This document shows positions 1-64,000 of a stretch of DNA of 64,000 bases, in pieces (within the stretch, counting starts at the first letter, position 1; every line of letters starts with the position of its first letter). The translations under genes were made by a program, and so were the position numbers. This stretch comes from Amycolatopsis pittospori (GTDB taxonomy: Bacteria; Actinomycetota; Actinomycetes; Mycobacteriales; Pseudonocardiaceae). The notes below the pieces were generated by a model, which saw only the letters and a program-made list of their open reading frames with translations, was not told the DNA's origin and made no database searches. The DNA is taken from contig NZ_JACBXD010000002.1 in the NCBI RefSeq assembly GCF_013870525.1, forward strand, positions 1-64,000. Direction: 5' to 3'.

Positions 1-1254
1 ACGACGTTCCTTCCCGAGTTGCCGCAGGAGCTGTGGCGCGCAGGCAAGCTTGAGCTTGCCCACGGCGTGACGCAGTTCCTGCAGGTGATGCGGGTCGCCT
101 CTGCTGGTCTGGGCCGGTATCTGGCGGAGATCGAGTCTCGGGGCTGTAAGGATTTGTATGGGTATGGGACGACGTTGGCGTGGTTCGCCGATGTCGCTGG
201 TTTGTCTCAGGCTGAGGCGCGTCCGTATGTGAATCAGGCCATCGATCTGAATCCCACACGTGCGTTGGATGGTCGTGAGGTTCCGGCGTTCGCTCCCGCG
301 ACGGCTGTGGCGGCGGCGGAGGGTGTGATCGGGCAGGAGCGGATCAAGCAGGTCCTGGGGATCTTGAAGGAGATCCCGGCCGAGGTGTCTGTCGAAGCTC
401 GGGAGCGTACGGAGAAGACTCTTGTCGACCTGGCTCGGGATGCGGGCCCCAGTGAAGTTTCGGAACTGGGGAGCACCCTGCTGGGCTTGCTGGATCCCGA
501 CGGTGCAGAGCCGAAGGATCCCGAACCCGCCGAACCGCGCCGTGAACTGACCGTGGAACGCCGCAAGGACGGGTTCTGGAAGATCAAAGGCCTTCTTGAC
601 GATGAGTTGGGTGCCCGGACCGCGGCCGCGCTTGAGGCTTATGCGAAGCCTCGCCCTGTCGACGAGTTCGGCGAAGCCGACTTCCGCACCAAGGCAGAAC
701 GCCAGGGTGACGCCTGGGCCGACCTGCTGGATCTGGCGATCGCGTGCCCGGATCAGCCGGGCACCAGCGGGTACCGGACCCTGATCCACGTGACCGTCGG
801 TCTCGACGAGTTGAAGACCGGGATCGGGAAAGCCTGCCTGGATTTCGTCGGGGAGATGACCGCCCGCGAAGCGCGGATGGCCGCCTGCGACTGTCTCATG
901 CTCCCCGTCGTGCTGAACGCTGCCGGAGAACCGCTTGATGTGGGGCGGCTCCGACGGTTCGTGACTCCGGGCCAGCGACGGGCGTTGAACATCCGCGACG
1001 GGGGCTGCGCGTTCCCCGGCTGCCATCGCAGGCCGAAGAACTGTCACGCACACCATATCCATCACTGGGCAGACGGCGGACGGACCGACCTCCGGAACCT
1101 CGTCTTGCTCTGCGGCTTCCATCACCGGTTGATTCATCACGGTGAGTGGGAAGTGCGGATGGCGGCCGACGGGTTGCCGGAGTTCATCCCACCCCAGTAC
1201 CGGGACCCGTTACGACATCCCCGGCGCAACACCCTCCACCGCGCCGCAGCCTGA
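1..1254 (+). CDS. DUF222 / HNH endonuclease domain protein (13E12-like), 5' end outside window
   Basis: The frame is open from the first base, and the second copy in this window (24834-25235) has extra residues before the matching LPELPQELWRAG segment, so the true start lies left of the window. The visible part has the DUF222 helical region followed by an HNH module near the C-terminus: a CxxPGC pair, the HAHHIHHW catalytic/metal segment, then the LCGFHHRLIH segment. Such genes are multicopy in actinobacteria (REP13E12 in mycobacteria); nuclease activity and biological role are unproven. A terminator-like hairpin follows 3 bases after the stop, exactly as in the second copy. Family assignment is firm, function is inferred. 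Confidence 0.9.
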   Translation, partial: TTFLPELPQELWRAGKLELAHGVTQFLQVMRVASAGLGRYLAEIESRGCKDLYGYGTTLAWFADVAGLSQAEARPYVNQAIDLNPTRALDGREVPAFAPATAVAAAEGVIGQERIKQVLGILKEIPAEVSVEARERTEKTLVDLARDAGPSEVSELGSTLLGLLDPDGAEPKDPEPAEPRRELTVERRKDGFWKIKGLLDDELGARTAAALEAYAKPRPVDEFGEADFRTKAERQGDAWADLLDLAIACPDQPGTSGYRTLIHVTVGLDELKTGIGKACLDFVGEMTAREARMAACDCLMLPVVLNAAGEPLDVGRLRRFVTPGQRRALNIRDGGCAFPGCHRRPKNCHAHHIHHWADGGRTDLRNLVLLCGFHHRLIHHGEWEVRMAADGLPEFIPPQYRDPLRHPRRNTLHRAAA

Positions 1255-1257
1255 CCC

Positions 1258-1292
1258 GAAGAGCCCGCCACCGATCCGGCGACGGGCCCTTC
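1258..1292 (+). terminator. hairpin terminator after DUF222 gene
   Basis: Arms gaagagcccg (1258-1267) and cgggcccttc (1283-1292) pair with one mismatch. The same hairpin follows the other DUF222 copy at 24797-24830, so it travels with the repeat. Confidence 0.6.
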
Positions 1293-1747
1293 GGCATGCC
1301 CGCTGGCCGTGCAGGTCCGGTTCGGTCAGTGCGCGCTACACCTTGCGCGGCGGACGCACCAGGAACTGGTCGACGTGAATGGCCGATCGGCCCGGTGGAC
1401 GGGACCGTGTGGAGCCCTGCCCGGCATCGTCAGAAGCTGAAGGCTCCCTTCGCCGGACCGTGACGTGGTCCAGGGTTGTCCATGAAGGAATCGGGACGCG
1501 CGAAGTCCCGAAAACCAGGGGCAGGTGACGGAAAGACAAGGCGATCGCGGGCAGATCCGGGAGGGGGTGGATCCGCCCGCGACCACGACCTCCTACAAAG
1601 AGGTCCTCAAGGGCCGATCTGTAGAAGGTCGCGGGACCATGGTCGGCGCAGGGCCAGCTGAAACCACTGTCCGGCTTCGAGGACGGACTGCGCTCAGCTT
1701 CGCCGGTGACGTCGTGACCGGCAACAGAAGACCTCTCCCGAAAAGCC
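1293..1747. other. intergenic stretch without a supported gene
   Basis: About 450 bases between the DUF222 terminator and a convergent regulator gene. Short open frames exist on both strands, but none has a good ribosome site or a recognisable product. It may hold decayed coding sequence; I see nothing I can name. Confidence 0.5.
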
Positions 1748-2701
1748 TCAGAGGAGCGCCACTCCCTTCCGTGAGGCGCGGTGCAGCACCGACCCGCCTC
1801 GACGTTCCGTCACCACGAGACCGGCTTCGCGGAGGATGGCCGCGTGCTGGCTGGCCCCGGCCAAGGAGATTCCCGCCGCCTTCGCCAGTTCGGTGGTGTT
1901 GAGGGGACGGTCGGAGCCGAGCAGGTGCAGGATCTCGGCCCGTGTCCGTCCCAGCAGTGACGCCAGTCCCCGGTTCCGGCCTCCCGCTCGGACCAGGTCC
2001 GAATCGGTCGCCGCGGCGTCGATCGGGTACACGAGGAACGGCCGCTCGGTTTCCCGCAGCAGCATGATCGGTCCCGGATGACAGAAGTACGACGGCACCA
2101 GCGTCAGCCCGCGGCCACCGAGGACGACCTCCTGATCGACGGGATACGCGATCTCGAGAACCGGTGGGTTCCAACGCGCGGAGGTGTGCAATGCCCCGAG
2201 GACCGCCTCCAGGCCCTGCTCCATCGCGAGGGCGGCGCGCCGTTCGTGGTCGGCTCGGGTCAGCCGCCGGATCGTGGACCAGAAAGGCCCGATCGCCACC
2301 TCGTGATAGGTCGTCAGTGCCTCACCCAGCAGGCGCAGCGCGGCCGGATCGCCGTCGGCCAGGTCACGCACCCACCCCGTCACCGGCTGTTCGGCGCCGA
2401 GCCGGGCGAGGTCGGCCCTGAGCACCTGCCTCGAGGTGCTCAGGACGATATCGAGCCCCGTCTCCAGGTCGGGCACCTCGGCTTCGGGCGTGAGGAAATC
2501 GGGCGAGTAGCCCCGGTGCCTGGCCAGCTGATGCAGCATCACGATCGCCCACCGCGACCGCTCGGGAACGACCCGGCACCAGCGATCCCGGCTCGGTTCT
2601 TGGAGGCGATGCAGGCTCAGCAGCATCTCCCACAACGGATTCGGCTCCGCCAGGACGCGGATCCGGACCAGATCGGCATCGGAAAAACGAATTCGCAGCA
2701 T
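1748..2701 (-). CDS. ArsR-like winged-helix transcriptional regulator (DUF5937-type)
   Basis: A 317-residue protein with a long N-terminal effector-type region and a C-terminal winged helix (about residues 240-317). The latter has the ArsR-like sequence LGRTRAEILHLLG, then LNTTELAKAAGISLAGASQHAAILREAGLV and a basic wing. ArsR-type proteins of this layout bind DNA as dimers and act as repressors. I chose the ATG at 2699-2701 because ggggg lies 4 bases upstream; another in-frame ATG is at 2714-2716. It lies 83 bases downstream of, and in the same direction as, the alpha/beta hydrolase gene, so the two may be co-transcribed. The ligand is unknown. Confidence 0.75.
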   Translation of the reverse strand: MLRIRFSDADLVRIRVLAEPNPLWEMLLSLHRLQEPSRDRWCRVVPERSRWAIVMLHQLARHRGYSPDFLTPEAEVPDLETGLDIVLSTSRQVLRADLARLGAEQPVTGWVRDLADGDPAALRLLGEALTTYHEVAIGPFWSTIRRLTRADHERRAALAMEQGLEAVLGALHTSARWNPPVLEIAYPVDQEVVLGGRGLTLVPSYFCHPGPIMLLRETERPFLVYPIDAAATDSDLVRAGGRNRGLASLLGRTRAEILHLLGSDRPLNTTELAKAAGISLAGASQHAAILREAGLVVTERRGGSVLHRASRKGVALL

Positions 2702-2784
2702 ATGACCCCCAGTCATAGGGGGCCAGATCGTAGAGGTCGCCTCTGCCACAACGCTGGCACCGGCCGAGCGCCCCTGGTCAGGTC

Positions 2785-3726
2785 CTATTTGGACTCGACC
2801 CGGCCGAGCGGACCGGGACCGGCCGTCAGCGCGTCGCACGCCTCCTGCCAGGCGGTGTCCCCCGCGTACAGCTCGCTGCGCAGGTAGGCCCAGGTGAGCC
2901 GCTGCACCGCCGCCACCCGCTCGAGGTTCTCGTCGGTGGTCTCGGCGACGTCGTAGCCGGAGATCCCGCCGAGACCGTGCTCCGCGTCGAACAGGGTGAG
3001 CAAGGTCTTTCGCCCCGGGGAGAGGGAGTACGGATCCGTGTGCCAGTCGGGACCGCGAACCGTGAGGTGGGTGGAGGCGTCCTTGTCCCCCGCCACCACG
3101 AGCGCCGGCGTCGTCATCTTGGAGAAGTCCGTGGTCAGGAAGACGGGGTAGTTCTCGGCCACGAACCCGGTGACGGCGTCGCCGCCCCGGCCGGGCGCCG
3201 CGAGCAGCACACCGGCGGAGATACGGGGTTCGGCCAGGTCCACTTCCGTTCCGTCGTGCGGATCGGTGTACCGCGCGCCCAGCAGGAGACTCGCGGTGTG
3301 CCCGCCCATCGAATGCCCGGCGACGGCGACCTTGGTCCGGTCCAGCCGTCCGCCGAGCCGCGGGACGGCGGCCTCGATCTCGTCGAGGCGGTCGAGGACG
3401 CGGGTCATGTCTTCGGCGCGCGACCGGTAGTAGAGCGGCGCTTCGGGGTCGCCGGAATCGAGGTCCAGCGTCCTCGAACTCAGGTGTGTGGGCTGGATGA
3501 CGACGAAGCCGTTCGCCGCCCAGAAGTTCACGAGCGGGGCATAGCCGTTCATCGACGAGAGATGGTTCGAATACCCCTGGCCGTGCGACAGCAGGATGAT
3601 CGGCAGCTCGCTCCCGGTCACCGGCGCGGAGACCCGGACCTGCAGGTCGACCGCGCGATCCGGCGTCGGCAGCACCACCGGGCCGACCGAGAGCACAGGT
3701 GTGGGAGCGGTGGTCGAAATACTCAT
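2785..3726 (-). CDS. alpha/beta hydrolase (chlorophyllase / PAF-acetylhydrolase-like)
   Basis: A 313-residue hydrolase without a signal peptide. The early LLSHGQG segment is the oxyanion-hole region and GHSMGG near residue 145 is the nucleophile elbow; a downstream DAEHG supplies the likely catalytic His. It resembles dienelactone-hydrolase/chlorophyllase-fold esterases, substrate unknown. The ATG at 3724-3726 is preceded by gaaggaag at a good distance. A long inverted repeat (3755-3799) lies directly upstream, so a TetR-type repressor probably controls it. Confidence 0.8.
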   Translation of the reverse strand: MSISTTAPTPVLSVGPVVLPTPDRAVDLQVRVSAPVTGSELPIILLSHGQGYSNHLSSMNGYAPLVNFWAANGFVVIQPTHLSSRTLDLDSGDPEAPLYYRSRAEDMTRVLDRLDEIEAAVPRLGGRLDRTKVAVAGHSMGGHTASLLLGARYTDPHDGTEVDLAEPRISAGVLLAAPGRGGDAVTGFVAENYPVFLTTDFSKMTTPALVVAGDKDASTHLTVRGPDWHTDPYSLSPGRKTLLTLFDAEHGLGGISGYDVAETTDENLERVAAVQRLTWAYLRSELYAGDTAWQEACDALTAGPGPLGRVESK

Positions 3727-3754
3727 GATGGGTCTTCCTTCGGGATCATCGACT

Positions 3755-3799
3755 AAGCGGAACACTGCTCCACAAAACATACGGAGCAGTGTTCCGCTT
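3755..3799. promoter_or_regulatory. paired TetR-type operator upstream of hydrolase
   Basis: Perfect 17-bp inverted arms (3755-3771 and 3783-3799) with an 11-base spacer. Each arm is itself an imperfect palindrome (ggaacactgctcc), as expected for two neighbouring dimer sites. It overlaps the region where the hydrolase promoter must lie. Confidence 0.6.
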
Positions 3800-3814
3800 T
3801 GTCAAACGACCGTG

Positions 3815-6800
3815 TTACCTCGTGCCGCGCCGACCCGTCGACACCACCGCCGGGACCTGCCCGCCGGTGATCACGAACTGCGAACCCGGCTGGGTGACGA
3901 TGTCGCCCGTCCCCGAGTTCGTGATCGTCACGTTCGACAACGTCGCGGTGCCACGGGCGCCGCTCATCGCGAGGATGCCGGCGCCGTTGTTCGACTTGTC
4001 GATCTTGACGTTCGTGACGGCCACGTTCATGGTGCCGCCGCCGGTCTTGAACTGGATGCCGTCGTAGGTCGAGTCGTGGATCTCCGTGTCGCGCAGCGTG
4101 ACACCGGTGATGTCCTTGCCCTGCGCGAAGAACGTGATCGCGCCGAACTCCTGGTCCTCGTTCCAGAACACCCCGCCGCAGCGGTACAGCGCGTTGTTCG
4201 CGATGAGGGTCTGCCCGGAGAACGGCAGCGGATCGTGATCCGTCGCCAGCATGATGCCCGGGTAGTTCATCGTGTCGGAGACGATGTTGTTCTCGATCTT
4301 GTTGCCGTACCCGCCGTAGATCGCGATCCCGTTGGCACGCCAGGGAAGCTGGATCGTGTTGTTGGCGAACACGTTGTCGTGCGCGACGTCCTGCGACGTG
4401 TCCTTCACATACTGGTTCGCCCACACCGCGAGAGCGTCGTCACCGGTGGTGCGGAACGACGAGTTGAACACCCGCGAATTCCGGGAACCGTTGGTGAAGT
4501 TGATGCCGTCGGCGTAGGTGTTCCGGATCCGCATTCCGCTGAACTCCAGGCCGTCGGCCGGCCCCCAGAGCGACGGGATGTTGCTGTAGTCCCGGCCGAC
4601 CCAGGCGCCGACGTTCGCGTGCTCGATCCACACGTTCGAGATCTTCGTACCGGTGCCGAACCGGCCGTTGAGACCGACACCGCCCTCGGCGTTGCCGTCC
4701 CCACCGCGGATCCGGCCGGAACCGAAGATGGCGATGTCCGAGATCTGCGTGTTCTTGTCGATGTCGAACCCGAAGTTGCCCTCGTGCGGGTGGTTGATGC
4801 CGCCCGCGTTCTGCGGTTCGGTCAACGAGTACAGCTGCGAGTGCCACATGCCGGCACCGCGGATCGTCACGTTGGAGATGCCGATCTGGTTGTACTGGCC
4901 GCCGCCGTTGGGCACGTTCGGGTCGTCGGTCAGGATCTTCTTCTCCTGCCGCCACTGCCCCGCCGGGATCCACACGCAGGCGATCACGCCGTTCTGGTCG
5001 TCGGTGACCGCGCGCTGGATCGCCGTCGAGTCGTCGTTCCCGTCGTTCGGCACCGCGCCGTACTCCGTGATCGACGTGCAGTTCGCCGGCTTCTCCGACG
5101 CGGGCGCGACCTGCTCCAGGTCGATCGTGTCGACGATGTAGAACGCCGCGGTGTCGCCGCTGTCCCGCTGCAGCTTGAACTTCGTGCCCGGCGGGTACGA
5201 CTGCGCCAGCAGCGCGTGCGATTCGTCGAACAGCCTCCGTGCGTTGGCCTGCGGGGTGTTCGTCAGGCCTTCGGGATCGTCCGTGCTGCCGTAGAGCCAG
5301 CTGTGCTTCGACGACAGCGTCAGCTTCTGCGCGAAGGTCCCGTTGACGTACAGGCTGATCGTCGCGTCCTGACCGCCGCCACCCGGGGCGTCGGGGATGG
5401 AGTTGCGCACCACGATCGAGTTCGCCTGGTTCGTCGAGGTGAACTCCACGTACTGGCCCTGGCTCGCCAGTCGCACCGACTTGCGGCCCGAGGACTCGGT
5501 CGCGAAGTTCGTGTGCCCGAAGGTCCGCAGCGGGTCGGCTTCCAGGAGTTGTCCTTGGTACTGCGCGGCTTCCGCCTCGTAACCGACGTACGGCACCGCC
5601 GCGCCGCGGCCCACCACGATCGCCCGCGAAAGCCCGTTGTTGGACTCGTTGGTCTCGGTGACGAGGTTGGTCGAGTCGGCCGTCGCGGCGAGGGTCGCCC
5701 CGCCGTTGGCCGCGGTCCAGGTGCCCGAGATCGCGACGTTCGCCGTGGCACCGGCCGCGATCGCGCCGGTGGCACCGGTCAGTGTCGCGCCGCCGACGGT
5801 CAGCCGCGTCACCGAAGCGCCCGCGCCGCTCGTGCCGCGGTTGTGCACCGCGACGGTGAACGAGACCGCCGCGCCGACCGCCGGATTCGAAGGATTGGAG
5901 GTGATGCCGGTGACCTCGAGATCCGGCCCCGGCGACTGCGCGATCACGAGCGACGTCGGCGAGGTGAAGGTGTTGTTGGTGTCGTCCTGCTCGGCCACCT
6001 TGCCGGCGGGGTCGACGGTCGCGCTCACGCTGTACGTGCCCTGAGGCCGTGTACCGGCGCTCACGGTCACCGTCGTGGACGCGCCGGCGGTGAGTGCGCC
6101 GACCGCCGCGTCCCCGACGACGGTGCCACCGACGCTGACGCTCGCGGTCGTCGCGGCCGCGTTGGCCGTCCCGTTGTTCTTCACCGTCGCCGAAACCGCG
6201 AGCTGACTGGTCTCGGTCGGGTTCTCCGGAGTCCAGGAAATGCCGGTGACGACGAGATCCGGGTTCGGCGCCGGGGTGCCGAGGACCTGGAATTCGGCGA
6301 CCTGGCCGCCCGGGGCCCCGGAGTTGGCGGAGAACTGCAGACGGACGTCCGAGGCGACTCCGCTGACCGGGATGGTGACCGTGTTCTGGTTGGTGGCGGG
6401 ATCGAACCGGTGGTCCGCTCGCGCCGAGAGCGAGGTGAACGCGGTGGCGCCCTGTTCCCGGCCGAGGACCTCGAAGTTCTGTGTCCGCGCGCCCCAGGCG
6501 GTGTCCGGGTCGAGCTTCACGACGATCGAGTCGACGTCGGCGTTCGCGCCGAGCTTGACCGTCAGCGAGTTCGGGTAGCCCGCGGCGGACTCCCAGTAGG
6601 TGGCGGTGTTGTTGTCGTTGGCGTTCGTGGCGACGAAGGAATGGACCGTCGACGTCGCCTCGATCGGCTTGCCCGCGGCGAGATTCGCGCCCGCCGTGGT
6701 CCCGGAGCGCACGACGTGGTCGCTGTCGGCGGACACGTTGCCCGCCGCGTCCTTCGCCCGCACGAAGTATTCGATCCGGGTCCCCACCGGCCTGGTCTCG

Positions 6801-7513
6801 GTGAACGTGGTGCCGGTGATCGTGGTGACCGGTGTGCCGTCGCGGTAGACGGTGTAACCGGTGACGCCGACATTGTCGGTCGACGCCGACCACGCCAGCC
6901 GCACCTGGCCGGGGGCGGGCTCGGTCAGCGCGAGGTTCGCGGGCGCGCTCGGTGCCTGGGTGTCGCCGGTGTCCGGGCCGTACAACTCGAATTCCGAAAG
7001 CTGCGCCGCGGGCCACCGCGTGTTCGCGGTGATCTGCAGCCGCACGTACCGGGCCGACGCGGTCACCGGGATCGTCACGGTGTTGGCGCCGGGAGTGAAC
7101 GCGTAACCGGCCGGCGCGCCGAAGTCGGTGAACGCCGTCCCGTCGGTACTGCCGCGCACGGTCAGCGTCTGGGTGCGGGATTCCCAGGCGGAGGGCAGTT
7201 TCAGCACGATCCGTGAGAGGGATTTCGCCGAGCCGAGGTCGGCCTGGATCCACTGCGGGAACGCGTTGTTCGCGGACTCCCAATAGCTGTCCTGATTCCC
7301 GTCGACCGCGTTCGCGACGGGATAGCCGGGCAGCGAACTGCTCGCCGACACCGTGCGGGTCAACGGCACTTCCGCGAGCGCCGCCGGTCCGGAGGAAGCG
7401 GCGGCGAGGTCCGGAGGTGGACCACTCGCCGCGGAGGCGAGGGAGAGACCGGCGACGGAAAGCCCAGCCGCTAGGAAACCGGCTATGAGCCGGGACAGGC
7501 GCATACGTGTCAT
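3815..7513 (-). CDS. secreted modular alpha-1,3-glucanase-like glycoside hydrolase (GH87)
   Basis: 1232 residues. In order: signal peptide (about 1-35), F5/8-type C (CBM32) domain (about 50-185), fibronectin type III (about 190-280), second F5/8 domain (about 285-420), two CARDB domains (about 425-640), a CBM6/35-like domain (about 655-790) and a parallel beta-helix catalytic region to the end. Within the helix, Asp1002, Asp1025 and Asp1026 (ADGINF and TTGDDALAVW) have the 23+1 spacing I recall for the catalytic aspartates of the GH87 enzyme Agl-FH1. It should cleave alpha-1,3-glucan (mutan, nigeran, fungal wall) outside the cell. The ATG at 7511-7513 follows aagaagagaag. A perfect cttgcgcaag palindrome at 7624-7633 and related half-sites upstream may be a sugar-responsive operator. 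Confidence 0.82.
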   Translation of the reverse strand: MTRMRLSRLIAGFLAAGLSVAGLSLASAASGPPPDLAAASSGPAALAEVPLTRTVSASSSLPGYPVANAVDGNQDSYWESANNAFPQWIQADLGSAKSLSRIVLKLPSAWESRTQTLTVRGSTDGTAFTDFGAPAGYAFTPGANTVTIPVTASARYVRLQITANTRWPAAQLSEFELYGPDTGDTQAPSAPANLALTEPAPGQVRLAWSASTDNVGVTGYTVYRDGTPVTTITGTTFTETRPVGTRIEYFVRAKDAAGNVSADSDHVVRSGTTAGANLAAGKPIEATSTVHSFVATNANDNNTATYWESAAGYPNSLTVKLGANADVDSIVVKLDPDTAWGARTQNFEVLGREQGATAFTSLSARADHRFDPATNQNTVTIPVSGVASDVRLQFSANSGAPGGQVAEFQVLGTPAPNPDLVVTGISWTPENPTETSQLAVSATVKNNGTANAAATTASVSVGGTVVGDAAVGALTAGASTTVTVSAGTRPQGTYSVSATVDPAGKVAEQDDTNNTFTSPTSLVIAQSPGPDLEVTGITSNPSNPAVGAAVSFTVAVHNRGTSGAGASVTRLTVGGATLTGATGAIAAGATANVAISGTWTAANGGATLAATADSTNLVTETNESNNGLSRAIVVGRGAAVPYVGYEAEAAQYQGQLLEADPLRTFGHTNFATESSGRKSVRLASQGQYVEFTSTNQANSIVVRNSIPDAPGGGGQDATISLYVNGTFAQKLTLSSKHSWLYGSTDDPEGLTNTPQANARRLFDESHALLAQSYPPGTKFKLQRDSGDTAAFYIVDTIDLEQVAPASEKPANCTSITEYGAVPNDGNDDSTAIQRAVTDDQNGVIACVWIPAGQWRQEKKILTDDPNVPNGGGQYNQIGISNVTIRGAGMWHSQLYSLTEPQNAGGINHPHEGNFGFDIDKNTQISDIAIFGSGRIRGGDGNAEGGVGLNGRFGTGTKISNVWIEHANVGAWVGRDYSNIPSLWGPADGLEFSGMRIRNTYADGINFTNGSRNSRVFNSSFRTTGDDALAVWANQYVKDTSQDVAHDNVFANNTIQLPWRANGIAIYGGYGNKIENNIVSDTMNYPGIMLATDHDPLPFSGQTLIANNALYRCGGVFWNEDQEFGAITFFAQGKDITGVTLRDTEIHDSTYDGIQFKTGGGTMNVAVTNVKIDKSNNGAGILAMSGARGTATLSNVTITNSGTGDIVTQPGSQFVITGGQVPAVVSTGRRGTR

Positions 7514-7654
7514 GGCGTCTTCTCTTCTTTGAGACAGCGGGGAGGGAGCCAGAGCCGTACGAGCATGCAACAACCGAGACACGTAATGCAATAAGTAGAC
7601 ACGCTTTCGCAAATTTACGACTTCTTGCGCAAGATTGCGTCATCCCAACACAAA

Positions 7655-7691
7655 AAAGAGGGCCGGCCCGACTTTTCGGGCGGCCCTCTTT
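7655..7691. terminator. terminator of deazaflavin oxidoreductase gene
   Basis: Arms aaagagggcc (7655-7664) and ggccctcttt (7682-7691) with an inner gcccg/cgggc pairing. It follows the stop of the minus-strand gene at 7707 and is flanked by A- and T-rich tails. Confidence 0.75.
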
Positions 7692-7706
7692 CGTCGAATC
7701 CGGGTG

Positions 7707-8129
7707 TCAGACCCGGCGAAGCTCGATCACCGGGATGACCCGGCTGGTCTTGCGCTGGTATTCGGCGAACTGCGGCTGGACCGCGGACTGCTTGTCGTAG
7801 ATCTCGTCGCGTTCGGCGCCGTCGAGGACCCGCGCGACCACCGGGTAGGTCTCGGTACCGAATTCGACCTTCGTCTCCGGATTCGCCACCAGGTTGTGGT
7901 ACCACGCCGGGTTCTCGTCGGACCCGCCCTTGCTGGCGAAGATGTAGAGCCGGTCGTCCTCCTGGAAGGGGACGAGCGGCGCGATCCGTTCGGTGCCGGA
8001 TTTCGCGCCGACGTGATGCACCAGTACCAGCGGATAGCCCTCGAACATGCCGCCGACGGCCCCGCCGTTCGCCCGGAACTCGGTGATCACGGAGCGGTTC
8101 ATCTCGTCGAAGTCGATCGTGTCTGCCAT
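7707..8129 (-). CDS. nitroreductase-family deazaflavin(F420)-dependent oxidoreductase (Ddn-like)
   Basis: A 140-residue single-domain split-barrel protein of the DUF385/Ddn type. It contains the characteristic LVLVHHVGAKSGTERIAPLVPF segment, then a glycine-rich ASKGGSDENPAWYHNLVANP segment that contacts F420 in known relatives, and a KVEFGTETYPVVAR strand. These enzymes use F420H2 to reduce activated double bonds or nitro groups. The ATG at 8127-8129 has gagg just upstream. It is divergent from an AraC-type gene 87 bases away, which may regulate it. Confidence 0.85.
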   Translation of the reverse strand: MADTIDFDEMNRSVITEFRANGGAVGGMFEGYPLVLVHHVGAKSGTERIAPLVPFQEDDRLYIFASKGGSDENPAWYHNLVANPETKVEFGTETYPVVARVLDGAERDEIYDKQSAVQPQFAEYQRKTSRVIPVIELRRV

Positions 8130-8216
8130 GACCTCGATCGTATGGAGCATCGCTTGGATTGATCGATACCAGAAAGCGCCATGAACATATCCGTCTGTAG
8201 CACTATCCTGGCCGAC

Positions 8217-9170
8217 ATGGACCTGTTGGCCGAAACGCTCGCCGTCGGCGGTGTCCGGGGAACCGCCGGCGCCCGGATCGAGGCGTCCGGCCCGTGGGGT
8301 ATCCGCTGGCACGGCATCGCGGGCGCGGCGTTCTACGCCGTCACCTCCGGCACCGCCTGGCTGGACCTGGCCGGTCACCCGGCGCGACAGCTCATGCCGG
8401 GCGACGTCGTCCTGCTGCCGAACGGCTCGGGGCACACCCTGCGCAGTGAGCCTGACGCGGCGATACTCCCCCACCAGTGCACCGCGGCGGAGGACGCCCG
8501 GGCCTGCGGCGGCGTACTGCGCCTCGGCTCGGGAGAGGTGCAGACCCACGTCCTCGGCGCCACCTACGACTACGACCCGGCGGTGTCCACCCAGGTCCTC
8601 ACCACGCTGCCGGAACTCGTGCACATCCGGGCGAACCACGGCGGCGGCTGCCTGGACGACACGGTCCGGCTGCTGTCCCGGGAGCTGGCCCATCCGCAGA
8701 TCGCCACCGCGTTCGTCCTCAACCGGCTCGTCGACATCCTTCTCGTCCAGTTGCTCCGCGTCTGGCTGACCGAGAAGCCCGCCGAGGCGCAGGGAACCTG
8801 GCTCGGCGTCCTCGGCGATCCCCTGGTCAGCGTGGCGTTGGCCAAACTCCACGAGGCTCCGGCGAAGCCGTGGACGACCGATCTGCTCGCGGCGGAGTCG
8901 GCGACCTCCCGCAGCACGCTGACCCGCCGGTTCCGGGAGACCACCGGCCGGACACCCGGCGACTACCTCACCCGGTGGCGGATGGATCTGGCCGCCGTCC
9001 GGCTCCGCGACACCGACGACACGGTGGACACCATCGCACGCTCGGTCGGCTACACCTCGGTGTACGCGTTCAGCCGGGCTTTCCGGCGCGCACGGCGTCA
9101 GGCCCCCGGGCAGTACCGCGGGTCGGCCCGCTCGGCGCCGGCGGCGGAGAAGTCCGGGAATCCACTGTAG
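8217..9170 (+). CDS. AraC-family transcriptional regulator with cupin sensor
   Basis: 317 residues. An N-terminal AraC-binding cupin (about 1-180; the PGDVVLLPNGSGHTL segment is typical) is followed by a C-terminal two-helix-turn-helix domain (about 205-305) ending in VGYTSVYAFSRAFRRARRQAPGQYR. The start at 8217 (MDLLAETL) matches the usual beginning of this subfamily; an in-frame ATG at 8181 would crowd the divergent promoter. It probably controls the divergently transcribed deazaflavin oxidoreductase. A GC hairpin follows the stop. Confidence 0.85.
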   Translation: MDLLAETLAVGGVRGTAGARIEASGPWGIRWHGIAGAAFYAVTSGTAWLDLAGHPARQLMPGDVVLLPNGSGHTLRSEPDAAILPHQCTAAEDARACGGVLRLGSGEVQTHVLGATYDYDPAVSTQVLTTLPELVHIRANHGGGCLDDTVRLLSRELAHPQIATAFVLNRLVDILLVQLLRVWLTEKPAEAQGTWLGVLGDPLVSVALAKLHEAPAKPWTTDLLAAESATSRSTLTRRFRETTGRTPGDYLTRWRMDLAAVRLRDTDDTVDTIARSVGYTSVYAFSRAFRRARRQAPGQYRGSARSAPAAEKSGNPL

Positions 9171-9212
9171 ACAAGTCGTTCTGACACATCTGTGCCATCG
9201 GCACTGATGTGC

Positions 9213-9238
9213 CGGGCGGCCGGGTTCCACGCCGCCCG
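9213..9238 (+). terminator. hairpin after AraC gene
   Basis: Perfect 8-bp arms cgggcggc (9213-9220) and gccgcccg (9231-9238), 43 bases after the AraC stop codon. Confidence 0.45.
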
Positions 9239-9412
9239 AAATGGGGTTCTCCCGTCTTTAGTCGCTATCTAGTGCCATATCCGCCTGCCTAGCATGGGAA
9301 AACCGTCAGCGGATCAAGCCAGGGCGACCCCCGGCGATCGCGCGACGGGCACGAACGGGTACCCGTCGATCTCGCGTTCTCCCCGTAGTTTCCTTTGCAG
9401 TGGAAGGCATCC

Positions 9413-10066
9413 ATGCGCATCCGAGGTCTCCTCACCGCCCTGCTCTGCGCGGCAGGGCTCATGGCGGTCGCCCCCGCCGCCGGCGCGGCACCCATCATCG
9501 ACGGCGAATACGCCCAGTCCGGCCCGTGGGCCGCCATGATCGAGCAGAACGGTGAGCAGTGGTGCTCCGGCTCGATCATCAGCGCCCGCTGGGTACTCAC
9601 CGCCCAGCACTGCATCGACGAGCCCGGCGCCGACTACTCCGTCCGAGTGGGCGACGTCGACCACCGATCCGGTACCTACGCGGTGGTCAGCGACATCTAC
9701 ACGCCGTCCAGCGGCGCCGACATCGCGCTCCTGCGGCTCGACCGTTCGGTCAGCACGACTTACGCCTCCCTCGGCACCACCGTCGCCTCCGGTGACACCG
9801 AATACGTGTACGGCTGGGGTTACAACGAAGACGGCGATCTGCAGCGCTATCTCAAGGTCGCCCGGATGACCGTGACCAGTGTCGGGAGTGGACTGATCAA
9901 GGCGAGCCGGGGCAACGGCCTGACCAACGGCGGCGACTCGGGCGGACCGGTGTTCGTCGGCGGCAAGCAGGTCGGCGTGCACATCGCCGGCAACAAGGTG
10001 GACAGCTCGACGCATACCAGCATCGCGTCGAACCGCACCTGGATCCGCGACACCTCGGGCGTCTAG
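9413..10066 (+). CDS. secreted trypsin-like serine protease (S1)
   Basis: 217 residues: signal peptide (1-about 26, cleaved after AGA), then a mature chain starting close to APIIDGEY. The triad is complete: His66 in TAQHC, Asp103 in GADIALL and Ser176 in GGDSGGP. It is a compact S1A protease with one obvious disulfide (Cys51-Cys67) and no pro-region. ggaagg lies 6 bases before the ATG. The downstream HTH gene begins 5 bases after the stop, so they are co-transcribed. The substrate is unknown. Confidence 0.9.
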   Translation: MRIRGLLTALLCAAGLMAVAPAAGAAPIIDGEYAQSGPWAAMIEQNGEQWCSGSIISARWVLTAQHCIDEPGADYSVRVGDVDHRSGTYAVVSDIYTPSSGADIALLRLDRSVSTTYASLGTTVASGDTEYVYGWGYNEDGDLQRYLKVARMTVTSVGSGLIKASRGNGLTNGGDSGGPVFVGGKQVGVHIAGNKVDSSTHTSIASNRTWIRDTSGV

Positions 10067-10071
10067 CCCCG

Positions 10072-11061
10072 GTGACTCCCTCGGACGGTCTCGGCGCGCA
10101 ACTGATCCGGCTCGGCCTCGGTGAGGTCGCCGCCGGGATCTACCGCCGGATGCTCGAAGGCGCGCCGGTGACCGCCGACGAACTCCTCAGGCGGCACGGC
10201 GACGCCGAGACCGTCCATCTGGCACTGAAGGAACTCGCCGACGCCGGGCTCGCGGTGTCGTCCGGAAAGGACGGCACCGAGTACCTTCCCGCGAATCCCA
10301 GCGAGGCCCTGTCCGCGCTGTCCACGCGGCGGCAGGCCGAACTGCACGACGCGCGGATCGCCGTCCAGACCGCGTACCGGACCTTCCGGCGCGCGCATTC
10401 GGGGATGCCGCACGCACAGGATCTCCTGGAAGTGGTCACCGGCGAAGCCATCGTCCCCCGGCTGCAGCATCTCGCCACCATGGTGCGACATCAGGTGCGC
10501 CGTCTCGATTCCCCGCCGTACTTCACCGGCGGGCACCGGAATCTCCTGGAGGAGGACCAGCTTCGGCGCGGGATCGGCTACCGATGTGTCTACAGTGGAG
10601 CGTCGCTCGGCGATCCCGGGTATTTCACCGGGAACATCCTGCCATGCCTGCGGGCCGGCGAGCAGGCACGCCTGTTGCCCGAACTCCCGGTGAAACTGAC
10701 CCTCTTCGACGACCGGGCGGCCACCATCGCGCTGACCATCCGGGAGGCCGACCGCAACCAGTCGATCGTCATCGTGCGACCCTGCAGCCTGTTTTCCGCG
10801 CTGGAGGGCCTGTTCGAGACGTCGTGGGCGGCGGCGCTCCCGCTCGATCAGCACGGACGGACGTCCGGGCAGCCGATCCGGCCGATCGAGCGGGAGCTGC
10901 TGATCCTGCTCGCCGCCGGGCGCAAGGACGACGAGATCGCCGCCGAACTCGGGGTCAGCAGGCGGACCCTGTTCCGCTACCTCGAAACCCTGATGGACCG
11001 CGCCGGTGTCTCCAGCCGGTTCCAGCTGGGGGTGTTCGCCGCCCACAACGAGTGGCTCTGA
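10072..11061 (+). CDS. LuxR-type helix-turn-helix regulator with TrmB/DprA-like N-terminal HTH
   Basis: 329 residues starting from GTG five bases after the protease stop, with no clear ribosome site, suggesting translational coupling. The N-terminal ~75 residues form a winged-helix-like segment (IYRRMLEGAPVTADELLRR). The middle is a PLD-like/effector domain, and the last ~65 residues are a LuxR-type HTH (ERELLILLAAGRKDDEIAAELGVSRRTLFRYLETLM). Actinomycetes encode many such orphan regulators, often beside secreted products. Whether it regulates the protease is inference. Confidence 0.8.
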   Translation: MTPSDGLGAQLIRLGLGEVAAGIYRRMLEGAPVTADELLRRHGDAETVHLALKELADAGLAVSSGKDGTEYLPANPSEALSALSTRRQAELHDARIAVQTAYRTFRRAHSGMPHAQDLLEVVTGEAIVPRLQHLATMVRHQVRRLDSPPYFTGGHRNLLEEDQLRRGIGYRCVYSGASLGDPGYFTGNILPCLRAGEQARLLPELPVKLTLFDDRAATIALTIREADRNQSIVIVRPCSLFSALEGLFETSWAAALPLDQHGRTSGQPIRPIERELLILLAAGRKDDEIAAELGVSRRTLFRYLETLMDRAGVSSRFQLGVFAAHNEWL

Positions 11062-11190
11062 ACCCGGCGGCGCGGGTTGCGTGCGTGTGGCACATCACAC
11101 TCTCACTGCACCCGCGCCACCAGGTGGCCGTCTTTCCCCATGAGAACACTTTCGGTGAAAAGTTCACCGAGGGAGTTGGAGGGAGAGATC

Positions 11191-11835
11191 ATGAACCGCA
11201 CAGGCATCGTCCGTACCGCGGCCGTCACCGGCATCACCGCCGCGCTGAGCCTCGCCACCATCGTCCCCGCCCTGGCCGCCCCGGTCACCACGGTCGCGGA
11301 CCTGGACGGCGACGGCGAGATCGAGACGGTCAACGTCCAGCAGGCCGGGGACGACCAGGTGATCTCGGCGACCGTGAACGGGACCTTCACCTCGATCCAC
11401 GTTCCCGCCGACACCCAGGCCGGGATCCAGGCCCCGCGGGTGGCCGACCTGAACGGTGACGGGCGGGCGGAACTGATCGTCACCCAGTCGGTGGGGGCCA
11501 ACACCACGTTCTTCACCGCGCTGCACTTCGACGGCCGCAACCTGAGCCAGGTCGTCGGCGCGGACGACAAGCCCTACTCGGTCGCCGAAGGTGGTGGCGT
11601 CGCCGCCCACCTCGGCTACGGCTGCACCGCCGTCGGCGGCGGCCGCACCTTCGAGACCGTCGCCTCCGAGGCCGACAACGTCGGCGCACCGGCCGAGCAG
11701 TTGACGTACTCCGGCAGCCGCACCGTCTACACCTTGCGCGACGGCGCCCTGAGCGTGGAGAAGACCATCCCGATCACCAGCCGGCCGGCGAACGACCCGC
11801 TGCTCGTCGTGGACCCGGCGACCTGCGACGCCTGA
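11191..11835 (+). CDS. secreted FG-GAP / VCBS-repeat protein
   Basis: 214 residues with a signal peptide (about 1-30) and two calcium-binding-like blade segments, TTVADLDGDGEIETV and PRVADLNGDGRAELIV, of the FG-GAP/VCBS propeller type. Only part of a propeller is present, so it may oligomerise or be a short variant. A strong ggaggga ribosome site precedes the ATG. It sits downstream of the protease/LuxR pair and ends at a strong terminator. No enzymatic motif is visible. Confidence 0.75.
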   Translation: MNRTGIVRTAAVTGITAALSLATIVPALAAPVTTVADLDGDGEIETVNVQQAGDDQVISATVNGTFTSIHVPADTQAGIQAPRVADLNGDGRAELIVTQSVGANTTFFTALHFDGRNLSQVVGADDKPYSVAEGGGVAAHLGYGCTAVGGGRTFETVASEADNVGAPAEQLTYSGSRTVYTLRDGALSVEKTIPITSRPANDPLLVVDPATCDA

Positions 11836-11842
11836 CGCGCGG

Positions 11843-11879
11843 AAAACGGGCCCGGCCGATCTTCGGCCGGGCCCGTTTC
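11843..11879 (+). terminator. strong terminator after FG-GAP gene
   Basis: Perfect 16-bp arms (11844-11859 and 11863-11878) with a 3-base loop. The upstream arm starts with aaa and the downstream arm ends in ttt. Confidence 0.85.
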
Positions 11880-11977
11880 GCCGTCACTCTCACTCGGATG
11901 GGGTCACCCGGACAGGCCGCCCCCGCTGCGCCGATCGCCCGGACAGCGGAAGGTGATCTTGAAAGGAGGGCGGAATC

Positions 11978-12109
11978 ATGGGCAATCACCGACAGCACAA
12001 CGGCACCGCGACGCTCCGGATCGCCACCGCGGGACTCCGTGTCTGCGCGGTCGTCGTCGCGGTCGCCGCGTGCGCCTGGCTCGCGCTCTGGCTCGCGTTC
12101 ACCCTCTGA
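11978..12109 (+). CDS. small single-pass membrane protein, 43 residues
   Basis: A short gene with a near-perfect ribosome site (aaaggaggg, 7 bases before ATG 11978). The N-terminal half is polar/basic (MGNHRQHNGTATLRIATAG) and the C-terminal half is one hydrophobic helix (VCAVVVAVAACAWLALWLAF), ending Thr-Leu. It is convergent with a proline-rich small gene 11 bases away. I do not recognise a family; the strong translation signal is the main evidence that it is real. Confidence 0.6.
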   Translation: MGNHRQHNGTATLRIATAGLRVCAVVVAVAACAWLALWLAFTL

Positions 12110-12120
12110 CCCGTTCCGGC

Positions 12121-12315
12121 TCAGGCCCCGGGCGGAACCGTCCCCGGCGCGGGATCCGGCGGTCCGTCGGGATCGGGCAGCCGCCCCGGATCCGGGACCG
12201 GCTCGGGGATTCCCGGGTCCGGAACCGGCTCGGGAATGCCGGGTTCGGGCACGCCCGGATCGGGCGGCATGGGGTTCGGCGGCGCCGGCGGGGCGGTCAT
12301 TCGGGTACTCGTCAT
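12121..12315 (-). CDS. small proline-rich repeat protein, 64 residues
   Basis: Almost entirely Pro/Gly/Asp/Glu with tandem PGIPEPVPDP units, encoded by tandem DNA repeats between about 12180 and 12260. There is no signal peptide or membrane segment. aggaggtag lies 5 bases upstream of the ATG at 12313-12315, one of the best ribosome sites in the window. The protein is likely extended and disordered. Function unknown; it could be a spacer or interaction peptide, possibly paired with the small convergent membrane protein. Confidence 0.6.
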   Translation of the reverse strand: MTSTRMTAPPAPPNPMPPDPGVPEPGIPEPVPDPGIPEPVPDPGRLPDPDGPPDPAPGTVPPGA

Positions 12316-12370
12316 CGGACTACCTCCTGATCATCCGGCTACCCGACCGGCCACCGCGCGAAACCCGTCG

Positions 12371-13123
12371 TTAGGCCGTATGGGTGGCGATCCAGTCCGC
12401 GATGACGTCGGCACGGGAGGTCGTCTCGATCCCGGCGTGCGGGCATCCCGGACCGGTCGCTTCGATGGAGACCAGGCTCCCGCCCTTGTCTTCGGGCACG
12501 AAGTACGGCGCGCCGGAATCGAACGTGCACGCACTGGTCGTGATCTGCGGTGACGCGCCGCGGACGCCCGCCGTGGTCGGAGCCACCGTCGCCACATGGA
12601 CGGTGCCTTGCTGCATCCGAGTCGCCGGAGCCGGGTTCGTGCCGGTCAGGCTGCCCCACCCCGCCAGTGTCAGCTGCTGGCCGACCTTCGGGACCACGCG
12701 ATTCACCTTCATCGGCGGCACCGTGGTCACCGGGGTGTCCAGCTTGAGGAGGGCGACGTCGTTTTCCTTCGCCTGCAGCACTTCGGTCGCCTTGCGGGCC
12801 ACACCCGATTCGGTCGCCTCGTCGACCAGCCCCAGCGTCACCGTCGTCGGATAGGGCATCTTGCCCGAGACGCGCTTGCGGTGCGCGTCGTGGAAGCAGT
12901 GCCCGGTGGTGATGACCCAGCTTGGCGCGACCAGCGCCCCCGTGCAGTAACTGCTGTAGGTCGAACCGTCCGGACGGGGGATCTTCGTCATCGCGATCTT
13001 CGCGACGAACCCGAACTGCCCTGGTGGGACGTCGGAGCCGTGGGCCACGTCCGGCGCCGCGAGCGCGGCCGGAGCGGTGGTGATGGTCAGGACAGCAGCG
13101 GCCAGCAGGGCGCGCAGACGCAA
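12371..13123 (-). CDS. secreted trypsin-like serine protease (S1)
   Basis: 250 residues with a signal peptide (1-about 23). Triad: His75 (TTGHC), Asp122 (ENDVALL) and Ser203 in FDSGAP, where the usual GDSGGP has Phe for Gly and Ala for the second Gly, while the Ser and preceding Asp are kept. It should be active with an altered oxyanion neighbourhood. Disulfide candidates are Cys60-Cys76 and Cys199-Cys227. It is a different subfamily from the protease at 9413. It lies 55 bases from the proline-rich gene on the same strand. Confidence 0.88.
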   Translation of the reverse strand: MRLRALLAAAVLTITTAPAALAAPDVAHGSDVPPGQFGFVAKIAMTKIPRPDGSTYSSYCTGALVAPSWVITTGHCFHDAHRKRVSGKMPYPTTVTLGLVDEATESGVARKATEVLQAKENDVALLKLDTPVTTVPPMKVNRVVPKVGQQLTLAGWGSLTGTNPAPATRMQQGTVHVATVAPTTAGVRGASPQITTSACTFDSGAPYFVPEDKGGSLVSIEATGPGCPHAGIETTSRADVIADWIATHTA

Positions 13124-13197
13124 TTTCTTACCCTTCGTCGATGAGGTGATCCGAGGCTAGGACCCCCGCCCGACAAGGGGAATTCCCCGACCAGGTG

Positions 13198-14172
13198 TCA
13201 CCCGATGGCACGCTCCGCGCCGGCGCGTTCGCCGCGACGGGCGAGCCAGTGACGGTAGGCCTGACTGCCGTCGGTGTCGGCCCGGTAAGCGGCTTCGGCC
13301 GCGTCGAGCAGGACGTCGGTGCTCCTCCCGAACGCGCCGTCGGCGCGCCAGGCGACGAGGTACCGCATCCACAAGGGGTCCCCGGCGAGCGGCCGGATCG
13401 CGATCCCGGCCGTCGCGGGAAAGGTGACCTGGCAAGGGGAAATCGCCCGCCCGGCGGCGATCAGGCGTTGCAGCGGACGGAGTTCGGTACTGCGGTGGGC
13501 GACCTGGGGCCGGAATCCCACCCGCGCACAAGCCTCCTCGAAACACTCCGGCCAGCCGGCGCCGTCGGAGGGCCCGAGTACCCAGCGCTCGCCCGCGAGA
13601 TCGCCGAGGTCGATCTCGGTGCCGGCGGCGGCCGGATGATCGGCGGCGAGCGCCACGAACACCGGCTGCACCGCCAGCGGCCGCATCGCCACACCCGTCG
13701 TCGCGCGCAGGACGTAACCGGGATAGTCGGCCACCACGGCGGCGTCGAGTTGCCCGCCCGCCACGAGATCCAACAACCGTCGCGGCGAGAATTCCGTCGT
13801 CACCGACACCGCGTGAGCCCGGTCCGGACCACCGAGCCGATCGGCCAGTTCGACCACCATCGAGCCGCCGATCCCGCCCAGTGCGACCGGACGCGCCGAA
13901 CCGTCGGCCAGCCATCGCGCCGCGTCGCGGTGCATCGTGTCCGCCGCGGCGAGAACGTCCCGCGCCCGGGAGAGCACGCACTCGCCGAACGCCGTGGGAA
14001 CGACGCCGTCACGGCTGCGGAGGAACAGGGTTCCGCCGAACGCGCGCTCGATCCGCTGCAGTGAAGCGGTCAGCGCCGGCTGGGTGCTGCCGATCCCGGT
14101 CGCCGCACGGGTGATGCTGCCCGCGTCGGCGACGGCGCACACCACGCGCAGATGACGTAACTCGACGTCCAT
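13198..14172 (-). CDS. LysR-family transcriptional regulator
   Basis: 324 residues: LysR HTH at residues 1-65 (MDVELRHLRVVCAVADAGSITRAA, then STQPALTASLQRIERAFGG), followed by a periplasmic-binding-like effector domain. A C-terminal tail of about 20 charged residues follows. It is divergent from the secreted M64 metallopeptidase 93 bases away, which is a plausible target. The ATG at 14170-14172 is the natural LysR start. Confidence 0.85.
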   Translation of the reverse strand: MDVELRHLRVVCAVADAGSITRAATGIGSTQPALTASLQRIERAFGGTLFLRSRDGVVPTAFGECVLSRARDVLAAADTMHRDAARWLADGSARPVALGGIGGSMVVELADRLGGPDRAHAVSVTTEFSPRRLLDLVAGGQLDAAVVADYPGYVLRATTGVAMRPLAVQPVFVALAADHPAAAGTEIDLGDLAGERWVLGPSDGAGWPECFEEACARVGFRPQVAHRSTELRPLQRLIAAGRAISPCQVTFPATAGIAIRPLAGDPLWMRYLVAWRADGAFGRSTDVLLDAAEAAYRADTDGSQAYRHWLARRGERAGAERAIG

Positions 14173-14265
14173 CACTCGGACCTTATGGCCACTTGGGATC
14201 TGCCGGAAGCCGTCGAAAGTCGGGATCGTTTCGCGTACTCCCCTCCCCCCGTTCAAGGAGTACAC

Positions 14266-15216
14266 ATGCGACGCGCAGGTCTCCTGTTCGCATTCACCGG
14301 GATCCTCTTGGCAGGTTTCGTTCCCGCGACGGCTTCGGCCGCTCCCGGGTTCACGACGTCGATGGAGGCCTTCGAACCCGGTGGAACCATCAGCCGAGTC
14401 AACGTGAACCGGCCCTCGTCGGACAGAAGCGCGGCGCCGCAGCGCATCGCGAACGCCGCCAAGGTGACCCCCATCGAGACCAACGGCCCCAGCGAAAGCA
14501 CCTTCGATCTCGTCTTCGTCGGTGACGGCTACACGTCCACTCAAATGAGCACGTATTCGCAGCATGTCCGCTCCAGCATCGCGGCACTGTTCGCGATCGA
14601 GCCGTACAAGAGCTACCGCAAGCAGTTCAACCTCTGGCAGGTCGACGTCGTCTCCGCCGAATCCGGCGTCACCAACGACCCGACCCAGGGGGTGCGCCGC
14701 AACACCGCGCTGGGCGCGTACTTCTGGTGCGGCGGCATCGAACGGCTCTTGTGCGTCAACGAAACCAAGGCGAAGCAGTACGCCGCTGCCGTATCCGACG
14801 TCGACCAGGTCATCGCACTGGCGAACACCACCAAGTACGGCGGCGCGGGCGGCGGGGTCGCGACCTCGTCCGGCGGCAACGCCCAGGCCAGCCAGATCGT
14901 CGCGCACGAACTCGGCCACTCGATCGGCGGCCTGGCCGACGAATACGACTACGGCACCTGCGACACCCGCGAACCCCGCGAGCCCAACGCGTCCGCCCTC
15001 ACCGCCGCGCAGATGCGGGAGCGCAAGGCCAAATGGCACGCCTGGCTCGGCAAACCCTCTCCCGACGGCGGTACCGTCGGCGCCTTCGAGGGTTCCCGCT
15101 ACTGCAAGACCGGGATGTACCGCCCCAGCGTGAACTCCCTCATGCGCACCCTGGGGCAGCCCTTCAACCCGCCGAGCACCGAAGCGATGATCGCCGCCTT
15201 CAACCGCGAAGGCTAA
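14266..15216 (+). CDS. secreted M64 (IgA-peptidase-type) metallopeptidase
   Basis: 316 residues with a signal peptide (about 1-25). The zinc motif HELGHSIGGLADEY begins at His214; the HExGH plus the trailing GLADEY is the M64 signature. An earlier FDLVFVGDGYT segment is also typical of the family. Secreted peptidase, substrate unknown. aaggag precedes the ATG by 5 bases. Its last 4 bases overlap the convergent SRPBCC gene. Confidence 0.88.
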   Translation: MRRAGLLFAFTGILLAGFVPATASAAPGFTTSMEAFEPGGTISRVNVNRPSSDRSAAPQRIANAAKVTPIETNGPSESTFDLVFVGDGYTSTQMSTYSQHVRSSIAALFAIEPYKSYRKQFNLWQVDVVSAESGVTNDPTQGVRRNTALGAYFWCGGIERLLCVNETKAKQYAAAVSDVDQVIALANTTKYGGAGGGVATSSGGNAQASQIVAHELGHSIGGLADEYDYGTCDTREPREPNASALTAAQMRERKAKWHAWLGKPSPDGGTVGAFEGSRYCKTGMYRPSVNSLMRTLGQPFNPPSTEAMIAAFNREG

Positions 15217-15659
15217 GTGGTACCGGGCTTGCCGGCATGGTCGGCGAGCCCGGTCGCCATATCCCGCATGAAGCGGCGGAGGTACCACTGGAAGAACCAG
15301 CCCATCCCGCGGCGGGCCCGGTACGTCCCATGCCAGCGGATCGACGTCCCTCCGCCGGGCGTCTCCCGGAGTTCGATCGCGGCCGTGTAGTCGGCCATCG
15401 AGGGGTTCTCCACGCCTTCGTAGGCGAAGCGGCGTTCGGGTTCGAGCGCGGTGATCCGCTCCTTGGTGACGACCTTGCCGGTACGGAAAGCGCGGGTCGC
15501 TCCGACGGTGTCGCGGCCGTCGGCGGAAAGTCCCTGCGAGGCGGCGGTTTCCAGCGCGTCCACCCGCGACCAGACGGGCCAGCGGCGGGCGTCGAGCAGT
15601 AACGCCCAGACCGCGGCCGGTGGCGCCGCCGTCTCGGCGATGACGTCGTAAGACTGCAT
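15213..15659 (-). CDS. SRPBCC (polyketide cyclase / START-like) family protein
   Basis: 148 residues with the hydrophobic-pocket fold: ETAAPPAAVWALLLDARRWPVWS at the N-terminus is the standard SRPBCC opening, and a long amphipathic C-terminal helix ends the protein. It binds or processes a small hydrophobic ligand in known relatives; the ligand is not predictable. It precedes an AraC gene on the same strand by 73 bases, which may be its upstream regulator. Confidence 0.8.
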   Translation of the reverse strand: MQSYDVIAETAAPPAAVWALLLDARRWPVWSRVDALETAASQGLSADGRDTVGATRAFRTGKVVTKERITALEPERRFAYEGVENPSMADYTAAIELRETPGGGTSIRWHGTYRARRGMGWFFQWYLRRFMRDMATGLADHAGKPGTT

Positions 15660-15732
15660 TCCTGAGCTCTTCACGCTTGAAACGTAGGAGCGGATCGCCG
15701 GGACGCCCATACGTGAGATTGCCGGCTGCCGA

Positions 15733-16623
15733 TCAGGAATTGCGGTACTCCGAGGGGCGCGATCCGGTATGCCGCAGGAACGCGGCCGACAACGCGCCGG
15801 GAGTGGAGAATCCGCAGCGCGGCGCGATCTGGGCGATCGGCAGGTCGGTGTCGCGCAACAGCCGTCGCGCCTCCTCGATCCGGAGCCGCGCGAGAAAGCG
15901 ATGCGGCGTCTCCCCGGTCTTTTCCTTGAAGACCCGGAGGAAATGGAAGACGCTCAGATGCACCGCGCCGGCGATGTCGGCCAGCCCCAACGGCTCCGCC
16001 AGCCGCTCGCGCATCAGCGCGACCGCCTCCCGGACTCGGACGTCCTCCCGTGACGGCCTCGGCGGGGACGGCTTCAGCGCGTGGCGCGTGAGCAGGTGCA
16101 CGGTCAGGAAGGCGGCCGCGGATTCGGCGTAAAGATCGTCTTCCTCCTCCGCTAGCCCGACCGCGCGGACCATCTCCTCGATCAGTGGGTCTCCCCCGGC
16201 CACCGAGTCCGCCATCGCCTCGTAGTCCACCTCGCGACCGCCCAACCGAGCGGCGATCGCGTCGACCGTGGTGCCCGGAATGTGCACCTGCAGGCTGCGC
16301 ATCGCCCCGTCCCCGCGATATCGGCGGAGCCAAGGCCTGCCGGGGACCGCCATCTCGAGTCGCCCCGGGACCCACTGATGACGGTTCCACCGGCCCTCAC
16401 CGCGCGTCTCCATCACCGCCCACCCCGCCACCGGGAGGATCAGATGCAGATCCGCCGTCGCGGGCAAGGCCATCTCGTCGACGACCGGGACATGCTCGAA
16501 ACGCTGGACCAGCAACGATTCCCAGCCGGAATCCGACCAGCTGCACGAGGTCCGCCGCACGAACCGGGCCATGTCGAAACCGGAGTAGGGCTGAAGGTCG
16601 AACCGCTCGGAGTCGAACACCAC
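15733..16623 (-). CDS. AraC-family transcriptional regulator
   Basis: 296 residues. An N-terminal sensor domain (about 1-180) is followed by an AraC HTH pair (about 195-295) with LADIAGAVHLSVFHFLRVFKEKTGETPHRFL and the closing RPSEYR. Start GTG 16621-16623. It lies 10 bases after the LLM oxidoreductase gene on the same strand, so the order is LLM, AraC, SRPBCC in one possible transcription unit. Confidence 0.85.
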   Translation of the reverse strand: MVFDSERFDLQPYSGFDMARFVRRTSCSWSDSGWESLLVQRFEHVPVVDEMALPATADLHLILPVAGWAVMETRGEGRWNRHQWVPGRLEMAVPGRPWLRRYRGDGAMRSLQVHIPGTTVDAIAARLGGREVDYEAMADSVAGGDPLIEEMVRAVGLAEEEDDLYAESAAAFLTVHLLTRHALKPSPPRPSREDVRVREAVALMRERLAEPLGLADIAGAVHLSVFHFLRVFKEKTGETPHRFLARLRIEEARRLLRDTDLPIAQIAPRCGFSTPGALSAAFLRHTGSRPSEYRNS

Positions 16624-16633
16624 GAGATCGAGG

Positions 16634-17692
16634 CTAGCGCGAGAGGAGTTCCTTCACCCGCGGGATGACCTCCTCGCCGTACAGCCGGATCGACTCCATC
16701 CGCTGTTCGTGCGGAAGGGCGCCGGCACCGTACTTGAGCTGGAAGCGCGACAACCCGAGAGTCGTTACCGCCCAAGCGATCTTCTGGGCGACGGTCTCCG
16801 GCGAGCCGACGAACAGCGCTCCGCGCGGTCCCGCCATGGCGTCGTAGTCGGCACGGGACATCGGACCCCAGCCACGCTCGGCGCCGATCTTGGCGAAGGC
16901 GGCCTGGTGATGCGGGAAGTGCTGCGCCACCGCGAGTTCGTCGGTCGCGGCGACGTGGCCCGGGCTGTGCATGGAGATCGGCAGTTCGCCGTGTCCCGCC
17001 TCCTTCAAGGCGCGCCGGTACAGGTCGGCCAGCGGCGTGAACCGCTCGGGCGAGCCGCCGATCACCGCCATCACCAGGGGCAGCCCGTACGCGGCCGCCC
17101 GGACGACGGACTGCGGGGTGCCACCGACGCCGACCCAGGCGGGCAGACGGCCCGATTCGGTGACCGGGAAGGCTTGCGCGCCGTCCAGCGCGGGACGGAC
17201 GGTCCCGGTCCAGGTGACCGGTTTCTCCTTCTGCAGATGCGTGAACAGGTCGAGCTTCTCGGCGAAGAGTTCCTCGTAGTCGTCCAGCGAGTAGCCGAAC
17301 AACGGGAACGACTCGGTGAACGAGCCCCGGCCGAGCGTGACCTCCGCACGGCCTTGGGAGAGGGCGTCCAGCGTCGCGAACCGCTCGTACACCCGCACCG
17401 GATCGTCCGAGCTGAGGACCGTGACCGCCGTGCCCAGCCGGATCCGTTCGGTCCGGCCCGCGATCGCGGCCAGCACGACGTCCGGCGAGGACACCGCCAT
17501 CTCCGCACGGTGGTGCTCGCCGACCCCGAAGTAGTCGACGCCGACCTGGTCGGCCAGCACACCCTCGGCCGCGACCTGACGGATCGCCTCGGCCTGGCTC
17601 ACCGGCTGGCCGTCAGCACCGTTCTCCACGTCTCCGAAGGTGTCCAGGCCGAAAGTCGGCTCCTGCCGCGTGCCCAGGATCTCGTAACCCAT
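16634..17692 (-). CDS. LLM-class flavin-dependent oxidoreductase
   Basis: 352-residue luciferase-like TIM-barrel monooxygenase. Segments: VGVDYFGVGEHHRAEMAVSSP near the N-terminus, LGTAVTVLSSDDPVRVYE, and VTLGRGSFTESFPLFGY. These enzymes use FMNH2 or F420. gagggag lies 6 bases before the ATG at 17690-17692, preferred over the start 5 codons upstream. A palindromic ttgaacgctcaa at 17712-17723 may be a MarR-type operator for this unit. Confidence 0.87.
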   Translation of the reverse strand: MGYEILGTRQEPTFGLDTFGDVENGADGQPVSQAEAIRQVAAEGVLADQVGVDYFGVGEHHRAEMAVSSPDVVLAAIAGRTERIRLGTAVTVLSSDDPVRVYERFATLDALSQGRAEVTLGRGSFTESFPLFGYSLDDYEELFAEKLDLFTHLQKEKPVTWTGTVRPALDGAQAFPVTESGRLPAWVGVGGTPQSVVRAAAYGLPLVMAVIGGSPERFTPLADLYRRALKEAGHGELPISMHSPGHVAATDELAVAQHFPHHQAAFAKIGAERGWGPMSRADYDAMAGPRGALFVGSPETVAQKIAWAVTTLGLSRFQLKYGAGALPHEQRMESIRLYGEEVIPRVKELLSR

Positions 17693-17711
17693 GTCCAACT
17701 CCCTCAAGTAG

Positions 17712-17723
17712 TTGAACGCTCAA
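17712..17723. promoter_or_regulatory. possible MarR-type operator
   Basis: ttgaacgctcaa: arms ttga/tcaa around a 4-base centre, 20 bases upstream of the LLM start codon. It resembles MarR half-sites; no MarR gene is adjacent. Confidence 0.3.
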
Positions 17724-17739
17724 ACGTCGCTCTCGTCGA

Positions 17740-18360
17740 TCATATTCCGGCGATGTCGCGCGCCAGTTGCCGCGCCTCCGGCAGGGTGAACTGCCCGCTG
17801 ATCTGGGTTTCCCCGCCGACGATCGCCGACTGGACCATCGGCGCGGTCAGGACCCGGCTCTTCAGCACCATCGCGACCTGCTTGCCGATGTTCGCCGCGG
17901 TCCAGTCGGCCCACGTCCGGGAACCCGCGTCCGTGAAGCTGAGGTTGATGATGGAGCGCCCCGACGTCTGATCGAGTTGGGCGGTCGCCTTGGCGAGGTC
18001 GGCGCCGGTCAGGAAGGCCGGACCGAGCACGTACTTCGTGCCATTCACGCGGTCACAGCTGACCAACGGGAGCGCCGGATCGTCACGGCCGTCCAAGGGA
18101 TCCGGCCCCTGCGCGCAGTCCAGCGCCGCCGCGGCGGCCTGCTGCTCGGCGGGGTCCGCGCTCTGCCGATTCCCCGCCGTGGCGGTCGCCGGCCCGGGCG
18201 GCAGTTCGGTCAGGACCGGCCGGAACCGCAGCCGCGAGGGGTCTTTGACGACGAAGCCGTCGGCGTCGGCATCGGCCTGGCCGGAAACCTCGGCCTGACA
18301 TCCGGTGATACCGACAAGGACAAGGGCAACCACCACGAGGAGGATTCGCACGGAGGTCAT
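17740..18360 (-). CDS. lipoprotein with a SecD P1-head-like domain
   Basis: 206 residues with a lipoprotein signal (hydrophobic helix ending LVGITGC, lipid-anchored Cys about residue 21). The C-terminal part (about 100-206) has the SecDF P1 head-subdomain pattern, including GADLAKATAQLDQ, SIINLSFTDAG and AIVGGETQISGQFTLPEARQLA. In SecD this head is one domain of a 12-helix export protein; here it stands alone on a lipid anchor. It is divergent from the GH84 gene. Function unknown. Confidence 0.75.
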   Translation of the reverse strand: MTSVRILLVVVALVLVGITGCQAEVSGQADADADGFVVKDPSRLRFRPVLTELPPGPATATAGNRQSADPAEQQAAAAALDCAQGPDPLDGRDDPALPLVSCDRVNGTKYVLGPAFLTGADLAKATAQLDQTSGRSIINLSFTDAGSRTWADWTAANIGKQVAMVLKSRVLTAPMVQSAIVGGETQISGQFTLPEARQLARDIAGI

Positions 18361-18495
18361 TCTGCCGTGCGAGGACCTGTTCGGCGTCCACGGCCATCAC
18401 GACCGAATGTCACCCGTAACGATCTAGGCCCGTCATCGCATTGGGTGTTTACTGGCTCACAGAACGTCGTCGATCGACGATTTGGGGGCCAGTCG

Positions 18496-21195
18496 ATGTC
18501 CTTCCGATGGGTGATCCGACTCTTTCCGGTGATGGTGCTCGCGGCCACGGTCGCGGTAGCCGTCCCCGTCCCGGCGAGCGCCGCCGCTTCTGCCGCGCCG
18601 CTGGCGAAGGTGTGGCCGACACCCCAGCAGGTGACGACCAGACCGGGAGTGGTGACCGTCCCGCGCACGGTCGTCGAGATCGTCGGCCGGGACACCGACC
18701 CGTCCGCGCTCTCGGTCGTGGATCAGGTGCTCCGCGCGGCAGGAGCGAGCACCATCGTCAAGGTCAGTGACCTGGAGTCGGCCCGGGAACGCGCGAACGG
18801 CGGTCTCGTCGTCTTCGTCGGCGGCCCCACCGAAAGCAGGGCGACCGCTCTCGCGCTCGCCGCGTTGAACCTGAAGGGCCCGGAAGGCCTGCCTCACGGG
18901 GGCTACGTCCTCGCCGCCGATCGCGGCGTGATCGCCCTGTCCGGTGTCGACACCGCGGGGACCTTCTACGCCGCTCACTCGTTGCGGCAGTTCTTCGCGT
19001 CCGGCAAGAGCGCCGGATTCAGCGTGCGCGACTGGCCGGCGGCGCCGTTGCGCGGAGTCATCGAAGGTTTCTACGGGGCGCCCTGGTCGCACGCCGATCG
19101 CTTGGCGCAGCTGGACTTCTACGGCCGCACCAAGCAGAACATGTACGTCTACTCCCCCAAGGACGACCCGTACCTGCGGGCCCGCTGGCGCGACCAGTAC
19201 CCGCCCGAGCAGCTCGCCCTGCTCTCCCAACTGGTCGCCCGCGCCACCGCGAACCACATCGAATTCACCTACGCGCTCTCCCCCGGCCTCTCGGTCTGCT
19301 ATTCCTCGGACGCCGACAAGGCCGCGCTGGTGACGAAGTTCCAGTCGCTGTGGGACATCGGGGTGCGATCGTTCGGGATCCCGCTCGACGACATCTCCTA
19401 CACCCGCTGGAACTGCGACGCCGACGGCGCGAAGTTCGGCACCGGTGGCGCGGCGGCAGGAGCTGCGCAGTCGTTCCTGCTCAACCGGGTGCAGCAGGAC
19501 TTCATGGCCACACATCCCGGCGTCGAGCGGTTGCAGATGGTCCCGACCGAGTACTACGACCTCGCCGACTCGCCCTACAAGACGGCGCTGCGCACCCAGC
19601 TCGACAAGGCCGTGATCGTGGAGTGGACCGGCGTCGGCGTGATCGCCGGGCAGATCACCGAGAAGCAGGCACGGCAGGCGAAAGAGGTTTTCGGGCACGA
19701 CATCCTGATCTGGGACAACTACCCGGTCAACGACTACATCACCGAACGGCTGCTGCTCGGCCCGTACATCGGCCGCGAGCCCGGGGTCGCGAAATTCCTG
19801 ACCGGGATCACCGCGAACCCGATGGTGCAGGCCGAGGCGTCGAAGATCGCCGAGTTCACCTCGGGCGACTTCCTGTGGAATCCGGACAAGTACGACCCGG
19901 ACAAGTCGTGGCTCGCGGCGATCGCCGATCTCGCCGGTCCCGCTGCTCCGGCGTTGAAGGTGTTCGCGGAGAACAACTATTCGAGTCTGCTCGCCCGCCT
20001 GGAAACCGGGAAGCCGGACCTCGATTCGCCGGTGCTCCGCCCCCTGATCAGCGCGTTCTGGGCAGCGTTGGAGAAGAAGAATCCCTGGGACGCCGCGGCG
20101 AAGCTGGACCGCTATCTCGCCGAGATGGCGGCGAATCCCGACGACCTCCGGCGTGGAATGGCGTCCAACCCGAAGTTCCTGGCCGAGGTCGGACCCTGGC
20201 TCGACCAGGTCGGCCTCTACGGCCACGCCGGCAGGCACGCGGTGAAGATGCTCCTGGCACAACTCGACGGCGACGGCGCGAAGGCGTGGGCGGAACGCGG
20301 GGAAGTCGTCGCCGCGCTCAAGAAGGCGCAGGCGATCCGCGTCGACACCGCGCGCGGACCGCGTAACCCGAGCACCTGCACCGCCGTCTGCGTCCCGTTC
20401 CTGAACACCGCGCTGGCCATGGCCGACCACGGGTTCGGCCTGCCCGGGATCCGGCCGCAGCCGACGACGTCGCTGGGCACCCACACCGACAACGTTCCCG
20501 AACGGATGGTCGACGGCGACCCCGAGACCTTCTACTGGAGCAGTTGGTACCCGAGCCCGGGCGACGCCATCGGTGTCGACCTCGGCACCGCGCGCACGGT
20601 GTCCCATGTGGACATCACGATGGGCAAGCCGACCAGCCCGGACGACTACATCCGCGACGGCGTCCTCGAATACTCCGCCGACGGCACGACCTGGACGGCG
20701 GTGAAGACGGTCACGGAACCCGTGCTCTCGGCAGACCTCCCCGCCGAGGCACAAGCCCGATTCGTGCGCATCCGCGTGGTCGGGACCCAGCCCTTCTGGA
20801 TCGTGGTCCGGGAATTCACCGTGTCCACACCGGACACCCCGAAATACACCGTGACCGGAACCCCGGCGGGGACGAACCTCGCCGCGGCCGCCGACAACAA
20901 CGCCGATTCGGTGTACACGGCCGCGTCGGCACCGGTGGCCGGCGACGCGCTCGTCGTCACCGCCGCCACGGCGAAGCCTCTCGGCAGGGTCGTCGTCCTG
21001 GCGGCGGCACCCGGTGCGAGCGCGGACGTCCAGGTCGCGGACGCGGCAGGCGAATGGCACTCGATCGGCCGACTCGAAGGCGGCTACGCGGAACTTCCCG
21101 CCGGGGGCGTCACGACCGACCGCGTCCGTCTCCTTTGGACACCGGGCGGTGCGGCGCCGAAGATCGCGGAGGTGATCCCCGTCTTCGCGCGCTGA
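18496..21195 (+). CDS. secreted GH84 beta-N-acetylglucosaminidase (hyaluronidase/O-GlcNAcase family)
   Basis: 899 residues with a signal peptide (about 1-34). An N-terminal GH20b-like domain is followed by the GH84 barrel opening RGVIEGFYGAPWSHADR, with the catalytic Asp pair Asp298-Asp299 in GIPLDDISY. A helical region and a C-terminal F5/8-type carbohydrate-binding domain (about 650-790) follow. It removes terminal beta-GlcNAc from glycans or glycoproteins outside the cell by substrate-assisted catalysis in known relatives. gggggcc precedes the ATG. The gene ends 3 bases from the convergent gene at 21199. Confidence 0.93.
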   Translation: MSFRWVIRLFPVMVLAATVAVAVPVPASAAASAAPLAKVWPTPQQVTTRPGVVTVPRTVVEIVGRDTDPSALSVVDQVLRAAGASTIVKVSDLESARERANGGLVVFVGGPTESRATALALAALNLKGPEGLPHGGYVLAADRGVIALSGVDTAGTFYAAHSLRQFFASGKSAGFSVRDWPAAPLRGVIEGFYGAPWSHADRLAQLDFYGRTKQNMYVYSPKDDPYLRARWRDQYPPEQLALLSQLVARATANHIEFTYALSPGLSVCYSSDADKAALVTKFQSLWDIGVRSFGIPLDDISYTRWNCDADGAKFGTGGAAAGAAQSFLLNRVQQDFMATHPGVERLQMVPTEYYDLADSPYKTALRTQLDKAVIVEWTGVGVIAGQITEKQARQAKEVFGHDILIWDNYPVNDYITERLLLGPYIGREPGVAKFLTGITANPMVQAEASKIAEFTSGDFLWNPDKYDPDKSWLAAIADLAGPAAPALKVFAENNYSSLLARLETGKPDLDSPVLRPLISAFWAALEKKNPWDAAAKLDRYLAEMAANPDDLRRGMASNPKFLAEVGPWLDQVGLYGHAGRHAVKMLLAQLDGDGAKAWAERGEVVAALKKAQAIRVDTARGPRNPSTCTAVCVPFLNTALAMADHGFGLPGIRPQPTTSLGTHTDNVPERMVDGDPETFYWSSWYPSPGDAIGVDLGTARTVSHVDITMGKPTSPDDYIRDGVLEYSADGTTWTAVKTVTEPVLSADLPAEAQARFVRIRVVGTQPFWIVVREFTVSTPDTPKYTVTGTPAGTNLAAAADNNADSVYTAASAPVAGDALVVTAATAKPLGRVVVLAAAPGASADVQVADAAGEWHSIGRLEGGYAELPAGGVTTDRVRLLWTPGGAAPKIAEVIPVFAR

Positions 21196-21198
21196 AGC

Positions 21199-22077
21199 TC
21201 AGTCCACCGCGACGGTGATGGCCGCCGTGTGCACTCGCCCGCCATGTGAGAACTCCAGGAACAGCCGGTATTCGCCGCGTTCGGAGAACATCGAGTGGAA
21301 GGTCAGCTCGCCGTCGACCAGGCGGACGCCGACCGGTTGCATCGGATGCAGATGGGTGGCCGACAGCAACATGCTGTGGAACCCGGTCATATGGCCGTTG
21401 GCGCCCAGATGCGGGTCGACCGCCGTGAGCGGTACGCCGTCGGGACCGCGAAGGAAGAAACGCAGGACCTGGGCGCGCATCACCGGGATCCGCGCCGTCG
21501 CCTCCGCCCGAGCGACCGTGTATCCCGTGGCCGTCACGGTCTCCCCCGAGGGAGCGGGTACCGGCACGAAAGTGGTGTCACCGGGCACGGTGAACGGGAC
21601 ACCGAGCACCACGGGATGCCGCGGATCCTTGGTGTCGACCGGGACGAACTCGGCGAACATCCGATAGGCGCCGCCGTCGGTCAGCGCCAGCCGGGTGTGC
21701 CACGTGTCGCCGTCCAGTGTCGGATGCACGTGCTGGAAGACGTTCATGTCGTCGCGGACGGCGAAGAAGTGCATCTGCTTGGTCTGGTTGTCCAGGAAAC
21801 GAGTGACCGGCCGCCCGTCGGGACCGAGGATCCGGAAGGCCACCGGCACTTCCGGACCCCGGACCTCGGGCGTCACCACCCGCTCGAACCGGTAGCCGCT
21901 CTCCGCCTCGGACAGGCCGTCGCTGTGCGCGGCGGGGACCAGATCCGCCGACACCATCGGCTGATGCGCCGAATGGTTCGGGCCGGGTGTCGGCCGGAGC
22001 GCCACGAGCACCGCCGCCACACCGATCGCGAGGGCCAGCCCGAAGAACAGCCAGTCGGTGATCCGGGGTCTACGCAC
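21199..22077 (-). CDS. membrane-anchored secreted protein of unknown function
   Basis: 292 residues with one N-terminal transmembrane anchor (WLFFGLALAIGVAAVLVAL) and an extracytoplasmic region rich in His and Met (HPMQPVG, FHSMLLSATHLHP, FAVRDDMNVFQHVHPT). The His/Met clusters suggest metal, perhaps copper, binding; that is inference. GTG start 22075-22077, 24 bases after the LVIVD gene, so the two probably form an operon. Confidence 0.7.
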   Translation of the reverse strand: MRRPRITDWLFFGLALAIGVAAVLVALRPTPGPNHSAHQPMVSADLVPAAHSDGLSEAESGYRFERVVTPEVRGPEVPVAFRILGPDGRPVTRFLDNQTKQMHFFAVRDDMNVFQHVHPTLDGDTWHTRLALTDGGAYRMFAEFVPVDTKDPRHPVVLGVPFTVPGDTTFVPVPAPSGETVTATGYTVARAEATARIPVMRAQVLRFFLRGPDGVPLTAVDPHLGANGHMTGFHSMLLSATHLHPMQPVGVRLVDGELTFHSMFSERGEYRLFLEFSHGGRVHTAAITVAVD

Positions 22078-22101
22078 GTCCGCTCCAGCCCGCCCGGTCC
22101 G

Positions 22102-23403
22102 TCAGTTCCCGGCGGCGGCGAGGTTCGGCTTCACCACGACCAGACCCTGCTCGATCCCGTTGACGATGACGATGCCGCTGGAGAAGTACGGGTAGTTGCT
22201 CCACGCGCCGTTGAAGTTCGCGGCGTTGCCCGACGGGTAGATGTCGAAGTACCCCACTTCGGACAGTTTCGCCGACGTGACCCCGCTGACGTCCAGGATG
22301 CGCAGGCCCGCCTGGTAGTTCGCCTGGTACGAGTACTTGCCCTTGATGTACTGGTTGTGGTCGATCGCGGTGGCGGGCGAACTGAAGACGCCGGTGTGCA
22401 CGGGAGCGGAAAGCTTGGCCAGGTCCCAGATGTAGGTCTTGGTGCGCTTGTCTGTGCCACGCGACTCGTCGAGTTCGTCGTCGAGCAGGAAGTACCGCTG
22501 GTCGTCGGTCAGCCAGCCCTGATGCGAGTACTGCGCGCCCGAGTAACCCTTGCGCGAGATCTGCACCGGCCTGGCCTTGTCGGTCACGTCGACGATGGTG
22601 AGCGTGTCTTCGTTGGCGTTGAAGCAGATTTCCTTGCCCCGGTAGGCGGCGTCCGGTCCGCGATAGACGACGCACTGCGTGTCGTGGGTGTAGCCGTCCT
22701 GGGAAACGCAACCGGCCTTCACCGGGGATTTCGGGTTCCGGATATCGACGATATGCGGGCCGCCACTGCACGTGTTGGAGCCGATCGCGTAGGCGAAACC
22801 GGTCTCCTCGTTGATCGCGATGTTGTGCGCGGGCCCGAATTCCTTGTACAGCGCGTCGGCCGTGAAGGTCTGCGGCGTGGTGACCGTCCGCAGACGGGTC
22901 AGGTCGAACACCTGCATGCCGTGCCCGGTGATGAAGTCGGCCACGATGAACGCGTGGTTCTTGTACACCTTCATGTCCCGCCACGAACTGCTGCCGCCGT
23001 TGGACGGCAGGTTGCCCAGGAACTTCGGTGACGTCGGCGTGCTCAGATCGACGAACGCGGTGCCGTTGGTCCGCCCGACGATGGCGTACTCCTTACCGGA
23101 CGACGGATCCGTCCAGCCCCAGATGTCGTTGCCGTTGCCGCCGCCGAGCCCGGACAGCGGCAGCACGCTGAGCAGGTCCACGTTCTTGCACGGGTAGATG
23201 TCGGCTTTGCCGTTGACGCAGGGCACGCCCGCCGCGGTGCCGGTGACGGCGTGCCGCTCAGCGGGAACGTGATCCGCCATGAAGGTCTTGGCTGCCGCTT
23301 GCCCCTCCGCCGTCTCGGGGTCGTGCGCGGACGCCGCCGTCATCGACAGCACCAGCGCGGAGGCGGTCAGCACGGCCAGCCCCATCATGCGCACGATCTT
23401 CAT
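22102..23403 (-). CDS. secreted choice-of-anchor-B / LVIVD beta-propeller protein
   Basis: 433 residues with a signal peptide (about 1-26, ending ASAHD). Repeated LVIVD-type blades: GTAFVDLSTPTSPKFLG, PHIVDIRNPKSPVKAG, DTLTIVDVTDKARPVQI, AGLRILDVSGVTSAKL. Cysteines around residues 62-72 and in the central blades likely form disulfides. Family members are exported propellers of unknown ligand. ccggtgaggagc precedes the ATG. First gene of a pair with the His/Met-rich protein at 21199. Confidence 0.85.
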   Translation of the reverse strand: MKIVRMMGLAVLTASALVLSMTAASAHDPETAEGQAAAKTFMADHVPAERHAVTGTAAGVPCVNGKADIYPCKNVDLLSVLPLSGLGGGNGNDIWGWTDPSSGKEYAIVGRTNGTAFVDLSTPTSPKFLGNLPSNGGSSSWRDMKVYKNHAFIVADFITGHGMQVFDLTRLRTVTTPQTFTADALYKEFGPAHNIAINEETGFAYAIGSNTCSGGPHIVDIRNPKSPVKAGCVSQDGYTHDTQCVVYRGPDAAYRGKEICFNANEDTLTIVDVTDKARPVQISRKGYSGAQYSHQGWLTDDQRYFLLDDELDESRGTDKRTKTYIWDLAKLSAPVHTGVFSSPATAIDHNQYIKGKYSYQANYQAGLRILDVSGVTSAKLSEVGYFDIYPSGNAANFNGAWSNYPYFSSGIVIVNGIEQGLVVVKPNLAAAGN

Positions 23404-23610
23404 CTGGCGCTCCTCACCGGAGTGCCCGGACCGCCGAAACGACCGGGAGCAGGGGTTTTCGTCCGGTCTTCGACGATAAGTGCCCCGACCGCCCGCGGTG
23501 ACCCTCCGAACGTCCGGCCCTTTTAACCGTTTTGCGGCGGTCCGCTACATTCAGCGCGTCCACTGGGGGTGGCGCGGCTTCGTCGCGCCACAGTTAGGAG
23601 TTCATCCATC

Positions 23611-24573
23611 ATGTCCCGCACCTTGACGCGGCGTGCCGCGCTCATCGGCGTCACCACCGTCCTGCTCAGCGCGTCCACGGGCGTCGCGTTCGCGGCGGAC
23701 CCGACCGTGCTCGTACCGGTCGGCAGGTACCCGGAAGCCGTCGCGATCAGCCCCGACGGCAAGAAGGCCTACGTCACCAGCCCGGCCGACGAAACCGTGA
23801 CGGTCGTCGACACCGCCACGAACAAGGTCACCAACACCATCAAGGTCGACCGGGGCCCCTTCGAGGTCGCGTTCACCCCTGACGGCACCAAGGCCTACAC
23901 CGCGAACGCGTACACGCACACCGCCTCGGTGATCGACACCGCCTCCGAGACCCGGACCGCCACCCTCCTCGCAGGCGACTATCCGCAGTCGCTCGCCGTC
24001 TCGCGGGACGGCAGCCGGCTCTACACGTCCGCGCGGGACGCCATCCGCGTCTTCGACACCGGCACGAACGCCGAGGTCGCCCGGGTCCAGCTGGAAACCA
24101 GCCCCAATGCGCTGGCCGTCACGCCGGACGGCACGAAGGTCTGGGCGGCGACGGAATCCGGTGAGCTCACCGCGATCGACACCGCCACCAACACCGTCGT
24201 CGACTCCGTGAAGACCGGTGCTTCCGGGGACATCGCCCTCTCCCTCGACGGCTCGCGCGCGTACCAGAACGGCCGCTCCGTACTGGTCGTCGTCGACCTG
24301 ACCGCGCGCCAGGTCGTCGCCCACATCCCGGGCCTCGAGAACGGTCACCTGATCGCGATCAGCCCCGACGGCAGCCGCGTCTACGCGGGCAGCAGGGCGA
24401 GCGACACGACTCAGGGCACCCTCGCGGAGTTCGACACGAGCACGAACACGTTGCGGCGCAAGCTGCCCGCGGGCGCGTACCCGTACGGCATCGCCGTCAC
24501 CGCGGACGGTTCGCACGCCTATGTGGTGCTCGCCGGTCAAGCGGCGGTCGCTTACGTCGACCTGCGTGGCTGA
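23611..24573 (+). CDS. secreted YVTN-type beta-propeller protein
   Basis: 320 residues with a signal peptide (about 1-29). Seven-blade pattern of SPDGKKAYVT / TVVDTATNKV units about 42 residues apart, typical of YVTN/NHL surface propellers. taggag lies 7 bases before the ATG at 23611. It is divergent from the LVIVD propeller, 207 bases apart, so two unrelated propellers share this region. The ligand is unknown. Confidence 0.88.
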   Translation: MSRTLTRRAALIGVTTVLLSASTGVAFAADPTVLVPVGRYPEAVAISPDGKKAYVTSPADETVTVVDTATNKVTNTIKVDRGPFEVAFTPDGTKAYTANAYTHTASVIDTASETRTATLLAGDYPQSLAVSRDGSRLYTSARDAIRVFDTGTNAEVARVQLETSPNALAVTPDGTKVWAATESGELTAIDTATNTVVDSVKTGASGDIALSLDGSRAYQNGRSVLVVVDLTARQVVAHIPGLENGHLIAISPDGSRVYAGSRASDTTQGTLAEFDTSTNTLRRKLPAGAYPYGIAVTADGSHAYVVLAGQAAVAYVDLRG

Positions 24574-24661
24574 TAGGTGAGCGGGGCCAGCGCGAGGTGA
24601 AGGAGGCTTTCGGGCCCGGTCGCGCCGCTCCCCTGAGGTCCTGATCGGACCGGTGACGCGG

Positions 24662-24708
24662 GACTGTGTGGATTTTGGGTCGTCAGATGACCCGAAATCC
24701 ACACAGTC
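24662..24708. repeat. 20-bp near-perfect inverted repeat
   Basis: Arms 24662-24681 and 24689-24708 pair with one mismatch around a 7-base loop; key bases are gactgtgtgg at the outer ends and gggtc at the inner ends. It lies 88 bases after the YVTN stop without a T-run. It could act as a terminator or be a dispersed palindromic repeat. Confidence 0.6.
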
Positions 24709-24796
24709 GCCGGGTTCGATCCGGCATCGACGAGGTTTCCCATGGCGACTTCTGCCCCTGTGCCGTTTCAGGCAGCAGACCCGTCGGGGGCATGCC

Positions 24797-24830
24797 GAAG
24801 GGCCCGTCGCCGGTGGCTGGCGGGCTCTTC
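24797..24830 (-). terminator. terminator after truncated DUF222 gene
   Basis: gaagggcccg (24797-24806) pairs with cgggctcttc (24821-24830), one mismatch. It sits 3 bases after the stop codon, the same spacing and sequence as at 1258-1292. Confidence 0.65.
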
Positions 24831-24833
24831 GGG

Positions 24834-25235
24834 TCAGACGGCGGCGCGGTGGAGGGTGTTGCGCCTGGGTTGTCGTAGTGGATCCCGATACTGGGGTGGG
24901 ATGAACTCCGGCAACCCGTCAGCAGCCATCCGGACTTCCCACTCACCGTGATGAATCAACCGGTGATGGAAGCCGCAGAGCAACACGAGGTTCCGCAGGT
25001 CGGTCCGTCCGCCGTCTGCCCAGTGACGAATAGCGAACCACGCCTCCGTAGTCCCATAGCCGTACAAATCCTTGGCGCCCCGAGACTCGATCTCCGCCGA
25101 GAACCGCCCCAACCCGGCCGCGGCGACCCGCATCACTTGCAGAAAGTGTTGCGTCCCATGGGCAAGCTCCAGCTTCCCGGCACGCCACAACTCCTGCGGC
25201 AGCTCGGGAAGAACGGGAACCTCGGTCTCGGACAC
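24834..25235 (-). pseudogene. internally deleted DUF222/HNH gene (133 codons, in frame)
   Basis: Residues 12-71 match the N-terminus of the copy at 1-1254 (8 differences in 60). From HWADGG onward the last 63 residues match its C-terminus (2 differences). The 289 codons between (equivalent to 190-1056 of the other copy) are gone without frameshift. The CxxPGC pair and the HAHHI half of the HNH site are lost, leaving only IRHW and LCGFHHRLIH, so nuclease activity is unlikely. GTG start 25233-25235 has no ribosome site. A TATTCT -10 box 6 bases upstream implies a leaderless mRNA, and a LexA-type box lies just above it. It may be a functional mini-protein rather than debris. Confidence 0.8.
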
Positions 25236-25241
25236 ATCTCA

Positions 25242-25274
25242 AGAATACCCGAAAACTGTCGAACATGTGTTCGC
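25242..25274 (-). promoter_or_regulatory. LexA-type SOS box and -10 element of truncated DUF222 gene
   Basis: tcgaacatgtgttcgc (25259-25274) matches the actinobacterial SOS box TCGAAC-N4-GTTCGA at all but the last base. On the minus strand the TATTCT at 25247-25242 fits a -10 box, placing +1 at the GTG. Mycobacterial 13E12 genes are reported LexA targets, which agrees. Confidence 0.6.
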
Positions 25275-25551
25275 AATTTTACGTAGTCGCGAATTTGTGC
25301 GGATACCACTGAAGGGTGATATCGCCATCGCCGCGAACCGAACGCAGCCCACCCGAAAACCCGCATTTAGAGGACTAAATGCGACCAAGCCGCCAAGGTC
25401 GACCCCGATACCGCTCACCGAAACTCAGGGAATCTCCCCGATACGACCCGGCCCCACCGATGTAATGGTGGAACCATGATCGTCTCGGGCCAAGGACACC
25501 GAGAGCCCCGACGATCCCAAGCCCTACGACAACGAGGAGAGACACCCAGCA
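25275..25551. other. intergenic stretch with one palindrome
   Basis: Holds an 8-bp inverted repeat cgcattta (25362-25369) / taaatgcg (25376-25383) around gaggac. It shares its TTTAGAGGACT core with the hairpin at 55316-55357. No gene seen. Confidence 0.5.
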
Positions 25552-26151
25552 GTGACTTCACCGACCGAACAGCTCGCGACCGCCCTGGCCGCGACCGTCG
25601 AAGGCAAATCCGGACGAGACTCCAACCCTCCCCGCCAGGACGGCTGGCATCCCGGAGCCCGGCTCGGGGCCACGGCCGAGCACGGAGCGCTCCTGGCCTA
25701 CAACGACTTCGGCGCCGACGGCATCTGCGTTCTCCAGGAGGGTCGCGGCGTGTGGCTCAACGAGGAACGCAACGGCCACAAGAGGGATTTCACGCACCGC
25801 CCGTACTCCGTCTGGCAGTGGATGCCCTCCTACAACGGCAAGCCCACTTGGCTGATGGGAGCCCTCGCTCCTGAAGCGGCCAGGCTGGAACTGGTCGGCG
25901 ACGACGGGACGGTCGTCGAGGCCGACGTCGTGGACCACACCTTCGCCGGGGCGATCGAGGTGGACATGGTCAGCCTCCGCAACGCGAAGGAAAGGCTGGA
26001 AGCCACCGAGGCCACCTCCGAAGAGGGCCGCGCCGAGTTCGACAGATTGATGACGGACTCGCGAACGGAAATGGCGAAGGTCAAGGTCCGGGTCTACGAC
26101 AGCGCCGACACCCTCCTCTACGACGGCGCGGCGATCAGCTCCACCGACTAG
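25552..26151 (+). CDS. hypothetical protein, 199 residues
   Basis: No signal peptide or membrane segment. Notable features are a Trp-rich middle (RGVWLNEERNG, YSVWQWMPSYNGKPTWLMG) and an acidic, coiled-coil-prone C-terminal half (LRNAKERLEATEATSEEGRAEF). GTG start at 25552 after gaggagag. Its stop overlaps the convergent TetR stop by 4 bases. I do not recognise the family. Confidence 0.65.
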   Translation: MTSPTEQLATALAATVEGKSGRDSNPPRQDGWHPGARLGATAEHGALLAYNDFGADGICVLQEGRGVWLNEERNGHKRDFTHRPYSVWQWMPSYNGKPTWLMGALAPEAARLELVGDDGTVVEADVVDHTFAGAIEVDMVSLRNAKERLEATEATSEEGRAEFDRLMTDSRTEMAKVKVRVYDSADTLLYDGAAISSTD

Positions 26152-26762
26152 ACCAGCCGCCCGAGCAGTGCTGCGGCATCCTCGGCGAGGCCATCGTCAA
26201 CGGCCTCCCAGCCGGCGAGGTGATGAAGCAGCGCTTGCTGGAACAAACCATCGAAAGCCGCGTAGGCGAGTTGCCGTGTCACAAGCGGTGACTCGCCTAC
26301 GAGCTCGGCATAGCGTTCCACGACGCGCCAGATCATGGCCTGCCGCTGCTCGTCGATGTCGAGGACATCCGCGCGGAACGCCGATTCGAACAGGCTCTGG
26401 TTCCGCAGGTCGTACCACAGCCGGTGCATGACGGCGTCGGCCTTCAAAGTGCCCGCCATCGCCGCTCCGAAGCCCTGCTTGAGTTCGTCGGCCGACTGCG
26501 CCGCCGCGACGGCTTCGTCGTAGCGCGTCACGCACACTTCTTCGAACTTTCGGACCGCGTAGGTCAGCAGCTCCACCTTGTCGGTGAAGTAGTAGTGCAG
26601 CACCCCGTGCGAGAAGTTCGACTTCTGCGCGATCTCCCGCAGGCTCGTCCTGGCGTACCCCAGCTCGGACAGCGCCTGCAGCGTGGACTCCGCCAATTCG
26701 GCACGCCGCTGGGCGAACTTGTCCACGCTCCGGCGTGCGATCCGCTCGCTCGTCTCGGTCAC
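26148..26762 (-). CDS. TetR-family transcriptional regulator
   Basis: 204 residues with the TetR HTH at about 18-65 (RAELAESTLQALSELGYARTSLREIAQKSNFSHGVLHYYFTDKVELL) and a helical ligand-binding C-terminal domain. Two adjacent GTG codons (26765, 26762) are possible starts after aggaa. It is divergent from the SDR gene; two tandem copies of a 20-bp operator lie between them, so it probably represses the SDR/saccharopine-DH/acyl-CoA ligase operon and itself. Confidence 0.88.
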   Translation of the reverse strand: MTETSERIARRSVDKFAQRRAELAESTLQALSELGYARTSLREIAQKSNFSHGVLHYYFTDKVELLTYAVRKFEEVCVTRYDEAVAAAQSADELKQGFGAAMAGTLKADAVMHRLWYDLRNQSLFESAFRADVLDIDEQRQAMIWRVVERYAELVGESPLVTRQLAYAAFDGLFQQALLHHLAGWEAVDDGLAEDAAALLGRLV

Positions 26763-26826
26763 CACGGGTTCCTGTCCGGTTCGGGAGCCCGCGCCTGCCG
26801 CGGGGTCCCACAGTCTAGCGTCGCCG

Positions 26827-26868
26827 AAATCTTGACGACTGTCCAAGAAAATCTTGACGACTGTCCAA
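26827..26868. promoter_or_regulatory. tandem TetR operators
   Basis: Two identical 20-base sites (26827-26846 and 26849-26868), each aaatcttgacgactgtccaa, with a 22-bp period (two helical turns). Each contains the imperfect dyad TTGACgactGTCCAA. They lie between the divergent TetR and SDR starts. Confidence 0.75.
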
Positions 26869-26927
26869 AACTGGCCCAGGATGTGACGCACACCGCAACC
26901 GCGGACCGTCTCAAGGAGGAGAAGTCC

Positions 26928-27731
26928 ATGGGTTCGTACGACCTTTCGGGCCGGAAAGCCCTGGTCACGGGTGGAGCGCAGGGTCTGGGGGCCGGAATGG
27001 CCGAGGCGCTCGCCCTGGCAGGCGCTTCGGTGGTCATCGGCGACGTGCAGGAGGATCTCGGGCGCGCCACCGCCGACGAGATCAAGCAGAAAGGCGCCAC
27101 CGCGAGCTTCGTCCGGCTCGACGTCACCGACGAGCAGAGCTGGGAGCAGGCGGTCGCCGCGGTGATCGACGAACTCGGCGGGCTGGACATCGTGGTGAAC
27201 AACGCCGGCGTCGAGATCACCGGGCTCGTCGCCGATCTCGACCCCGCAGACGTGCGCAAGATGCTCGAGGTCAACGTGCTGGGTACCGCGCTCGGCGTGA
27301 AGCACGCCTTCCGCGCGATGCGCCCCGGCGGTCCGGCCGGGGCCGGTGGCGCCGTGGTCAACATCGCCTCGGTCGCCGCGACCATCGCCTTCCCCGGTAT
27401 CGCCGGCTACTCCGCGACGAAGTCCGCGGTCGATCGCCTGACCAGGGTCGCCGCGATGGAGGCCGGAAAACTCGGCTACGGCGTGCGGGTCAACTGCGTC
27501 TACCCCGGTCTCGTGCCTACTCAGATGGGTAACCAGCTCGCGCAGGACGTGGTCGAGGTCGGCCTGTTCCCCAGCGTCGAGGAGGCCATCGGCGCGGTCA
27601 TCGCGCAGACACCGGCCGGGCGGCTGGGCGAGGTCTCGGACATGGCGGACGCCGTGGTCTTCCTCGCCTCCGACGCGGCTCGCTTCATCACCGGGGCCGG
27701 GCTCCCGGTCGACGGCGGCATGGGCATGTGA
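26928..27731 (+). CDS. SDR-family NAD(P)-dependent oxidoreductase
   Basis: 267-residue classical short-chain dehydrogenase: TGGAQGLGAG cofactor motif, GDVQ (Asp suggests NAD preference), NNAG, catalytic Ser in NIASVAA, YSATK with Tyr/Lys, and a C-terminal ITGAGLPVDGG. It oxidises or reduces an alcohol/ketone, substrate unknown. aaggagga precedes the ATG at 26928. First gene of a three-gene operon with 26- and 16-base gaps. Confidence 0.92.
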   Translation: MGSYDLSGRKALVTGGAQGLGAGMAEALALAGASVVIGDVQEDLGRATADEIKQKGATASFVRLDVTDEQSWEQAVAAVIDELGGLDIVVNNAGVEITGLVADLDPADVRKMLEVNVLGTALGVKHAFRAMRPGGPAGAGGAVVNIASVAATIAFPGIAGYSATKSAVDRLTRVAAMEAGKLGYGVRVNCVYPGLVPTQMGNQLAQDVVEVGLFPSVEEAIGAVIAQTPAGRLGEVSDMADAVVFLASDAARFITGAGLPVDGGMGM

Positions 27732-27757
27732 CCGGCACCGACCGAAAGGACTTTCCC

Positions 27758-28885
27758 ATGAGCACCCCCAAGCCCGTCGTGGTCTACGGCGCCTCCGGCT
27801 ACACCGGACGGCTGATCTGCGAATACCTGCGCGAGTACAACGTCCCGTTCATCGCCGCCGGCCGCGACAAGGCCCGCCTCCAGGAGGCGATCGACGGCGT
27901 TCCCGGCCTGGACACCGTCGACCACGAGGTCGTCGAGGTCTCGCACGACGTCGAAGCGCTCACCGAACTGTTCCGTGACGCCAAGGTCGTGTGCAACACC
28001 GTCGGCCCGTTCAGCGAATACGGCCATGAGGTCGTCGAAGCCTGTCTGCGCACCGGAACCCATTACCTCGACACCACCGGGGAACAGGACTGGCTGATCT
28101 CCTCCGAAGAACGCTACGGCGCGCAGATGGCGGAGAAGGGCCTGCTGCTCTCCCCCGGTATCGCGCAGATGTACACCACCGGCGAGATCGCGGCGAACCT
28201 GTGCCTCGAAACCCCTGGACTGGACACTTTGGACATCCTGGTGTTCTGGAAGGGTTATCCCACCGTCGCTTCCACGAAGACCATCCTCGTCAACGCCGCC
28301 TTGTCGGCCGCCTACTACCTCGAACAGAACGAGTATCAGCCCTGGCCGGCGGACGGCGGCCTGCAGGACGTCTCCGTTCCCGGCCACCACGAAACCGGCC
28401 TGGCCCTGCCGTGGGGCGGCACGTCGCATCCGGTCTGGTTCAAGAACGACGCCCGAGTGGCCAACGTGAAGGCCGTCGGCGGCGTCTTCGACCGCGCGCT
28501 CATGCAGGGGGTGCCGCAGATCGTCGCGGCCGTGCTGGAACAGGTGAAAGACCTGCCGCTGGAGGAAAAACTCCGCGTCCTGGCGGAACAGGCCGCCGCG
28601 GTGCGCGACGAGATGCCGCCGCGGGAGAACCAGCGGCTCAACACCTCGCTGGATTCGGTGCACGCCTCCGGCCCGCTCGGCCGCGCGCATTGCGTCATCC
28701 ACGGCACCTGCAACTACAAGCAGACCGGGCTGATGCAGGCCTACGCCGCCTATTCGCTCCTGCAGCAGCCGCCGAAACGCGCCGGGTTCGCCTCCGCCTG
28801 CCAGGCCTTCGGCCACCGCGAGCTGCTGGGCGTCCTGCGTGGCTTCGGGCTGGTTTCGAATCCGGTCCTGACCGTCCACAGCTGA
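27758..28885 (+). CDS. saccharopine dehydrogenase-like NAD(P)-binding protein
   Basis: 375 residues beginning KPVVVYGASGYTGRLICEYL, the saccharopine-dehydrogenase-family Rossmann fold; CNTVGPFSEYGHEVVEACL and HYLDTTGEQ are characteristic. In actinobacteria this group includes trans-acting enoyl reductases of lipid synthesis as well as true dehydrogenases, so the reaction is open. gaaaggac ribosome site. Middle gene of the TetR-controlled operon. Confidence 0.85.
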   Translation: MSTPKPVVVYGASGYTGRLICEYLREYNVPFIAAGRDKARLQEAIDGVPGLDTVDHEVVEVSHDVEALTELFRDAKVVCNTVGPFSEYGHEVVEACLRTGTHYLDTTGEQDWLISSEERYGAQMAEKGLLLSPGIAQMYTTGEIAANLCLETPGLDTLDILVFWKGYPTVASTKTILVNAALSAAYYLEQNEYQPWPADGGLQDVSVPGHHETGLALPWGGTSHPVWFKNDARVANVKAVGGVFDRALMQGVPQIVAAVLEQVKDLPLEEKLRVLAEQAAAVRDEMPPRENQRLNTSLDSVHASGPLGRAHCVIHGTCNYKQTGLMQAYAAYSLLQQPPKRAGFASACQAFGHRELLGVLRGFGLVSNPVLTVHS

Positions 28886-28901
28886 CCGGAAGGACGAGCG
28901 C

Positions 28902-30440
28902 GTGCGATTGACCGACTATCTCGACAAGGGCGCTTCCCTCGATCCGGCGGCACCGTGCCTCACCATGGGCGGGAAATCCCTGAGCTACGGCGACGTCCGG
29001 GAACTCTCGTGGCGGGTGGGGCGGGCACTGGACAGGTCCGGCATCGGCCCCGGTGACAAGGTGGCGATCCTGTCCGGCAACGACCCCGTGTCGTTCGGCT
29101 GTGTCTTCGGCATCAGCCGGGCCGGCGCGGTGTGGTGCCCGGTCAACCCTCGCAACGAAGCGGCCGAGAACAGCGAACTGCTCGACCTGTTCGACTGCAC
29201 CTGCCTGCTGGTGCAGGAGTCGTTCGCACCGCTCGTCTCCAAGATCCTTCCCCGGTTGCCGAAGCTGACCACTGTGGTCTGTCTCGACGGCTCGATGCCC
29301 GGCGCCGTCCCGTTCTCCGACTGGCTCGACGGCGCCGGCACCGAGCCGTGGGAGGCGACGCCGCCGGACGACATGGTCATGCTCGTCGGCACCGGCGGGA
29401 CCACCGGTCACCCCAAGGCGGTGATGCTCAGCGGTACCAACGTCGAGACGATGTCCGCGCTCACGCTGATGAGCTACCCGTTCACCGGGCGGCCGCGGTA
29501 CCTGGCGCTGGCACCGCTCACGCACGCGGCGGGTGTGCTGTGCTTCCCGGTGCTGACCCTCGGCGGCGAGATCGTGATCATGCCGTCGCCGGATCTCGGC
29601 GAATTCCTCGCGCTGGTGGAACGCCGCCGGATCACGCACACCTTCCTGCCGCCGACGCTGATCTACCTGATGCTCGACAATCCGGCGCTGGCGGACAGTG
29701 ATCTCTCGTCGCTGCAATGCCTCTGGTACGGCGCGGCACCGATGTCGGCCACCAAGCTCGCCGAGGCGATCACCCGGATCGGCCCGGTCTTCGGGCAGCT
29801 GTTCGGCCAGAGCGAAGCCCCCATGATGATCTCCACCCTCTCCCCCGCCGATCACGTCCACGCCGACGGAACCCTTGCCCACGAGCGGTTCACGTCCGCC
29901 GGCAGGCCCACACCGCTCACGCAGGTCGCGATCATGTCCGAGTCGGGCGAGTTGCTCCCGCTCGGCGAACGCGGCGAGATCGTCGTCCGCGGCTCGCTGG
30001 TGATGCTCGGCTACTACAAGAATCCCGCCGCGACGGCGGAAGCGGGCGCGCACGGCTGGCACCACACCGGGGACATCGGTTTCCTCGACAAGGACGGCTA
30101 CCTCTTCATCGTCGACCGCGCCAAGGACATGATCATCACGGGCGGCTTCAACGTCTATTCGGCCGAAGTCGAGCAAGCCCTCATGGCCCACCCCGCGGTG
30201 CAGGACTGCGCCGTGATCGGCCTGCCGCACGAGAAATGGGGTGAGCAGATCACCGCCGTCGTCCAGCTCCACACCGGCGAAACCGCCCCGGCCGACGAAC
30301 TCCGCGCGACGGTCAAGGAACGGCTGGGCAGCGTCAAGACCCCGAAACAGGTCCTGATCTGGCCGGATCTGCCCCGCTCCAAGATCGGCAAGGTGCTCAA
30401 GACCGAGATCCGGAAACAGTTGCTGGACGACGGCGCCTAG
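28902..30440 (+). CDS. AMP-forming acyl-CoA synthetase (fatty-acid--CoA ligase family)
   Basis: 512 residues of the ANL superfamily: VGTGGTTGHPKAVM phosphate loop, YGAAPMS, HHTGDIGFLDKDGYLFIVDRAKDMI hinge and C-terminal PRSKIGKVLK with the adenylating Lys. It activates a carboxylic acid to acyl-CoA. GTG start 28902 after ggaagga. With the SDR and saccharopine-DH-like proteins it suggests stepwise oxidation and CoA activation of a lipid or isoprenoid. It ends 13 bases from the convergent aldehyde dehydrogenase. Confidence 0.92.
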   Translation: MRLTDYLDKGASLDPAAPCLTMGGKSLSYGDVRELSWRVGRALDRSGIGPGDKVAILSGNDPVSFGCVFGISRAGAVWCPVNPRNEAAENSELLDLFDCTCLLVQESFAPLVSKILPRLPKLTTVVCLDGSMPGAVPFSDWLDGAGTEPWEATPPDDMVMLVGTGGTTGHPKAVMLSGTNVETMSALTLMSYPFTGRPRYLALAPLTHAAGVLCFPVLTLGGEIVIMPSPDLGEFLALVERRRITHTFLPPTLIYLMLDNPALADSDLSSLQCLWYGAAPMSATKLAEAITRIGPVFGQLFGQSEAPMMISTLSPADHVHADGTLAHERFTSAGRPTPLTQVAIMSESGELLPLGERGEIVVRGSLVMLGYYKNPAATAEAGAHGWHHTGDIGFLDKDGYLFIVDRAKDMIITGGFNVYSAEVEQALMAHPAVQDCAVIGLPHEKWGEQITAVVQLHTGETAPADELRATVKERLGSVKTPKQVLIWPDLPRSKIGKVLKTEIRKQLLDDGA

Positions 30441-30453
30441 CGCTGGGCGAGTT

Positions 30454-32028
30454 CTAGCGGATCCGGAAGCGCCGCATCATCTTCAACCCGGAAAGCATGC
30501 CTTCGACGTACTTTTCGTAGGCCTGACCGGGCCGGGGGCCCATGACCTGCTTCTTGAGCACCGCCATGTTCTTGACGTCGGTGTACTTGAGCAGCCCCTG
30601 GTCACCGTGACGGGCGCCGACCCCGGAGCTCTTGACCCCGCCGGACGGCGTTCCCTTCGAGGCGTAGGCGGTGGCGAGGATGTCGTTGATGTTGACGTTG
30701 CCCGACTCGATACGCGCGGCCACGGCCCGGGCGGCGGCGATGTCGGTGCCCCAGACCGAGGCGTTGAGGCCGTAGTCGGTGTCGTTGGCGAGCGCCACGG
30801 CTTCGTCGACGGTGCGGTACTTGTGCAGTGCGACAACGGGTCCGAAGGTTTCGGTGACGCCGCAGAGCATGTCCTTGGTGACGCCTTCGAGGATCGTCGG
30901 CTCGAAGAAGGCCGGACCGAGATCGGGCCGGGGTTTGCCTCCACAAAGGACGGTGGCGCCCTTCTCGACGGCGTCGTCCACATGCGACTTGACGCGGCGC
31001 ATGTGGTCGACGGAGACGAGCGATCCCATCTCGGGGCCGAAGTCGTAGGCGGCGCGGACGTCGAGCGCCCCGGCCTTGGCCACGTACGCCTTCTTGAACT
31101 CGTCGTAGCGGGATTCCGGCAGGTAGATCCGCTCGATGTGCATGCAGATCTGGCCGGTGTTGCCGAAGGCGCCGAAGATCGCGCCCTGCGCGGCCTCGGC
31201 CAGGTCGGCGTCCTCCAGCACGATCATCGGGTTCTTGCCGCCGAGTTCGAGGCAGCAGCCGATGAGGTTCTTGCCCGCCCGTTCGCCGATCACCCGGCCG
31301 GTGGCCGTGGAGCCGGTGAACATGACGTAGTCGGCGTGATCGATCAGCGTGGGGCCGACGTCCGGGCCCTCACCGCACACCACCTGGAACAAGCCCTTCG
31401 GCAGGCCGGCCTCTTCCAGCAGCTGGACGCCGTAGAGCGGCGACAGCGCCGTTTTGTTGTCCGGCTTCAGCACGACCGCGTTGCCGGCCATCAGCGCCGG
31501 GATGGCGTCGGAAATCCCGGTGGCGAAGGGAAAGTTCCACGGCGCGATGATGCCGACGACACCCTTGGGCTGCCGGATCTCGGTCGACGTCGTCAGGAAC
31601 GGCACCGGACCGCCGCGTTTGGCCGGCGCCAGCAGTTTGGCGGCCCGCTTCAGGTAATGGCTCATCACCATCGACGGGTCGCAGGTCTCCTCGATCGCCA
31701 TCCGCCGGTTCTTGCCGCTCTCGACCTGGATGAGATCGGTGACGGTCGACGCGTTACCGATGAAGAGCGCGTGCGCCCGCTTGAACACCTCCAGCCGCTG
31801 CTTGAGCGGCGTCGCGGCCCACTTCTCCTGCGCGGCGCGCGCGGTCGCGAACGCCTGCTCGATGTCGGACGGCGTCGACTGCGGCAGCTCGACGAGCAGA
31901 TCCCCGGTGTAGACCTCGGTGAGTTTCCATGCCTCGCCGGACGAACCCGGCACTCTCTCGACGAGCCGTCGCAGGAACGCGTCGGTCGTCGACGCCGGGC
32001 GGGTGAGCGCGAGCGGGGTGACGGTCAT
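30454..32028 (-). CDS. aldehyde dehydrogenase (succinate-semialdehyde-type ALDH)
   Basis: 524 residues. GIIAPWNFPFATGI, LELGGKNP (catalytic Glu), GNTGQICMHIERIYL (catalytic Cys) and a C-terminal SSGVGARHGDQGLL are ALDH landmarks. NAD(P)-dependent oxidation of an aldehyde to its acid. Located 13 bases after the GMC oxidoreductase on the same strand: alcohol to aldehyde to acid in one operon. Confidence 0.93.
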   Translation of the reverse strand: MTVTPLALTRPASTTDAFLRRLVERVPGSSGEAWKLTEVYTGDLLVELPQSTPSDIEQAFATARAAQEKWAATPLKQRLEVFKRAHALFIGNASTVTDLIQVESGKNRRMAIEETCDPSMVMSHYLKRAAKLLAPAKRGGPVPFLTTSTEIRQPKGVVGIIAPWNFPFATGISDAIPALMAGNAVVLKPDNKTALSPLYGVQLLEEAGLPKGLFQVVCGEGPDVGPTLIDHADYVMFTGSTATGRVIGERAGKNLIGCCLELGGKNPMIVLEDADLAEAAQGAIFGAFGNTGQICMHIERIYLPESRYDEFKKAYVAKAGALDVRAAYDFGPEMGSLVSVDHMRRVKSHVDDAVEKGATVLCGGKPRPDLGPAFFEPTILEGVTKDMLCGVTETFGPVVALHKYRTVDEAVALANDTDYGLNASVWGTDIAAARAVAARIESGNVNINDILATAYASKGTPSGGVKSSGVGARHGDQGLLKYTDVKNMAVLKKQVMGPRPGQAYEKYVEGMLSGLKMMRRFRIR

Positions 32029-32041
32029 GGCCCTCTTTCCG

Positions 32042-33670
32042 TCAGTTGTCCGAGAGGACGAGCTGCGCGCCCATCTCGCCGATCATGATGGCGGGCGCGT
32101 TGGTGTTGCCGCCGGTGATCGACGGCATGATCGAGGCGTCGCAGACCCGGAGTCCGTCGATGCCGCGGACCTTGAGATCGGGACCGACGACCGCGAGCTC
32201 GTCGACACCCATCCGGCAGGTGCCGACGCCGTGGTAGACCGACGTCGCGCGATTCAGGATCGCGTCACGCAGTTCCTGGCCCCGCAGTCCCTTGCCGGGG
32301 TGGAGCTCCTGTTTGATCGAACCCCGGAACGCCTTCGACGCGAAGATCTCGCGCGCCATCTCCGACCCCTCGCCGAGTACTTCGAGGTCGGCCGGGTCGG
32401 ACAGGTACTGGGGGTCGATCAGCGGCGCCGCCGTGGGGTCGGCCGACGCGAGCCGGAGCGTGCCACGGCTCTTCGGGTAGATCAGCGTGGTCAGCACGGT
32501 GAGCGCCGGGCGTTTGTCGACGTCGTGCCGGATCGGCGCGTCCTGGTTGGGCGTCACGTACGCCCACGGCAGGAGGTGCAGCTGGAGGTCGGGAACGTCG
32601 GTGGCCTGGGACGTCTTGAGGAACGCGACCGCCTCGAAGACCGAGTTCGCCAGGAACGTGGTCCCGGGCTTGAGGAGTTCCCTGACGAGGCCGCGCGCGA
32701 AGTACGGCGGTGTGCCCTTGTTCTTGCTCGACGACGCGGTGAAGGTCAGCGCGTGGAACATGTGGTCGTGGAGGTTGTCGCCGACCGGCAGGTCCGCGAG
32801 CACGTCGATGCCGTGCTCCCTCAGGTGCTCGGCGTGGCCGATGCCGGACAGCATGAGCAGCTGAGCGGAGCCGACGAATCCGGCCGAGAGGATGACCTCC
32901 TTGCCTGCGCGCAGGGTGCGCAGGGTCCCGTCCGCGTCGACGACCTCGACCCCGACGGCGCGGCCGTTCTCGATCACGACCTTCTTCGCCAGTACTCCGG
33001 ACTGCACCTCCAGCGTTCGGGGCGCGAGATGGTGGACGTAACCGCGTGAGGCGCTGTAGCGGAGGCCGTCGGCGGCGTTCTGCTGCATCCGGCTGACGCC
33101 CTCTTGCGACTCGGCGTTGTAGTCGTCGAGGACCTCGCAGCCGATCGCGTCGGAGGTCGCTTCGAGGAACTGCAGCGTCCCCTCCTGGGGGATCTTGTTG
33201 CGGGTGACCCGGATCGGCCCGCCCGCGCCCCGGAACGCGTTCTCGCCGTCCTCGAAGTCCTCCATCCGCTTGTAGGCGGCGTTGACGCTGTCGGCGTCCC
33301 AGCCCTTGTTGCCCTCGGCGGCCCACGAGTCGAAGTTGGCGCGGTTGCCGCGGACGTAGACCATGCCGTTGATGGAACTGGAGCCGCCGACCACCTTGCC
33401 GCGCGGCACCGGCATCCGGCGATCGAGAACGTGTTTCTGCGGCACCGAGTAGTAGCCCCAGTCGAAGGGCTTCTTGAGCTGGGGCACCGCGTGCATCGGG
33501 CCGACCAGCCCCGGCTTCTTGACGAGCATCTTCTCGTCACTCTTGCCCGCTTCGAGCATGATCACGCTGGCACCCGACTCGGCCAGCCTGCCTGCGATCG
33601 CGGCCCCCGAACTGCCCGATCCGACGACCACGTAGTCGGCCTCGTCGCCGCGCGGCGCCCTTTTCGCCAT
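32042..33670 (-). CDS. GMC-family FAD-dependent alcohol oxidoreductase
   Basis: 542 residues: N-terminal VVVGSGSSGAAIAGRLAE dinucleotide motif, LEAGKSD, VPRGKVVGGSSSINGMVYVRG (GMC signature 1), SAGFVGSAQLLMLSGIG (signature 2) and C-terminal YHGVGTCRMG with the catalytic His, then GLRVCDASIMPSITGGNTNAP. It oxidises an alcohol, as choline dehydrogenase relatives do. gaggagcgg precedes the ATG at 33668-33670. A KstR-like dyad sits in its promoter. Confidence 0.93.
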   Translation of the reverse strand: MAKRAPRGDEADYVVVGSGSSGAAIAGRLAESGASVIMLEAGKSDEKMLVKKPGLVGPMHAVPQLKKPFDWGYYSVPQKHVLDRRMPVPRGKVVGGSSSINGMVYVRGNRANFDSWAAEGNKGWDADSVNAAYKRMEDFEDGENAFRGAGGPIRVTRNKIPQEGTLQFLEATSDAIGCEVLDDYNAESQEGVSRMQQNAADGLRYSASRGYVHHLAPRTLEVQSGVLAKKVVIENGRAVGVEVVDADGTLRTLRAGKEVILSAGFVGSAQLLMLSGIGHAEHLREHGIDVLADLPVGDNLHDHMFHALTFTASSSKNKGTPPYFARGLVRELLKPGTTFLANSVFEAVAFLKTSQATDVPDLQLHLLPWAYVTPNQDAPIRHDVDKRPALTVLTTLIYPKSRGTLRLASADPTAAPLIDPQYLSDPADLEVLGEGSEMAREIFASKAFRGSIKQELHPGKGLRGQELRDAILNRATSVYHGVGTCRMGVDELAVVGPDLKVRGIDGLRVCDASIMPSITGGNTNAPAIMIGEMGAQLVLSDN

Positions 33671-33695
33671 TTCCGCTCCTCGGTCCGCCCGCCAC

Positions 33696-33723
33696 CCAGA
33701 ACTGTAACCTGTTCTAGTTCTGG
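33696..33723. promoter_or_regulatory. KstR-like TetR operator upstream of GMC oxidoreductase
   Basis: Outer arms ccagaact (33696-33703) and agttctgg (33716-33723) are perfect. The inner TGTAACCTGTTCTA (33703-33716) fits the KstR pattern TnnAACnnGTTnnA. A TATACG -10 candidate on the minus strand (33733-33728) would put the operator over the transcription start. Confidence 0.6.
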
Positions 33724-33733
33724 TCACCGTATA

Positions 33734-33753
33734 GCGGAACCACCCGGTTCCGC
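33734..33753. promoter_or_regulatory. second inverted repeat in GMC promoter region
   Basis: gcggaacc (33734-33741) / ggttccgc (33746-33753) with a 4-base loop, about where the -35 region of the GMC promoter should be. Confidence 0.35.
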
Positions 33754-33770
33754 AATGGCGCCCTCGGACG

Positions 33771-33812
33771 CGACCGGGGCGGCCCCTCCTCGCGGAGAGG
33801 CCGCCCCGGTCG
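33771..33812 (-). terminator. terminator of LLM oxidoreductase gene
   Basis: Perfect 14-bp arms cgaccggggcggcc (33771-33784) and ggccgccccggtcg (33799-33812), 15 bases after the stop of the gene at 33827. Confidence 0.7.
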
Positions 33813-33826
33813 TCCGGTGCCCGACG

Positions 33827-34666
33827 TCAGCGCAGCGGTTCGAGCGCCTTCGCCAGCGGCTCCAGCACGGCAGGCGTATGCGGCGGCGGCAGGTAGACGA
33901 TCGCCAGGTCGAGGCCCACCTCACCGAGGGCTTCGGCGTCCGCGGCGACCTTGGCGTAGTCGTTGTCCGCCCCGAGCCGGACGTGCGCGGACAAGGTGAT
34001 CTCGCTCGGGTCCCGGCCGATGTCCGCGCAATGGCGATGCAGCACGTCACGCTTGTGGGCGAACTCCTCGGGTGTGCCGCCCACGAAGTTCCAGTGCTGG
34101 GCGTACTTCGCGGTCGTGCGCAAGGTCCGCTTCTCGCCGCTGCCACCGATGCAGATCGGCGGATGCGGCTTCTGCACGCCTTTCGGCTCGCAACGCGCCT
34201 CGGTCAGCTGGTAGTGCTGCCCCTGGAACGTGGTGGTCTCCTGGGTCAGCAGTCCGACGAGGACCTCGCAGCCCTCCTCGAACCGGTCGCTGCGGTCCTT
34301 GATCGAACCGAGTTCCATGCCGTACGCGCCGGACTCCTCTTCGTTCCAGCCCGCGCCGATCCCGATTTCCAGCCGTCCGCCGGAAACGATGTCGAGCGTC
34401 GCGGCCATGTTCGCGAGCAGCGCCGGGTGACGGTAATGGATCCCGCTGACCAGCGTGCCCAGCCGCAGTCGCTTCGTGGCCTGGGCGAGGGCGGTGAGCG
34501 TGACCCACCCTTCCAGGCACGGACCGGTCGAATCCGAGAAAATGGGATAGAAGTGATCGAAGGTCCAGCCGGATTCGAAGAGCTCGATCTCGTCGGCGGC
34601 CTGCCAGACCGCGAGCATGTCGGCCCAAACGGTGTCCTGGGGCGAGGTCTTGATGGCGAATCGCAT
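33827..34666 (-). CDS. LLM-class F420-dependent oxidoreductase
   Basis: 279 residues starting MRFAIKTSPQDTVWADML, the usual opening of this F420 subfamily; GGRLEIGIGAGWNEEESGAYGMELG and ICIGGSGEKRTLRTTAKYAQHWNF are the F420/TIM-barrel segments. Predicted F420-dependent dehydrogenase or reductase, substrate unknown. A GTG two codons upstream is an alternative start. A short perfect dyad (34682-34698) lies just upstream. Confidence 0.87.
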   Translation of the reverse strand: MRFAIKTSPQDTVWADMLAVWQAADEIELFESGWTFDHFYPIFSDSTGPCLEGWVTLTALAQATKRLRLGTLVSGIHYRHPALLANMAATLDIVSGGRLEIGIGAGWNEEESGAYGMELGSIKDRSDRFEEGCEVLVGLLTQETTTFQGQHYQLTEARCEPKGVQKPHPPICIGGSGEKRTLRTTAKYAQHWNFVGGTPEEFAHKRDVLHRHCADIGRDPSEITLSAHVRLGADNDYAKVAADAEALGEVGLDLAIVYLPPPHTPAVLEPLAKALEPLR

Positions 34667-34681
34667 GATCACGATCGTAAA

Positions 34682-34698
34682 CCTGGAGTTCCTCCAGG
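34682..34698. promoter_or_regulatory. operator-like dyad upstream of LLM gene
   Basis: cctggag (34682-34688) ttc ctccagg (34692-34698): perfect 7-bp arms, 16 bases from the start codon. Probably a repressor site. Confidence 0.45.
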
Positions 34699-34848
34699 CG
34701 GGACGCCGAAATCACCGCACGTGCACGGCCACCACACGATCAGGTCCGCCGACGGCACCAGCGGGTCGACCTGTCGCCGAGACCTATCGGCGATCTCGAT
34801 CATCGCCCTACCGTCGAAAGACCGTTGCACCGAAAGGAAAACACCATC

Positions 34849-35190
34849 ATGCGCCTTCGCACCGTCGTGCTCTCCCTCACCAGTGCCGCCGCCCTGTTCC
34901 TGACCCTTCCCGGCACGGCCTCCGCCTCGGAAGGCGAATTCACCTACCGCTATTTCGACGCGGACGGGGAAATCCAAATCGGTGCCCTGATCGATCCGCC
35001 GAGTGGGGAATGCATCGAGATTCCCGAGATCGCCGACTGGGACGTCGACGCCTTCCGGCCGCGCAACGACACCGATTCGCGTGCGGTGGTGTTCCGGGGC
35101 AACGACTGCGACGGGGACTACTTCTCCCTGCGCCCCTTCGGCGGCCGCGGGTCCGACAGGCTCGCGCTGCGCTCGGTGATCTTCAGCTAG
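34849..35190 (+). CDS. small secreted protein, 113 residues
   Basis: Signal peptide (1-about 26, ending ASASE), then an 87-residue mature domain rich in Asp/Arg with a single Cys pair (GECIE and NDCDG) that can form a disulfide. gaaaggaaa precedes the ATG. No enzymatic motif; similar small secreted proteins are common in Streptomyces-like genomes without known function. It overlaps the convergent NmrA-like gene by 8 bases. Confidence 0.7.
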   Translation: MRLRTVVLSLTSAAALFLTLPGTASASEGEFTYRYFDADGEIQIGALIDPPSGECIEIPEIADWDVDAFRPRNDTDSRAVVFRGNDCDGDYFSLRPFGGRGSDRLALRSVIFS

Positions 35191-36061
35191 CCACGGCCGG
35201 CTTGAGCACGTCCTCGCACCACTGACGAAAAGTCGTCGGCGTGGTGGCCTCGGGCGTCCGCGGCTGAACGTTGTCGAGCCCGGCCTCCTTGGCGGCCATC
35301 ATGTCGACCATGCCCTGGGCCACCGCCTCGGACCGCCCGATCGCGAGTTGCTGCTCGCGAACGGCCTCCATGGGGATCCGCTGGTAGCGGACGGGCCGCC
35401 CGAGCACGTCGGACATGATCTCCGCCAGATCATGCTGGGACAGATCCTCCGGGCCGAGCACCGGGACGTCGGCCACGCCGCCCCACGACGAGTCGAGCAG
35501 CAGCCGGGCGGCGGCCGCGGCGATGTCGCGGTTGGCGCAGGTCGGCGCCTTGAGGTCACCCGACAGCGGCCCGAAGAAGACCCCGTCGTCGACGATCGAC
35601 TTGGCCTGCCACAGCAGGTTGTCCATGAACGAGGGCATCACCAGTGCCCGGTAGTTCACGCCGGACGCACCGATCAGCTCGTCCATGGCCAGCGACGCCG
35701 ACACGTGTCCGGCGTTCTCCGCGGTGCCGCGGCCGAGGGCCGAGATGCCGACCACCCGCTCGACACCCCGGTTCTCGAAGGCTTCACAGGCCGGCCGGGT
35801 GAAGTCCACGAAGGCGGCTTCCAAGCTCTCGGCGCGGGGGTCCGCGGCCGCGAGCCAGAACACGGCGTCGGCGCCGTCGAAGGCCTGGTCGACGACGTCG
35901 CGGTCGCCGTGCGAGCCCTTGACGACCTCGACGCGCTCACGGACGTGGTCGGCGAGCCGGGCGGGATCTCGGGCGATCACGCGGACCGGCTCGCCACCCT
36001 CGATGAGCCTGCCGAGGACCTGGCTGCCGATCTGTCCGGTCGGTGTGGTGACGACGATCAT
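35183..36061 (-). CDS. NmrA-like NAD(P)H-binding protein
   Basis: 292 residues: MIVVTTPTGQIGSQVLGRLIEGG is the atypical SDR (NmrA/HSCARG) nucleotide-binding loop, followed by RVIARDPARL and the VFWLAA segment. No SDR Tyr-Lys pair is evident, as usual for redox-sensing or quinone-reductase-like members. Divergent from a LysR gene 100 bases away, which likely controls it. Confidence 0.85.
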   Translation of the reverse strand: MIVVTTPTGQIGSQVLGRLIEGGEPVRVIARDPARLADHVRERVEVVKGSHGDRDVVDQAFDGADAVFWLAAADPRAESLEAAFVDFTRPACEAFENRGVERVVGISALGRGTAENAGHVSASLAMDELIGASGVNYRALVMPSFMDNLLWQAKSIVDDGVFFGPLSGDLKAPTCANRDIAAAAARLLLDSSWGGVADVPVLGPEDLSQHDLAEIMSDVLGRPVRYQRIPMEAVREQQLAIGRSEAVAQGMVDMMAAKEAGLDNVQPRTPEATTPTTFRQWCEDVLKPAVAS

Positions 36062-36161
36062 GAAAGCTCCATGCGTAGAGAGGATTTCGACGTCACCGAG
36101 TCAATCCGCGACAGCCTCCGAGCTGAAGGACCGGATCGGGCGCCATTGATACCCTGGCGAT

Positions 36162-37106
36162 ATGAGTGAGCTCGAGACGCGGCAACTCCGGTACTTCGTG
36201 GCTGTCGCGGAGGAACTCCACTTCGGACGCGCGGCCCAACGGCTTTCGATGGCGCAGCCGCCGTTGTCCAGGGCGATCCGGGAGCTCGAACACCAGCTGG
36301 GCGTCCGGCTGCTCGAACGCACGACGCGTCAGGTCTCACTCACCGAAGCCGGCGCGGTGTTGCTGCGGGACGCCCGAAGCGCGCTCGAAGCGGTCAGCGC
36401 GGCGGACCGGCGAGCCCGGCAGGCGGGCCGTCCCGACCCTCGGCTGCGAGTGGCGCTGAAGGCCGATCTCGACGCCGGTCTGCTGCCGAAGATCGTCGAG
36501 ACCTACGAAGCCGAAGACGGCGCGCTGCCGATCGAACTGGTCCTCGGTGGCCGCGGTGAGCAATCACGGCAACTGCGCGACGGCCGCGCCGACGTGGCGC
36601 TGTCCCCCACCCCCTTCGACGAACGCGGCCTGGACTTCGAGCCGTTGCTGACCGAACCCCGGCTGGTGGCGCTGGCGGCGAACGATCCGCTGGCGGCCCG
36701 CTCGCGACTGGTGCTGGCGGATCTGGCGGGCAGGAGCCTCCCCGACGGCGCCCCGGCCGAAGACGGGTACTCGCTCGGCCCTTCCCCTCGGGCACCGCTG
36801 CACGGTCCCGTCACGGACCTGACGCAGATCCTGAAGCTCGTCGAATTGGGCACGGTGGTCTGCTTCCTGCCCGTGTCGACGGCGGATCGCTACCGGCTGC
36901 CGAGCATCACTTACCTGCCCGTCGACGACCTCGAGCCCTCGACGTTGACCGTGTCTTGGCCGCGGGATTCCCGCTCCTCCGCCGTCGCCGCCTTCGTCCG
37001 CGCGGCCGTCGAGGTGGCGTCACCGACGGTCACAGCCCTGGCTTCCGGGCGAGCAGCAGTTCCTCTCTCACCGCTTCGAGGAACGCGGCACGGGCAGGCT
37101 TCATAG
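36162..37106 (+). CDS. LysR-family transcriptional regulator
   Basis: 314 residues with a textbook LysR HTH (TRQLRYFVAVAEELHFGRAAQRLSMAQPPLSRAIRELEHQLG) and the substrate-binding domain; the C-terminal ~25 residues are extra and lie over the convergent gene at 37030 (77-base overlap). Likely regulator of the divergent NmrA-like gene. Confidence 0.87.
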   Translation: MSELETRQLRYFVAVAEELHFGRAAQRLSMAQPPLSRAIRELEHQLGVRLLERTTRQVSLTEAGAVLLRDARSALEAVSAADRRARQAGRPDPRLRVALKADLDAGLLPKIVETYEAEDGALPIELVLGGRGEQSRQLRDGRADVALSPTPFDERGLDFEPLLTEPRLVALAANDPLAARSRLVLADLAGRSLPDGAPAEDGYSLGPSPRAPLHGPVTDLTQILKLVELGTVVCFLPVSTADRYRLPSITYLPVDDLEPSTLTVSWPRDSRSSAVAAFVRAAVEVASPTVTALASGRAAVPLSPLRGTRHGQAS

Positions 37107-37608
37107 GCTCGTCCTCCGGATTCTGGAATACGGCCAAGAGTCTCTTGAGCTCGGTGTCCACCTTCGATGACGCGACCAGCGACGCTGTCGCACTGGCACT
37201 GCGGAACTCCGCGAAAAGCTCTTTGAAGACGCCGATCTTGGCACGGGCATCGGCAGGGTCGTCCGGATTCTGCGCGAGGTGGGCCTCGGCGTCCTCATAG
37301 GACTCACGGCAGCCGTCGAAGCGTTCGCATATCAAGACCAGCCTGGCGTACACGGCCCGGCGTTCGTTCTGCAGGGCGGTGATCTGCGCGTGGTGCCCGG
37401 CCCGGTTGGCCGACAGCAATCCGGCGCCGAGGCCGACACTCGCCACGCCCCAGGCGCTGGCGGCGCCGATGAACGCGGCGCGATCCGCGGGGGCGACCCG
37501 GCCGCTGAGCCACCAGAGCACAAAGTCGACGCCGACGAACCCGACGACGAAGAGCGCCGACAGCCAAAGCCCCTTGCCGCGTACGAGCCTGGAGAACCTG
37601 GTACTCAC
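37030..37608 (-). CDS. membrane protein with two N-terminal helices and coiled coil
   Basis: 192 residues. Two transmembrane helices (about 14-35 and 44-66) are followed by a long helical cytoplasmic region (NERRAVYARLVLICERFDGCRESYEDAEAHL onward). GTG start overlaps the stop of the upstream membrane gene by 4 bases (37605-37608), so the two are translationally coupled. Family not recognised. Confidence 0.65.
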   Translation of the reverse strand: MSTRFSRLVRGKGLWLSALFVVGFVGVDFVLWWLSGRVAPADRAAFIGAASAWGVASVGLGAGLLSANRAGHHAQITALQNERRAVYARLVLICERFDGCRESYEDAEAHLAQNPDDPADARAKIGVFKELFAEFRSASATASLVASSKVDTELKRLLAVFQNPEDEPMKPARAAFLEAVREELLLARKPGL

Positions 37609-37907
37609 CGAGTCCTCGCGATCTCTTTTTTCAGGGCGCGGAGCTCCTCCTGCGCCCTGCGTAATTCCACGTTGTTGCTCACCGCGCTCGCCGTCGAGCC
37701 CACCGTCATGGCGAGAATGCCGCTGATCAGGGTCGCGAGATATTCCGTGCCGCCGAAAGTGTTCGGCGAATTCGCCTCCACGAGAACGGCGACCAAGAAC
37801 ATCACGGCTCCGAGAAGGCTCGTCGCCAGACCACCCACCGCGGCCGGCGTCCAGCCCACCTTCTCGACGGTGGTCTTCGCTTCGTCACCACGTTGAATCG
37901 CGTTCAT
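37605..37907 (-). CDS. small membrane protein, two helices and C-terminal coiled coil
   Basis: 100 residues: two hydrophobic helices (AAVGGLATSLLGAVMFLVAV and TLISGILAMTVGSTASAV) and a C-terminal charged helix NNVELRRAQEELRALKKEIA predicted to coil. ATG at 37905-37907 after cagggc. Coupled by a 4-base overlap to the next membrane protein, suggesting a two-subunit membrane assembly. Confidence 0.6.
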   Translation of the reverse strand: MNAIQRGDEAKTTVEKVGWTPAAVGGLATSLLGAVMFLVAVLVEANSPNTFGGTEYLATLISGILAMTVGSTASAVSNNVELRRAQEELRALKKEIARTR

Positions 37908-38010
37908 GCCCTGAGGTCGCCGGGCCGGCCGTCCCGTTTCGCCGGAAACGACGATTTCTCCGAAAAGTGACACGGGACCGGTCCCGGCCGTGACACGCGA
38001 AGATCGTGGA

Positions 38011-38196
38011 ATGCACCCGCTCTCCGGCATGGACGTCGCCTTCGGCTGCCGAATTCCACCCGCCGCTCGACAGCGCCGTTGTCGAGATCGTTTTCGTGCC
38101 GACGATCTACGCCACGGGCTGGGCGACACGCACGATCAACCGGGTTACCCCTCAGGCATGGTGGGTGTCTGCCGCGACTTCGGCCTCACCTACTGA
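38011..38196 (+). CDS. doubtful small ORF, 61 codons
   Basis: The only open frame worth mentioning in 37908-38236. It begins at ATG 38011 with a weak ribosome site and ends 4 bases before a strong hairpin. The product is Arg-rich with no recognisable feature. The hairpin is needed anyway for the convergent glycosyltransferase gene, so it is weak support. Confidence 0.25.
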   Translation: MHPLSGMDVAFGCRIPPAARQRRCRDRFRADDLRHGLGDTHDQPGYPSGMVGVCRDFGLTY

Positions 38197-38200
38197 CCGA

Positions 38201-38230
38201 GCCGGGTCGCCGCGGCGGCGGCGACCCGGC
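38201..38230. terminator. terminator of glycosyltransferase gene
   Basis: gccgggtcgc (38201-38210) and gcgacccggc (38221-38230), perfect 10-bp arms with a GC loop that can pair further. It lies 6 bases after the stop at 38237. Confidence 0.65.
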
Positions 38231-38236
38231 CTGGCG

Positions 38237-39466
38237 CTACCGTCCGACCAGTTCGACGAGCAGTTTCGCGGCCACCGACGCCCCATCGGTCCGGATCATG
38301 CCCGCCACCTCTCCGGCTCGCTCGCGGGTTTCGGGCGTCAGGACGGTCGCGAGAGCGGCCGACAGCGACTCGGCCGTCGGGTTCGGGTCCTGATGCGCCA
38401 CGCCGATGCCCAGTTCGGCCACCCGGGCGGCCCAGTACGGCTGATCCGCGATCCGGGGGACGACGACCTGGGGCGCGCCCGCCCCGCTCGCCGTCGTGGT
38501 GGTGCCCGCGCCGCCGTGGTGCACGACGGCGGCCACCCGGCGGAACAGGGCCTGCTGGTTGACCTCGCCGACGACGAAGCAGTCTTCGGCGTCGTCGATC
38601 GCGGCCAGGCCCGCCCAGCCCTTGGCGAGGAGGACCCGGCGCCCATGAGCACGAACCGCCTCGATGGCGTTTCGCGCGATGTCCTTCGGCGCGTAGGCGG
38701 CCATGCTGCCGAAGCCCACGTATACCGGTGGCTCACCGGCGCCCAGGAACGCCTCCAGCTCCTCCGGAAGTGGACGGTCGTCGGGCAGGATCCACGCCCC
38801 GGTCTGCACGAGGTCGAGGTCCGTCATCCCCTCCGACGGGCACAGCGTCGCGTCCGCCGCCAGCCACGGGCTGTCGGTGAAGACATGGTCGCGGACGTTG
38901 TCCACCGGCGGCAGGCCGATCGCCTCCCGATGACTGTTGAGCGCCGGGCCGTACAGGTCGTCGACCCGCTGGGCGTCCTGCTTCCACAGCACCCGGTTGT
39001 CGGTCTCCCCTTCCGGCGAAGGCGTACCCGGCCGCAGTCCCGGCACGAAATGCCGCGACGGCATCCCGAAAGTGTGGAAGCACGCGTACACGTACGGAAT
39101 TCCCCGTTTCTCGGCCACGTCCCGCGCACCGGCCGGCAGCAGACCGGTCGCCAAGAGCGCGTCGCAGTCCTCGGCCGTCTTGCCGAGCGTTTCGAACCGC
39201 ATGGCGACCAGCGCCGGCGCGAGCCGGAACGCGTCCTTGGCCGTCGGCGGTTTCGGCCCGGAGACCACCGAGCGCACCGACTCGCCCATCGGCACGAACG
39301 GCACCCCGGCCCGCTCCAGCAGCACCGCGAAATCCTCGTCCGGCGGCCCGCACACCACCGCTTCCGCACCGAGTTCCCGCACCGCCACCGCTAGCGCCAC
39401 CAGCGGTTCGACGTCCCCGCGCGATCCCCACGTCGTCAGCAAAAAGCGCACTTTCCGATTCCCCAT
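38237..39466 (-). CDS. GT1-family glycosyltransferase (glycopeptide/macrolide GT type)
   Basis: 409 residues: N-terminal RFLLTTWGSRGDVEPLVALA and C-terminal donor loop HHGGAGTTTTASGAGAPQVVVPRIADQPYWA are the signature of GT-B antibiotic and sterol glycosyltransferases such as the Amycolatopsis Gtf enzymes. It should transfer a nucleotide-activated sugar to a small acceptor. ATG 39464-39466 after gcgggg. There is no biosynthetic cluster around it, so it may be a resistance or detoxification enzyme that glycosylates antibiotics. Confidence 0.88.
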   Translation of the reverse strand: MGNRKVRFLLTTWGSRGDVEPLVALAVAVRELGAEAVVCGPPDEDFAVLLERAGVPFVPMGESVRSVVSGPKPPTAKDAFRLAPALVAMRFETLGKTAEDCDALLATGLLPAGARDVAEKRGIPYVYACFHTFGMPSRHFVPGLRPGTPSPEGETDNRVLWKQDAQRVDDLYGPALNSHREAIGLPPVDNVRDHVFTDSPWLAADATLCPSEGMTDLDLVQTGAWILPDDRPLPEELEAFLGAGEPPVYVGFGSMAAYAPKDIARNAIEAVRAHGRRVLLAKGWAGLAAIDDAEDCFVVGEVNQQALFRRVAAVVHHGGAGTTTTASGAGAPQVVVPRIADQPYWAARVAELGIGVAHQDPNPTAESLSAALATVLTPETRERAGEVAGMIRTDGASVAAKLLVELVGR

Positions 39467-39588
39467 TTCCCCGCATTGCGACTTCTGGCCGGGCAATTCT
39501 GCGGGATGACCCGGGCCTTGCCGCAAGCCCGGGGGTGCGCTATAAATTGAAGGGGGCGGAGAGTGGCCGATTTCCTCTTTCGCCGAAA

Positions 39589-40764
39589 TCACTTCTTCTC
39601 CGTGGCGATACCGCGACCGATGAGGTCGTCGGCGTCCACACCGGACTCGACGAGCAGGGCGCGGGTGTGCTGCCCCAGCGCGGGAACGTCGCCCATGCGG
39701 GCCTCGACGTCGGCGAACGTGACCGGTGGCAGGAGGGCGTCAACCCGCGCGAATTCGGTCCCGACCTCGCGCCAGCGGTCGCGAGCGCGCAGTTGCGGAT
39801 GATCGACGACCTGGCCGACTTCCTTGAGCTGTGCGGCGGGAACCCCGGCGGCGGCCAGCCGTGCGTCGAGTTCGGCATTGGACCAGCGCGACGTCCGGGC
39901 GGCGACGGCGGCGTCGCACTCGGCGCGGTTCGCGACACGCTCGACGTTGGTGACGAAGCGAGGATCGTCGGCGAGTTCGGGGGCGTCGAGGACTTCGGTG
40001 ACGAGGGTGCGCCAGCCGGTGTCGTTCTGGACGCCGATCAGCATCTGGCCGTCACTCGTGGGAAACGCGTCGTACGGGGCGATCGAGCTGTGGCTCAGGC
40101 CCATCCGAGCGGGCTGCGTTCCGGCGTACATCTGCGTGTAGAGCGCGTAACCCATCCATTCGACGGTGGCTTCGAGCATCGAAACCTCGATGGTCGCGCC
40201 TTCCCCGGTGCGCCAGCGGCGCAGCAACGCGGCCAGAACGGCTTGGGAGCAGTACATTCCGGACGCGATGTCGGCGGTCGGGATCCCTGTCTTCACCGCG
40301 GTCTCCGGCGTCCCGGTGATCGCGATCAGCCCGGCCTCGGCCTGGATCAGCATGTCGTAGGCCTTGCGCTGTTCCATCGGACCGCCCGCACCGAACCCGG
40401 ACAGATTCACCTCGACCAGCTCGGGATGCTCCTCACGGAGGTCGCCGAGACCGAGGCGTTCCGCGGCGCCCGGCGCGAGGTTCTGCACGAAGACATCGGC
40501 CTTCACCACCAGACGACGGACGACGTCACGGCCTTCGGCGGTCTTCAGATCGACGGCGATCGACTCCTTGCCCCGGTTGAGCCACACGAAATGCGCGCCG
40601 GTGCCGTGGACCGCGTGGTCGTAACCGCGCGCGAAATCCCCGCCGTCGACACGCTCCACTTTGATCACTCGCGCGCCGAGGTCGGCGAGGGTGCGGGTAG
40701 CCAGTGGCGCGGCGACCGCCTGCTCGACGGCGACGACGGTGACCCCGTCGAGCGGCCGCGTCAC
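39589..40764 (-). CDS. CaiB/BaiF-family CoA-transferase
   Basis: 391 residues of the class III CoA-transferases: VVAVEQAVAAPLATRTLADLGARVIKVER, LNRGKESIAVDLK and GIPTADIASGMY, where the Asp forms the acyl-enzyme in family members. It moves CoA between carboxylates. GTG start overlaps the acyl-CoA dehydrogenase stop by 4 bases, so the two are one operon. Confidence 0.9.
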   Translation of the reverse strand: MTRPLDGVTVVAVEQAVAAPLATRTLADLGARVIKVERVDGGDFARGYDHAVHGTGAHFVWLNRGKESIAVDLKTAEGRDVVRRLVVKADVFVQNLAPGAAERLGLGDLREEHPELVEVNLSGFGAGGPMEQRKAYDMLIQAEAGLIAITGTPETAVKTGIPTADIASGMYCSQAVLAALLRRWRTGEGATIEVSMLEATVEWMGYALYTQMYAGTQPARMGLSHSSIAPYDAFPTSDGQMLIGVQNDTGWRTLVTEVLDAPELADDPRFVTNVERVANRAECDAAVAARTSRWSNAELDARLAAAGVPAAQLKEVGQVVDHPQLRARDRWREVGTEFARVDALLPPVTFADVEARMGDVPALGQHTRALLVESGVDADDLIGRGIATEKK

Positions 40765-41939
40765 AGTGCCTTTTTCTTCTCGGCCCGCACGAGGCCGCCG
40801 CCGATGATGAGCCGCTGGATCTCGCTGGTGCCTTCATAAAGCCGCATCAAACGGACGTCGCGGTAGATCCTCTCGACCGGGACCTCGCGCAGGTAGCCGC
40901 TGCCGCCGTGGACCTGTACGGCCAAGTCCGCGGTCTTGCCCGCCATCTCGGTACAGAACAGCTTCGCGGCCGATGGCGCGATCCGGCGGTCCTCGCCGGT
41001 GACGTACAGCCGGGCCGCCTCGCGGGCGAGCGCGCGTCCGGCGAGCACGCCGGTCTGCTGGTCGGCGATCATCGCCTGCACCAACTGGAAATCCCCGATC
41101 GGTGTGCCGCCCTGGGTCGCGGTCGCGGCGTGGGAAACGGATTCGTCGAGCGCCCGCTGCGCCGCTCCGACCGCCAGCCCGGCCAGATGGACCCGGCCGC
41201 GCGCCAACGACGTCATCGCCGCCTTGTACCCGACCTCGCCGTCGCCGCCGACCAGCGCTTCGGGGCCGACGCGGACTTGCGAGAAGGTGACGTCGGCGGT
41301 GCGGGAACCCTCCTGGCCCATCTTGGCGTCCTTGGCACCGACCTGAATGCCGGGTGTTTCGGCGGGGACGAGGAAGACCGCGATGCCGGTGCCGTCTTCC
41401 GACGCGGGTTTGGTGCGGGCGAACACCACGAACAGGCCTGCTTCGGTGGCGTTGGTGATGAACTGCTTGCCGCCGTCGATGATCCAGCCGTCACCGTCGG
41501 GCTTCGCGGTGGTCCGCAAGCCTGCCGGATTCGAGCCGGCGCCGGGCTCGGTGAGCGCGAAGGACGCGACGACCTCACCCGAGGCGATACCGGGCAGCCA
41601 CCGGGCTTGTTGCTCCCCGGTGCCGAAGCCGACCAGAACCTGGCCGGCGATGCCGTTGTTCGTGCCGAACATCGACCGCAACGACAACGACGTGTAGCCC
41701 AGCGCCATCGCGACTTCGACGTCCTGGACCAGATCGAGGCCGAGCCCGCCCCACTCCTGTGGGATCGCGTACCCGAACAGCCCCATCTCCGCGGCCTGCG
41801 TCCGCAGATCCGCCGGGATCGCGTCCGTGTTCATGATCTCGAGCTCGCGGGGCAGGACACGAGTGCGCACGAAATCGTTGATCTGGCCGAGAACATCCGC
41901 GAAGACGTCGTCGGGGACGTCAGGGTTGCCGGTGTACAT
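40761..41939 (-). CDS. acyl-CoA dehydrogenase
   Basis: 392 residues: FALTEPGAGSNPAG FAD/substrate motif, GGKQFITNA, and C-terminal VQVHGGSGYLREVPVERIYRDVRLMRLYEGTSEIQR, with the catalytic Glu in YEGT. With the coupled CaiB transferase it forms an activate-then-dehydrogenate module, as in carnitine, glutarate or branched dicarboxylate breakdown. The substrate cannot be told from sequence. Confidence 0.93.
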   Translation of the reverse strand: MYTGNPDVPDDVFADVLGQINDFVRTRVLPRELEIMNTDAIPADLRTQAAEMGLFGYAIPQEWGGLGLDLVQDVEVAMALGYTSLSLRSMFGTNNGIAGQVLVGFGTGEQQARWLPGIASGEVVASFALTEPGAGSNPAGLRTTAKPDGDGWIIDGGKQFITNATEAGLFVVFARTKPASEDGTGIAVFLVPAETPGIQVGAKDAKMGQEGSRTADVTFSQVRVGPEALVGGDGEVGYKAAMTSLARGRVHLAGLAVGAAQRALDESVSHAATATQGGTPIGDFQLVQAMIADQQTGVLAGRALAREAARLYVTGEDRRIAPSAAKLFCTEMAGKTADLAVQVHGGSGYLREVPVERIYRDVRLMRLYEGTSEIQRLIIGGGLVRAEKKKAL

Positions 41940-41958
41940 ACCCTTCACTATCGGCCAT

Positions 41959-41986
41959 CGATTAAGATCAGTCCAATACCTAATCG
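41959..41986. promoter_or_regulatory. LysR binding-site candidate
   Basis: cgatta (41959-41964) and taatcg (41981-41986): perfect 6-bp arms, 16 bases between, in the 75-base gap between divergent acyl-CoA dehydrogenase and LysR genes. Confidence 0.45.
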
Positions 41987-42014
41987 GTCGCCCTGTGATA
42001 CCTTTCAAGCAATT

Positions 42015-42899
42015 ATGGACGTCCAGCAGCTCCGCTCGTTTCTCGCGGTCGCCGAAGAATTGCACTTCGGCCGGGCCGCGGAACGGCTGCACATCGCCCA
42101 GCCTCCGTTGAGTCGCACGATCAAGCAACTGGAACGGGAGCTCGGGATCCGGCTGTTCGATCGCAACACCCGGTCGGTCAACCTCACGGCCGGTGGCCAG
42201 GCGCTCGTCGACCCGGCGAAAGACGTCCTCGAAGCCTTACGCCGCGCTGATGCCGCGGTGCGCTCGGCGGGCGACGGCGAGGTCGGACTGGTCCGGATCG
42301 CGTTCGCCGGAGTGTCCACCCACGGCCTCGTCGCCCGGCTCGCCCGCGTGGTGCGGTCACGGCACACGGGGATCCGGCTGGAACTGTCGAGTCAGAACTT
42401 CGCCCAGCCGGCGATGAAGAAACTCACCCGAGGCGAAACGGACATCGCGCTCGGGAGGTGGGACGTCATCCCCGCCGACGTGGCCGCGCGGGTCGTCATG
42501 CCGGACTCGCTCGTGGTCGCCGTCCCGGGCACCCATCCCCTGGCCGGTGCCCGGCGGCTCGACTTCGACCAGCTGGCCGGCGACGCCTTCGTGTCCTTGC
42601 CACCACACGAAGGCGCGGTACTGCCGGATCGCCTCCGGCGCCTGGCGCACGACGCCGGTTTCGTCGCGGACGTCGTCCAGATCGCGCCGGACACGCAGAC
42701 CGCGCTCGCGCTGGTGAGCGCACAGGTCGGCTGCCATCTGACGCTCGCTTCGGTGGCGGGCAACGTCAACGACCCGCACGTCGTGTTCGTCCCCCTCGAC
42801 ACCACTCCGCACGACGTCGACCTCCGCGCCGCCTGGCGACAGGACGACAGGAGCCCTGCCCTCAAAGCGGTACTGGACGAACTACTCACCCTGGATTAG
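42015..42899 (+). CDS. LysR-family transcriptional regulator
   Basis: 294 residues with LysR HTH (QQLRSFLAVAEELHFGRAAERLHIAQPPLSRTIKQLERELG) closely resembling that of the LysR at 36162, and a standard effector domain. Divergent from the acyl-CoA dehydrogenase/CaiB operon and probably its regulator. It ends 6 bases from the convergent SnoaL-like gene. Confidence 0.9.
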   Translation: MDVQQLRSFLAVAEELHFGRAAERLHIAQPPLSRTIKQLERELGIRLFDRNTRSVNLTAGGQALVDPAKDVLEALRRADAAVRSAGDGEVGLVRIAFAGVSTHGLVARLARVVRSRHTGIRLELSSQNFAQPAMKKLTRGETDIALGRWDVIPADVAARVVMPDSLVVAVPGTHPLAGARRLDFDQLAGDAFVSLPPHEGAVLPDRLRRLAHDAGFVADVVQIAPDTQTALALVSAQVGCHLTLASVAGNVNDPHVVFVPLDTTPHDVDLRAAWRQDDRSPALKAVLDELLTLD

Positions 42900-42905
42900 G
42901 CGTGG

Positions 42906-43289
42906 TCACTTCACCGCGTCGGCCTTGATGGCTTCGAACTGCGCGCCCATCCGCGCCGCGAGTGCCTCCGCCGCCCGCAGCGGGCGGACCATCACCTTGA
43001 AGTCGGCGATCTTGCCGTCGTCGTCGAAGGTCAGGATGTCGACGCCGTTGATCCGCAGCCCGTCGACCGACGCCTCGAACTCGTACACGTGATTCGCGCC
43101 GTCGGCGATCTCACGGACGTAGCGGAAGTCCTCGAACACCCGCAGCACGCCGCGCAGGATCGCCCCCGTGATCGCCTTGCCCTGATACGGCTTGAACGCC
43201 ACCGGGCTGGTGAAGACCACGTCGTCGGCGAGCAGAGTCTCGAGCGCGGCGGCGTCCTTCGCCTCGACGGCCTGCCGGAACGTCAGCAT
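42906..43289 (-). CDS. SnoaL/NTF2-like family protein
   Basis: 127-residue cone-fold protein: FRQAVEAKDAAALETLLADDVVFTSPVAFKPYQGK is the usual SnoaL-like opening, followed by the VDGLRINGVDILTFDDDGKIADFKVMVRP sheet. These bind small hydrophobic molecules or act as cyclases/isomerases. gaggagatcg precedes the ATG. Divergent from PadR. Confidence 0.85.
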   Translation of the reverse strand: MLTFRQAVEAKDAAALETLLADDVVFTSPVAFKPYQGKAITGAILRGVLRVFEDFRYVREIADGANHVYEFEASVDGLRINGVDILTFDDDGKIADFKVMVRPLRAAEALAARMGAQFEAIKADAVK

Positions 43290-43360
43290 GGCGATCTCCT
43301 CATAGTCACTTAGTTGAGTAGGCGCAGCCGAGCGTAAGTGATCACCACCGACCTGTCCAC

Positions 43361-43381
43361 CAAAGTGCATAATCAACTTTG
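43361..43381. promoter_or_regulatory. PadR operator candidate
   Basis: caaagt (43361-43366) and actttg (43376-43381), perfect arms around 9 bases, between divergent SnoaL-like and PadR genes. Confidence 0.5.
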
Positions 43382-43413
43382 CGACCAGTACACCTTGCCA
43401 CTACCATCGCCCC

Positions 43414-43995
43414 ATGGCGCTGCGGAACGCGATCCTCGCGATGCTTCTGGAAGACGAGGCGTCGGGCTATGACCTGGCGAAGAGCTTCAACGCGTCCGTC
43501 GCCAACTTCTGGACCACGACACCGCAGCAGCTCTACCGCGAGCTCGACAGAATGGAGTCGCAGGGCCTGGTGACGGCACGGGTCGTGGAACAGCGGCGCC
43601 GCCCCACCAAACGACTCTTCTCCCTGACCGACGACGGCGCGGCGGAGCTCGCCGAGTTCACCACGAAGGCACCGAAACCGACCGCGATCCGCGACGAGCT
43701 CCTGGTGCAGGTGCAGGCGATCGAGGCAGGCGACGCGGACGCGGTCCGGAGTGCCATCGCGGACAGGATGGCCGTCGCCGAAACGAAACTCAAGCAATTC
43801 GAGCGGCTGCGGGAACGCCTGCTCGGCGAGTCCTCCGAGGCGGACTTCCTCGCCACCGCGCCCCGCGTGGGCCCCTACCTGACCCTTGCCCGCGGGATCT
43901 CCTTCGAGCAGGAGAACATCCGCTGGTGCGAACAGGTTCTCACCGTTCTCGACCAGCGAGGATCGTCAGCCCGTACATCGACAGGACCCGGTTGA
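43414..43995 (+). CDS. PadR-family transcriptional regulator
   Basis: 193 residues: winged helix LRNAILAMLLEDEASGYDLAKSFNASVANFWTTTPQQLYRELDRMESQGLV and a C-terminal helical dimerisation region (Vir_act_alpha_C type). Likely represses the divergent SnoaL-like gene. Its 3' end overlaps the convergent pseudoprotease gene by 56 bases. Confidence 0.88.
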   Translation: MALRNAILAMLLEDEASGYDLAKSFNASVANFWTTTPQQLYRELDRMESQGLVTARVVEQRRRPTKRLFSLTDDGAAELAEFTTKAPKPTAIRDELLVQVQAIEAGDADAVRSAIADRMAVAETKLKQFERLRERLLGESSEADFLATAPRVGPYLTLARGISFEQENIRWCEQVLTVLDQRGSSARTSTGPG

Positions 43996-44608
43996 CCGGC
44001 AGGAAGTAGGACGTTCCGCCGCTGGCGCAGTTCCCGCTGCCACCGACCAGAACGCCTTGAGCCTGCGTACCGCTGACGAACGGCCCACCGTTGTCACCCG
44101 GCTCCGCGCAGACGTTCGTGCGGGTGAGACCGGTCAGGGTGCCTTCAGGGAAAGTGATCGTCTGGTTCTTCCCTTGGATGGTCCCGCATCGCCAGCCGGT
44201 GGTGGCGCCGTATTTGCACACCGAGGCGCCGACCGGGGCCTCGGTCGATCCGGTGATCGTCACCCGGCTGTCGGTCGGCGGAATCGACCCGGTCAGGCGC
44301 CAGTCGACGGTGTTGGTCACCCGGATGACGATCGCGCCGTTCGGCGGCATCGGCGCCGCTGAGACCACGCCGACCACGCGGCCCGCGCTGCGGACGGTCT
44401 CACCGGGCCTGCCGCAGGAACTGCCCGCGATCAAGTAGCCGACACTGCCCGACACCGCGGCGAACCCGGCGGTGCATCTGGACGACGTCGCGGTCTGCAA
44501 CGGACTGCCCCCGCCGAGCGGAGCCGGAGCCGCTTGGGCGGCGGGCGGCACGGCGAGACAGAAGGCCAGGAAGAAACCGAGCAGGACGCCGAATCGGGGC
44601 AGTCTCAT
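43940..44608 (-). CDS. secreted streptogrisin-like S1 pseudoprotease (catalytic triad absent)
   Basis: 222 residues with a signal peptide (about 1-26). The fold is that of streptogrisin-type S1 proteases: CTAGF at 45, CKYGATTGWRCGTI at 131-144, and an EPGDNGGPFVSG segment followed by VLVGGSGNCASGGTSYFLPV. All three catalytic positions are changed. The TAGHC His is replaced (IAGSSC, 61-65), the NDYG Asp is missing (PPNGAIVIRV, 89-97), and the GDSGGP Ser is Asn173. Three disulfides are still possible. ggaggtccc precedes the ATG. It should bind rather than cut: a decoy, adhesin or inhibitor-like role is inference. Confidence 0.85.
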   Translation of the reverse strand: MRLPRFGVLLGFFLAFCLAVPPAAQAAPAPLGGGSPLQTATSSRCTAGFAAVSGSVGYLIAGSSCGRPGETVRSAGRVVGVVSAAPMPPNGAIVIRVTNTVDWRLTGSIPPTDSRVTITGSTEAPVGASVCKYGATTGWRCGTIQGKNQTITFPEGTLTGLTRTNVCAEPGDNGGPFVSGTQAQGVLVGGSGNCASGGTSYFLPVNRVLSMYGLTILAGRER

Positions 44609-44688
44609 GGGACCTCCGATGACCAGACAAGTGCCTCGATCGTAACCAGGCCGGGTACCGCTGCCCAGCGGCCGAATCGCGCATCCCG

Positions 44689-45468
44689 TTACATCGCGCG
44701 CACGAGTTCCCGTACCACGGCAAGGGTTTCGTCGGGGTGGTCGAGGTGCACGGTGTGGGTCGCTCCCGGCCAGCGCACGAGGGACGCGCCGAGCGCGTCG
44801 GCGAGGCGTGTGTGCGCCTGCCTGATCGTGGCGCCGGGTTTACGGTCGGCCGTGACCAGCACGGACGGGATCCGCGGCAGATCGGCTTCGCGGAAGCCGG
44901 CGGAAAGTTCCGTGATCCCGCGGACCGCCCGGGCGAGTTGCGGGAAGTCGGCCTCGGCTGTCCGGGCCAGCGCGGCCGCGCAGTCCGGTCGCAGCCCCCG
45001 CATGGTCCGCTTGACGGAGACCTGCATGACGGTGGACAACGCCTTGTGCACCAACGGGATCGACACCAAGGGAGTGAGCTTGCGCATGATCCCTTCGAGC
45101 CGGGCGCAGACGCGGGGATCGTTGATCGGGGTCGGGTCGAGCAGTACGACGCCAGCGACGTTCTCCGGGTGATCGCGGGCCAGCAGCAGGGCCACCGCTC
45201 CCCCGAGACTCTGCCCGACGACGACCACCGGGCCGCAGCCCAGGTCGTCGATCAGCGAGTTCAGTCGGGACGCGGCCTCGGCGAGGGACCCGTTCGCGGT
45301 GGAAGCCCCGGTTCCGGGGCGGTCGTGCACGATGACGCGGCAGCCGGGATCGGCGACGAGCCCCTCGGGCAATCCGGGGAAGAAGCCGTCACAGGCCTCG
45401 GCGCCGCCGGGCAGCAGCAGCACAGGCTGTCCGGAGTCGCCGTATACCTGGACTCCGTCGATCCGCAT
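44689..45468 (-). CDS. alpha/beta hydrolase
   Basis: 259 residues: VLLLPGGAEACDGFF oxyanion region, VVVGQSLGGAVALLLA nucleophile elbow (Ser), and a C-terminal GATHTVHLDHPDETLAVV carrying the catalytic His. Cytosolic esterase/lipase-like enzyme of unknown substrate. cggaggagt precedes the ATG at 45466-45468. Divergent from a GntR gene, with a palindrome between. Confidence 0.88.
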   Translation of the reverse strand: MRIDGVQVYGDSGQPVLLLPGGAEACDGFFPGLPEGLVADPGCRVIVHDRPGTGASTANGSLAEAASRLNSLIDDLGCGPVVVVGQSLGGAVALLLARDHPENVAGVVLLDPTPINDPRVCARLEGIMRKLTPLVSIPLVHKALSTVMQVSVKRTMRGLRPDCAAALARTAEADFPQLARAVRGITELSAGFREADLPRIPSVLVTADRKPGATIRQAHTRLADALGASLVRWPGATHTVHLDHPDETLAVVRELVRAM

Positions 45469-45505
45469 GACACTCCTCCGACTTCGACAACCCGACTTCG
45501 CCGCA

Positions 45506-45520
45506 GATTGTACAACAATC
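45506..45520. promoter_or_regulatory. GntR operator candidate
   Basis: gattgt-aca-acaatc, a perfect 15-bp palindrome between the divergent hydrolase and GntR genes; it contains the TTGTAC/ACAAT type core seen for FCD-type GntR proteins. Confidence 0.55.
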
Positions 45521-45564
45521 CTCGACATATCGTGTCACACTTTGCCGGTGTATCGTATCGGCCC

Positions 45565-46260
45565 ATGAGCACGACATCCGCCGACCCGGTCGGCGCTCGG
45601 ACCGCGCCCGAGCGGGTCGCCGAGGCTCTGCGCGCCGAATTGCTGGACGGGGCGCATCCGGTCGGCACCCGTTTCCGCGAGGACGACCTGGCCGAACGCT
45701 TCGACGTCGGCAGGCACACGATCCGGTCGGGGCTGCGGCTGCTCGTCGAACGCGGTTTGGTCGTCCACGAACGAAACCGGGGCGCCATCGTCGCCCCTTT
45801 GAGCAAGCAGCGCATCGACGAGGTCTTCGACTACCGCAAGGTGCTCGAACTCGGTGCGCTGCGGATGGCCTTGGCCGCGGGCACCGATCTCAGCCCCGTC
45901 TTGGCCGAGGTGGAACGGCTCGAAGCGCTGGCCGAGCGATCGCCGACACCGCCCTGGCGCGAGCTGACGGCGGCGCACAGCGCGATCCACCGGGCGATCG
46001 TCGCGGCGGCGGGCAACGAACACCTGCTCGACAGCTACCGATGCTGCGAGGACGAGGTCCGGCTGCTGCTCACGTTCGTCCGGCCGGATTTCGACGCCGC
46101 GCGCCTGGCGGCGGTTCATCGCGAACTGGTCGGGAAGCTCCAGGAGGGCGGCGAAGTCGCGATCGAAGCGCTCGCGGAGGACATCGACCAGGCGGGACGG
46201 GCGGCGTTGCTGAGCGCGTTGCGGCGCGCCGAGGAGAGCGTGCGCCTGCTCGGCCACTGA
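45565..46260 (+). CDS. GntR-family (FCD) transcriptional regulator
   Basis: 231 residues: N-terminal winged helix (APERVAEALRAELLDGAHPVGTRFREDDLAERFDVGRHTIRSGLRLLVERGLV) and an all-helical FCD effector domain with the metal-site pattern around AHSAIHRAIVAAAGN. Probably controls the divergent alpha/beta hydrolase. Confidence 0.88.
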   Translation: MSTTSADPVGARTAPERVAEALRAELLDGAHPVGTRFREDDLAERFDVGRHTIRSGLRLLVERGLVVHERNRGAIVAPLSKQRIDEVFDYRKVLELGALRMALAAGTDLSPVLAEVERLEALAERSPTPPWRELTAAHSAIHRAIVAAAGNEHLLDSYRCCEDEVRLLLTFVRPDFDAARLAAVHRELVGKLQEGGEVAIEALAEDIDQAGRAALLSALRRAEESVRLLGH

Positions 46261-46285
46261 GCGGAACCAGGCGCGGGCAGGACGA

Positions 46286-46319
46286 ACGGGGGCGGACGGC
46301 CGTAGCCGCCCGCCCCCGT
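46286..46319. terminator. bidirectional terminator
   Basis: acgggggcgg (46286-46295) / ccgcccccgt (46310-46319) with inner cggc/gccg and a cgta loop, between the convergent GntR and peptidoglycan-binding genes. Confidence 0.75.
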
Positions 46320-46331
46320 GACGTCGCACGG

Positions 46332-47153
46332 TCATCCGCGCTTGAACTCCTCGAAGGTCACCTTCTTGACCTTCGGGCCGTCGTCCTTGGCGTGGCTCGC
46401 CAGGCCGTTGAGACCCTTGAAGTAGTCACCGGCCTGCGCCTGGGCCTGCGGCGACATGTCGGTGTCGCTGATCGCGATCCCGTGGATGTGCTCCACCCAG
46501 TCGCCCTGGCTCGGCGTACGGTGCCACGCGGCGAACCCGACCTCACGCAGGGCCTTCACCGCCGCGTCCTTGTTCTTGATGTTGTTCACCGAGATGTCGA
46601 CGGCGCCACCGCCGTCGTGCGTGCCACCCGAGGCGCCGACACCGCCGGCGTTGTACGAACCCTGGGTGACGGTGAACTTGACCCCGGCCTTCTTCTCCGC
46701 GGCGGTGATCATCTCGGCGGTGCGCTTGTTCAGCGTCTTCCCGTCCACCGTGGTCTTCGAGCCGACGCTGATCGGCGCGGTCACCGTGTAGCGGCCCTTG
46801 CCCAGTTCGGTCAGCGAACCCTTGCCGGGCAGACCGCTGGCGGCCAGGCCGCTGTGCCCCAGCGACTTCTGGAACTTCTGGTACGCGGCCACCGTCGAGG
46901 TACCGAAGTGGCCGTCGACCTGCTTCTTGTCGAGCATGTTCTTCGCCGCCAGCGCTTCTTCGACCACCTTGACGCTCGGGCCGGAGCCCGGCGTGATCGA
47001 CTGGTCGGCCTTGTACGGATCCCACATCGCCGCCTTGACGACGGCTTCCATGTTCACCGTGGGTGCGGCCACCGCGGTCTGTCCGGCCGTCGTTCCCATG
47101 AGCGCGGCTCCGGTCAGAGCGGTGAACATCGCGGCGGTTGCCACCTTGCGCAT
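46332..47153 (-). CDS. secreted peptidoglycan-binding, M15-like (VanY/DD-carboxypeptidase-fold) protein
   Basis: 273 residues: signal peptide (about 1-29), a PG_binding_1 helical domain (about 55-105; VKVVEEALAAKNMLDKKQVDGHFGTSTVAAYQKFQKSLG), then a C-terminal domain with GTHDGGGAVDI and HIHG. This is the His/Asp/His zinc-ligand pattern of M15 peptidases. It probably trims peptide stems of the cell wall. agaaggagcagtc precedes the ATG. A catalytic Glu is not obvious, so activity is uncertain. Confidence 0.75.
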   Translation of the reverse strand: MRKVATAAMFTALTGAALMGTTAGQTAVAAPTVNMEAVVKAAMWDPYKADQSITPGSGPSVKVVEEALAAKNMLDKKQVDGHFGTSTVAAYQKFQKSLGHSGLAASGLPGKGSLTELGKGRYTVTAPISVGSKTTVDGKTLNKRTAEMITAAEKKAGVKFTVTQGSYNAGGVGASGGTHDGGGAVDISVNNIKNKDAAVKALREVGFAAWHRTPSQGDWVEHIHGIAISDTDMSPQAQAQAGDYFKGLNGLASHAKDDGPKVKKVTFEEFKRG

Positions 47154-47372
47154 GACTGCTCCTTCTCTCGATGCTGCTCCCTGTGAGCGGCTTGCTTCCG
47201 ACAGTGGCCCCGGCGAGGGTCCGTCCGGAACCCCTTGAACTGATCGTGTGACGTCAAAAAGCCCAGGTTGACAGCGTTTGACAGCCAGGCGGACGCCACT
47301 GATCCGCTGGTCAGCGCGGCGATCTCGGCGTGGTTGGCGATATACTTACCCAGCCGCGCAGAGTGACGAAAA

Positions 47373-47392
47373 TCGTGTCCGATCTGACACGA
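47373..47392. promoter_or_regulatory. operator-like palindrome before HTH membrane protein
   Basis: tcgtgtc (47373-47379) / gacacga (47386-47392), perfect 7-bp arms, 15 bases before the GTG start of the HTH-containing gene; possible autoregulatory site. Confidence 0.4.
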
Positions 47393-47406
47393 CCGCGAGG
47401 GGGAGC

Positions 47407-48177
47407 GTGCCGAAACTGCAAGCGGGAGAACGGGCACCGGAGCTGGACGCGTTCATGTCCGAGCTGCGGAAGCTACGGACGCGTGCCGGGGAACCGTCTT
47501 TCCGGAAGATGGCCGCGAAGTCCGGCGCGGTGTCCCACGCGACCCTGCACCTCACCGTCACCGGCCGACGACTGCAGCCGTGGGAGACGGTCCGCGAGTT
47601 CGTCCGCGCCTGCGACGGCGACGAAGAGGAGTGGCACGCCCGATGGCAGGGCTTGCAGCTCGTGCTCTCCGCCGACCGCGAACCGGAGACCGCGCCGTCC
47701 GTGCCGTGGTGGCGGTCCAAGCGGGTGCTCGTACCGTCGGTCCTCGTCCTCGTCGCCGCGATCGCGGCCGTCGTCGTCATCCTGGTGCCGGGTGAACAGG
47801 AAGCGCAGAGCGCCGGCCCGCATCCGGGCGACTCGAGCAAGTTCGTCGCCGACGTGACCATCCCCGACGAAACCCTGGTCAAACCGGGTTCGCAGTTCGT
47901 CAAGGTATGGGAGATCAAGAACACCGGCACGGTCGAGTGGCGGGGCCGGTATCTCCGCCGCACCGATGTCCCCGTCGCACCCGGCGCCTGCCGCACCCCG
48001 GAACGGATCCCGGTCAACGACACCGCCCCGCAGCAGCATGTGCAGGTGACGGTGACCGTGAACGCGCCGACCGCCCCGGCCGATTGCAAGGTCTTCTGGA
48101 AGATGGTCGACGCACAGGACCGGGAACTGCTGCCTTCGCGCCAGCCGATCTACTTCTCCGTGCTCGTGCGCCACTGA
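47407..48177 (+). CDS. XRE-type HTH membrane protein with extracytoplasmic NBR1-like (FW/Ig) domain
   Basis: 256 residues. The N-terminal ~80 residues are an XRE-like helix-turn-helix (FMSELRKLRTRAGEPSFRKMAAKSGAVSHATLHLTVTGRRLQPWETVREFVRACDG). One transmembrane helix follows (about 108-129), then a C-terminal NBR1 four-tryptophan/Ig-like domain from about 147 (FVADVTIPDETLVKPGSQFVKVWEIKNTGTVEWRGRYLRR). The topology puts the HTH in the cytoplasm and the Ig-like domain outside, a one-protein transmembrane sensor layout. GTG start after gaggggg. The ligand and targets are unknown. Confidence 0.82.
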   Translation: MPKLQAGERAPELDAFMSELRKLRTRAGEPSFRKMAAKSGAVSHATLHLTVTGRRLQPWETVREFVRACDGDEEEWHARWQGLQLVLSADREPETAPSVPWWRSKRVLVPSVLVLVAAIAAVVVILVPGEQEAQSAGPHPGDSSKFVADVTIPDETLVKPGSQFVKVWEIKNTGTVEWRGRYLRRTDVPVAPGACRTPERIPVNDTAPQQHVQVTVTVNAPTAPADCKVFWKMVDAQDRELLPSRQPIYFSVLVRH

Positions 48178-48269
48178 AATACACCACGTTCGGCCGGGAA
48201 AGTGCGCTGTCAAGGCAATCCGTGCTGCCTACGCTGGGGTCAGCGCACAAAGAGCCTCGGGAGCCTCCA

Positions 48270-48842
48270 GTGAGAAGCACCAGCATCGTGTTCTGCGCCC
48301 TGCTCATCACGTCGGCCGCCGGTGCCGCACCCGCCGCGGCGTCCCCGGACCGGAACGCGTTCGCCTTGTCCAGCAACGCCTTCGTCGACGGCGGCGTCAT
48401 CCCCAAGGTCCACGAGTGCACCAGCGGCGGCGGTCAGGACCCGGCCAAGAAGAACGAGTCCCCTCCCCTGGCCTGGTCCGGCGCTCCCGCCGCCGCCAAG
48501 AGCTACGCGATCGTCATGCGCGATCTCGACAACGCCAACCTCATCCACTGGGTCATCTACGACATCCCGGTGGCCACGGCGTCGCTCCCCCAGAACGTCG
48601 ACCACGTCTACCGGCCCTCGGTCCCCGCCGGCGCCAGGCAGATCTACTACCGGGGAAGCGCGAGCCTCTATGGCTACCAAGGCCCCTGCTCGCCCTCCAC
48701 GGTGAACACCTACGAGTTCGTCGTCCACGCGCTGAACCGGACTTCGTTGACCGGCCTGAATTCCAGCTCGTCGACCCAGACCGCGGCGAGGGCGATCACC
48801 GCGGCCTCGGTCGGCTCGGCGCGGATCAGCGGCGAGTCCTAG
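48270..48842 (+). CDS. secreted YbhB/YbcL-type PEBP protein
   Basis: 190 residues with a signal peptide (about 1-24). PEBP landmarks: SPPLAWSGAPAAAKSYAIVMRDLD, NLIHWVIYDIPVATASLP and YQGPCSPS with the anion-pocket DxD/H/GxCP pattern. Bacterial PEBPs are of uncertain function; some inhibit proteases or kinases. GTG start 48270. Stop overlaps the convergent methyltransferase by 4 bases. Confidence 0.88.
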   Translation: MRSTSIVFCALLITSAAGAAPAAASPDRNAFALSSNAFVDGGVIPKVHECTSGGGQDPAKKNESPPLAWSGAPAAAKSYAIVMRDLDNANLIHWVIYDIPVATASLPQNVDHVYRPSVPAGARQIYYRGSASLYGYQGPCSPSTVNTYEFVVHALNRTSLTGLNSSSSTQTAARAITAASVGSARISGES

Positions 48843-49585
48843 TCCGTACGCCGCAAGAGCAGCACGACGAAACCGAGAACACCGCGATAGCCGTTGAGCC
48901 AGCCCTCGCGGTGGGCGTTCGAGGCCCTCAGCGCTTGTTCGTGGTCCGGGTGGTCAGGGTTGTCGAGTGCCCATCGGGCCAGCGATCCGGTCCAGCACCA
49001 CTCGTACTCGTCCCATTCCTCCAGCGTGCTGACGTGCCCGTACACCGGCGTCCACCCGTGGTCGGTGATCGCGGCGATCGTGGTGGCGAGATCCGCGTAC
49101 TTCTGCGGTCCGTCTTCCAGTTCCGCGCGGAGGGCCGCGGAAGGCTCGGCCTCCCAGAAGCAGTCGCCGAAGAGGACCACGCCGTCGTCGGCGAGATGCC
49201 GCCGGGCGGCGTCCAGTGCCGGCAGCACTTCGCCGAAGGCGTAGGCGGAACCGACGCTGAGCACCACGTCCGCCTTCCGGCCCGATCGGAACTCGGTGAC
49301 GTCCTGGCGGCTCAGTTCCAGCCGATCCGCGATACCGAGATCCGCGGCCGCCGCACGGGTACGGCCGAAGCCCGCGTCCGAGATGTCGACACCTTCGGCC
49401 GTGGCGCCGGGATGGGCTTCCAACGCCCGCAACAACCAGGTACCCGAACCACACCCGAGGTCGAGCAGGTGAGCGTCCGGCCGCCGGACGGCACGCTCGA
49501 GAAGTCTTCCCACCGTCCCTTCGCTGACCGGAGAGGCGATGGGATGGTCCGCGTGCGCCAACGCACTGAGTTCGTGTCGATCCAC
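48839..49585 (-). CDS. class I SAM-dependent methyltransferase
   Basis: 248 residues: motif I HLLDLGCGSGTWLLRALEA, GVDIS as the acidic loop, DVVLSVGSAYAFGE as the motif IV region. Small-molecule methyltransferase type; acceptor unknown. GTG start 49583-49585 with a weak ribosome site. Not obviously part of the neighbouring catabolic operon (50-base gap, same strand). Confidence 0.87.
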   Translation of the reverse strand: MDRHELSALAHADHPIASPVSEGTVGRLLERAVRRPDAHLLDLGCGSGTWLLRALEAHPGATAEGVDISDAGFGRTRAAAADLGIADRLELSRQDVTEFRSGRKADVVLSVGSAYAFGEVLPALDAARRHLADDGVVLFGDCFWEAEPSAALRAELEDGPQKYADLATTIAAITDHGWTPVYGHVSTLEEWDEYEWCWTGSLARWALDNPDHPDHEQALRASNAHREGWLNGYRGVLGFVVLLLRRTD

Positions 49586-49635
49586 GCGCGCTGTCTAACA
49601 CACCGATCGACCTCGACGCCGCTGGATTTCCGGCC

Positions 49636-50517
49636 TCAGCCCGCCTCCTGGGTGGACTCGTACCAGTCCAGGATCTGTGAGCCCGTGCAGAACATCGCCT
49701 CGTCGTGTCCGCGAATGTGCTCCAGCGCCTCGTCGAGGTACTTCAGCCGATGCGGCGCGCCCATGATGTAGGGATGTACGACCAGCGCCATCACCCGCGC
49801 CGAGTCGTCCGCGCGCGCGTCGGAAAGGATCTGGTCGAACTGGTCGACGGCCCGCCGCCGGTATTCGTCCGCGCTGTGGTGCTGGATCAGCATCATCGCG
49901 ACGTCGTTGCATTCCTGCGTGTAGGGCACGTTCACGATCGGACTCGTGCGGGTGCGCAGCCGGGTCGGCTGGTCGTCGAGCACCCAGTCGCAGACGTACT
50001 CATAACCCTCTTCGACGAGCAGGTCGGGCGTTTCCCAGGTTTCGGTCAGCCCTGGGCCGAGCCAGCCGCGCGGCCTGCCGCCGGTGGCCTTCGTGATCGC
50101 GTCGCGGGTGCGCTGGATGTCGAGGCGTTCGTCCGCGACCTTCTGCATGTTCTTCTGGGTGAAGCCGTGCCCGACGAACTCCCAGTCGCGGTCGATCGCG
50201 GCCTCCGTGATCCGCGGGTACGCGGTGATCGCCGAACCGTTGATGGCCAGCACCGCGGGAATTTCGTGCCGGTCGATGACGCGGAGCATCCGCCAGAACC
50301 CGACGCGGTTGCCGTACTCGTGCCAGGCCCAGTTCGGGATGTCGGGTGTCGGGACCCCGCCCGCCGGCGGGGTGAGTACGGTCCGGGGCATCGGCTCGGT
50401 TTCGGACCACTCCTCCACGTTGACGATCAGCCATACGGCGACCCGGGCCCCGCCGGGCAGGCTCAGCGCCGGACGACCGTGGATGGGGTCGTAGTCGATG
50501 CGTTCAGTCGGTTTCAT
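49636..50517 (-). CDS. polysaccharide-deacetylase-fold hydrolase (PuuE allantoinase-like)
   Basis: 293 residues of the CE4/NodB fold in the PuuE group: VAVWLIVNVEEWSE (metal-site N-x-E in place of the deacetylase DD), VGFWRMLRVIDRHEIPAVLAINGSA, EFVGHGFTQKNMQ and VHPYIMGAPHRLKYLDEALEHI. PuuE-type enzymes hydrolyse cyclic amides such as allantoin without metal. Last gene of the five-gene operon, overlapping the FAH gene by 14 bases. Confidence 0.85.
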   Translation of the reverse strand: MKPTERIDYDPIHGRPALSLPGGARVAVWLIVNVEEWSETEPMPRTVLTPPAGGVPTPDIPNWAWHEYGNRVGFWRMLRVIDRHEIPAVLAINGSAITAYPRITEAAIDRDWEFVGHGFTQKNMQKVADERLDIQRTRDAITKATGGRPRGWLGPGLTETWETPDLLVEEGYEYVCDWVLDDQPTRLRTRTSPIVNVPYTQECNDVAMMLIQHHSADEYRRRAVDQFDQILSDARADDSARVMALVVHPYIMGAPHRLKYLDEALEHIRGHDEAMFCTGSQILDWYESTQEAG

Positions 50518-51202
50518 GGCTCCCGCTTTCGGTGATGGTGACGGACAAGGGCTTCAGGCCGTCGATGTCGACGCGGACGACGTCGCCGGGGCCGATCGCG
50601 CCGACACCGGCCGGGGTCCCGGTGTAGACGAGATCGCCGGGCATGAGCCGGTAGTCGGCGGACAGCTGGGAGATGATCTCGGCGACGTTCCAGATCATCA
50701 GGTCGATCCGGGTGCGTTGGCGGACTTGGCCGTTGACCGAGAGCCGCAGCTCGGCCGCGCCGAGGTCCGCTCCCTTCGTGATCGGGCCGCACGGCGCGGA
50801 CGCGTCGAAGGATTTCCCCGCCTCCCAGGAGATCTGCCGTTCCCGGCAGTCGCGTTGGCGATCGCGGCGGGTCAGGTCGATCCCCGCCGCGTAGCCGAGG
50901 ATCAGCTCCTGCGCGCGGGCGACGGGGACGTCGGTACCTTCGGCCGCGATGGCGACGACGAGCTCGCCTTCGAACTGGAAATCCCCGGTACGGGGCGGAT
51001 AAGGGATCCGGGCGCCGTCGCCGACGACCGCGTCCGCCGGTTTCTGGAAGAAGAACGGGTCGTCGCGTTCGTCGCCTTCCTTCATCTCGCGGACGTGGTC
51101 GACGTAGTTGCGTCCCACGCAGTAGACCCGGCGAACGGGGAATCGCTCGTCCGTGCCGACGACGGGAATGGACACTGTGGACGGAGTGAACAGGAACGTC
51201 AT
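50504..51202 (-). CDS. fumarylacetoacetate hydrolase (FAH) family protein
   Basis: 232 residues: VYCVGRNYVDHVREM, FQFEGELVVAIA with the Glu metal ligands, DLTRRDRQRD, TRIDLMIWNVAEIISQLS and LMPGDLVYTGTPAGVG. FAH-fold enzymes cleave C-C bonds in acylpyruvates or hydrate/decarboxylate keto acids. Coupled to the MFS gene by an ATGA overlap (51199-51202). Confidence 0.92.
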   Translation of the reverse strand: MTFLFTPSTVSIPVVGTDERFPVRRVYCVGRNYVDHVREMKEGDERDDPFFFQKPADAVVGDGARIPYPPRTGDFQFEGELVVAIAAEGTDVPVARAQELILGYAAGIDLTRRDRQRDCRERQISWEAGKSFDASAPCGPITKGADLGAAELRLSVNGQVRQRTRIDLMIWNVAEIISQLSADYRLMPGDLVYTGTPAGVGAIGPGDVVRVDIDGLKPLSVTITESGSHETD

Positions 51203-52440
51203 CGGGTCCCTCTTTCGGGCGTGCTGAACAGGATCGGGCGCAGGAAGACCGCCAGCAGGGCGCCGATCAGCGAAAGACCGGCGATCTGGACCAGGCCGCC
51301 GCCGGTCCAGCCCAGCGCGTCGACGAACCGGCTGAACACGTATCCGGCGACCCCGGCGGCGACGTAGACACAGGTGATGAAGAGTCCGGACGCGTGCCCG
51401 GCGATCTGCGGGCGGACCGATTTGACGAGCAGGCCGGCGAGGACGACATACCCGCCACTGCTGGCGAACAGTCCGAACAGGAACGAGAAGGTCGCGTGCC
51501 AGGCCGGACTGGGCGGGCCGGTGAACAGCGCGACGGCGGCGAGCGCCGTCAAGACGTTGACCAGGCCCAGGCAGACGCGGGGATCGAGCCGGTCGGTGAG
51601 GTAACCGCCGAGCGGGGAGGCGAACGCGGCGAGCCCGGACAGACCGACGGCGAGACCCGCCTGCCCCGCGGTGAAACCGAGTTCTTCCCGGACATAGGTC
51701 GCGTACAGGCCGATGTAGGCGAAGTCCGCGAGTCCGAAAAGGACGGTGATGACCGCCAGCAGCATCGGGTTCCGGGCCAGGATGGACGGTGCGCCGCCGA
51801 CGTGATGTGTCTGCGCCCGTTCACTCGTGGCCTCGCTGAACCGGCGCGGGATGAGCAGGACGACCGCCACGGCGACGACCAGGCCGAGTACGCCGAAGGC
51901 GATCATCGGCACCCGCCAAGCGCCCGGCTCGGTCAGGAGCGCGGCCGCGACCAGTGGACCCACCACCGATCCCGTCGCGAAGGCCATGTTCACCGCCCCG
52001 ATCGCCAGGCCGCGGTGCCGGGGGAACGCCCCCGCCGCCACGGTGATGATCGCGGCCAGCTGCAAGGCCTCACCGACACCGGACAACACCCGCCAGACGA
52101 GCATGTCGGCGAATCCGGCGCTGGCGACGGTCATGATCGTCGCCACGGAGAAGACGATCGTGCCCACCACGATCAGGACCTTGCGGCCGAAGCGGGCGAG
52201 CGCGATCCCGGCGGGAATACCGGTGAGGCCCATGCCCAGCGCGAACATCGTGGCCTGCAGCCCGGATTCTCCGAGGCCGAAGCCGTACTCCGCCCTGATC
52301 TCGGGTAACAGCACCGGAAAGACCATGCGGTCCATCGCGTTCACCGAGTAGGCGAGCAGGAGCAGACCGAACATGGCGATCGCGGGTCCGGACGCGACAG
52401 TGCCTCTGGTGGGTCCTGTTCGTGCAGTGTTGGTGGTCAT
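51199..52440 (-). CDS. MFS transporter
   Basis: 413 residues with 12 predicted helices; GFGLGESGLQATMFALGMGLTGIPAGIALARFGRKVLIVVG contains the A-motif-like loop between helices 2 and 3. Likely importer of the compound degraded by this operon. agaggcgg precedes the ATG; the upstream amidohydrolase ends 39 bases away. Confidence 0.92.
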   Translation of the reverse strand: MTTNTARTGPTRGTVASGPAIAMFGLLLLAYSVNAMDRMVFPVLLPEIRAEYGFGLGESGLQATMFALGMGLTGIPAGIALARFGRKVLIVVGTIVFSVATIMTVASAGFADMLVWRVLSGVGEALQLAAIITVAAGAFPRHRGLAIGAVNMAFATGSVVGPLVAAALLTEPGAWRVPMIAFGVLGLVVAVAVVLLIPRRFSEATSERAQTHHVGGAPSILARNPMLLAVITVLFGLADFAYIGLYATYVREELGFTAGQAGLAVGLSGLAAFASPLGGYLTDRLDPRVCLGLVNVLTALAAVALFTGPPSPAWHATFSFLFGLFASSGGYVVLAGLLVKSVRPQIAGHASGLFITCVYVAAGVAGYVFSRFVDALGWTGGGLVQIAGLSLIGALLAVFLRPILFSTPERGTR

Positions 52441-52479
52441 CTGTGCACCGCCTCTTCGTCGTTGAATCGGGGGTCGGGA

Positions 52480-53817
52480 TCACTCCCAGGCGCCCGCGGC
52501 ACGGGCCCGGGCGACGAGGGCGTCTCGTCGTGCGTCGGCTTCGTCGACAGCGGCCCGCGCGGACGGCTGGACGAGCCGGCCGCGTTCGAGCAGGACACGG
52601 CCGTCGACCATGACCGTGACGATGTCCGTGGCGCGACCCTGCCTGACCAGCGCCTCGGCCAGGTCGCCCACGGGCCGTAGGTTCGCGGCGGACGCGTCGA
52701 GGAACAACAGGTCGGCTCGCTTCCCTGGCGTGATCGAACCGGTCACGTCCGCCAGACCGAGATCGCGCGCGCCGTCGAGCGTCGCCATCTCGAGCAGCCG
52801 GCGCGGAGTGGCCACTGTGGACCCCCGCCGGGCCAGCTCGACCGCTTCGACGGCCCGCAGCGTGGTGAGGACGTCGGGAGCCGTCGGCATCGCGAGCGTG
52901 TCCGTCGACAGCGAGACCGGCACGCCCGCCTCCATCAGTTCGCTGACCAGTGGGAACCCCATCGTGCGCAGTTCGGTGATGGGACTGAGCGACACGCTCG
53001 TCCCGGTGGCGGCCAGGGCGGCGATGTCCTCGGACGACGCGTGCACGGCGTGCACGACCTGCATGTCCGGGCCCAGCAGGCCTTCGTCGGCGAGCCGGGT
53101 GAGGCCGCAGGAACGGCACCCTTCCTCGCGAAGACACCGATCGCAGTGCATGGTGATCGGCAGGCCCAGCTCCCGCGCGGTCGTCCACTCCGGACGGTAG
53201 ACCGCCGCCGGTGTCCGATGTGGCCCCCGCAGCGCCACGCCGAAATCGAGGAGCCCGTCGAGACGTCCGGGAGGCCAGCGGTCGACGAACCGGCGGAGTT
53301 CGCCGAGGTCCATCGGCTCGTCCGACGGCGTGGAATCGCGTGGGCCATAGGAGAACCGGCCGCGAACACCGGCGTCGAGCTGCGCGCGGACGTTCACGTC
53401 GGCGTCCTCGCCGGTGCGGACGTTGTGGTCCCAGTTGTGCACGGTCGTGATACCCGCCGTCACCGCTTCGGCGAGCGCGAACCGTGCCGCCCAGTAGAAG
53501 TCCTCGACCTCGTGATGGGGGCCGAGTCCCCGTTTCACCGAGAAGTAGTCACGGCCGGGCGCGTCGCCGACCGTCCCGCGCAGGAGGCTGTTCCACAGAT
53601 GCCAGTGCGTGTCCACGAAGCCGGGCAGTGCGACGAGCCCGCGGCCGTCGACGGCGTCCGGGTCGTCCGAGCTGCCGGGAGTGACGGCGGCGATCTCGCC
53701 GGAGCGCACGGTCACCGTGGCCTCCGCGAGGTCTCCCAGATGCGGATCCATCGTCACCACGGTCAGCCCGGTGATCGTCAGGTCCGTCCGTGCGGGCAGA
53801 TCGGATTCAGGCGACAT
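52480..53817 (-). CDS. amidohydrolase of the cytosine/chlorohydrolase (ATZ/TRZ) group with an unusual Cys4 loop
   Basis: 445 residues: metal ligands in GFVDTHWHLWN (HxH), TMHCDR (His224), HAVHAS and SLSTDTLAMPT (Asp), with the LRPVGDLAEALV and GKRADLLFLD C-terminal strands. Directly after His224 comes C-x2-C-x5-C-x2-C (Cys225, 228, 234, 237), a knuckle-like insert that I do not know from this family. It should deaminate or dechlorinate an N-heterocycle. ggaggtgag precedes the ATG. It overlaps the TSUP gene by 11 bases. Confidence 0.88.
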   Translation of the reverse strand: MSPESDLPARTDLTITGLTVVTMDPHLGDLAEATVTVRSGEIAAVTPGSSDDPDAVDGRGLVALPGFVDTHWHLWNSLLRGTVGDAPGRDYFSVKRGLGPHHEVEDFYWAARFALAEAVTAGITTVHNWDHNVRTGEDADVNVRAQLDAGVRGRFSYGPRDSTPSDEPMDLGELRRFVDRWPPGRLDGLLDFGVALRGPHRTPAAVYRPEWTTARELGLPITMHCDRCLREEGCRSCGLTRLADEGLLGPDMQVVHAVHASSEDIAALAATGTSVSLSPITELRTMGFPLVSELMEAGVPVSLSTDTLAMPTAPDVLTTLRAVEAVELARRGSTVATPRRLLEMATLDGARDLGLADVTGSITPGKRADLLFLDASAANLRPVGDLAEALVRQGRATDIVTVMVDGRVLLERGRLVQPSARAAVDEADARRDALVARARAAGAWE

Positions 53818-54571
53818 GCCTGCTCACCTCCAAGGCGATGGCGACGGCCGCGCCCCAGGCGGCGACCGTCCAGCGAAGCGCGACCGGCGAAACCCGCCGA
53901 GCCGCCAGGACACCGAGCCGGCCGCCGGCCAGTCCGGTCGCGGCCAGTACCGCGACCGGACCCCACGACACAGAGGTGAACACCGCGAAGGCGACGGCCG
54001 AGACCGCGCCGACGATCAGGGACAGCACGCCTTTGAGGGCGTTGAGCCGCTGCGTGGAGTCGTCGAGGACGAGCCCGAGCACGGCGAGCATGACGATGCC
54101 CAGCCCCGCGACGAAGAACCCTCCGTAGAACGCCACCACGAACTGCGCCGAAAGCATCCCGGCCCGGCCGGGCGCTCCGGTGCGGCGTCGAGCCGTCCAG
54201 GCGGCGATCCACGGTTGAGCCGCGAGCAGTACAGCAGCTGTCAGCAGCAACAACGGTGCCGCGGCTTGGAAAACCGCCGTACTCACCGCCAGCAGGGTCA
54301 CCGCTCCCCCGGCCGCGCCGGCGACGCTCACGAGGGTGAGCCGGCCGATCCTCGGCCCTTGACCGGCGAGCTCACGCCGGTACCCGATCGAACCACCGAG
54401 GTAGCCGGGGACGGCGGCGACCGAGTTGGTGACGTTCGCGGTGACGGGCGGGATCCCCATCGCCAGCAGCGCGGGAAACGAGATCATCGAACCGCCGCCG
54501 GCCACCGCGTTCACCGCACCGGCGAGCAGTCCGACCACGGCCAGCACGACCCATTCCCAAGACGTGTGCAC
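53807..54571 (-). CDS. TSUP (TauE/SafE) family membrane transporter
   Basis: 254 residues with 7-8 helices; the opening WVVLAVVGLLAGAVNAVAGGGSMISFPALLAMGIPPVTANVTNSVA is the TSUP signature. These move sulfite, organosulfonates or small acids. First gene of the operon; GTG start after gaaggaggtgagg. The 20-bp palindromic GntR operator lies directly upstream. Confidence 0.9.
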   Translation of the reverse strand: MHTSWEWVVLAVVGLLAGAVNAVAGGGSMISFPALLAMGIPPVTANVTNSVAAVPGYLGGSIGYRRELAGQGPRIGRLTLVSVAGAAGGAVTLLAVSTAVFQAAAPLLLLTAAVLLAAQPWIAAWTARRRTGAPGRAGMLSAQFVVAFYGGFFVAGLGIVMLAVLGLVLDDSTQRLNALKGVLSLIVGAVSAVAFAVFTSVSWGPVAVLAATGLAGGRLGVLAARRVSPVALRWTVAAWGAAVAIALEVSRHVA

Positions 54572-54602
54572 CCGTCCTCACCTCCTTCGCGACCGCATCA
54601 GT

Positions 54603-54660
54603 ATGCATTGCATGCAATGCATGTCAACAGTGCTCTCGAAGGTTTTGCATGCACTGTATG
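54603..54660. promoter_or_regulatory. GntR operators between TSUP operon and gntR
   Basis: atgcattgca/tgcaatgcat (54603-54622) is a perfect 20-bp palindrome. A second site has TGCATGCA at 54646-54653 and an imperfect GCATgcactgtATGC. The gap separates the divergent operon and its GntR gene; two sites fit reciprocal control. Confidence 0.7.
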
Positions 54661-54668
54661 CTGGCATC

Positions 54669-55334
54669 GTGAGAACACGTGACGGAGCGTCGAGCAGCGC
54701 TGACGAGGTGTACACCGCCCTGCGCGGTCGCTTCGCCAACGGAGACCTGGCTCCCGGCGAGCGCCTTACCGAGGCCGCTCTCGCGCAGGAACTGGGAGTG
54801 AGCCGGACCCCCGTGCGGGAGGCACTCGGGCGGCTTCAAACCGATGGCCTGGTCGTCCCCGCTGCGCGCGGCGTCGCTGTGGCCGCGCTGAGCAGCGAGG
54901 AAATCGAACAGATCTACGAACTGCGCGCGACACTGGAGGGACTAGCGGCGGCGCACGCGGCGCGCACGCAGGCAGCCGGGCTCGTCGCGCCCGCTGTGCT
55001 CCGCGCTCTCCAAGAAGCCGCCGACGAGGTCGAGCGAGCCGTCGACGACGGTGACGCGAAACGATGCGCGCGAGCGAACATGGGCTTCCACCGGGCTTTC
55101 GGCGACATATCGCGGAACCCGTTCCTCGGAGACGCGCTGCATCGGGTCTGGGACCGGATCGCGGTCTCGACCGTGTCCAACCTGTCCGACGGCCACTGGG
55201 CGAAAACCGTGCTCAGCCAACACCAGGACATCTGCAAGGCCATCGTCGCGGGCGACGAAGACGCCGCCCGCACGGCCGCGGAGGAACACGTCCGCGCCGC
55301 GATGCGGACCTACCGCGCCGCCCACCGCGTTTAG
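54669..55334 (+). CDS. GntR-family (FCD) transcriptional regulator
   Basis: 221 residues: winged helix (ADEVYTALRGRFANGDLAPGERLTEAALAQELGVSRTPVREALGRLQTDGLV) and FCD domain with the metal-site helix ANMGFHRAFGDISRNP. GTG start 54669. Divergent from the TSUP/amidohydrolase/MFS/FAH/PuuE operon and almost certainly its regulator. Its stop codon lies in the loop of its terminator hairpin. Confidence 0.92.
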   Translation: MRTRDGASSSADEVYTALRGRFANGDLAPGERLTEAALAQELGVSRTPVREALGRLQTDGLVVPAARGVAVAALSSEEIEQIYELRATLEGLAAAHAARTQAAGLVAPAVLRALQEAADEVERAVDDGDAKRCARANMGFHRAFGDISRNPFLGDALHRVWDRIAVSTVSNLSDGHWAKTVLSQHQDICKAIVAGDEDAARTAAEEHVRAAMRTYRAAHRV

Positions 55335-55357
55335 AGGACTGAACGCGGTGGGCGGCG
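55316..55357 (+). terminator. terminator overlapping the gntR stop codon
   Basis: Perfect 16-bp arms (55316-55331 and 55342-55357). The 10-base loop holds the TAG stop (55332-55334), and the core TTTAGAGGACT matches the palindrome at 25362-25383. Confidence 0.7.
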
Positions 55358-55453
55358 TGTGGTCGGCGCGAGGAGAGGGAGAGAACTAGATTCCAGTGAC
55401 AGTGGTAGAAGGAAGCTCTCTCATTGCCTCGCAGGTACAGCCTACGGGCGCGG

Positions 55454-57631
55454 TCACCGGGGGATCAACTGATTTAACCGCCCCGGACCGACCACTGTGG
55501 ACTCTTCCGGCAGGTTCGACGGCAGCTCCGGGCCGAGGAACGTCACCGGCCCGTCCACCCGCAGGCCCGGCTCCCACAGGGTGATCGTGGTTCCGTTGCC
55601 GCGCAAGAGGTCCACCAGATATCCGAGGGTGAGATACTCGCGCTCCAGCACGCCGCGGGCCAGCAGCCCGGTCGACACGCGGTTGCCCTCGACCTGGTTG
55701 AAAGCCGGCCTCCCGGACAGGTACAGATGCGTCCAGGTCGCCGTCCACGTGCCGTCCTCGCCCCGGCCGAACATGACCGGCAGGGCGACACGGCCCTTTC
55801 CGCGCATGTCCGAACGGCTCCGGACGGTGCGGGCCTCGAAAGGCGCACCGGCCTGGAGGCCGTCACGGGTCATCCAGCCGAACATCGACTCGGCGACGTC
55901 GTCGAAACCCTCCCCGGAGTAGACGTTGACCTGCGGCACCACATACGTGGCCTCGACCTGGTCCAGCCGGAGGTCGACGAACTCGGTCGCGCCGTCCGCC
56001 GCGTCGGTGATGTCGCCGGAGTACACCGCGCCTCCACCTCGGTAGTTCGTCCACGACACCTGCCCGACGTAGCGGAACTCGTCGTCCAGCAGTAGTGCGG
56101 ACAGGTCGAAGTCGGTGCTCTCGCGCGTCTGCCGCCAGTAGGTGAAGAACCTCAGCAGTTCGCCGTCCACCCGGCTTCGCGACCCGCGCGGGAGCACGGC
56201 GAACCCCGCCTCCCCCGCCTTGCCTGACAGCGGCAAAGCCATGGCCAGCACGGCCGGGTCGACCACCAGGTGTTCGTAGGCGGGCAACCGGGAAGCCAGT
56301 TCGGCGTCGATCAACGCGTTCGCTCGCGCGACGACGTCGTCCGGCAAGGGCGGTCGTGTGTCCGGCGTGACCCAGGCACGACGGGAGCGGGTGGTGAACA
56401 CGCGCGCGCTGTCGGGATCGACGCGGTTCGCCAGGTGCTCGCGCACCGAGCACAGCACGCGGCCGGACACCGAACCCAGGATCTCCCCCATCGCCTCGAT
56501 GACCTCACGGGCGTCGTCGGCGGTTCCGGTTTCACGCAGCAGGCGGTCCAGCGACCGCATCAGCATTCCGGGCGCGGCCGTGAGGACGCGCGCCGCGCCG
56601 ACGACGTCGTTCTCGGCGAAGGCCGATTCCGCCCGCGCCGCCAACGTTCGCACCTTCCGTTCGCCGCGCGCGACCGCGAAAACCTCGCCCGCGTTCGGGA
56701 ATCCCGGGTATTCGTGCGGATGCAGACCTTCGCCGAGGCGCTTGAACCGCCGGGCGAACCGGTTGACGTCACCGAGCTTGCCGGCGTTGCCCGCCACGAC
56801 CGCGTCCAGCGCGGTGATCAGGGCACGCCGCTCGCGTCGCGTGAAGTTCCGGAACCGGGTCGGCTCGGCCAGTGTCACGTCGCCGCCACTGGCCTGGCAC
56901 GCGGTCCGCAGCACGTCGAGAACCGTGTCGACGGCGAGCAACGGCCGCCCGGCCGCGAGTCGCGCGGCGTTGAGCACGGCGCGGTTCTCTCGCACCGGCA
57001 CCTCGTCGAGATCGACGTCGAGGCATTCGGCTGCGAGTTCGGCGAGCAGCTGGAGGTCGGCCTCGCCCGAAGGCGTGGTCGATCCGGCCAGCGCGCGGTA
57101 CAGGTCGTGGGTCTCCTCCTGCAGCGAGCCGCCCAGCCGCACGATGGTGAGCCGGTCCTTGACCGAGGCGATCAGCTCGTCGTGCGCGGCGAGCAGTTCG
57201 GCGTAGGTGTGCTGGTAGCGGCCGTACCACGGCAGCGTGAGCAGGTCGACCAGCCCGGTGCCGAGCATCGCACGCAGTTCGGCCTTGGACGGCTTGTGGC
57301 CGCCGCCGTAGTGGACGACAACGGCTTCGCGTAGGCAGCGCACCCAGAACTCGACGGTGTCCGGCACCCCCTGCGGGAAACGCAGGAAGTACGCGTTGTG
57401 CTCGACGTGGTCGCCGACCAGCGCGCGGACGGCCTCGATGACGTCGGTGGCCAGGTCCATCGCGGTGCCCGGTTCCAGTCCGGACACATGCTCCAGGAGC
57501 CGGCTCTCCGCCTTGAATCCGGCGGTGGCGAGGACGGCGTCCATCTGCCGGGCGACGGCCGCACCGTCACCGGCGGGCGCGCTGCGGCGCGGGACCCGCA
57601 GCGTCTTCTGGATGATCGTCTTCGCGTGCAT
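55454..57631 (-). CDS. TerD-domain protein encoded just downstream of two unusual tRNA genes
   Basis: 725 residues, cytosolic. The C-terminal part (about 540-700) is TerD-like: DFDLSALLLDDEFRYVGQVSWTNYRGGGAVYSGDITDA with the acidic calcium-site residues, then EFVDLRLDQVEATYVVPQVNVYSG. The first ~530 residues are mostly helical and I cannot match them to a known enzyme; the segment NAYFLRFPQGVPDTVEFWVRCL recalls actinobacterial TerD-fusion proteins. ATG 57629-57631, or GTG two codons upstream; no strong ribosome site. The frame stays open back through the tRNA genes, but that extension is tRNA sequence and not protein. TerD proteins belong to stress and conflict-response systems; linkage to tRNA here suggests a role in tRNA damage or translation control (inference). 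Confidence 0.8.
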   Translation of the reverse strand: MHAKTIIQKTLRVPRRSAPAGDGAAVARQMDAVLATAGFKAESRLLEHVSGLEPGTAMDLATDVIEAVRALVGDHVEHNAYFLRFPQGVPDTVEFWVRCLREAVVVHYGGGHKPSKAELRAMLGTGLVDLLTLPWYGRYQHTYAELLAAHDELIASVKDRLTIVRLGGSLQEETHDLYRALAGSTTPSGEADLQLLAELAAECLDVDLDEVPVRENRAVLNAARLAAGRPLLAVDTVLDVLRTACQASGGDVTLAEPTRFRNFTRRERRALITALDAVVAGNAGKLGDVNRFARRFKRLGEGLHPHEYPGFPNAGEVFAVARGERKVRTLAARAESAFAENDVVGAARVLTAAPGMLMRSLDRLLRETGTADDAREVIEAMGEILGSVSGRVLCSVREHLANRVDPDSARVFTTRSRRAWVTPDTRPPLPDDVVARANALIDAELASRLPAYEHLVVDPAVLAMALPLSGKAGEAGFAVLPRGSRSRVDGELLRFFTYWRQTRESTDFDLSALLLDDEFRYVGQVSWTNYRGGGAVYSGDITDAADGATEFVDLRLDQVEATYVVPQVNVYSGEGFDDVAESMFGWMTRDGLQAGAPFEARTVRSRSDMRGKGRVALPVMFGRGEDGTWTATWTHLYLSGRPAFNQVEGNRVSTGLLARGVLEREYLTLGYLVDLLRGNGTTITLWEPGLRVDGPVTFLGPELPSNLPEESTVVGPGRLNQLIPR

Positions 57632-57696
57632 GATCACATTCTGGTGGTCGAAGGGGCATCCGCACAGCGGAGCAGGACGAACAGATCTCGCACCGG

Positions 57697-57769
57697 TGCC
57701 CCCACCAGGATTCGAACCTGGACTGGACGCGTTCTGAGCGCGTTGCCTCTTCCGTTGGGCTACGAGGGC
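57697..57769 (-). tRNA. tRNA with anticodon CAG (Leu codon CUG) but short class I variable loop
   Basis: 73 nt. Acceptor GCCCTCG/TGGGGGC (two G-U pairs), T8 A9, D arm GCCC...AGGC with GG in the loop, anticodon stem ACGCG/CGCGT with loop CTCAGAA (anticodon CAG at 57736-57734, normal U33), variable loop CCAGT of 5 nt, T arm CCAGG-TTCGAAT-CCTGG, discriminator A73. Bacterial leucine tRNAs normally have a long variable arm; this one does not. CCA is not encoded in full. It is the second of two tRNA genes and ends 66 bases before the TerD start codon. Confidence 0.8.
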
Positions 57770-57797
57770 GTCGGCGCCGCGGCGCCGGTGAAACACG

Positions 57798-57871
57798 TGC
57801 GGTTCCGGGGAGTCGAACCCCGACTGTCCTGGTTCTCGACCAGGTGCCTCTGCCAGTTGGGCTAGAACCGC
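57798..57871 (-). tRNA. tRNA with anticodon GAG (Leu codon CUC), C33, short variable loop
   Basis: 74 nt. Acceptor GCGGTTC/GAACCGC (perfect), T8 A9, D arm GCCC...AGGC, anticodon stem CCTGG/CCAGG with loop TCGAGAA (anticodon GAG at 57837-57835). Position 33 is C instead of the near-universal U. Variable loop ACAGT of 5 nt, T arm CGGGG-TTCGACT-CCCCG, discriminator A73. CCA not encoded. It shares its D-arm region with the CAG tRNA 28 bases downstream, including A15 and U48. Strong pairing in all four stems argues it is a maintained RNA rather than a decayed gene. Confidence 0.78.
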
Positions 57872-57964
57872 TTGAATGTCTGCTCCGCTGTGAAGATGTC
57901 AAGGAACTGCGCAGCCCTTTCACCAGGGCGGCATTGATGAATCCGGGGTGCACGAAATGAAGAA

Positions 57965-57996
57965 AGCCGCCCTGATCGGTTTCCCGATGGGCGGCT
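57965..57996 (-). terminator. rho-independent terminator upstream of tRNA pair
   Basis: Arms agccgccc/gggcggct with inner atcgg/ccgat and a tttc loop. On the minus strand the hairpin is followed by tttctt. It separates the small gene at 58019 from the tRNA/TerD unit, which therefore needs its own promoter. Confidence 0.65.
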
Positions 57997-58018
57997 CCCT
58001 CGCGCGAGGTGTGTCACC

Positions 58019-58159
58019 TCACGATGGGGAGCCCAACCTGCCCAGAAGAGCTTGGCTCTTCGAGGAAAGCAGTTCGAGCAGGCCATACGACGAGCGCGGG
58101 CCGAGGGTCGCCGTGGCCGGATACCGGCACCGCGTCCCGCGCTTCCCCGCATTCGTCAT
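58019..58159 (-). CDS. possible small basic protein, 46 residues
   Basis: ATG 58157-58159 preceded by ggggag at good spacing; stop followed by a terminator on the same strand. N-terminal half basic with one Cys, C-terminal half amphipathic (SYGLLELLSSKSQALLGRLG). No family recognised. The close ribosome site and terminator suggest a real short gene; its relation to the tRNA/TerD unit downstream is unknown. Confidence 0.45.
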   Translation of the reverse strand: MTNAGKRGTRCRYPATATLGPRSSYGLLELLSSKSQALLGRLGSPS

Positions 58160-58251
58160 GACCGCTCCCCTGATTGTTCGGTATATGCTTATCCTTGCCC
58201 ACGCCGGAGAACGGCGTCAATCGCATTAAAAGAAATCGTCACCGAAAGCCT

Positions 58252-59088
58252 TCATGCGGCGGTGTGACGGATGACGATGTCGTCGAGTCTCGTACGCGCG
58301 TAGACCTTGACCCGGCTGTCGGACTCGCTCGCGATGTCCTCCGCCGAGAGAGAACTGCGAACGATCCCCTTCGTGCTTTCCGCGTCCACCCAAGCCGCGG
58401 CGCCCGCGCTGATGCCGACCTCGATGCCCCCGGCGGCGTTCACCAGTTCCGCTCGGCCGTTCGACAGGCGACCGACCCGGATCGGGCAGTTCCCCGCCTT
58501 CGCGACCACGCCACTCTCCACGTGGTCGATGTCGAAGCTGCCGCTCGCCCCGGCGAGGTCGACGGCGGAGCGGGCTCGGCCGATCCAGACCTTCCCGGTC
58601 GAGCCCTGGTATCGGACCGCGCCGTCGACCTCGCCGATCCACACGCCGGCGGAACCGCCCTCGATGTCGACGCTCCCGGCGATGTGCCCGATCGCGATCC
58701 GGCCCGTCGCGAGGTTCCCCCGCAGCGTCGCGAGACGGTCGAGCTGGATCTGTCCCGACGCCACGTCGAGCCCACAGTCGCCGAGCCGGCCGTAGGCGTG
58801 CACGTCCGTCCACGCCGTGTTCAGGACCAGCCTGGACCCGACGGGCAGATCGATCGTGATGGCGACAGAGCCGTGCTTACCGCCCGACTTGGTCGTCTTG
58901 ATCGCCAGTTCGCCGTCGGAGAAGGCGACCTTGACGCCCTCGGCCACCTTCACGTCCGCCTTGCTTTCGCCGTCGATCGCCTCGACGCGCACCACCGTGT
59001 CCGGCCGCTCGCTCGCGGCGATCCGGACCCTGGCCCCCGCGGTGGTCAGCGTGACGGTGATAGGCCCCGGCGTCGCGAATACGGTCAT
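58252..59088 (-). CDS. DUF4097-family beta-helix protein
   Basis: 278 residues without signal peptide. Repeating short beta strands: ITIDLPVGSRLVLNTAWTDVHAYGRLGDCGLDVASGQIQLDRLATLRGNLATGRIAIGHIAGSVDIEGGSAGVWIGEVDGAVRYQ-type rungs. This matches the DUF4097 repetitive (adhesin-like) family found widely in actinobacteria, function unknown. aaggagacc precedes the ATG. A small hairpin (58201-58217) follows the gene. Confidence 0.85.
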   Translation of the reverse strand: MTVFATPGPITVTLTTAGARVRIAASERPDTVVRVEAIDGESKADVKVAEGVKVAFSDGELAIKTTKSGGKHGSVAITIDLPVGSRLVLNTAWTDVHAYGRLGDCGLDVASGQIQLDRLATLRGNLATGRIAIGHIAGSVDIEGGSAGVWIGEVDGAVRYQGSTGKVWIGRARSAVDLAGASGSFDIDHVESGVVAKAGNCPIRVGRLSNGRAELVNAAGGIEVGISAGAAAWVDAESTKGIVRSSLSAEDIASESDSRVKVYARTRLDDIVIRHTAA

Positions 59089-59213
59089 GGCGGTCTCCTT
59101 GTCGTACCTGTCCTGGCTGTCGGGATCACGATCACCGACCGGACTGACACGGGCCTGACACGGCGCGGACACCGCTCCGTACGCTGGACGTACGTCCCGG
59201 ACAGGAGGTCGAA

Positions 59214-59882
59214 GTGACCGAGACGACGGTGGCCGAAGTGATGGCCGAACTCGCCACGCTCGAAGACCCGCGCATACGCGCCGTGAACGAGAGTCACGGT
59301 GACGACCACGGGGTGAACCTGGGCAAGTTGCGCGCGCTCGCGAAGCGGCTGAAGACCCAGCAGGAGCTCGCGCTCGGGCTCTGGGAGACCGGGGACACCG
59401 CGGCGAAGCTGCTCGCCATCCTGTGCTGCCGTCCGAAGGCGTTCGGACTCGACGAGCTGGACACCATGGTGCGCCAGTCCGGTTCCCCGAAGGTCCACGA
59501 CTGGCTCGTGAACTACGTGGTGAAGAAGAGCCCGCACGCCGAAGAACTCCGCGTCGCCTGGTCCGCCGATCCGGATCCGGTGGTCGCGAGCGCCGGCTGG
59601 GCGTTGACCACCGAACGCGTGGCGAAGAAGCCCGAAGGCCTCGACCTCACGGCACTGCTCGACGTCATCGAAGCGGAGATGAAGGGCGCCCCCGACCGCC
59701 TGCAGTGGGCGATGAACCACTGCCTGGCCCAGATCGGGATCGAGCACACCGAGCACCGTGACAGGGCGATCGACATCGGTGAGCGCCTGGAAGTCCTCAA
59801 GGACTACCCGACTCCCCCGAATTGCACGTCCCCGTTCGCGCCGATCTGGATCACCGAGCTGGTACGGCGACGGCAGCCCTGA
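59214..59882 (+). CDS. DNA alkylation repair protein (AlkD-like HEAT repeats)
   Basis: 222 residues of the AlkD/AlkC helical-repeat family: RIRAVNESHGDDHGVNLGKLRALAKRLKTQQELALGLWETGDTAAKLLAIL is the characteristic start, followed by VHDWLVNYVVKKSP and MKGAPDRLQWAMNHCLAQIG. AlkD relatives excise N3/N7-alkylpurines. GTG start 59214 after a strong acaggaggt. Divergent from the DUF4097 gene. Confidence 0.87.
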   Translation: MTETTVAEVMAELATLEDPRIRAVNESHGDDHGVNLGKLRALAKRLKTQQELALGLWETGDTAAKLLAILCCRPKAFGLDELDTMVRQSGSPKVHDWLVNYVVKKSPHAEELRVAWSADPDPVVASAGWALTTERVAKKPEGLDLTALLDVIEAEMKGAPDRLQWAMNHCLAQIGIEHTEHRDRAIDIGERLEVLKDYPTPPNCTSPFAPIWITELVRRRQP

Positions 59883-60262
59883 CACCTCGAACATCGACAC
59901 CCCCTGCACGGGGGTCGCAAGTCAGGTTCTCCTGAGGGGCGCTTCGCCGACCTCGTGGCGGGGCGGTCTTGGCGGCGCGGGTCCGGCCCAGACCGCCTGG
60001 CTGAGCGGTGGAGCCCAGCCCTCCTTTACTGTCCATAAAGGACAGATCTCCAGTGGCGGGACGCCTGATTCATGTCGAAATTCACGGTTCTCGACCGGGG
60101 GCGCTAGCGATAAGAAAGCATTGAGAGGTAAGTCGAATGTGGCATGCAGGGATCGGCGGTGCGGCGGCCCCGCCAGTGAGCCTCGACGCCCTCTAGCGTC
60201 CACAAAGGACGTTCCTCTCGACACCAATGACCGTTTTGAGATGTTTGCACCGTTCCGGAAGA

Positions 60263-60312
60263 GGGTCGTGAGTGATAAGGAGGGTTAGAACGACACTTAT
60301 CACTCACGACCC
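60263..60312. repeat. perfect 17-bp inverted repeat in intergenic region
   Basis: gggtcgtgagtgataag (60263-60279) pairs exactly with cttatcactcacgaccc (60296-60312) around a 16-base loop. No T-run on either side; possible terminator, operator or dispersed palindrome. Confidence 0.7.
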
Positions 60313-60491
60313 CCGACATGAACTACATATTTAGGCATGAAAAGGACATTTTTCCCACTAGAGATCGTCCTTTATGGACAGTCAAGGGTTGCCGGACTTC
60401 TGCAACCCCTTCCCAGAACTGGACAAACCGGGCACTCACCCCTACGAAAGTAGGTTACCGCAGGTAAAGTGTTCGTAGTTGTTCAGACTTG

Positions 60492-60521
60492 TTGACTTTC
60501 GAGCATCTTCTCGCAGATAGT
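60492..60521 (+). promoter_or_regulatory. putative promoter of secreted propeller/ricin gene
   Basis: TTGACT (60492-60497), 18-base spacer, GATAGT (60516-60521); predicted start about 60 bases before the GTG. Confidence 0.45.
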
Positions 60522-60588
60522 GGTGCGCGGAGCTGAGAGCTCCAGCCGTAGCTTCCCCGGTTCGACCACGCAAAGGGGCGGATCAGCC

Positions 60589-62772
60589 GTGCCACGCTCA
60601 CGCAACTCCTCCATCCTCGCCGCCGTGACCGCCGTCGTGGCCTCACTCGCGGCGCCGGCCACCGTCGCGGCGGCCGAGGCCACCTACTCGATCTCGGTCG
60701 GCGCCACCGCGCCGTACGCGCATCCCACCGACACCCCGGCGGGGGCGTTCATCGACAAGGACGGGACCTTCTACTTCCAGCAATCCGCCGCGCTCTACGG
60801 CGCGGACCAGGTCCGGGAGTGGGAGTTCTTCTCCGGCAACGACTTCGACTCCGCGAAAAGGTCAGCCGCGTTGAGCGACGCCGTCAATCCGGCGGAGCCC
60901 CGCGACCGCAACAACGACACGACCTGGCGCTGCAACACCAGCCCCACCGGCAAGGAGGCCACCCCGCCACCGGCCGGATCCGGGTACTCGCAGAAGAACT
61001 TCTGCGATCTCGTGGGCACCTGGGTGGATCCGGACACCGGTGACTGGTACGGCTTGGTGCACAACGAGTTCACCCCCGAGCCGTTCGGTAAACCGTCGTT
61101 CTCCCACTACGACTCGATCGACTGGGCCGTGTCCACCGACCAGGGGCGCACCTGGTCCATCAAGGGGCACGCGATCACTTCGCCGTACAGCACGAAACGC
61201 GGAGACACCGCCGCGTTCCCGAACCAGACGTTCGACTACGGCGACGGCGATCCCCGCCTGTTCGCCGATCCGGCCTCGGGCTATTTCTACGTCTACTACG
61301 GCTCGCGGATCGTGCCCAAGGAAGGCGCGGGCGGCAGCGCCGGCGGCCTCGCGCATGTGGCCAGGGCGCCGATGTCGGGCAAGCTCGCCGGTGGCACCTG
61401 GTCGAAGTGGTACGACGGCGGCTGGTCCCAGCCCGGAGTGGGCGGCAAGGAAAGCAACATGGTCCCGGTCAGCGCCGAAAACCCGGGCGGCTACACGAAA
61501 CCGGCCGACGACTACGACCCCGCCAACACCGGCAATGTCGACCAGCAGGTCGCGGCCGGCCAGTTGCCGCGGAAGTCGGACCTGTTCGTCATGAACATCG
61601 CCTACGACGCCCACCTCGGTGTCTACATCGGCGAGCCGGAGGTCGTTTCCGGGACGCAGTCGCAGAAGTTCTACGTCACCGACGATCTCGCCACCCAGAA
61701 ATGGCGCCTGATCGGCGATACCGGCGCCTACAAGTCCGGCTCCTGGTACCGCTGGTTCGTCGACGGCGCGAACAAGACGAACTCCACCATCGTCGGCAAG
61801 GACTTCCGCTCCTACTGTTCCATCGCCTGTGCCGGAGGTGACGGCGAATACGCGAACATCACCATCACCTCCGGCACCCCGGCCCCCGCGCCCGCCGACC
61901 CGGCCCGGGCCTACCGGATCGGCAGCGGAGCAGGACGCGTACTGACCCAGAGCGCCGGAACCGCTGACACGACCTCCGTCCCGGCGGAGAGCGCGAACGA
62001 CCTGGCGGCCTGGAGGTTCTCCTCCAACGGCGACGGTTCCTTCACGATCATCAACGCCTCCACCGGGCAGGCACTCGGCGTACCGGTGTCGCCGTCGAAA
62101 CGCGCTTGGGGCACTCGCCCGTCGGTGTCCGCGCCGGACGCCGGCGTCGGGCAACAGTGGTTCGCCGTCCCTGCCAAGGGAACCAGTGGCGGATACCGCC
62201 TGATCAACCGCTACAGCGGCCTCGCGCTGGGCCTGTCCGCGACCGCGAACCGGCTCGCCGAAACCACCCCGGTCCGCGGCTGGACCGACAAGACCGGCGG
62301 TCAGGTCGGCGGATCCCGCACCGCCGCCGAGCAGACGCTGACACTCACCGCGACCGGTCCGGCGACGCTGGACGGCGTGCACACCGTCAGCACCGCGGGC
62401 CGGGCGCTGGACGTCCCCGGTCACTCGACCACGGCGGGCACCCAGCTCACCACCTGGACGCAGAACGGCGGCCTGAACCAGAAGTGGCGCTTCACCCGCC
62501 ACACCGACGGCACCTACCGGATCACCGGCCTCGAATCGGGGCTGTGCCTGGACGTCGGCGACGGCTCCAGCGCGGCCGGGGCCCGGGTGATCCAGTGGAC
62601 GTGCACCGACGGCGCCAACCAGCGCTGGCGAGTGGACGGCGCACCGGGTTCGGCCACGATCACGGCCGTCCACAGTGGACTGAGGCTCGCGACCGCGTCC
62701 ACCGCCGACGGCGCCCTCGTCACCCAGCAGCCGTCCGGCGACTCGCCCTTGCAACGGTGGGCGATCGGCTGA
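60589..62772 (+). CDS. secreted beta-propeller protein with two ricin-B lectin domains
   Basis: 727 residues with a signal peptide (about 1-30). The first ~430 residues look like a five-bladed GH43/sialidase-like propeller (AGAFIDKDGTFYFQQS, SIDWAVSTDQGRTWS with an Asp-box-like SxDxGxTW, YGDGDPRLFADPASGYFYVYYGSRI). Two RICIN-type modules follow (about 440-590 and 600-727) with QxW motifs (LNQKWRF, ANQRWRVDG, PLQRWAIG). Likely a secreted glycan-binding or glycan-cleaving protein; the catalytic acid/base residues are not certain. GTG 60589 after aaagggg. Confidence 0.82.
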   Translation: MPRSRNSSILAAVTAVVASLAAPATVAAAEATYSISVGATAPYAHPTDTPAGAFIDKDGTFYFQQSAALYGADQVREWEFFSGNDFDSAKRSAALSDAVNPAEPRDRNNDTTWRCNTSPTGKEATPPPAGSGYSQKNFCDLVGTWVDPDTGDWYGLVHNEFTPEPFGKPSFSHYDSIDWAVSTDQGRTWSIKGHAITSPYSTKRGDTAAFPNQTFDYGDGDPRLFADPASGYFYVYYGSRIVPKEGAGGSAGGLAHVARAPMSGKLAGGTWSKWYDGGWSQPGVGGKESNMVPVSAENPGGYTKPADDYDPANTGNVDQQVAAGQLPRKSDLFVMNIAYDAHLGVYIGEPEVVSGTQSQKFYVTDDLATQKWRLIGDTGAYKSGSWYRWFVDGANKTNSTIVGKDFRSYCSIACAGGDGEYANITITSGTPAPAPADPARAYRIGSGAGRVLTQSAGTADTTSVPAESANDLAAWRFSSNGDGSFTIINASTGQALGVPVSPSKRAWGTRPSVSAPDAGVGQQWFAVPAKGTSGGYRLINRYSGLALGLSATANRLAETTPVRGWTDKTGGQVGGSRTAAEQTLTLTATGPATLDGVHTVSTAGRALDVPGHSTTAGTQLTTWTQNGGLNQKWRFTRHTDGTYRITGLESGLCLDVGDGSSAAGARVIQWTCTDGANQRWRVDGAPGSATITAVHSGLRLATASTADGALVTQQPSGDSPLQRWAIG

Positions 62773-62778
62773 GGCCGG

Positions 62779-62824
62779 CCTACCGGCGCCGCACCGTGTC
62801 AGTGCGCGGTGCGGCGCCGGTAGG
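62779..62824. terminator. bidirectional terminator overlapping cysteine dioxygenase stop
   Basis: Perfect 18-bp arms (62779-62796 and 62807-62824). The 10-base loop contains the stop codon (62799-62801) of the minus-strand gene. Confidence 0.8.
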
Positions 62825-63341
62825 TGCGGCGCACACTGGTCCCCTGGCTGAGGTCGGCGCCGTACACGTGCAGGGTGATGGCGACCGTGTCGCCGGTGTT
62901 GTGCACCTGGTGGATGTCGTCGGGCGGCGCGACACCGCTGACGGAACCGGCCGGGCGTTGCCTGCTGCCCGTCTGGACCAGCCTGTCGCCGTCGATGTCG
63001 AAGATGTTCTCGGTCTCGGCGCCTTGCAGCACCGCGAACGAACACCAGACGAGGTGGTCGTGGATCTCGGTGATCTGGCCTGGCCGCCACACCACCGCGG
63101 AGATCGAGAAGGTGGGCTCGGCGTGCAGAGTGTGGCGGGTGTATCCCTCGGCGGATCCTTCCCGTTCCTCCGACGTGAGAAGCCGCACCGTCGGGCGCGA
63201 CTCGGTGAGGACGTCGGCGACGAGCCTCGCGACGGTTCCGGGATCGGATTCCCGCCGGGTGCACTGGCGGATCCGTTCGATCAATTCCGGGAGGCCGGGT
63301 CTGGATCGGGTGCCGGCCGGGACATCGGACGCGGTGGTCAT
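62799..63341 (-). CDS. cysteine dioxygenase family protein
   Basis: 180-residue cupin: ITEIHDHLVWCSFAVLQG supplies the HxH iron ligands and DDIHQVHNTGDTVAITLHVYG the third His region, as in bacterial cysteine or thiol dioxygenases. Converts cysteine (or a related thiol) to the sulfinate. aaaggagaac precedes the ATG. Divergent from a LysR gene that likely regulates it. Confidence 0.9.
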   Translation of the reverse strand: MTTASDVPAGTRSRPGLPELIERIRQCTRRESDPGTVARLVADVLTESRPTVRLLTSEEREGSAEGYTRHTLHAEPTFSISAVVWRPGQITEIHDHLVWCSFAVLQGAETENIFDIDGDRLVQTGSRQRPAGSVSGVAPPDDIHQVHNTGDTVAITLHVYGADLSQGTSVRRTYRRRTAH

Positions 63342-63436
63342 CGTGTTCTCCTTTCCGGGTCACTCCGAGCCTGGCGGGTTGATCACATGACGTCCAATGC
63401 CAAGTTTTTCGCTGACGGATAAGTACTCTTGATGCA

Positions 63437-64000
63437 TGCTGAACCTGAATCAGCTCACGGTCCTGGCCGCCGTCGCCCGGCACGGCTCGGTGACCGAGGC
63501 GGCGAAAGAACTGCATTACACGCAACCGGCGGTGAGCCATCACCTCTCCAGGCTGGAGGCCGCCACCGGCGCGAAGCTGCTCCAACGGATCGGCCGCGGC
63601 ATCCGGCTCACTCCCGAAGGAGAACTGCTCGCGGCCCGCGCCGCCGAGATCGTCGGCCGCGTCGACGCCGCCACGACCGAACTGGCCGCCCAGGTCGGGC
63701 TCCGGTCCGGCCGGGTCCGGATGGCCGGCTTCCAATCGATCCTGAGCACCGTCGTCCCCAAGGCCGCCGCCACCCTCGCCCAAGCACACCCGGGGATCGA
63801 ACTCGGGCTCGTCGACGAACATCCCGTCGAAGCCCTGCGCCTGCTGCGCGCGGGCCGGATCGACGTCGCGTTGATCTTCCGGTACGCCGACACCCCGGGC
63901 GAGGAGGACGGATTCCGGCTGACCCACCTGTTCGACGACCCGATCTACCTGCTCACCTACGAGCCGGGCCAGACCCTCGCCGAGCACCGCGACTCCACCT
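63437..64000 (+). CDS. LysR-family transcriptional regulator, 3' end outside window
   Basis: 188 codons visible. HTH LNLNQLTVLAAVARHGSVTEAAKELHYTQPAVSHHLSRLEAATGAKLLQR and the start of the effector domain (VRMAGFQSILSTVVPKAAATLAQAHPGIELGL, then ALRLLRAGRIDVALIF). I chose ATG 63437 because it starts the LysR HTH; the ATG at 63433 is out of frame. Divergent from cysteine dioxygenase, 95 bases apart. Confidence 0.9.

Follow-up and report, generated by a model that had tools for sequence, protein, structure and literature searches.

The S1E proteases include active enzymes of solved structure, among them Thermobifida protease A (TFPA, 2pfe), NAPase (2oua), Cellulomonas chymotrypsin (2ea3), alpha-lytic protease and the streptogrisins. 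N4 (PDB 6xhz; Nixon et al. 2021, Biochemistry 60:170) is a homologue of alpha-lytic protease that reportedly has no pro-region and folds alone. In alpha-lytic protease itself the Agard laboratory reportedly found that Thr181, residue 199, Gln210 and Phe228 cause strain and kinetic stability. According to their titles, PDB entries 3urc, 3urd and 3ure carry mutations made for study at positions 181, 199 and 210, while the title of 1boq states that contacts of the carboxyl terminus of the pro-region with the active site are critical for folding.

Pro-less S1E proteins with a broken triad are already known from N4, and pseudoproteases of other kinds are represented by MamO and by eukaryotic proteins. 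The latter include Phytophthora glucanase inhibitor proteins and insect serine protease homologues, secreted proteins of the S1 fold whose triads are dead and which act by binding partners. MamO of magnetotactic bacteria is a bacterial serine-protease fold that was repurposed, through direct metal binding according to the title of the paper (PMC4794232). ChpG is unlikely to be a pseudoprotease according to PMC11290698. Among the matches listed for the literature on bacterial S1 pseudoproteases, no title or abstract start deals with the clade described below.

This clade is represented in Amycolatopsis pittospori by an ORF in a DNA stretch of 64,000 nucleotides, the window of the present analysis. 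It would provide a clean case of a secreted bacterial pseudoprotease, in which fold, pocket and cysteines are kept, catalysis and foldase are lost and close active paralogues are found in the same genomes.

The pseudoprotease ORF and its product

The S1E pseudoprotease ORF occupies positions 43940..44608 of the window on the minus strand, starts at an ATG and codes for 222 amino acids; its assignment is based on profile and structure matches and on an AlphaFold2 model. The ATG is preceded at four bases by a ribosome-binding site GGAGG (44613..44617, minus strand). Residues 1 to about 27 (44528..44608, minus strand) form by eye a Sec-type signal peptide. It is directly followed by the mature S1E-fold domain, residues 28-222 (43943..44527, minus strand), with no pro-region between them. 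A preliminary description of this DNA had stated that frame, signal peptide and ribosome site are kept, and the exact position of the ORF and its flanking signals agree with it. The 3' end of the gene overlaps tail to tail, by 56 bases (43940-43995), a plus-strand ORF (43414-43995) for a PadR-type regulator.

The AlphaFold2 model, built from the window sequence and 43 locus sequences, has a mean pLDDT of 89.1. It matches TFPA 2pfe (Z 32.1, rmsd 1.2, 185 residues), alpha-lytic protease 2alp (Z 31.9) and N4 6xhz (Z 27.3, rmsd 1.7, 183 residues). By sequence the best solved relative is NAPase 2oua (E 1.4e-43), then come TFPA 2pfe and Cellulomonas chymotrypsin 2ea3, and after these N4 6xhz, streptogrisin B and alpha-lytic protease. 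The active S1E proteases named above have the same fold as the window protein (Z 30.1-32.1, with 36-46% identity in structural alignments) and have the disulfides and the specificity pocket in common with its clade, which unlike them lacks the triad, Ser214 and the pro-region. MamO 5hm9 is a more distant fold match (Z 17.0, rmsd 3.5, 14% identity) whose role differs. The six cysteines of the three S1E disulfides are all present in the window protein, which bears out the intact scaffold of the preliminary description, and in 29 of 29 clade members, whose three disulfide bonds are predicted from them. Assignment to the Rv1815 family (NF051463) was rejected, the match (E 2.1e-05) scoring 24 bits against a cut-off of 175.

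The motifs AGSSC, PPNGAIV and GDNGGP are found in the translation as had been described. Alignment on homologues with an intact triad places Ser64 (44417..44419) at the His57 position, Gly91 (44336..44338) at the Asp102 position and Asn173 (44090..44092) at the Ser195 position, all on the minus strand. The window protein therefore lacks the His/Asp/Ser triad of S1E peptidases, its three residues being all replaced as previously proposed. Two features absent from that proposal are the replacement of Ser214 and the loss of the pro-region. The Thr213-Ser214 positions, which we take from chymotrypsin-type numbering, align with Leu187-Val188 (44045..44050, minus strand).

The Pfam pro-domain Pro_Al_protease is found in all five triad-bearing proteins scanned and in none of five triad-less ones, including the window protein, whose ORF gave no match to this domain even when read upstream of the ATG. 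The window protein is in this respect a pro-less S1E fold of the N4 type. In each of 32 triad-less locus rows a start codon could lie 22-49 residues ahead of the domain. The longest possible starts lie up to 143 residues before the domain in triad-less rows, and in triad-bearing rows at no less than 113 residues, with a median of 199 (three of 128 being cut at the locus edge). These ranges overlap, so the loss of the pro-region is decided by where the signal peptide lies and by the Pfam result.

A search of the 8.4 Mb own genome found ten paralogous S1E matches, with the pro-domain in all four that were scanned. A close pro-bearing type of paralogue is present in 24 of 25 genomes tested. L082 and L084, close triad-bearing paralogues from the same genome, each combine the pro-domain with a carboxyl-terminal CBM5/12.

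Distribution and descent of the triad-less clade

Similarity to the query and to N4, rather than random choice, determined which homologues were sampled. In the first locus set 90 of 96 homologous ORFs keep an intact triad, and the other six, all without it, are the window ORF and its five nearest relatives, a pattern that is not chance. The complete sample has 172 ORFs, 170 with a domain of at least 150 amino acids and 160 of those distinct; with the query and N4 they make 162 aligned rows, of which 128 keep the triad and 34 have it broken. Leaving aside the window's own locus copy, 29 triad-less rows belong to the window clade and four to the clade with N4.

The His57 position of the 29 clade members is occupied by A (19), G (5), S (3), V (1) or R (1), and the Asp102 position by G (26) or once each by N, L and A, so that His or Asp is retained at its old position in none. 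The Ser195 position has N (16), A (3), G (3), S (2), T (2) and single I, H and R; eight different residues over 29 sequences leave it no fixed chemical role. Loss of all three residues, as claimed in the preliminary description, holds for the window protein and, for His and Asp, throughout the clade, while Ser195 is still serine in two relatives, L096 and L106. These two lack His and Asp and should not be ordinary proteases. The pseudoprotease is conserved, triad-less and pro-less and bears a predicted signal peptide.

The phylogeny, run with the five catalytic-network columns masked, included 34 of the 128 triad-bearing rows (seven from the own genome and others below 72% identity), or 33 when the long branch L088 was left out. 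The 29 distinct sequences of the window clade form one group (support 100/99), so that a whole clade of S1E homologues shares the triad loss. The N4 group of four rows is likewise one group (100/99), and each attaches beside triad-bearing proteases. None of 200 bootstrap trees joins the two groups, and a quick tree also needs two changes. The AU test (p 0.034) gives a modest rejection of their common descent, one branch of the N4 group (L156) being long. Triad loss and pro-region loss coincide in the sample, where the tree shows only two independent events.

Like the window protein, N4 has the S1E fold with His and Ser replaced and a hydrophobic residue at position 214, and is reportedly pro-less; unlike the window clade it keeps Asp102. 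The window clade appears to have a separate origin from N4 and a different residue signature. Catalysis and foldase would have been lost twice, and with two separate losses one can ask whether it is only the proteolytic life of such a protease that makes a foldase necessary. The N4 relatives L136, L137 and L156, from a genus outside the window's order, have the broken triads HDA, RDI and GGG and no pro-domain match.

Counting the own genome, 25 of 80 genus genomes carry the pseudoprotease gene (E 1e-60), as do 16 of 297 family genomes (E 1e-52), 12 of the genus and four outside it. At E 1e-47, 16 matches beyond the clade came from 397 order genomes and four from 394 class genomes, one of them shared; the 19 loci concerned (L117-L135) all have GDSGG in the Ser195 loop, and the broken-triad rows include none of them. 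Only the best candidates of each genome were scored (at most 37 in the genus, 10 in the family, 7 in the order and class searches and 13 in a further search), so that diverged clade members may have escaped. Among named records, those of Amycolatopsis (L002-L005) and Actinosynnema sp. ALI-1.44 (L001) hold the closest relatives of the gene.

A codon model for 22 of the 29 clade members, without the seven most divergent and with L001 standing for L113 (identical protein), gives an omega of 0.134 for the mature domain and of 0.346 for the signal peptide, each a single average over all sites and branches. If omega is constrained to 1 and the tree left unchanged, lnL drops from -5054.8 to -5474.4, a cost of 420 log units, and the dN/dS comparison suggested in the preliminary description indicates that selection maintains the protein. 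The close triad-bearing paralogue has an omega, averaged in the same way, of 0.031 (18 orthologues from genus genomes holding the pseudoprotease). Purifying selection on the pseudoprotease is clear, and about four times looser than on its active-type paralogue. The looser constraint would fit a decaying gene, but all 28 relatives read have an uninterrupted frame across the domain, the in-frame stops counted in the searches being protein ends. Decay or a sequencing artefact is ruled out by the orthologues and the omega value, and we give it next to no credence: the substitutions are not confined to one decaying sequence, the gene being present in 25 of 80 genus genomes and in four other genomes of the family.

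Specificity pocket and strain network

We checked in the clade those positions that reach a conservation of 95% or more among 103 triad-bearing rows (the 128 less L088 and the 24 N4-side rows). Those of the specificity pocket, which we presume from S1E numbering, are kept in 11 of 12 cases, against none of five for the catalytic network, six of six for the cysteines and 19 of 41 for other positions. Fisher's test gives p 0.007 for pocket against other positions and p 0.067 for catalytic network against other positions, and with a 90% cut-off the pocket (11/12) differs from the other positions (24/52) with p 0.008; these p-values are a guide only, because the sequences are related. Eight of the 12 pocket positions are glycines, kept in seven cases, and since glycines elsewhere are also well kept (11/14), the pocket signal rests on the four non-glycine positions, all kept against 8 of 27 elsewhere. 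The segment with the kept pocket walls, residues 168-175 and 189-198, is defined by this count and corresponds to 44015..44107 (minus strand). The glycine strand that pairs with the substrate is also kept in the clade sequences.

Position 214 is Ser in 103 of 103 triad-bearing rows and V (21), I (6) or L (2) in the clade, where position 213 is L in 28 members and P in one. In our reading the catalytic machinery would have been discarded and repacked by hydrophobic residues at 213 and 214, with the P1 side-chain site kept. Retention of the specificity pocket but not of the catalytic network lends indirect support to the binding proposed in the preliminary description, and favours a binder using the old cleft. 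The GDxGG loop is relaxed in some members (GDAGA, GDGGA, GDNGA, GDGGS, GDTAV), which would count against this reading.

T162, F177, Q184 and F202 of the window protein are invariant in 29 of 29 clade members, where only 26 of 148 positions other than Gly and Cys are invariant. Mapped by eye, they presumably correspond to Thr181, residue 199, Gln210 and Phe228 of alpha-lytic protease, the strain network introduced above; the four positions were chosen late, when the family had already been seen. The 103 triad-bearing rows have there T in 89, F in 47 and W in 45, Q in 103, and F in 80; among the 24 rows on the N4 side that bear the triad there is I in 24, L in 24, Q in none and F in 22. At none of the four positions do N4 and its three relatives share the residue of the window clade (they have F/V/I, A, V/L and Y/L). 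An invariant set of presumed strain residues in a pro-less protein is unexpected. It would directly test whether these residues make the folding barrier.

Possible roles and genome context

The clade protein probably binds rather than cuts. We see about an even chance that it is a secreted disulfide-bonded S1E-fold protein that lost proteolysis and was kept for binding, most likely through its old substrate cleft. It would be exported by the Sec pathway, lose its signal peptide and then fold without a pro-region of its own. The alignments show that the three catalytic residues and Ser214, which supports them, gave way to small, hydrophobic or varying residues, while the three cysteine pairs, the pocket walls and the substrate-pairing glycine strand are retained in sequence. 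Most likely the old cleft would then capture, without cleavage, a protein or peptide that would otherwise dock into the cell's own active S1E proteases. Candidate ligands are a canonical SSI-type inhibitor and the free pro-region of paralogues.

A decoy for an SSI-type inhibitor is possible. The own genome has one match to such an inhibitor, and inhibitors of this type are present in 80 of 80 genus genomes against 25 of 80 for the pseudoprotease, so that co-occurrence is uninformative on this role; the narrower distribution of the pseudoprotease counts against the cleft reading. In one relative an SSI-type match is found about 500 bases from an S1E protease match (G001:C1:2763078-2764356).

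The fold might instead be a stable scaffold that binds through another surface, for example to serve in adhesion, to bind carbohydrate or cell wall, or to inhibit another secreted enzyme, for which the Phytophthora glucanase inhibitor proteins, dead S1 homologues, are a precedent. T98, N99, D102 and F177, conserved newly in the clade and outside the cleft, and the adjoining invariant W103 and L105 would suit such a surface, but the pocket walls are kept better than other conserved positions and this alternative is held tentatively. More doubtful is that the protein acts on protease folding, by folding with the pro-regions of active paralogues in trans or by soaking them up. The clade would then derive from large-pro, kinetically stable proteases that lost foldase and catalysis and kept the presumed strain network together with the cleft where the carboxyl terminus of the pro-region docks. 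Its lack of a pro-region, the four invariant positions of large-pro type, unlike those of N4, and the pro-bearing paralogue in nearly all genomes tested are consistent with this. N4, said to fold alone without a pro-region, argues that a pro-less S1E protein needs no helper in principle, and we regard this role as improbable. If true, the clade would regulate protease folding as a pseudoenzyme and would offer a natural test of the source of the alpha-lytic protease folding barrier. Catalysis by a different nucleophile or chemistry is very unlikely: four of the 29 members have Ser or Thr at the Ser195 position, but no His or Asp remains at the old positions, the residues at the His57 and Ser195 positions vary and no replacement base or nucleophile is seen among the invariant positions. 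The reading of a binder that uses its old cleft is the one we prefer.

The neighbours of the gene in the window code for the PadR regulator, a SnoaL-like protein, an alpha/beta hydrolase and an acyl-CoA dehydrogenase with a CoA-transferase. A comparison of nine window genes against 33 clade loci, 28 of which have no more than about 1.5 kb of flank, found no functional partner or operon, and only the acyl-CoA dehydrogenase recurs, in six loci (L002, L004, L005, L092, L097 and L098, the L005 and L092 proteins being the same). The gene immediately upstream codes for the alpha/beta hydrolase in the window and for an oxidoreductase-like protein in L002-L005. These are four of the five relatives with 5 kb flanks, in which the oxidoreductase-like gene is the same by its amino-terminal sequence; the L002 copy matches Bac_luciferase, and L001 and the window have no such gene.

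An upstream element with a TACGAT -10-like hexamer (44637..44676, minus strand), which contains TACGATCG, resembles by eye that of relatives such as L106 and L114, while the rest of the upstream sequence differs. Its similarity despite different neighbours suggests that the pseudoprotease has its own promoter. A scan of 43800-44800 for sigma-70 consensus promoters and terminators found nothing. Elsewhere in the window, at 47278-48177, a helix-turn-helix protein is encoded with an additional match to the NBR1-type Ig-like domain (N_BRCA1_IG, E 1.2e-14).
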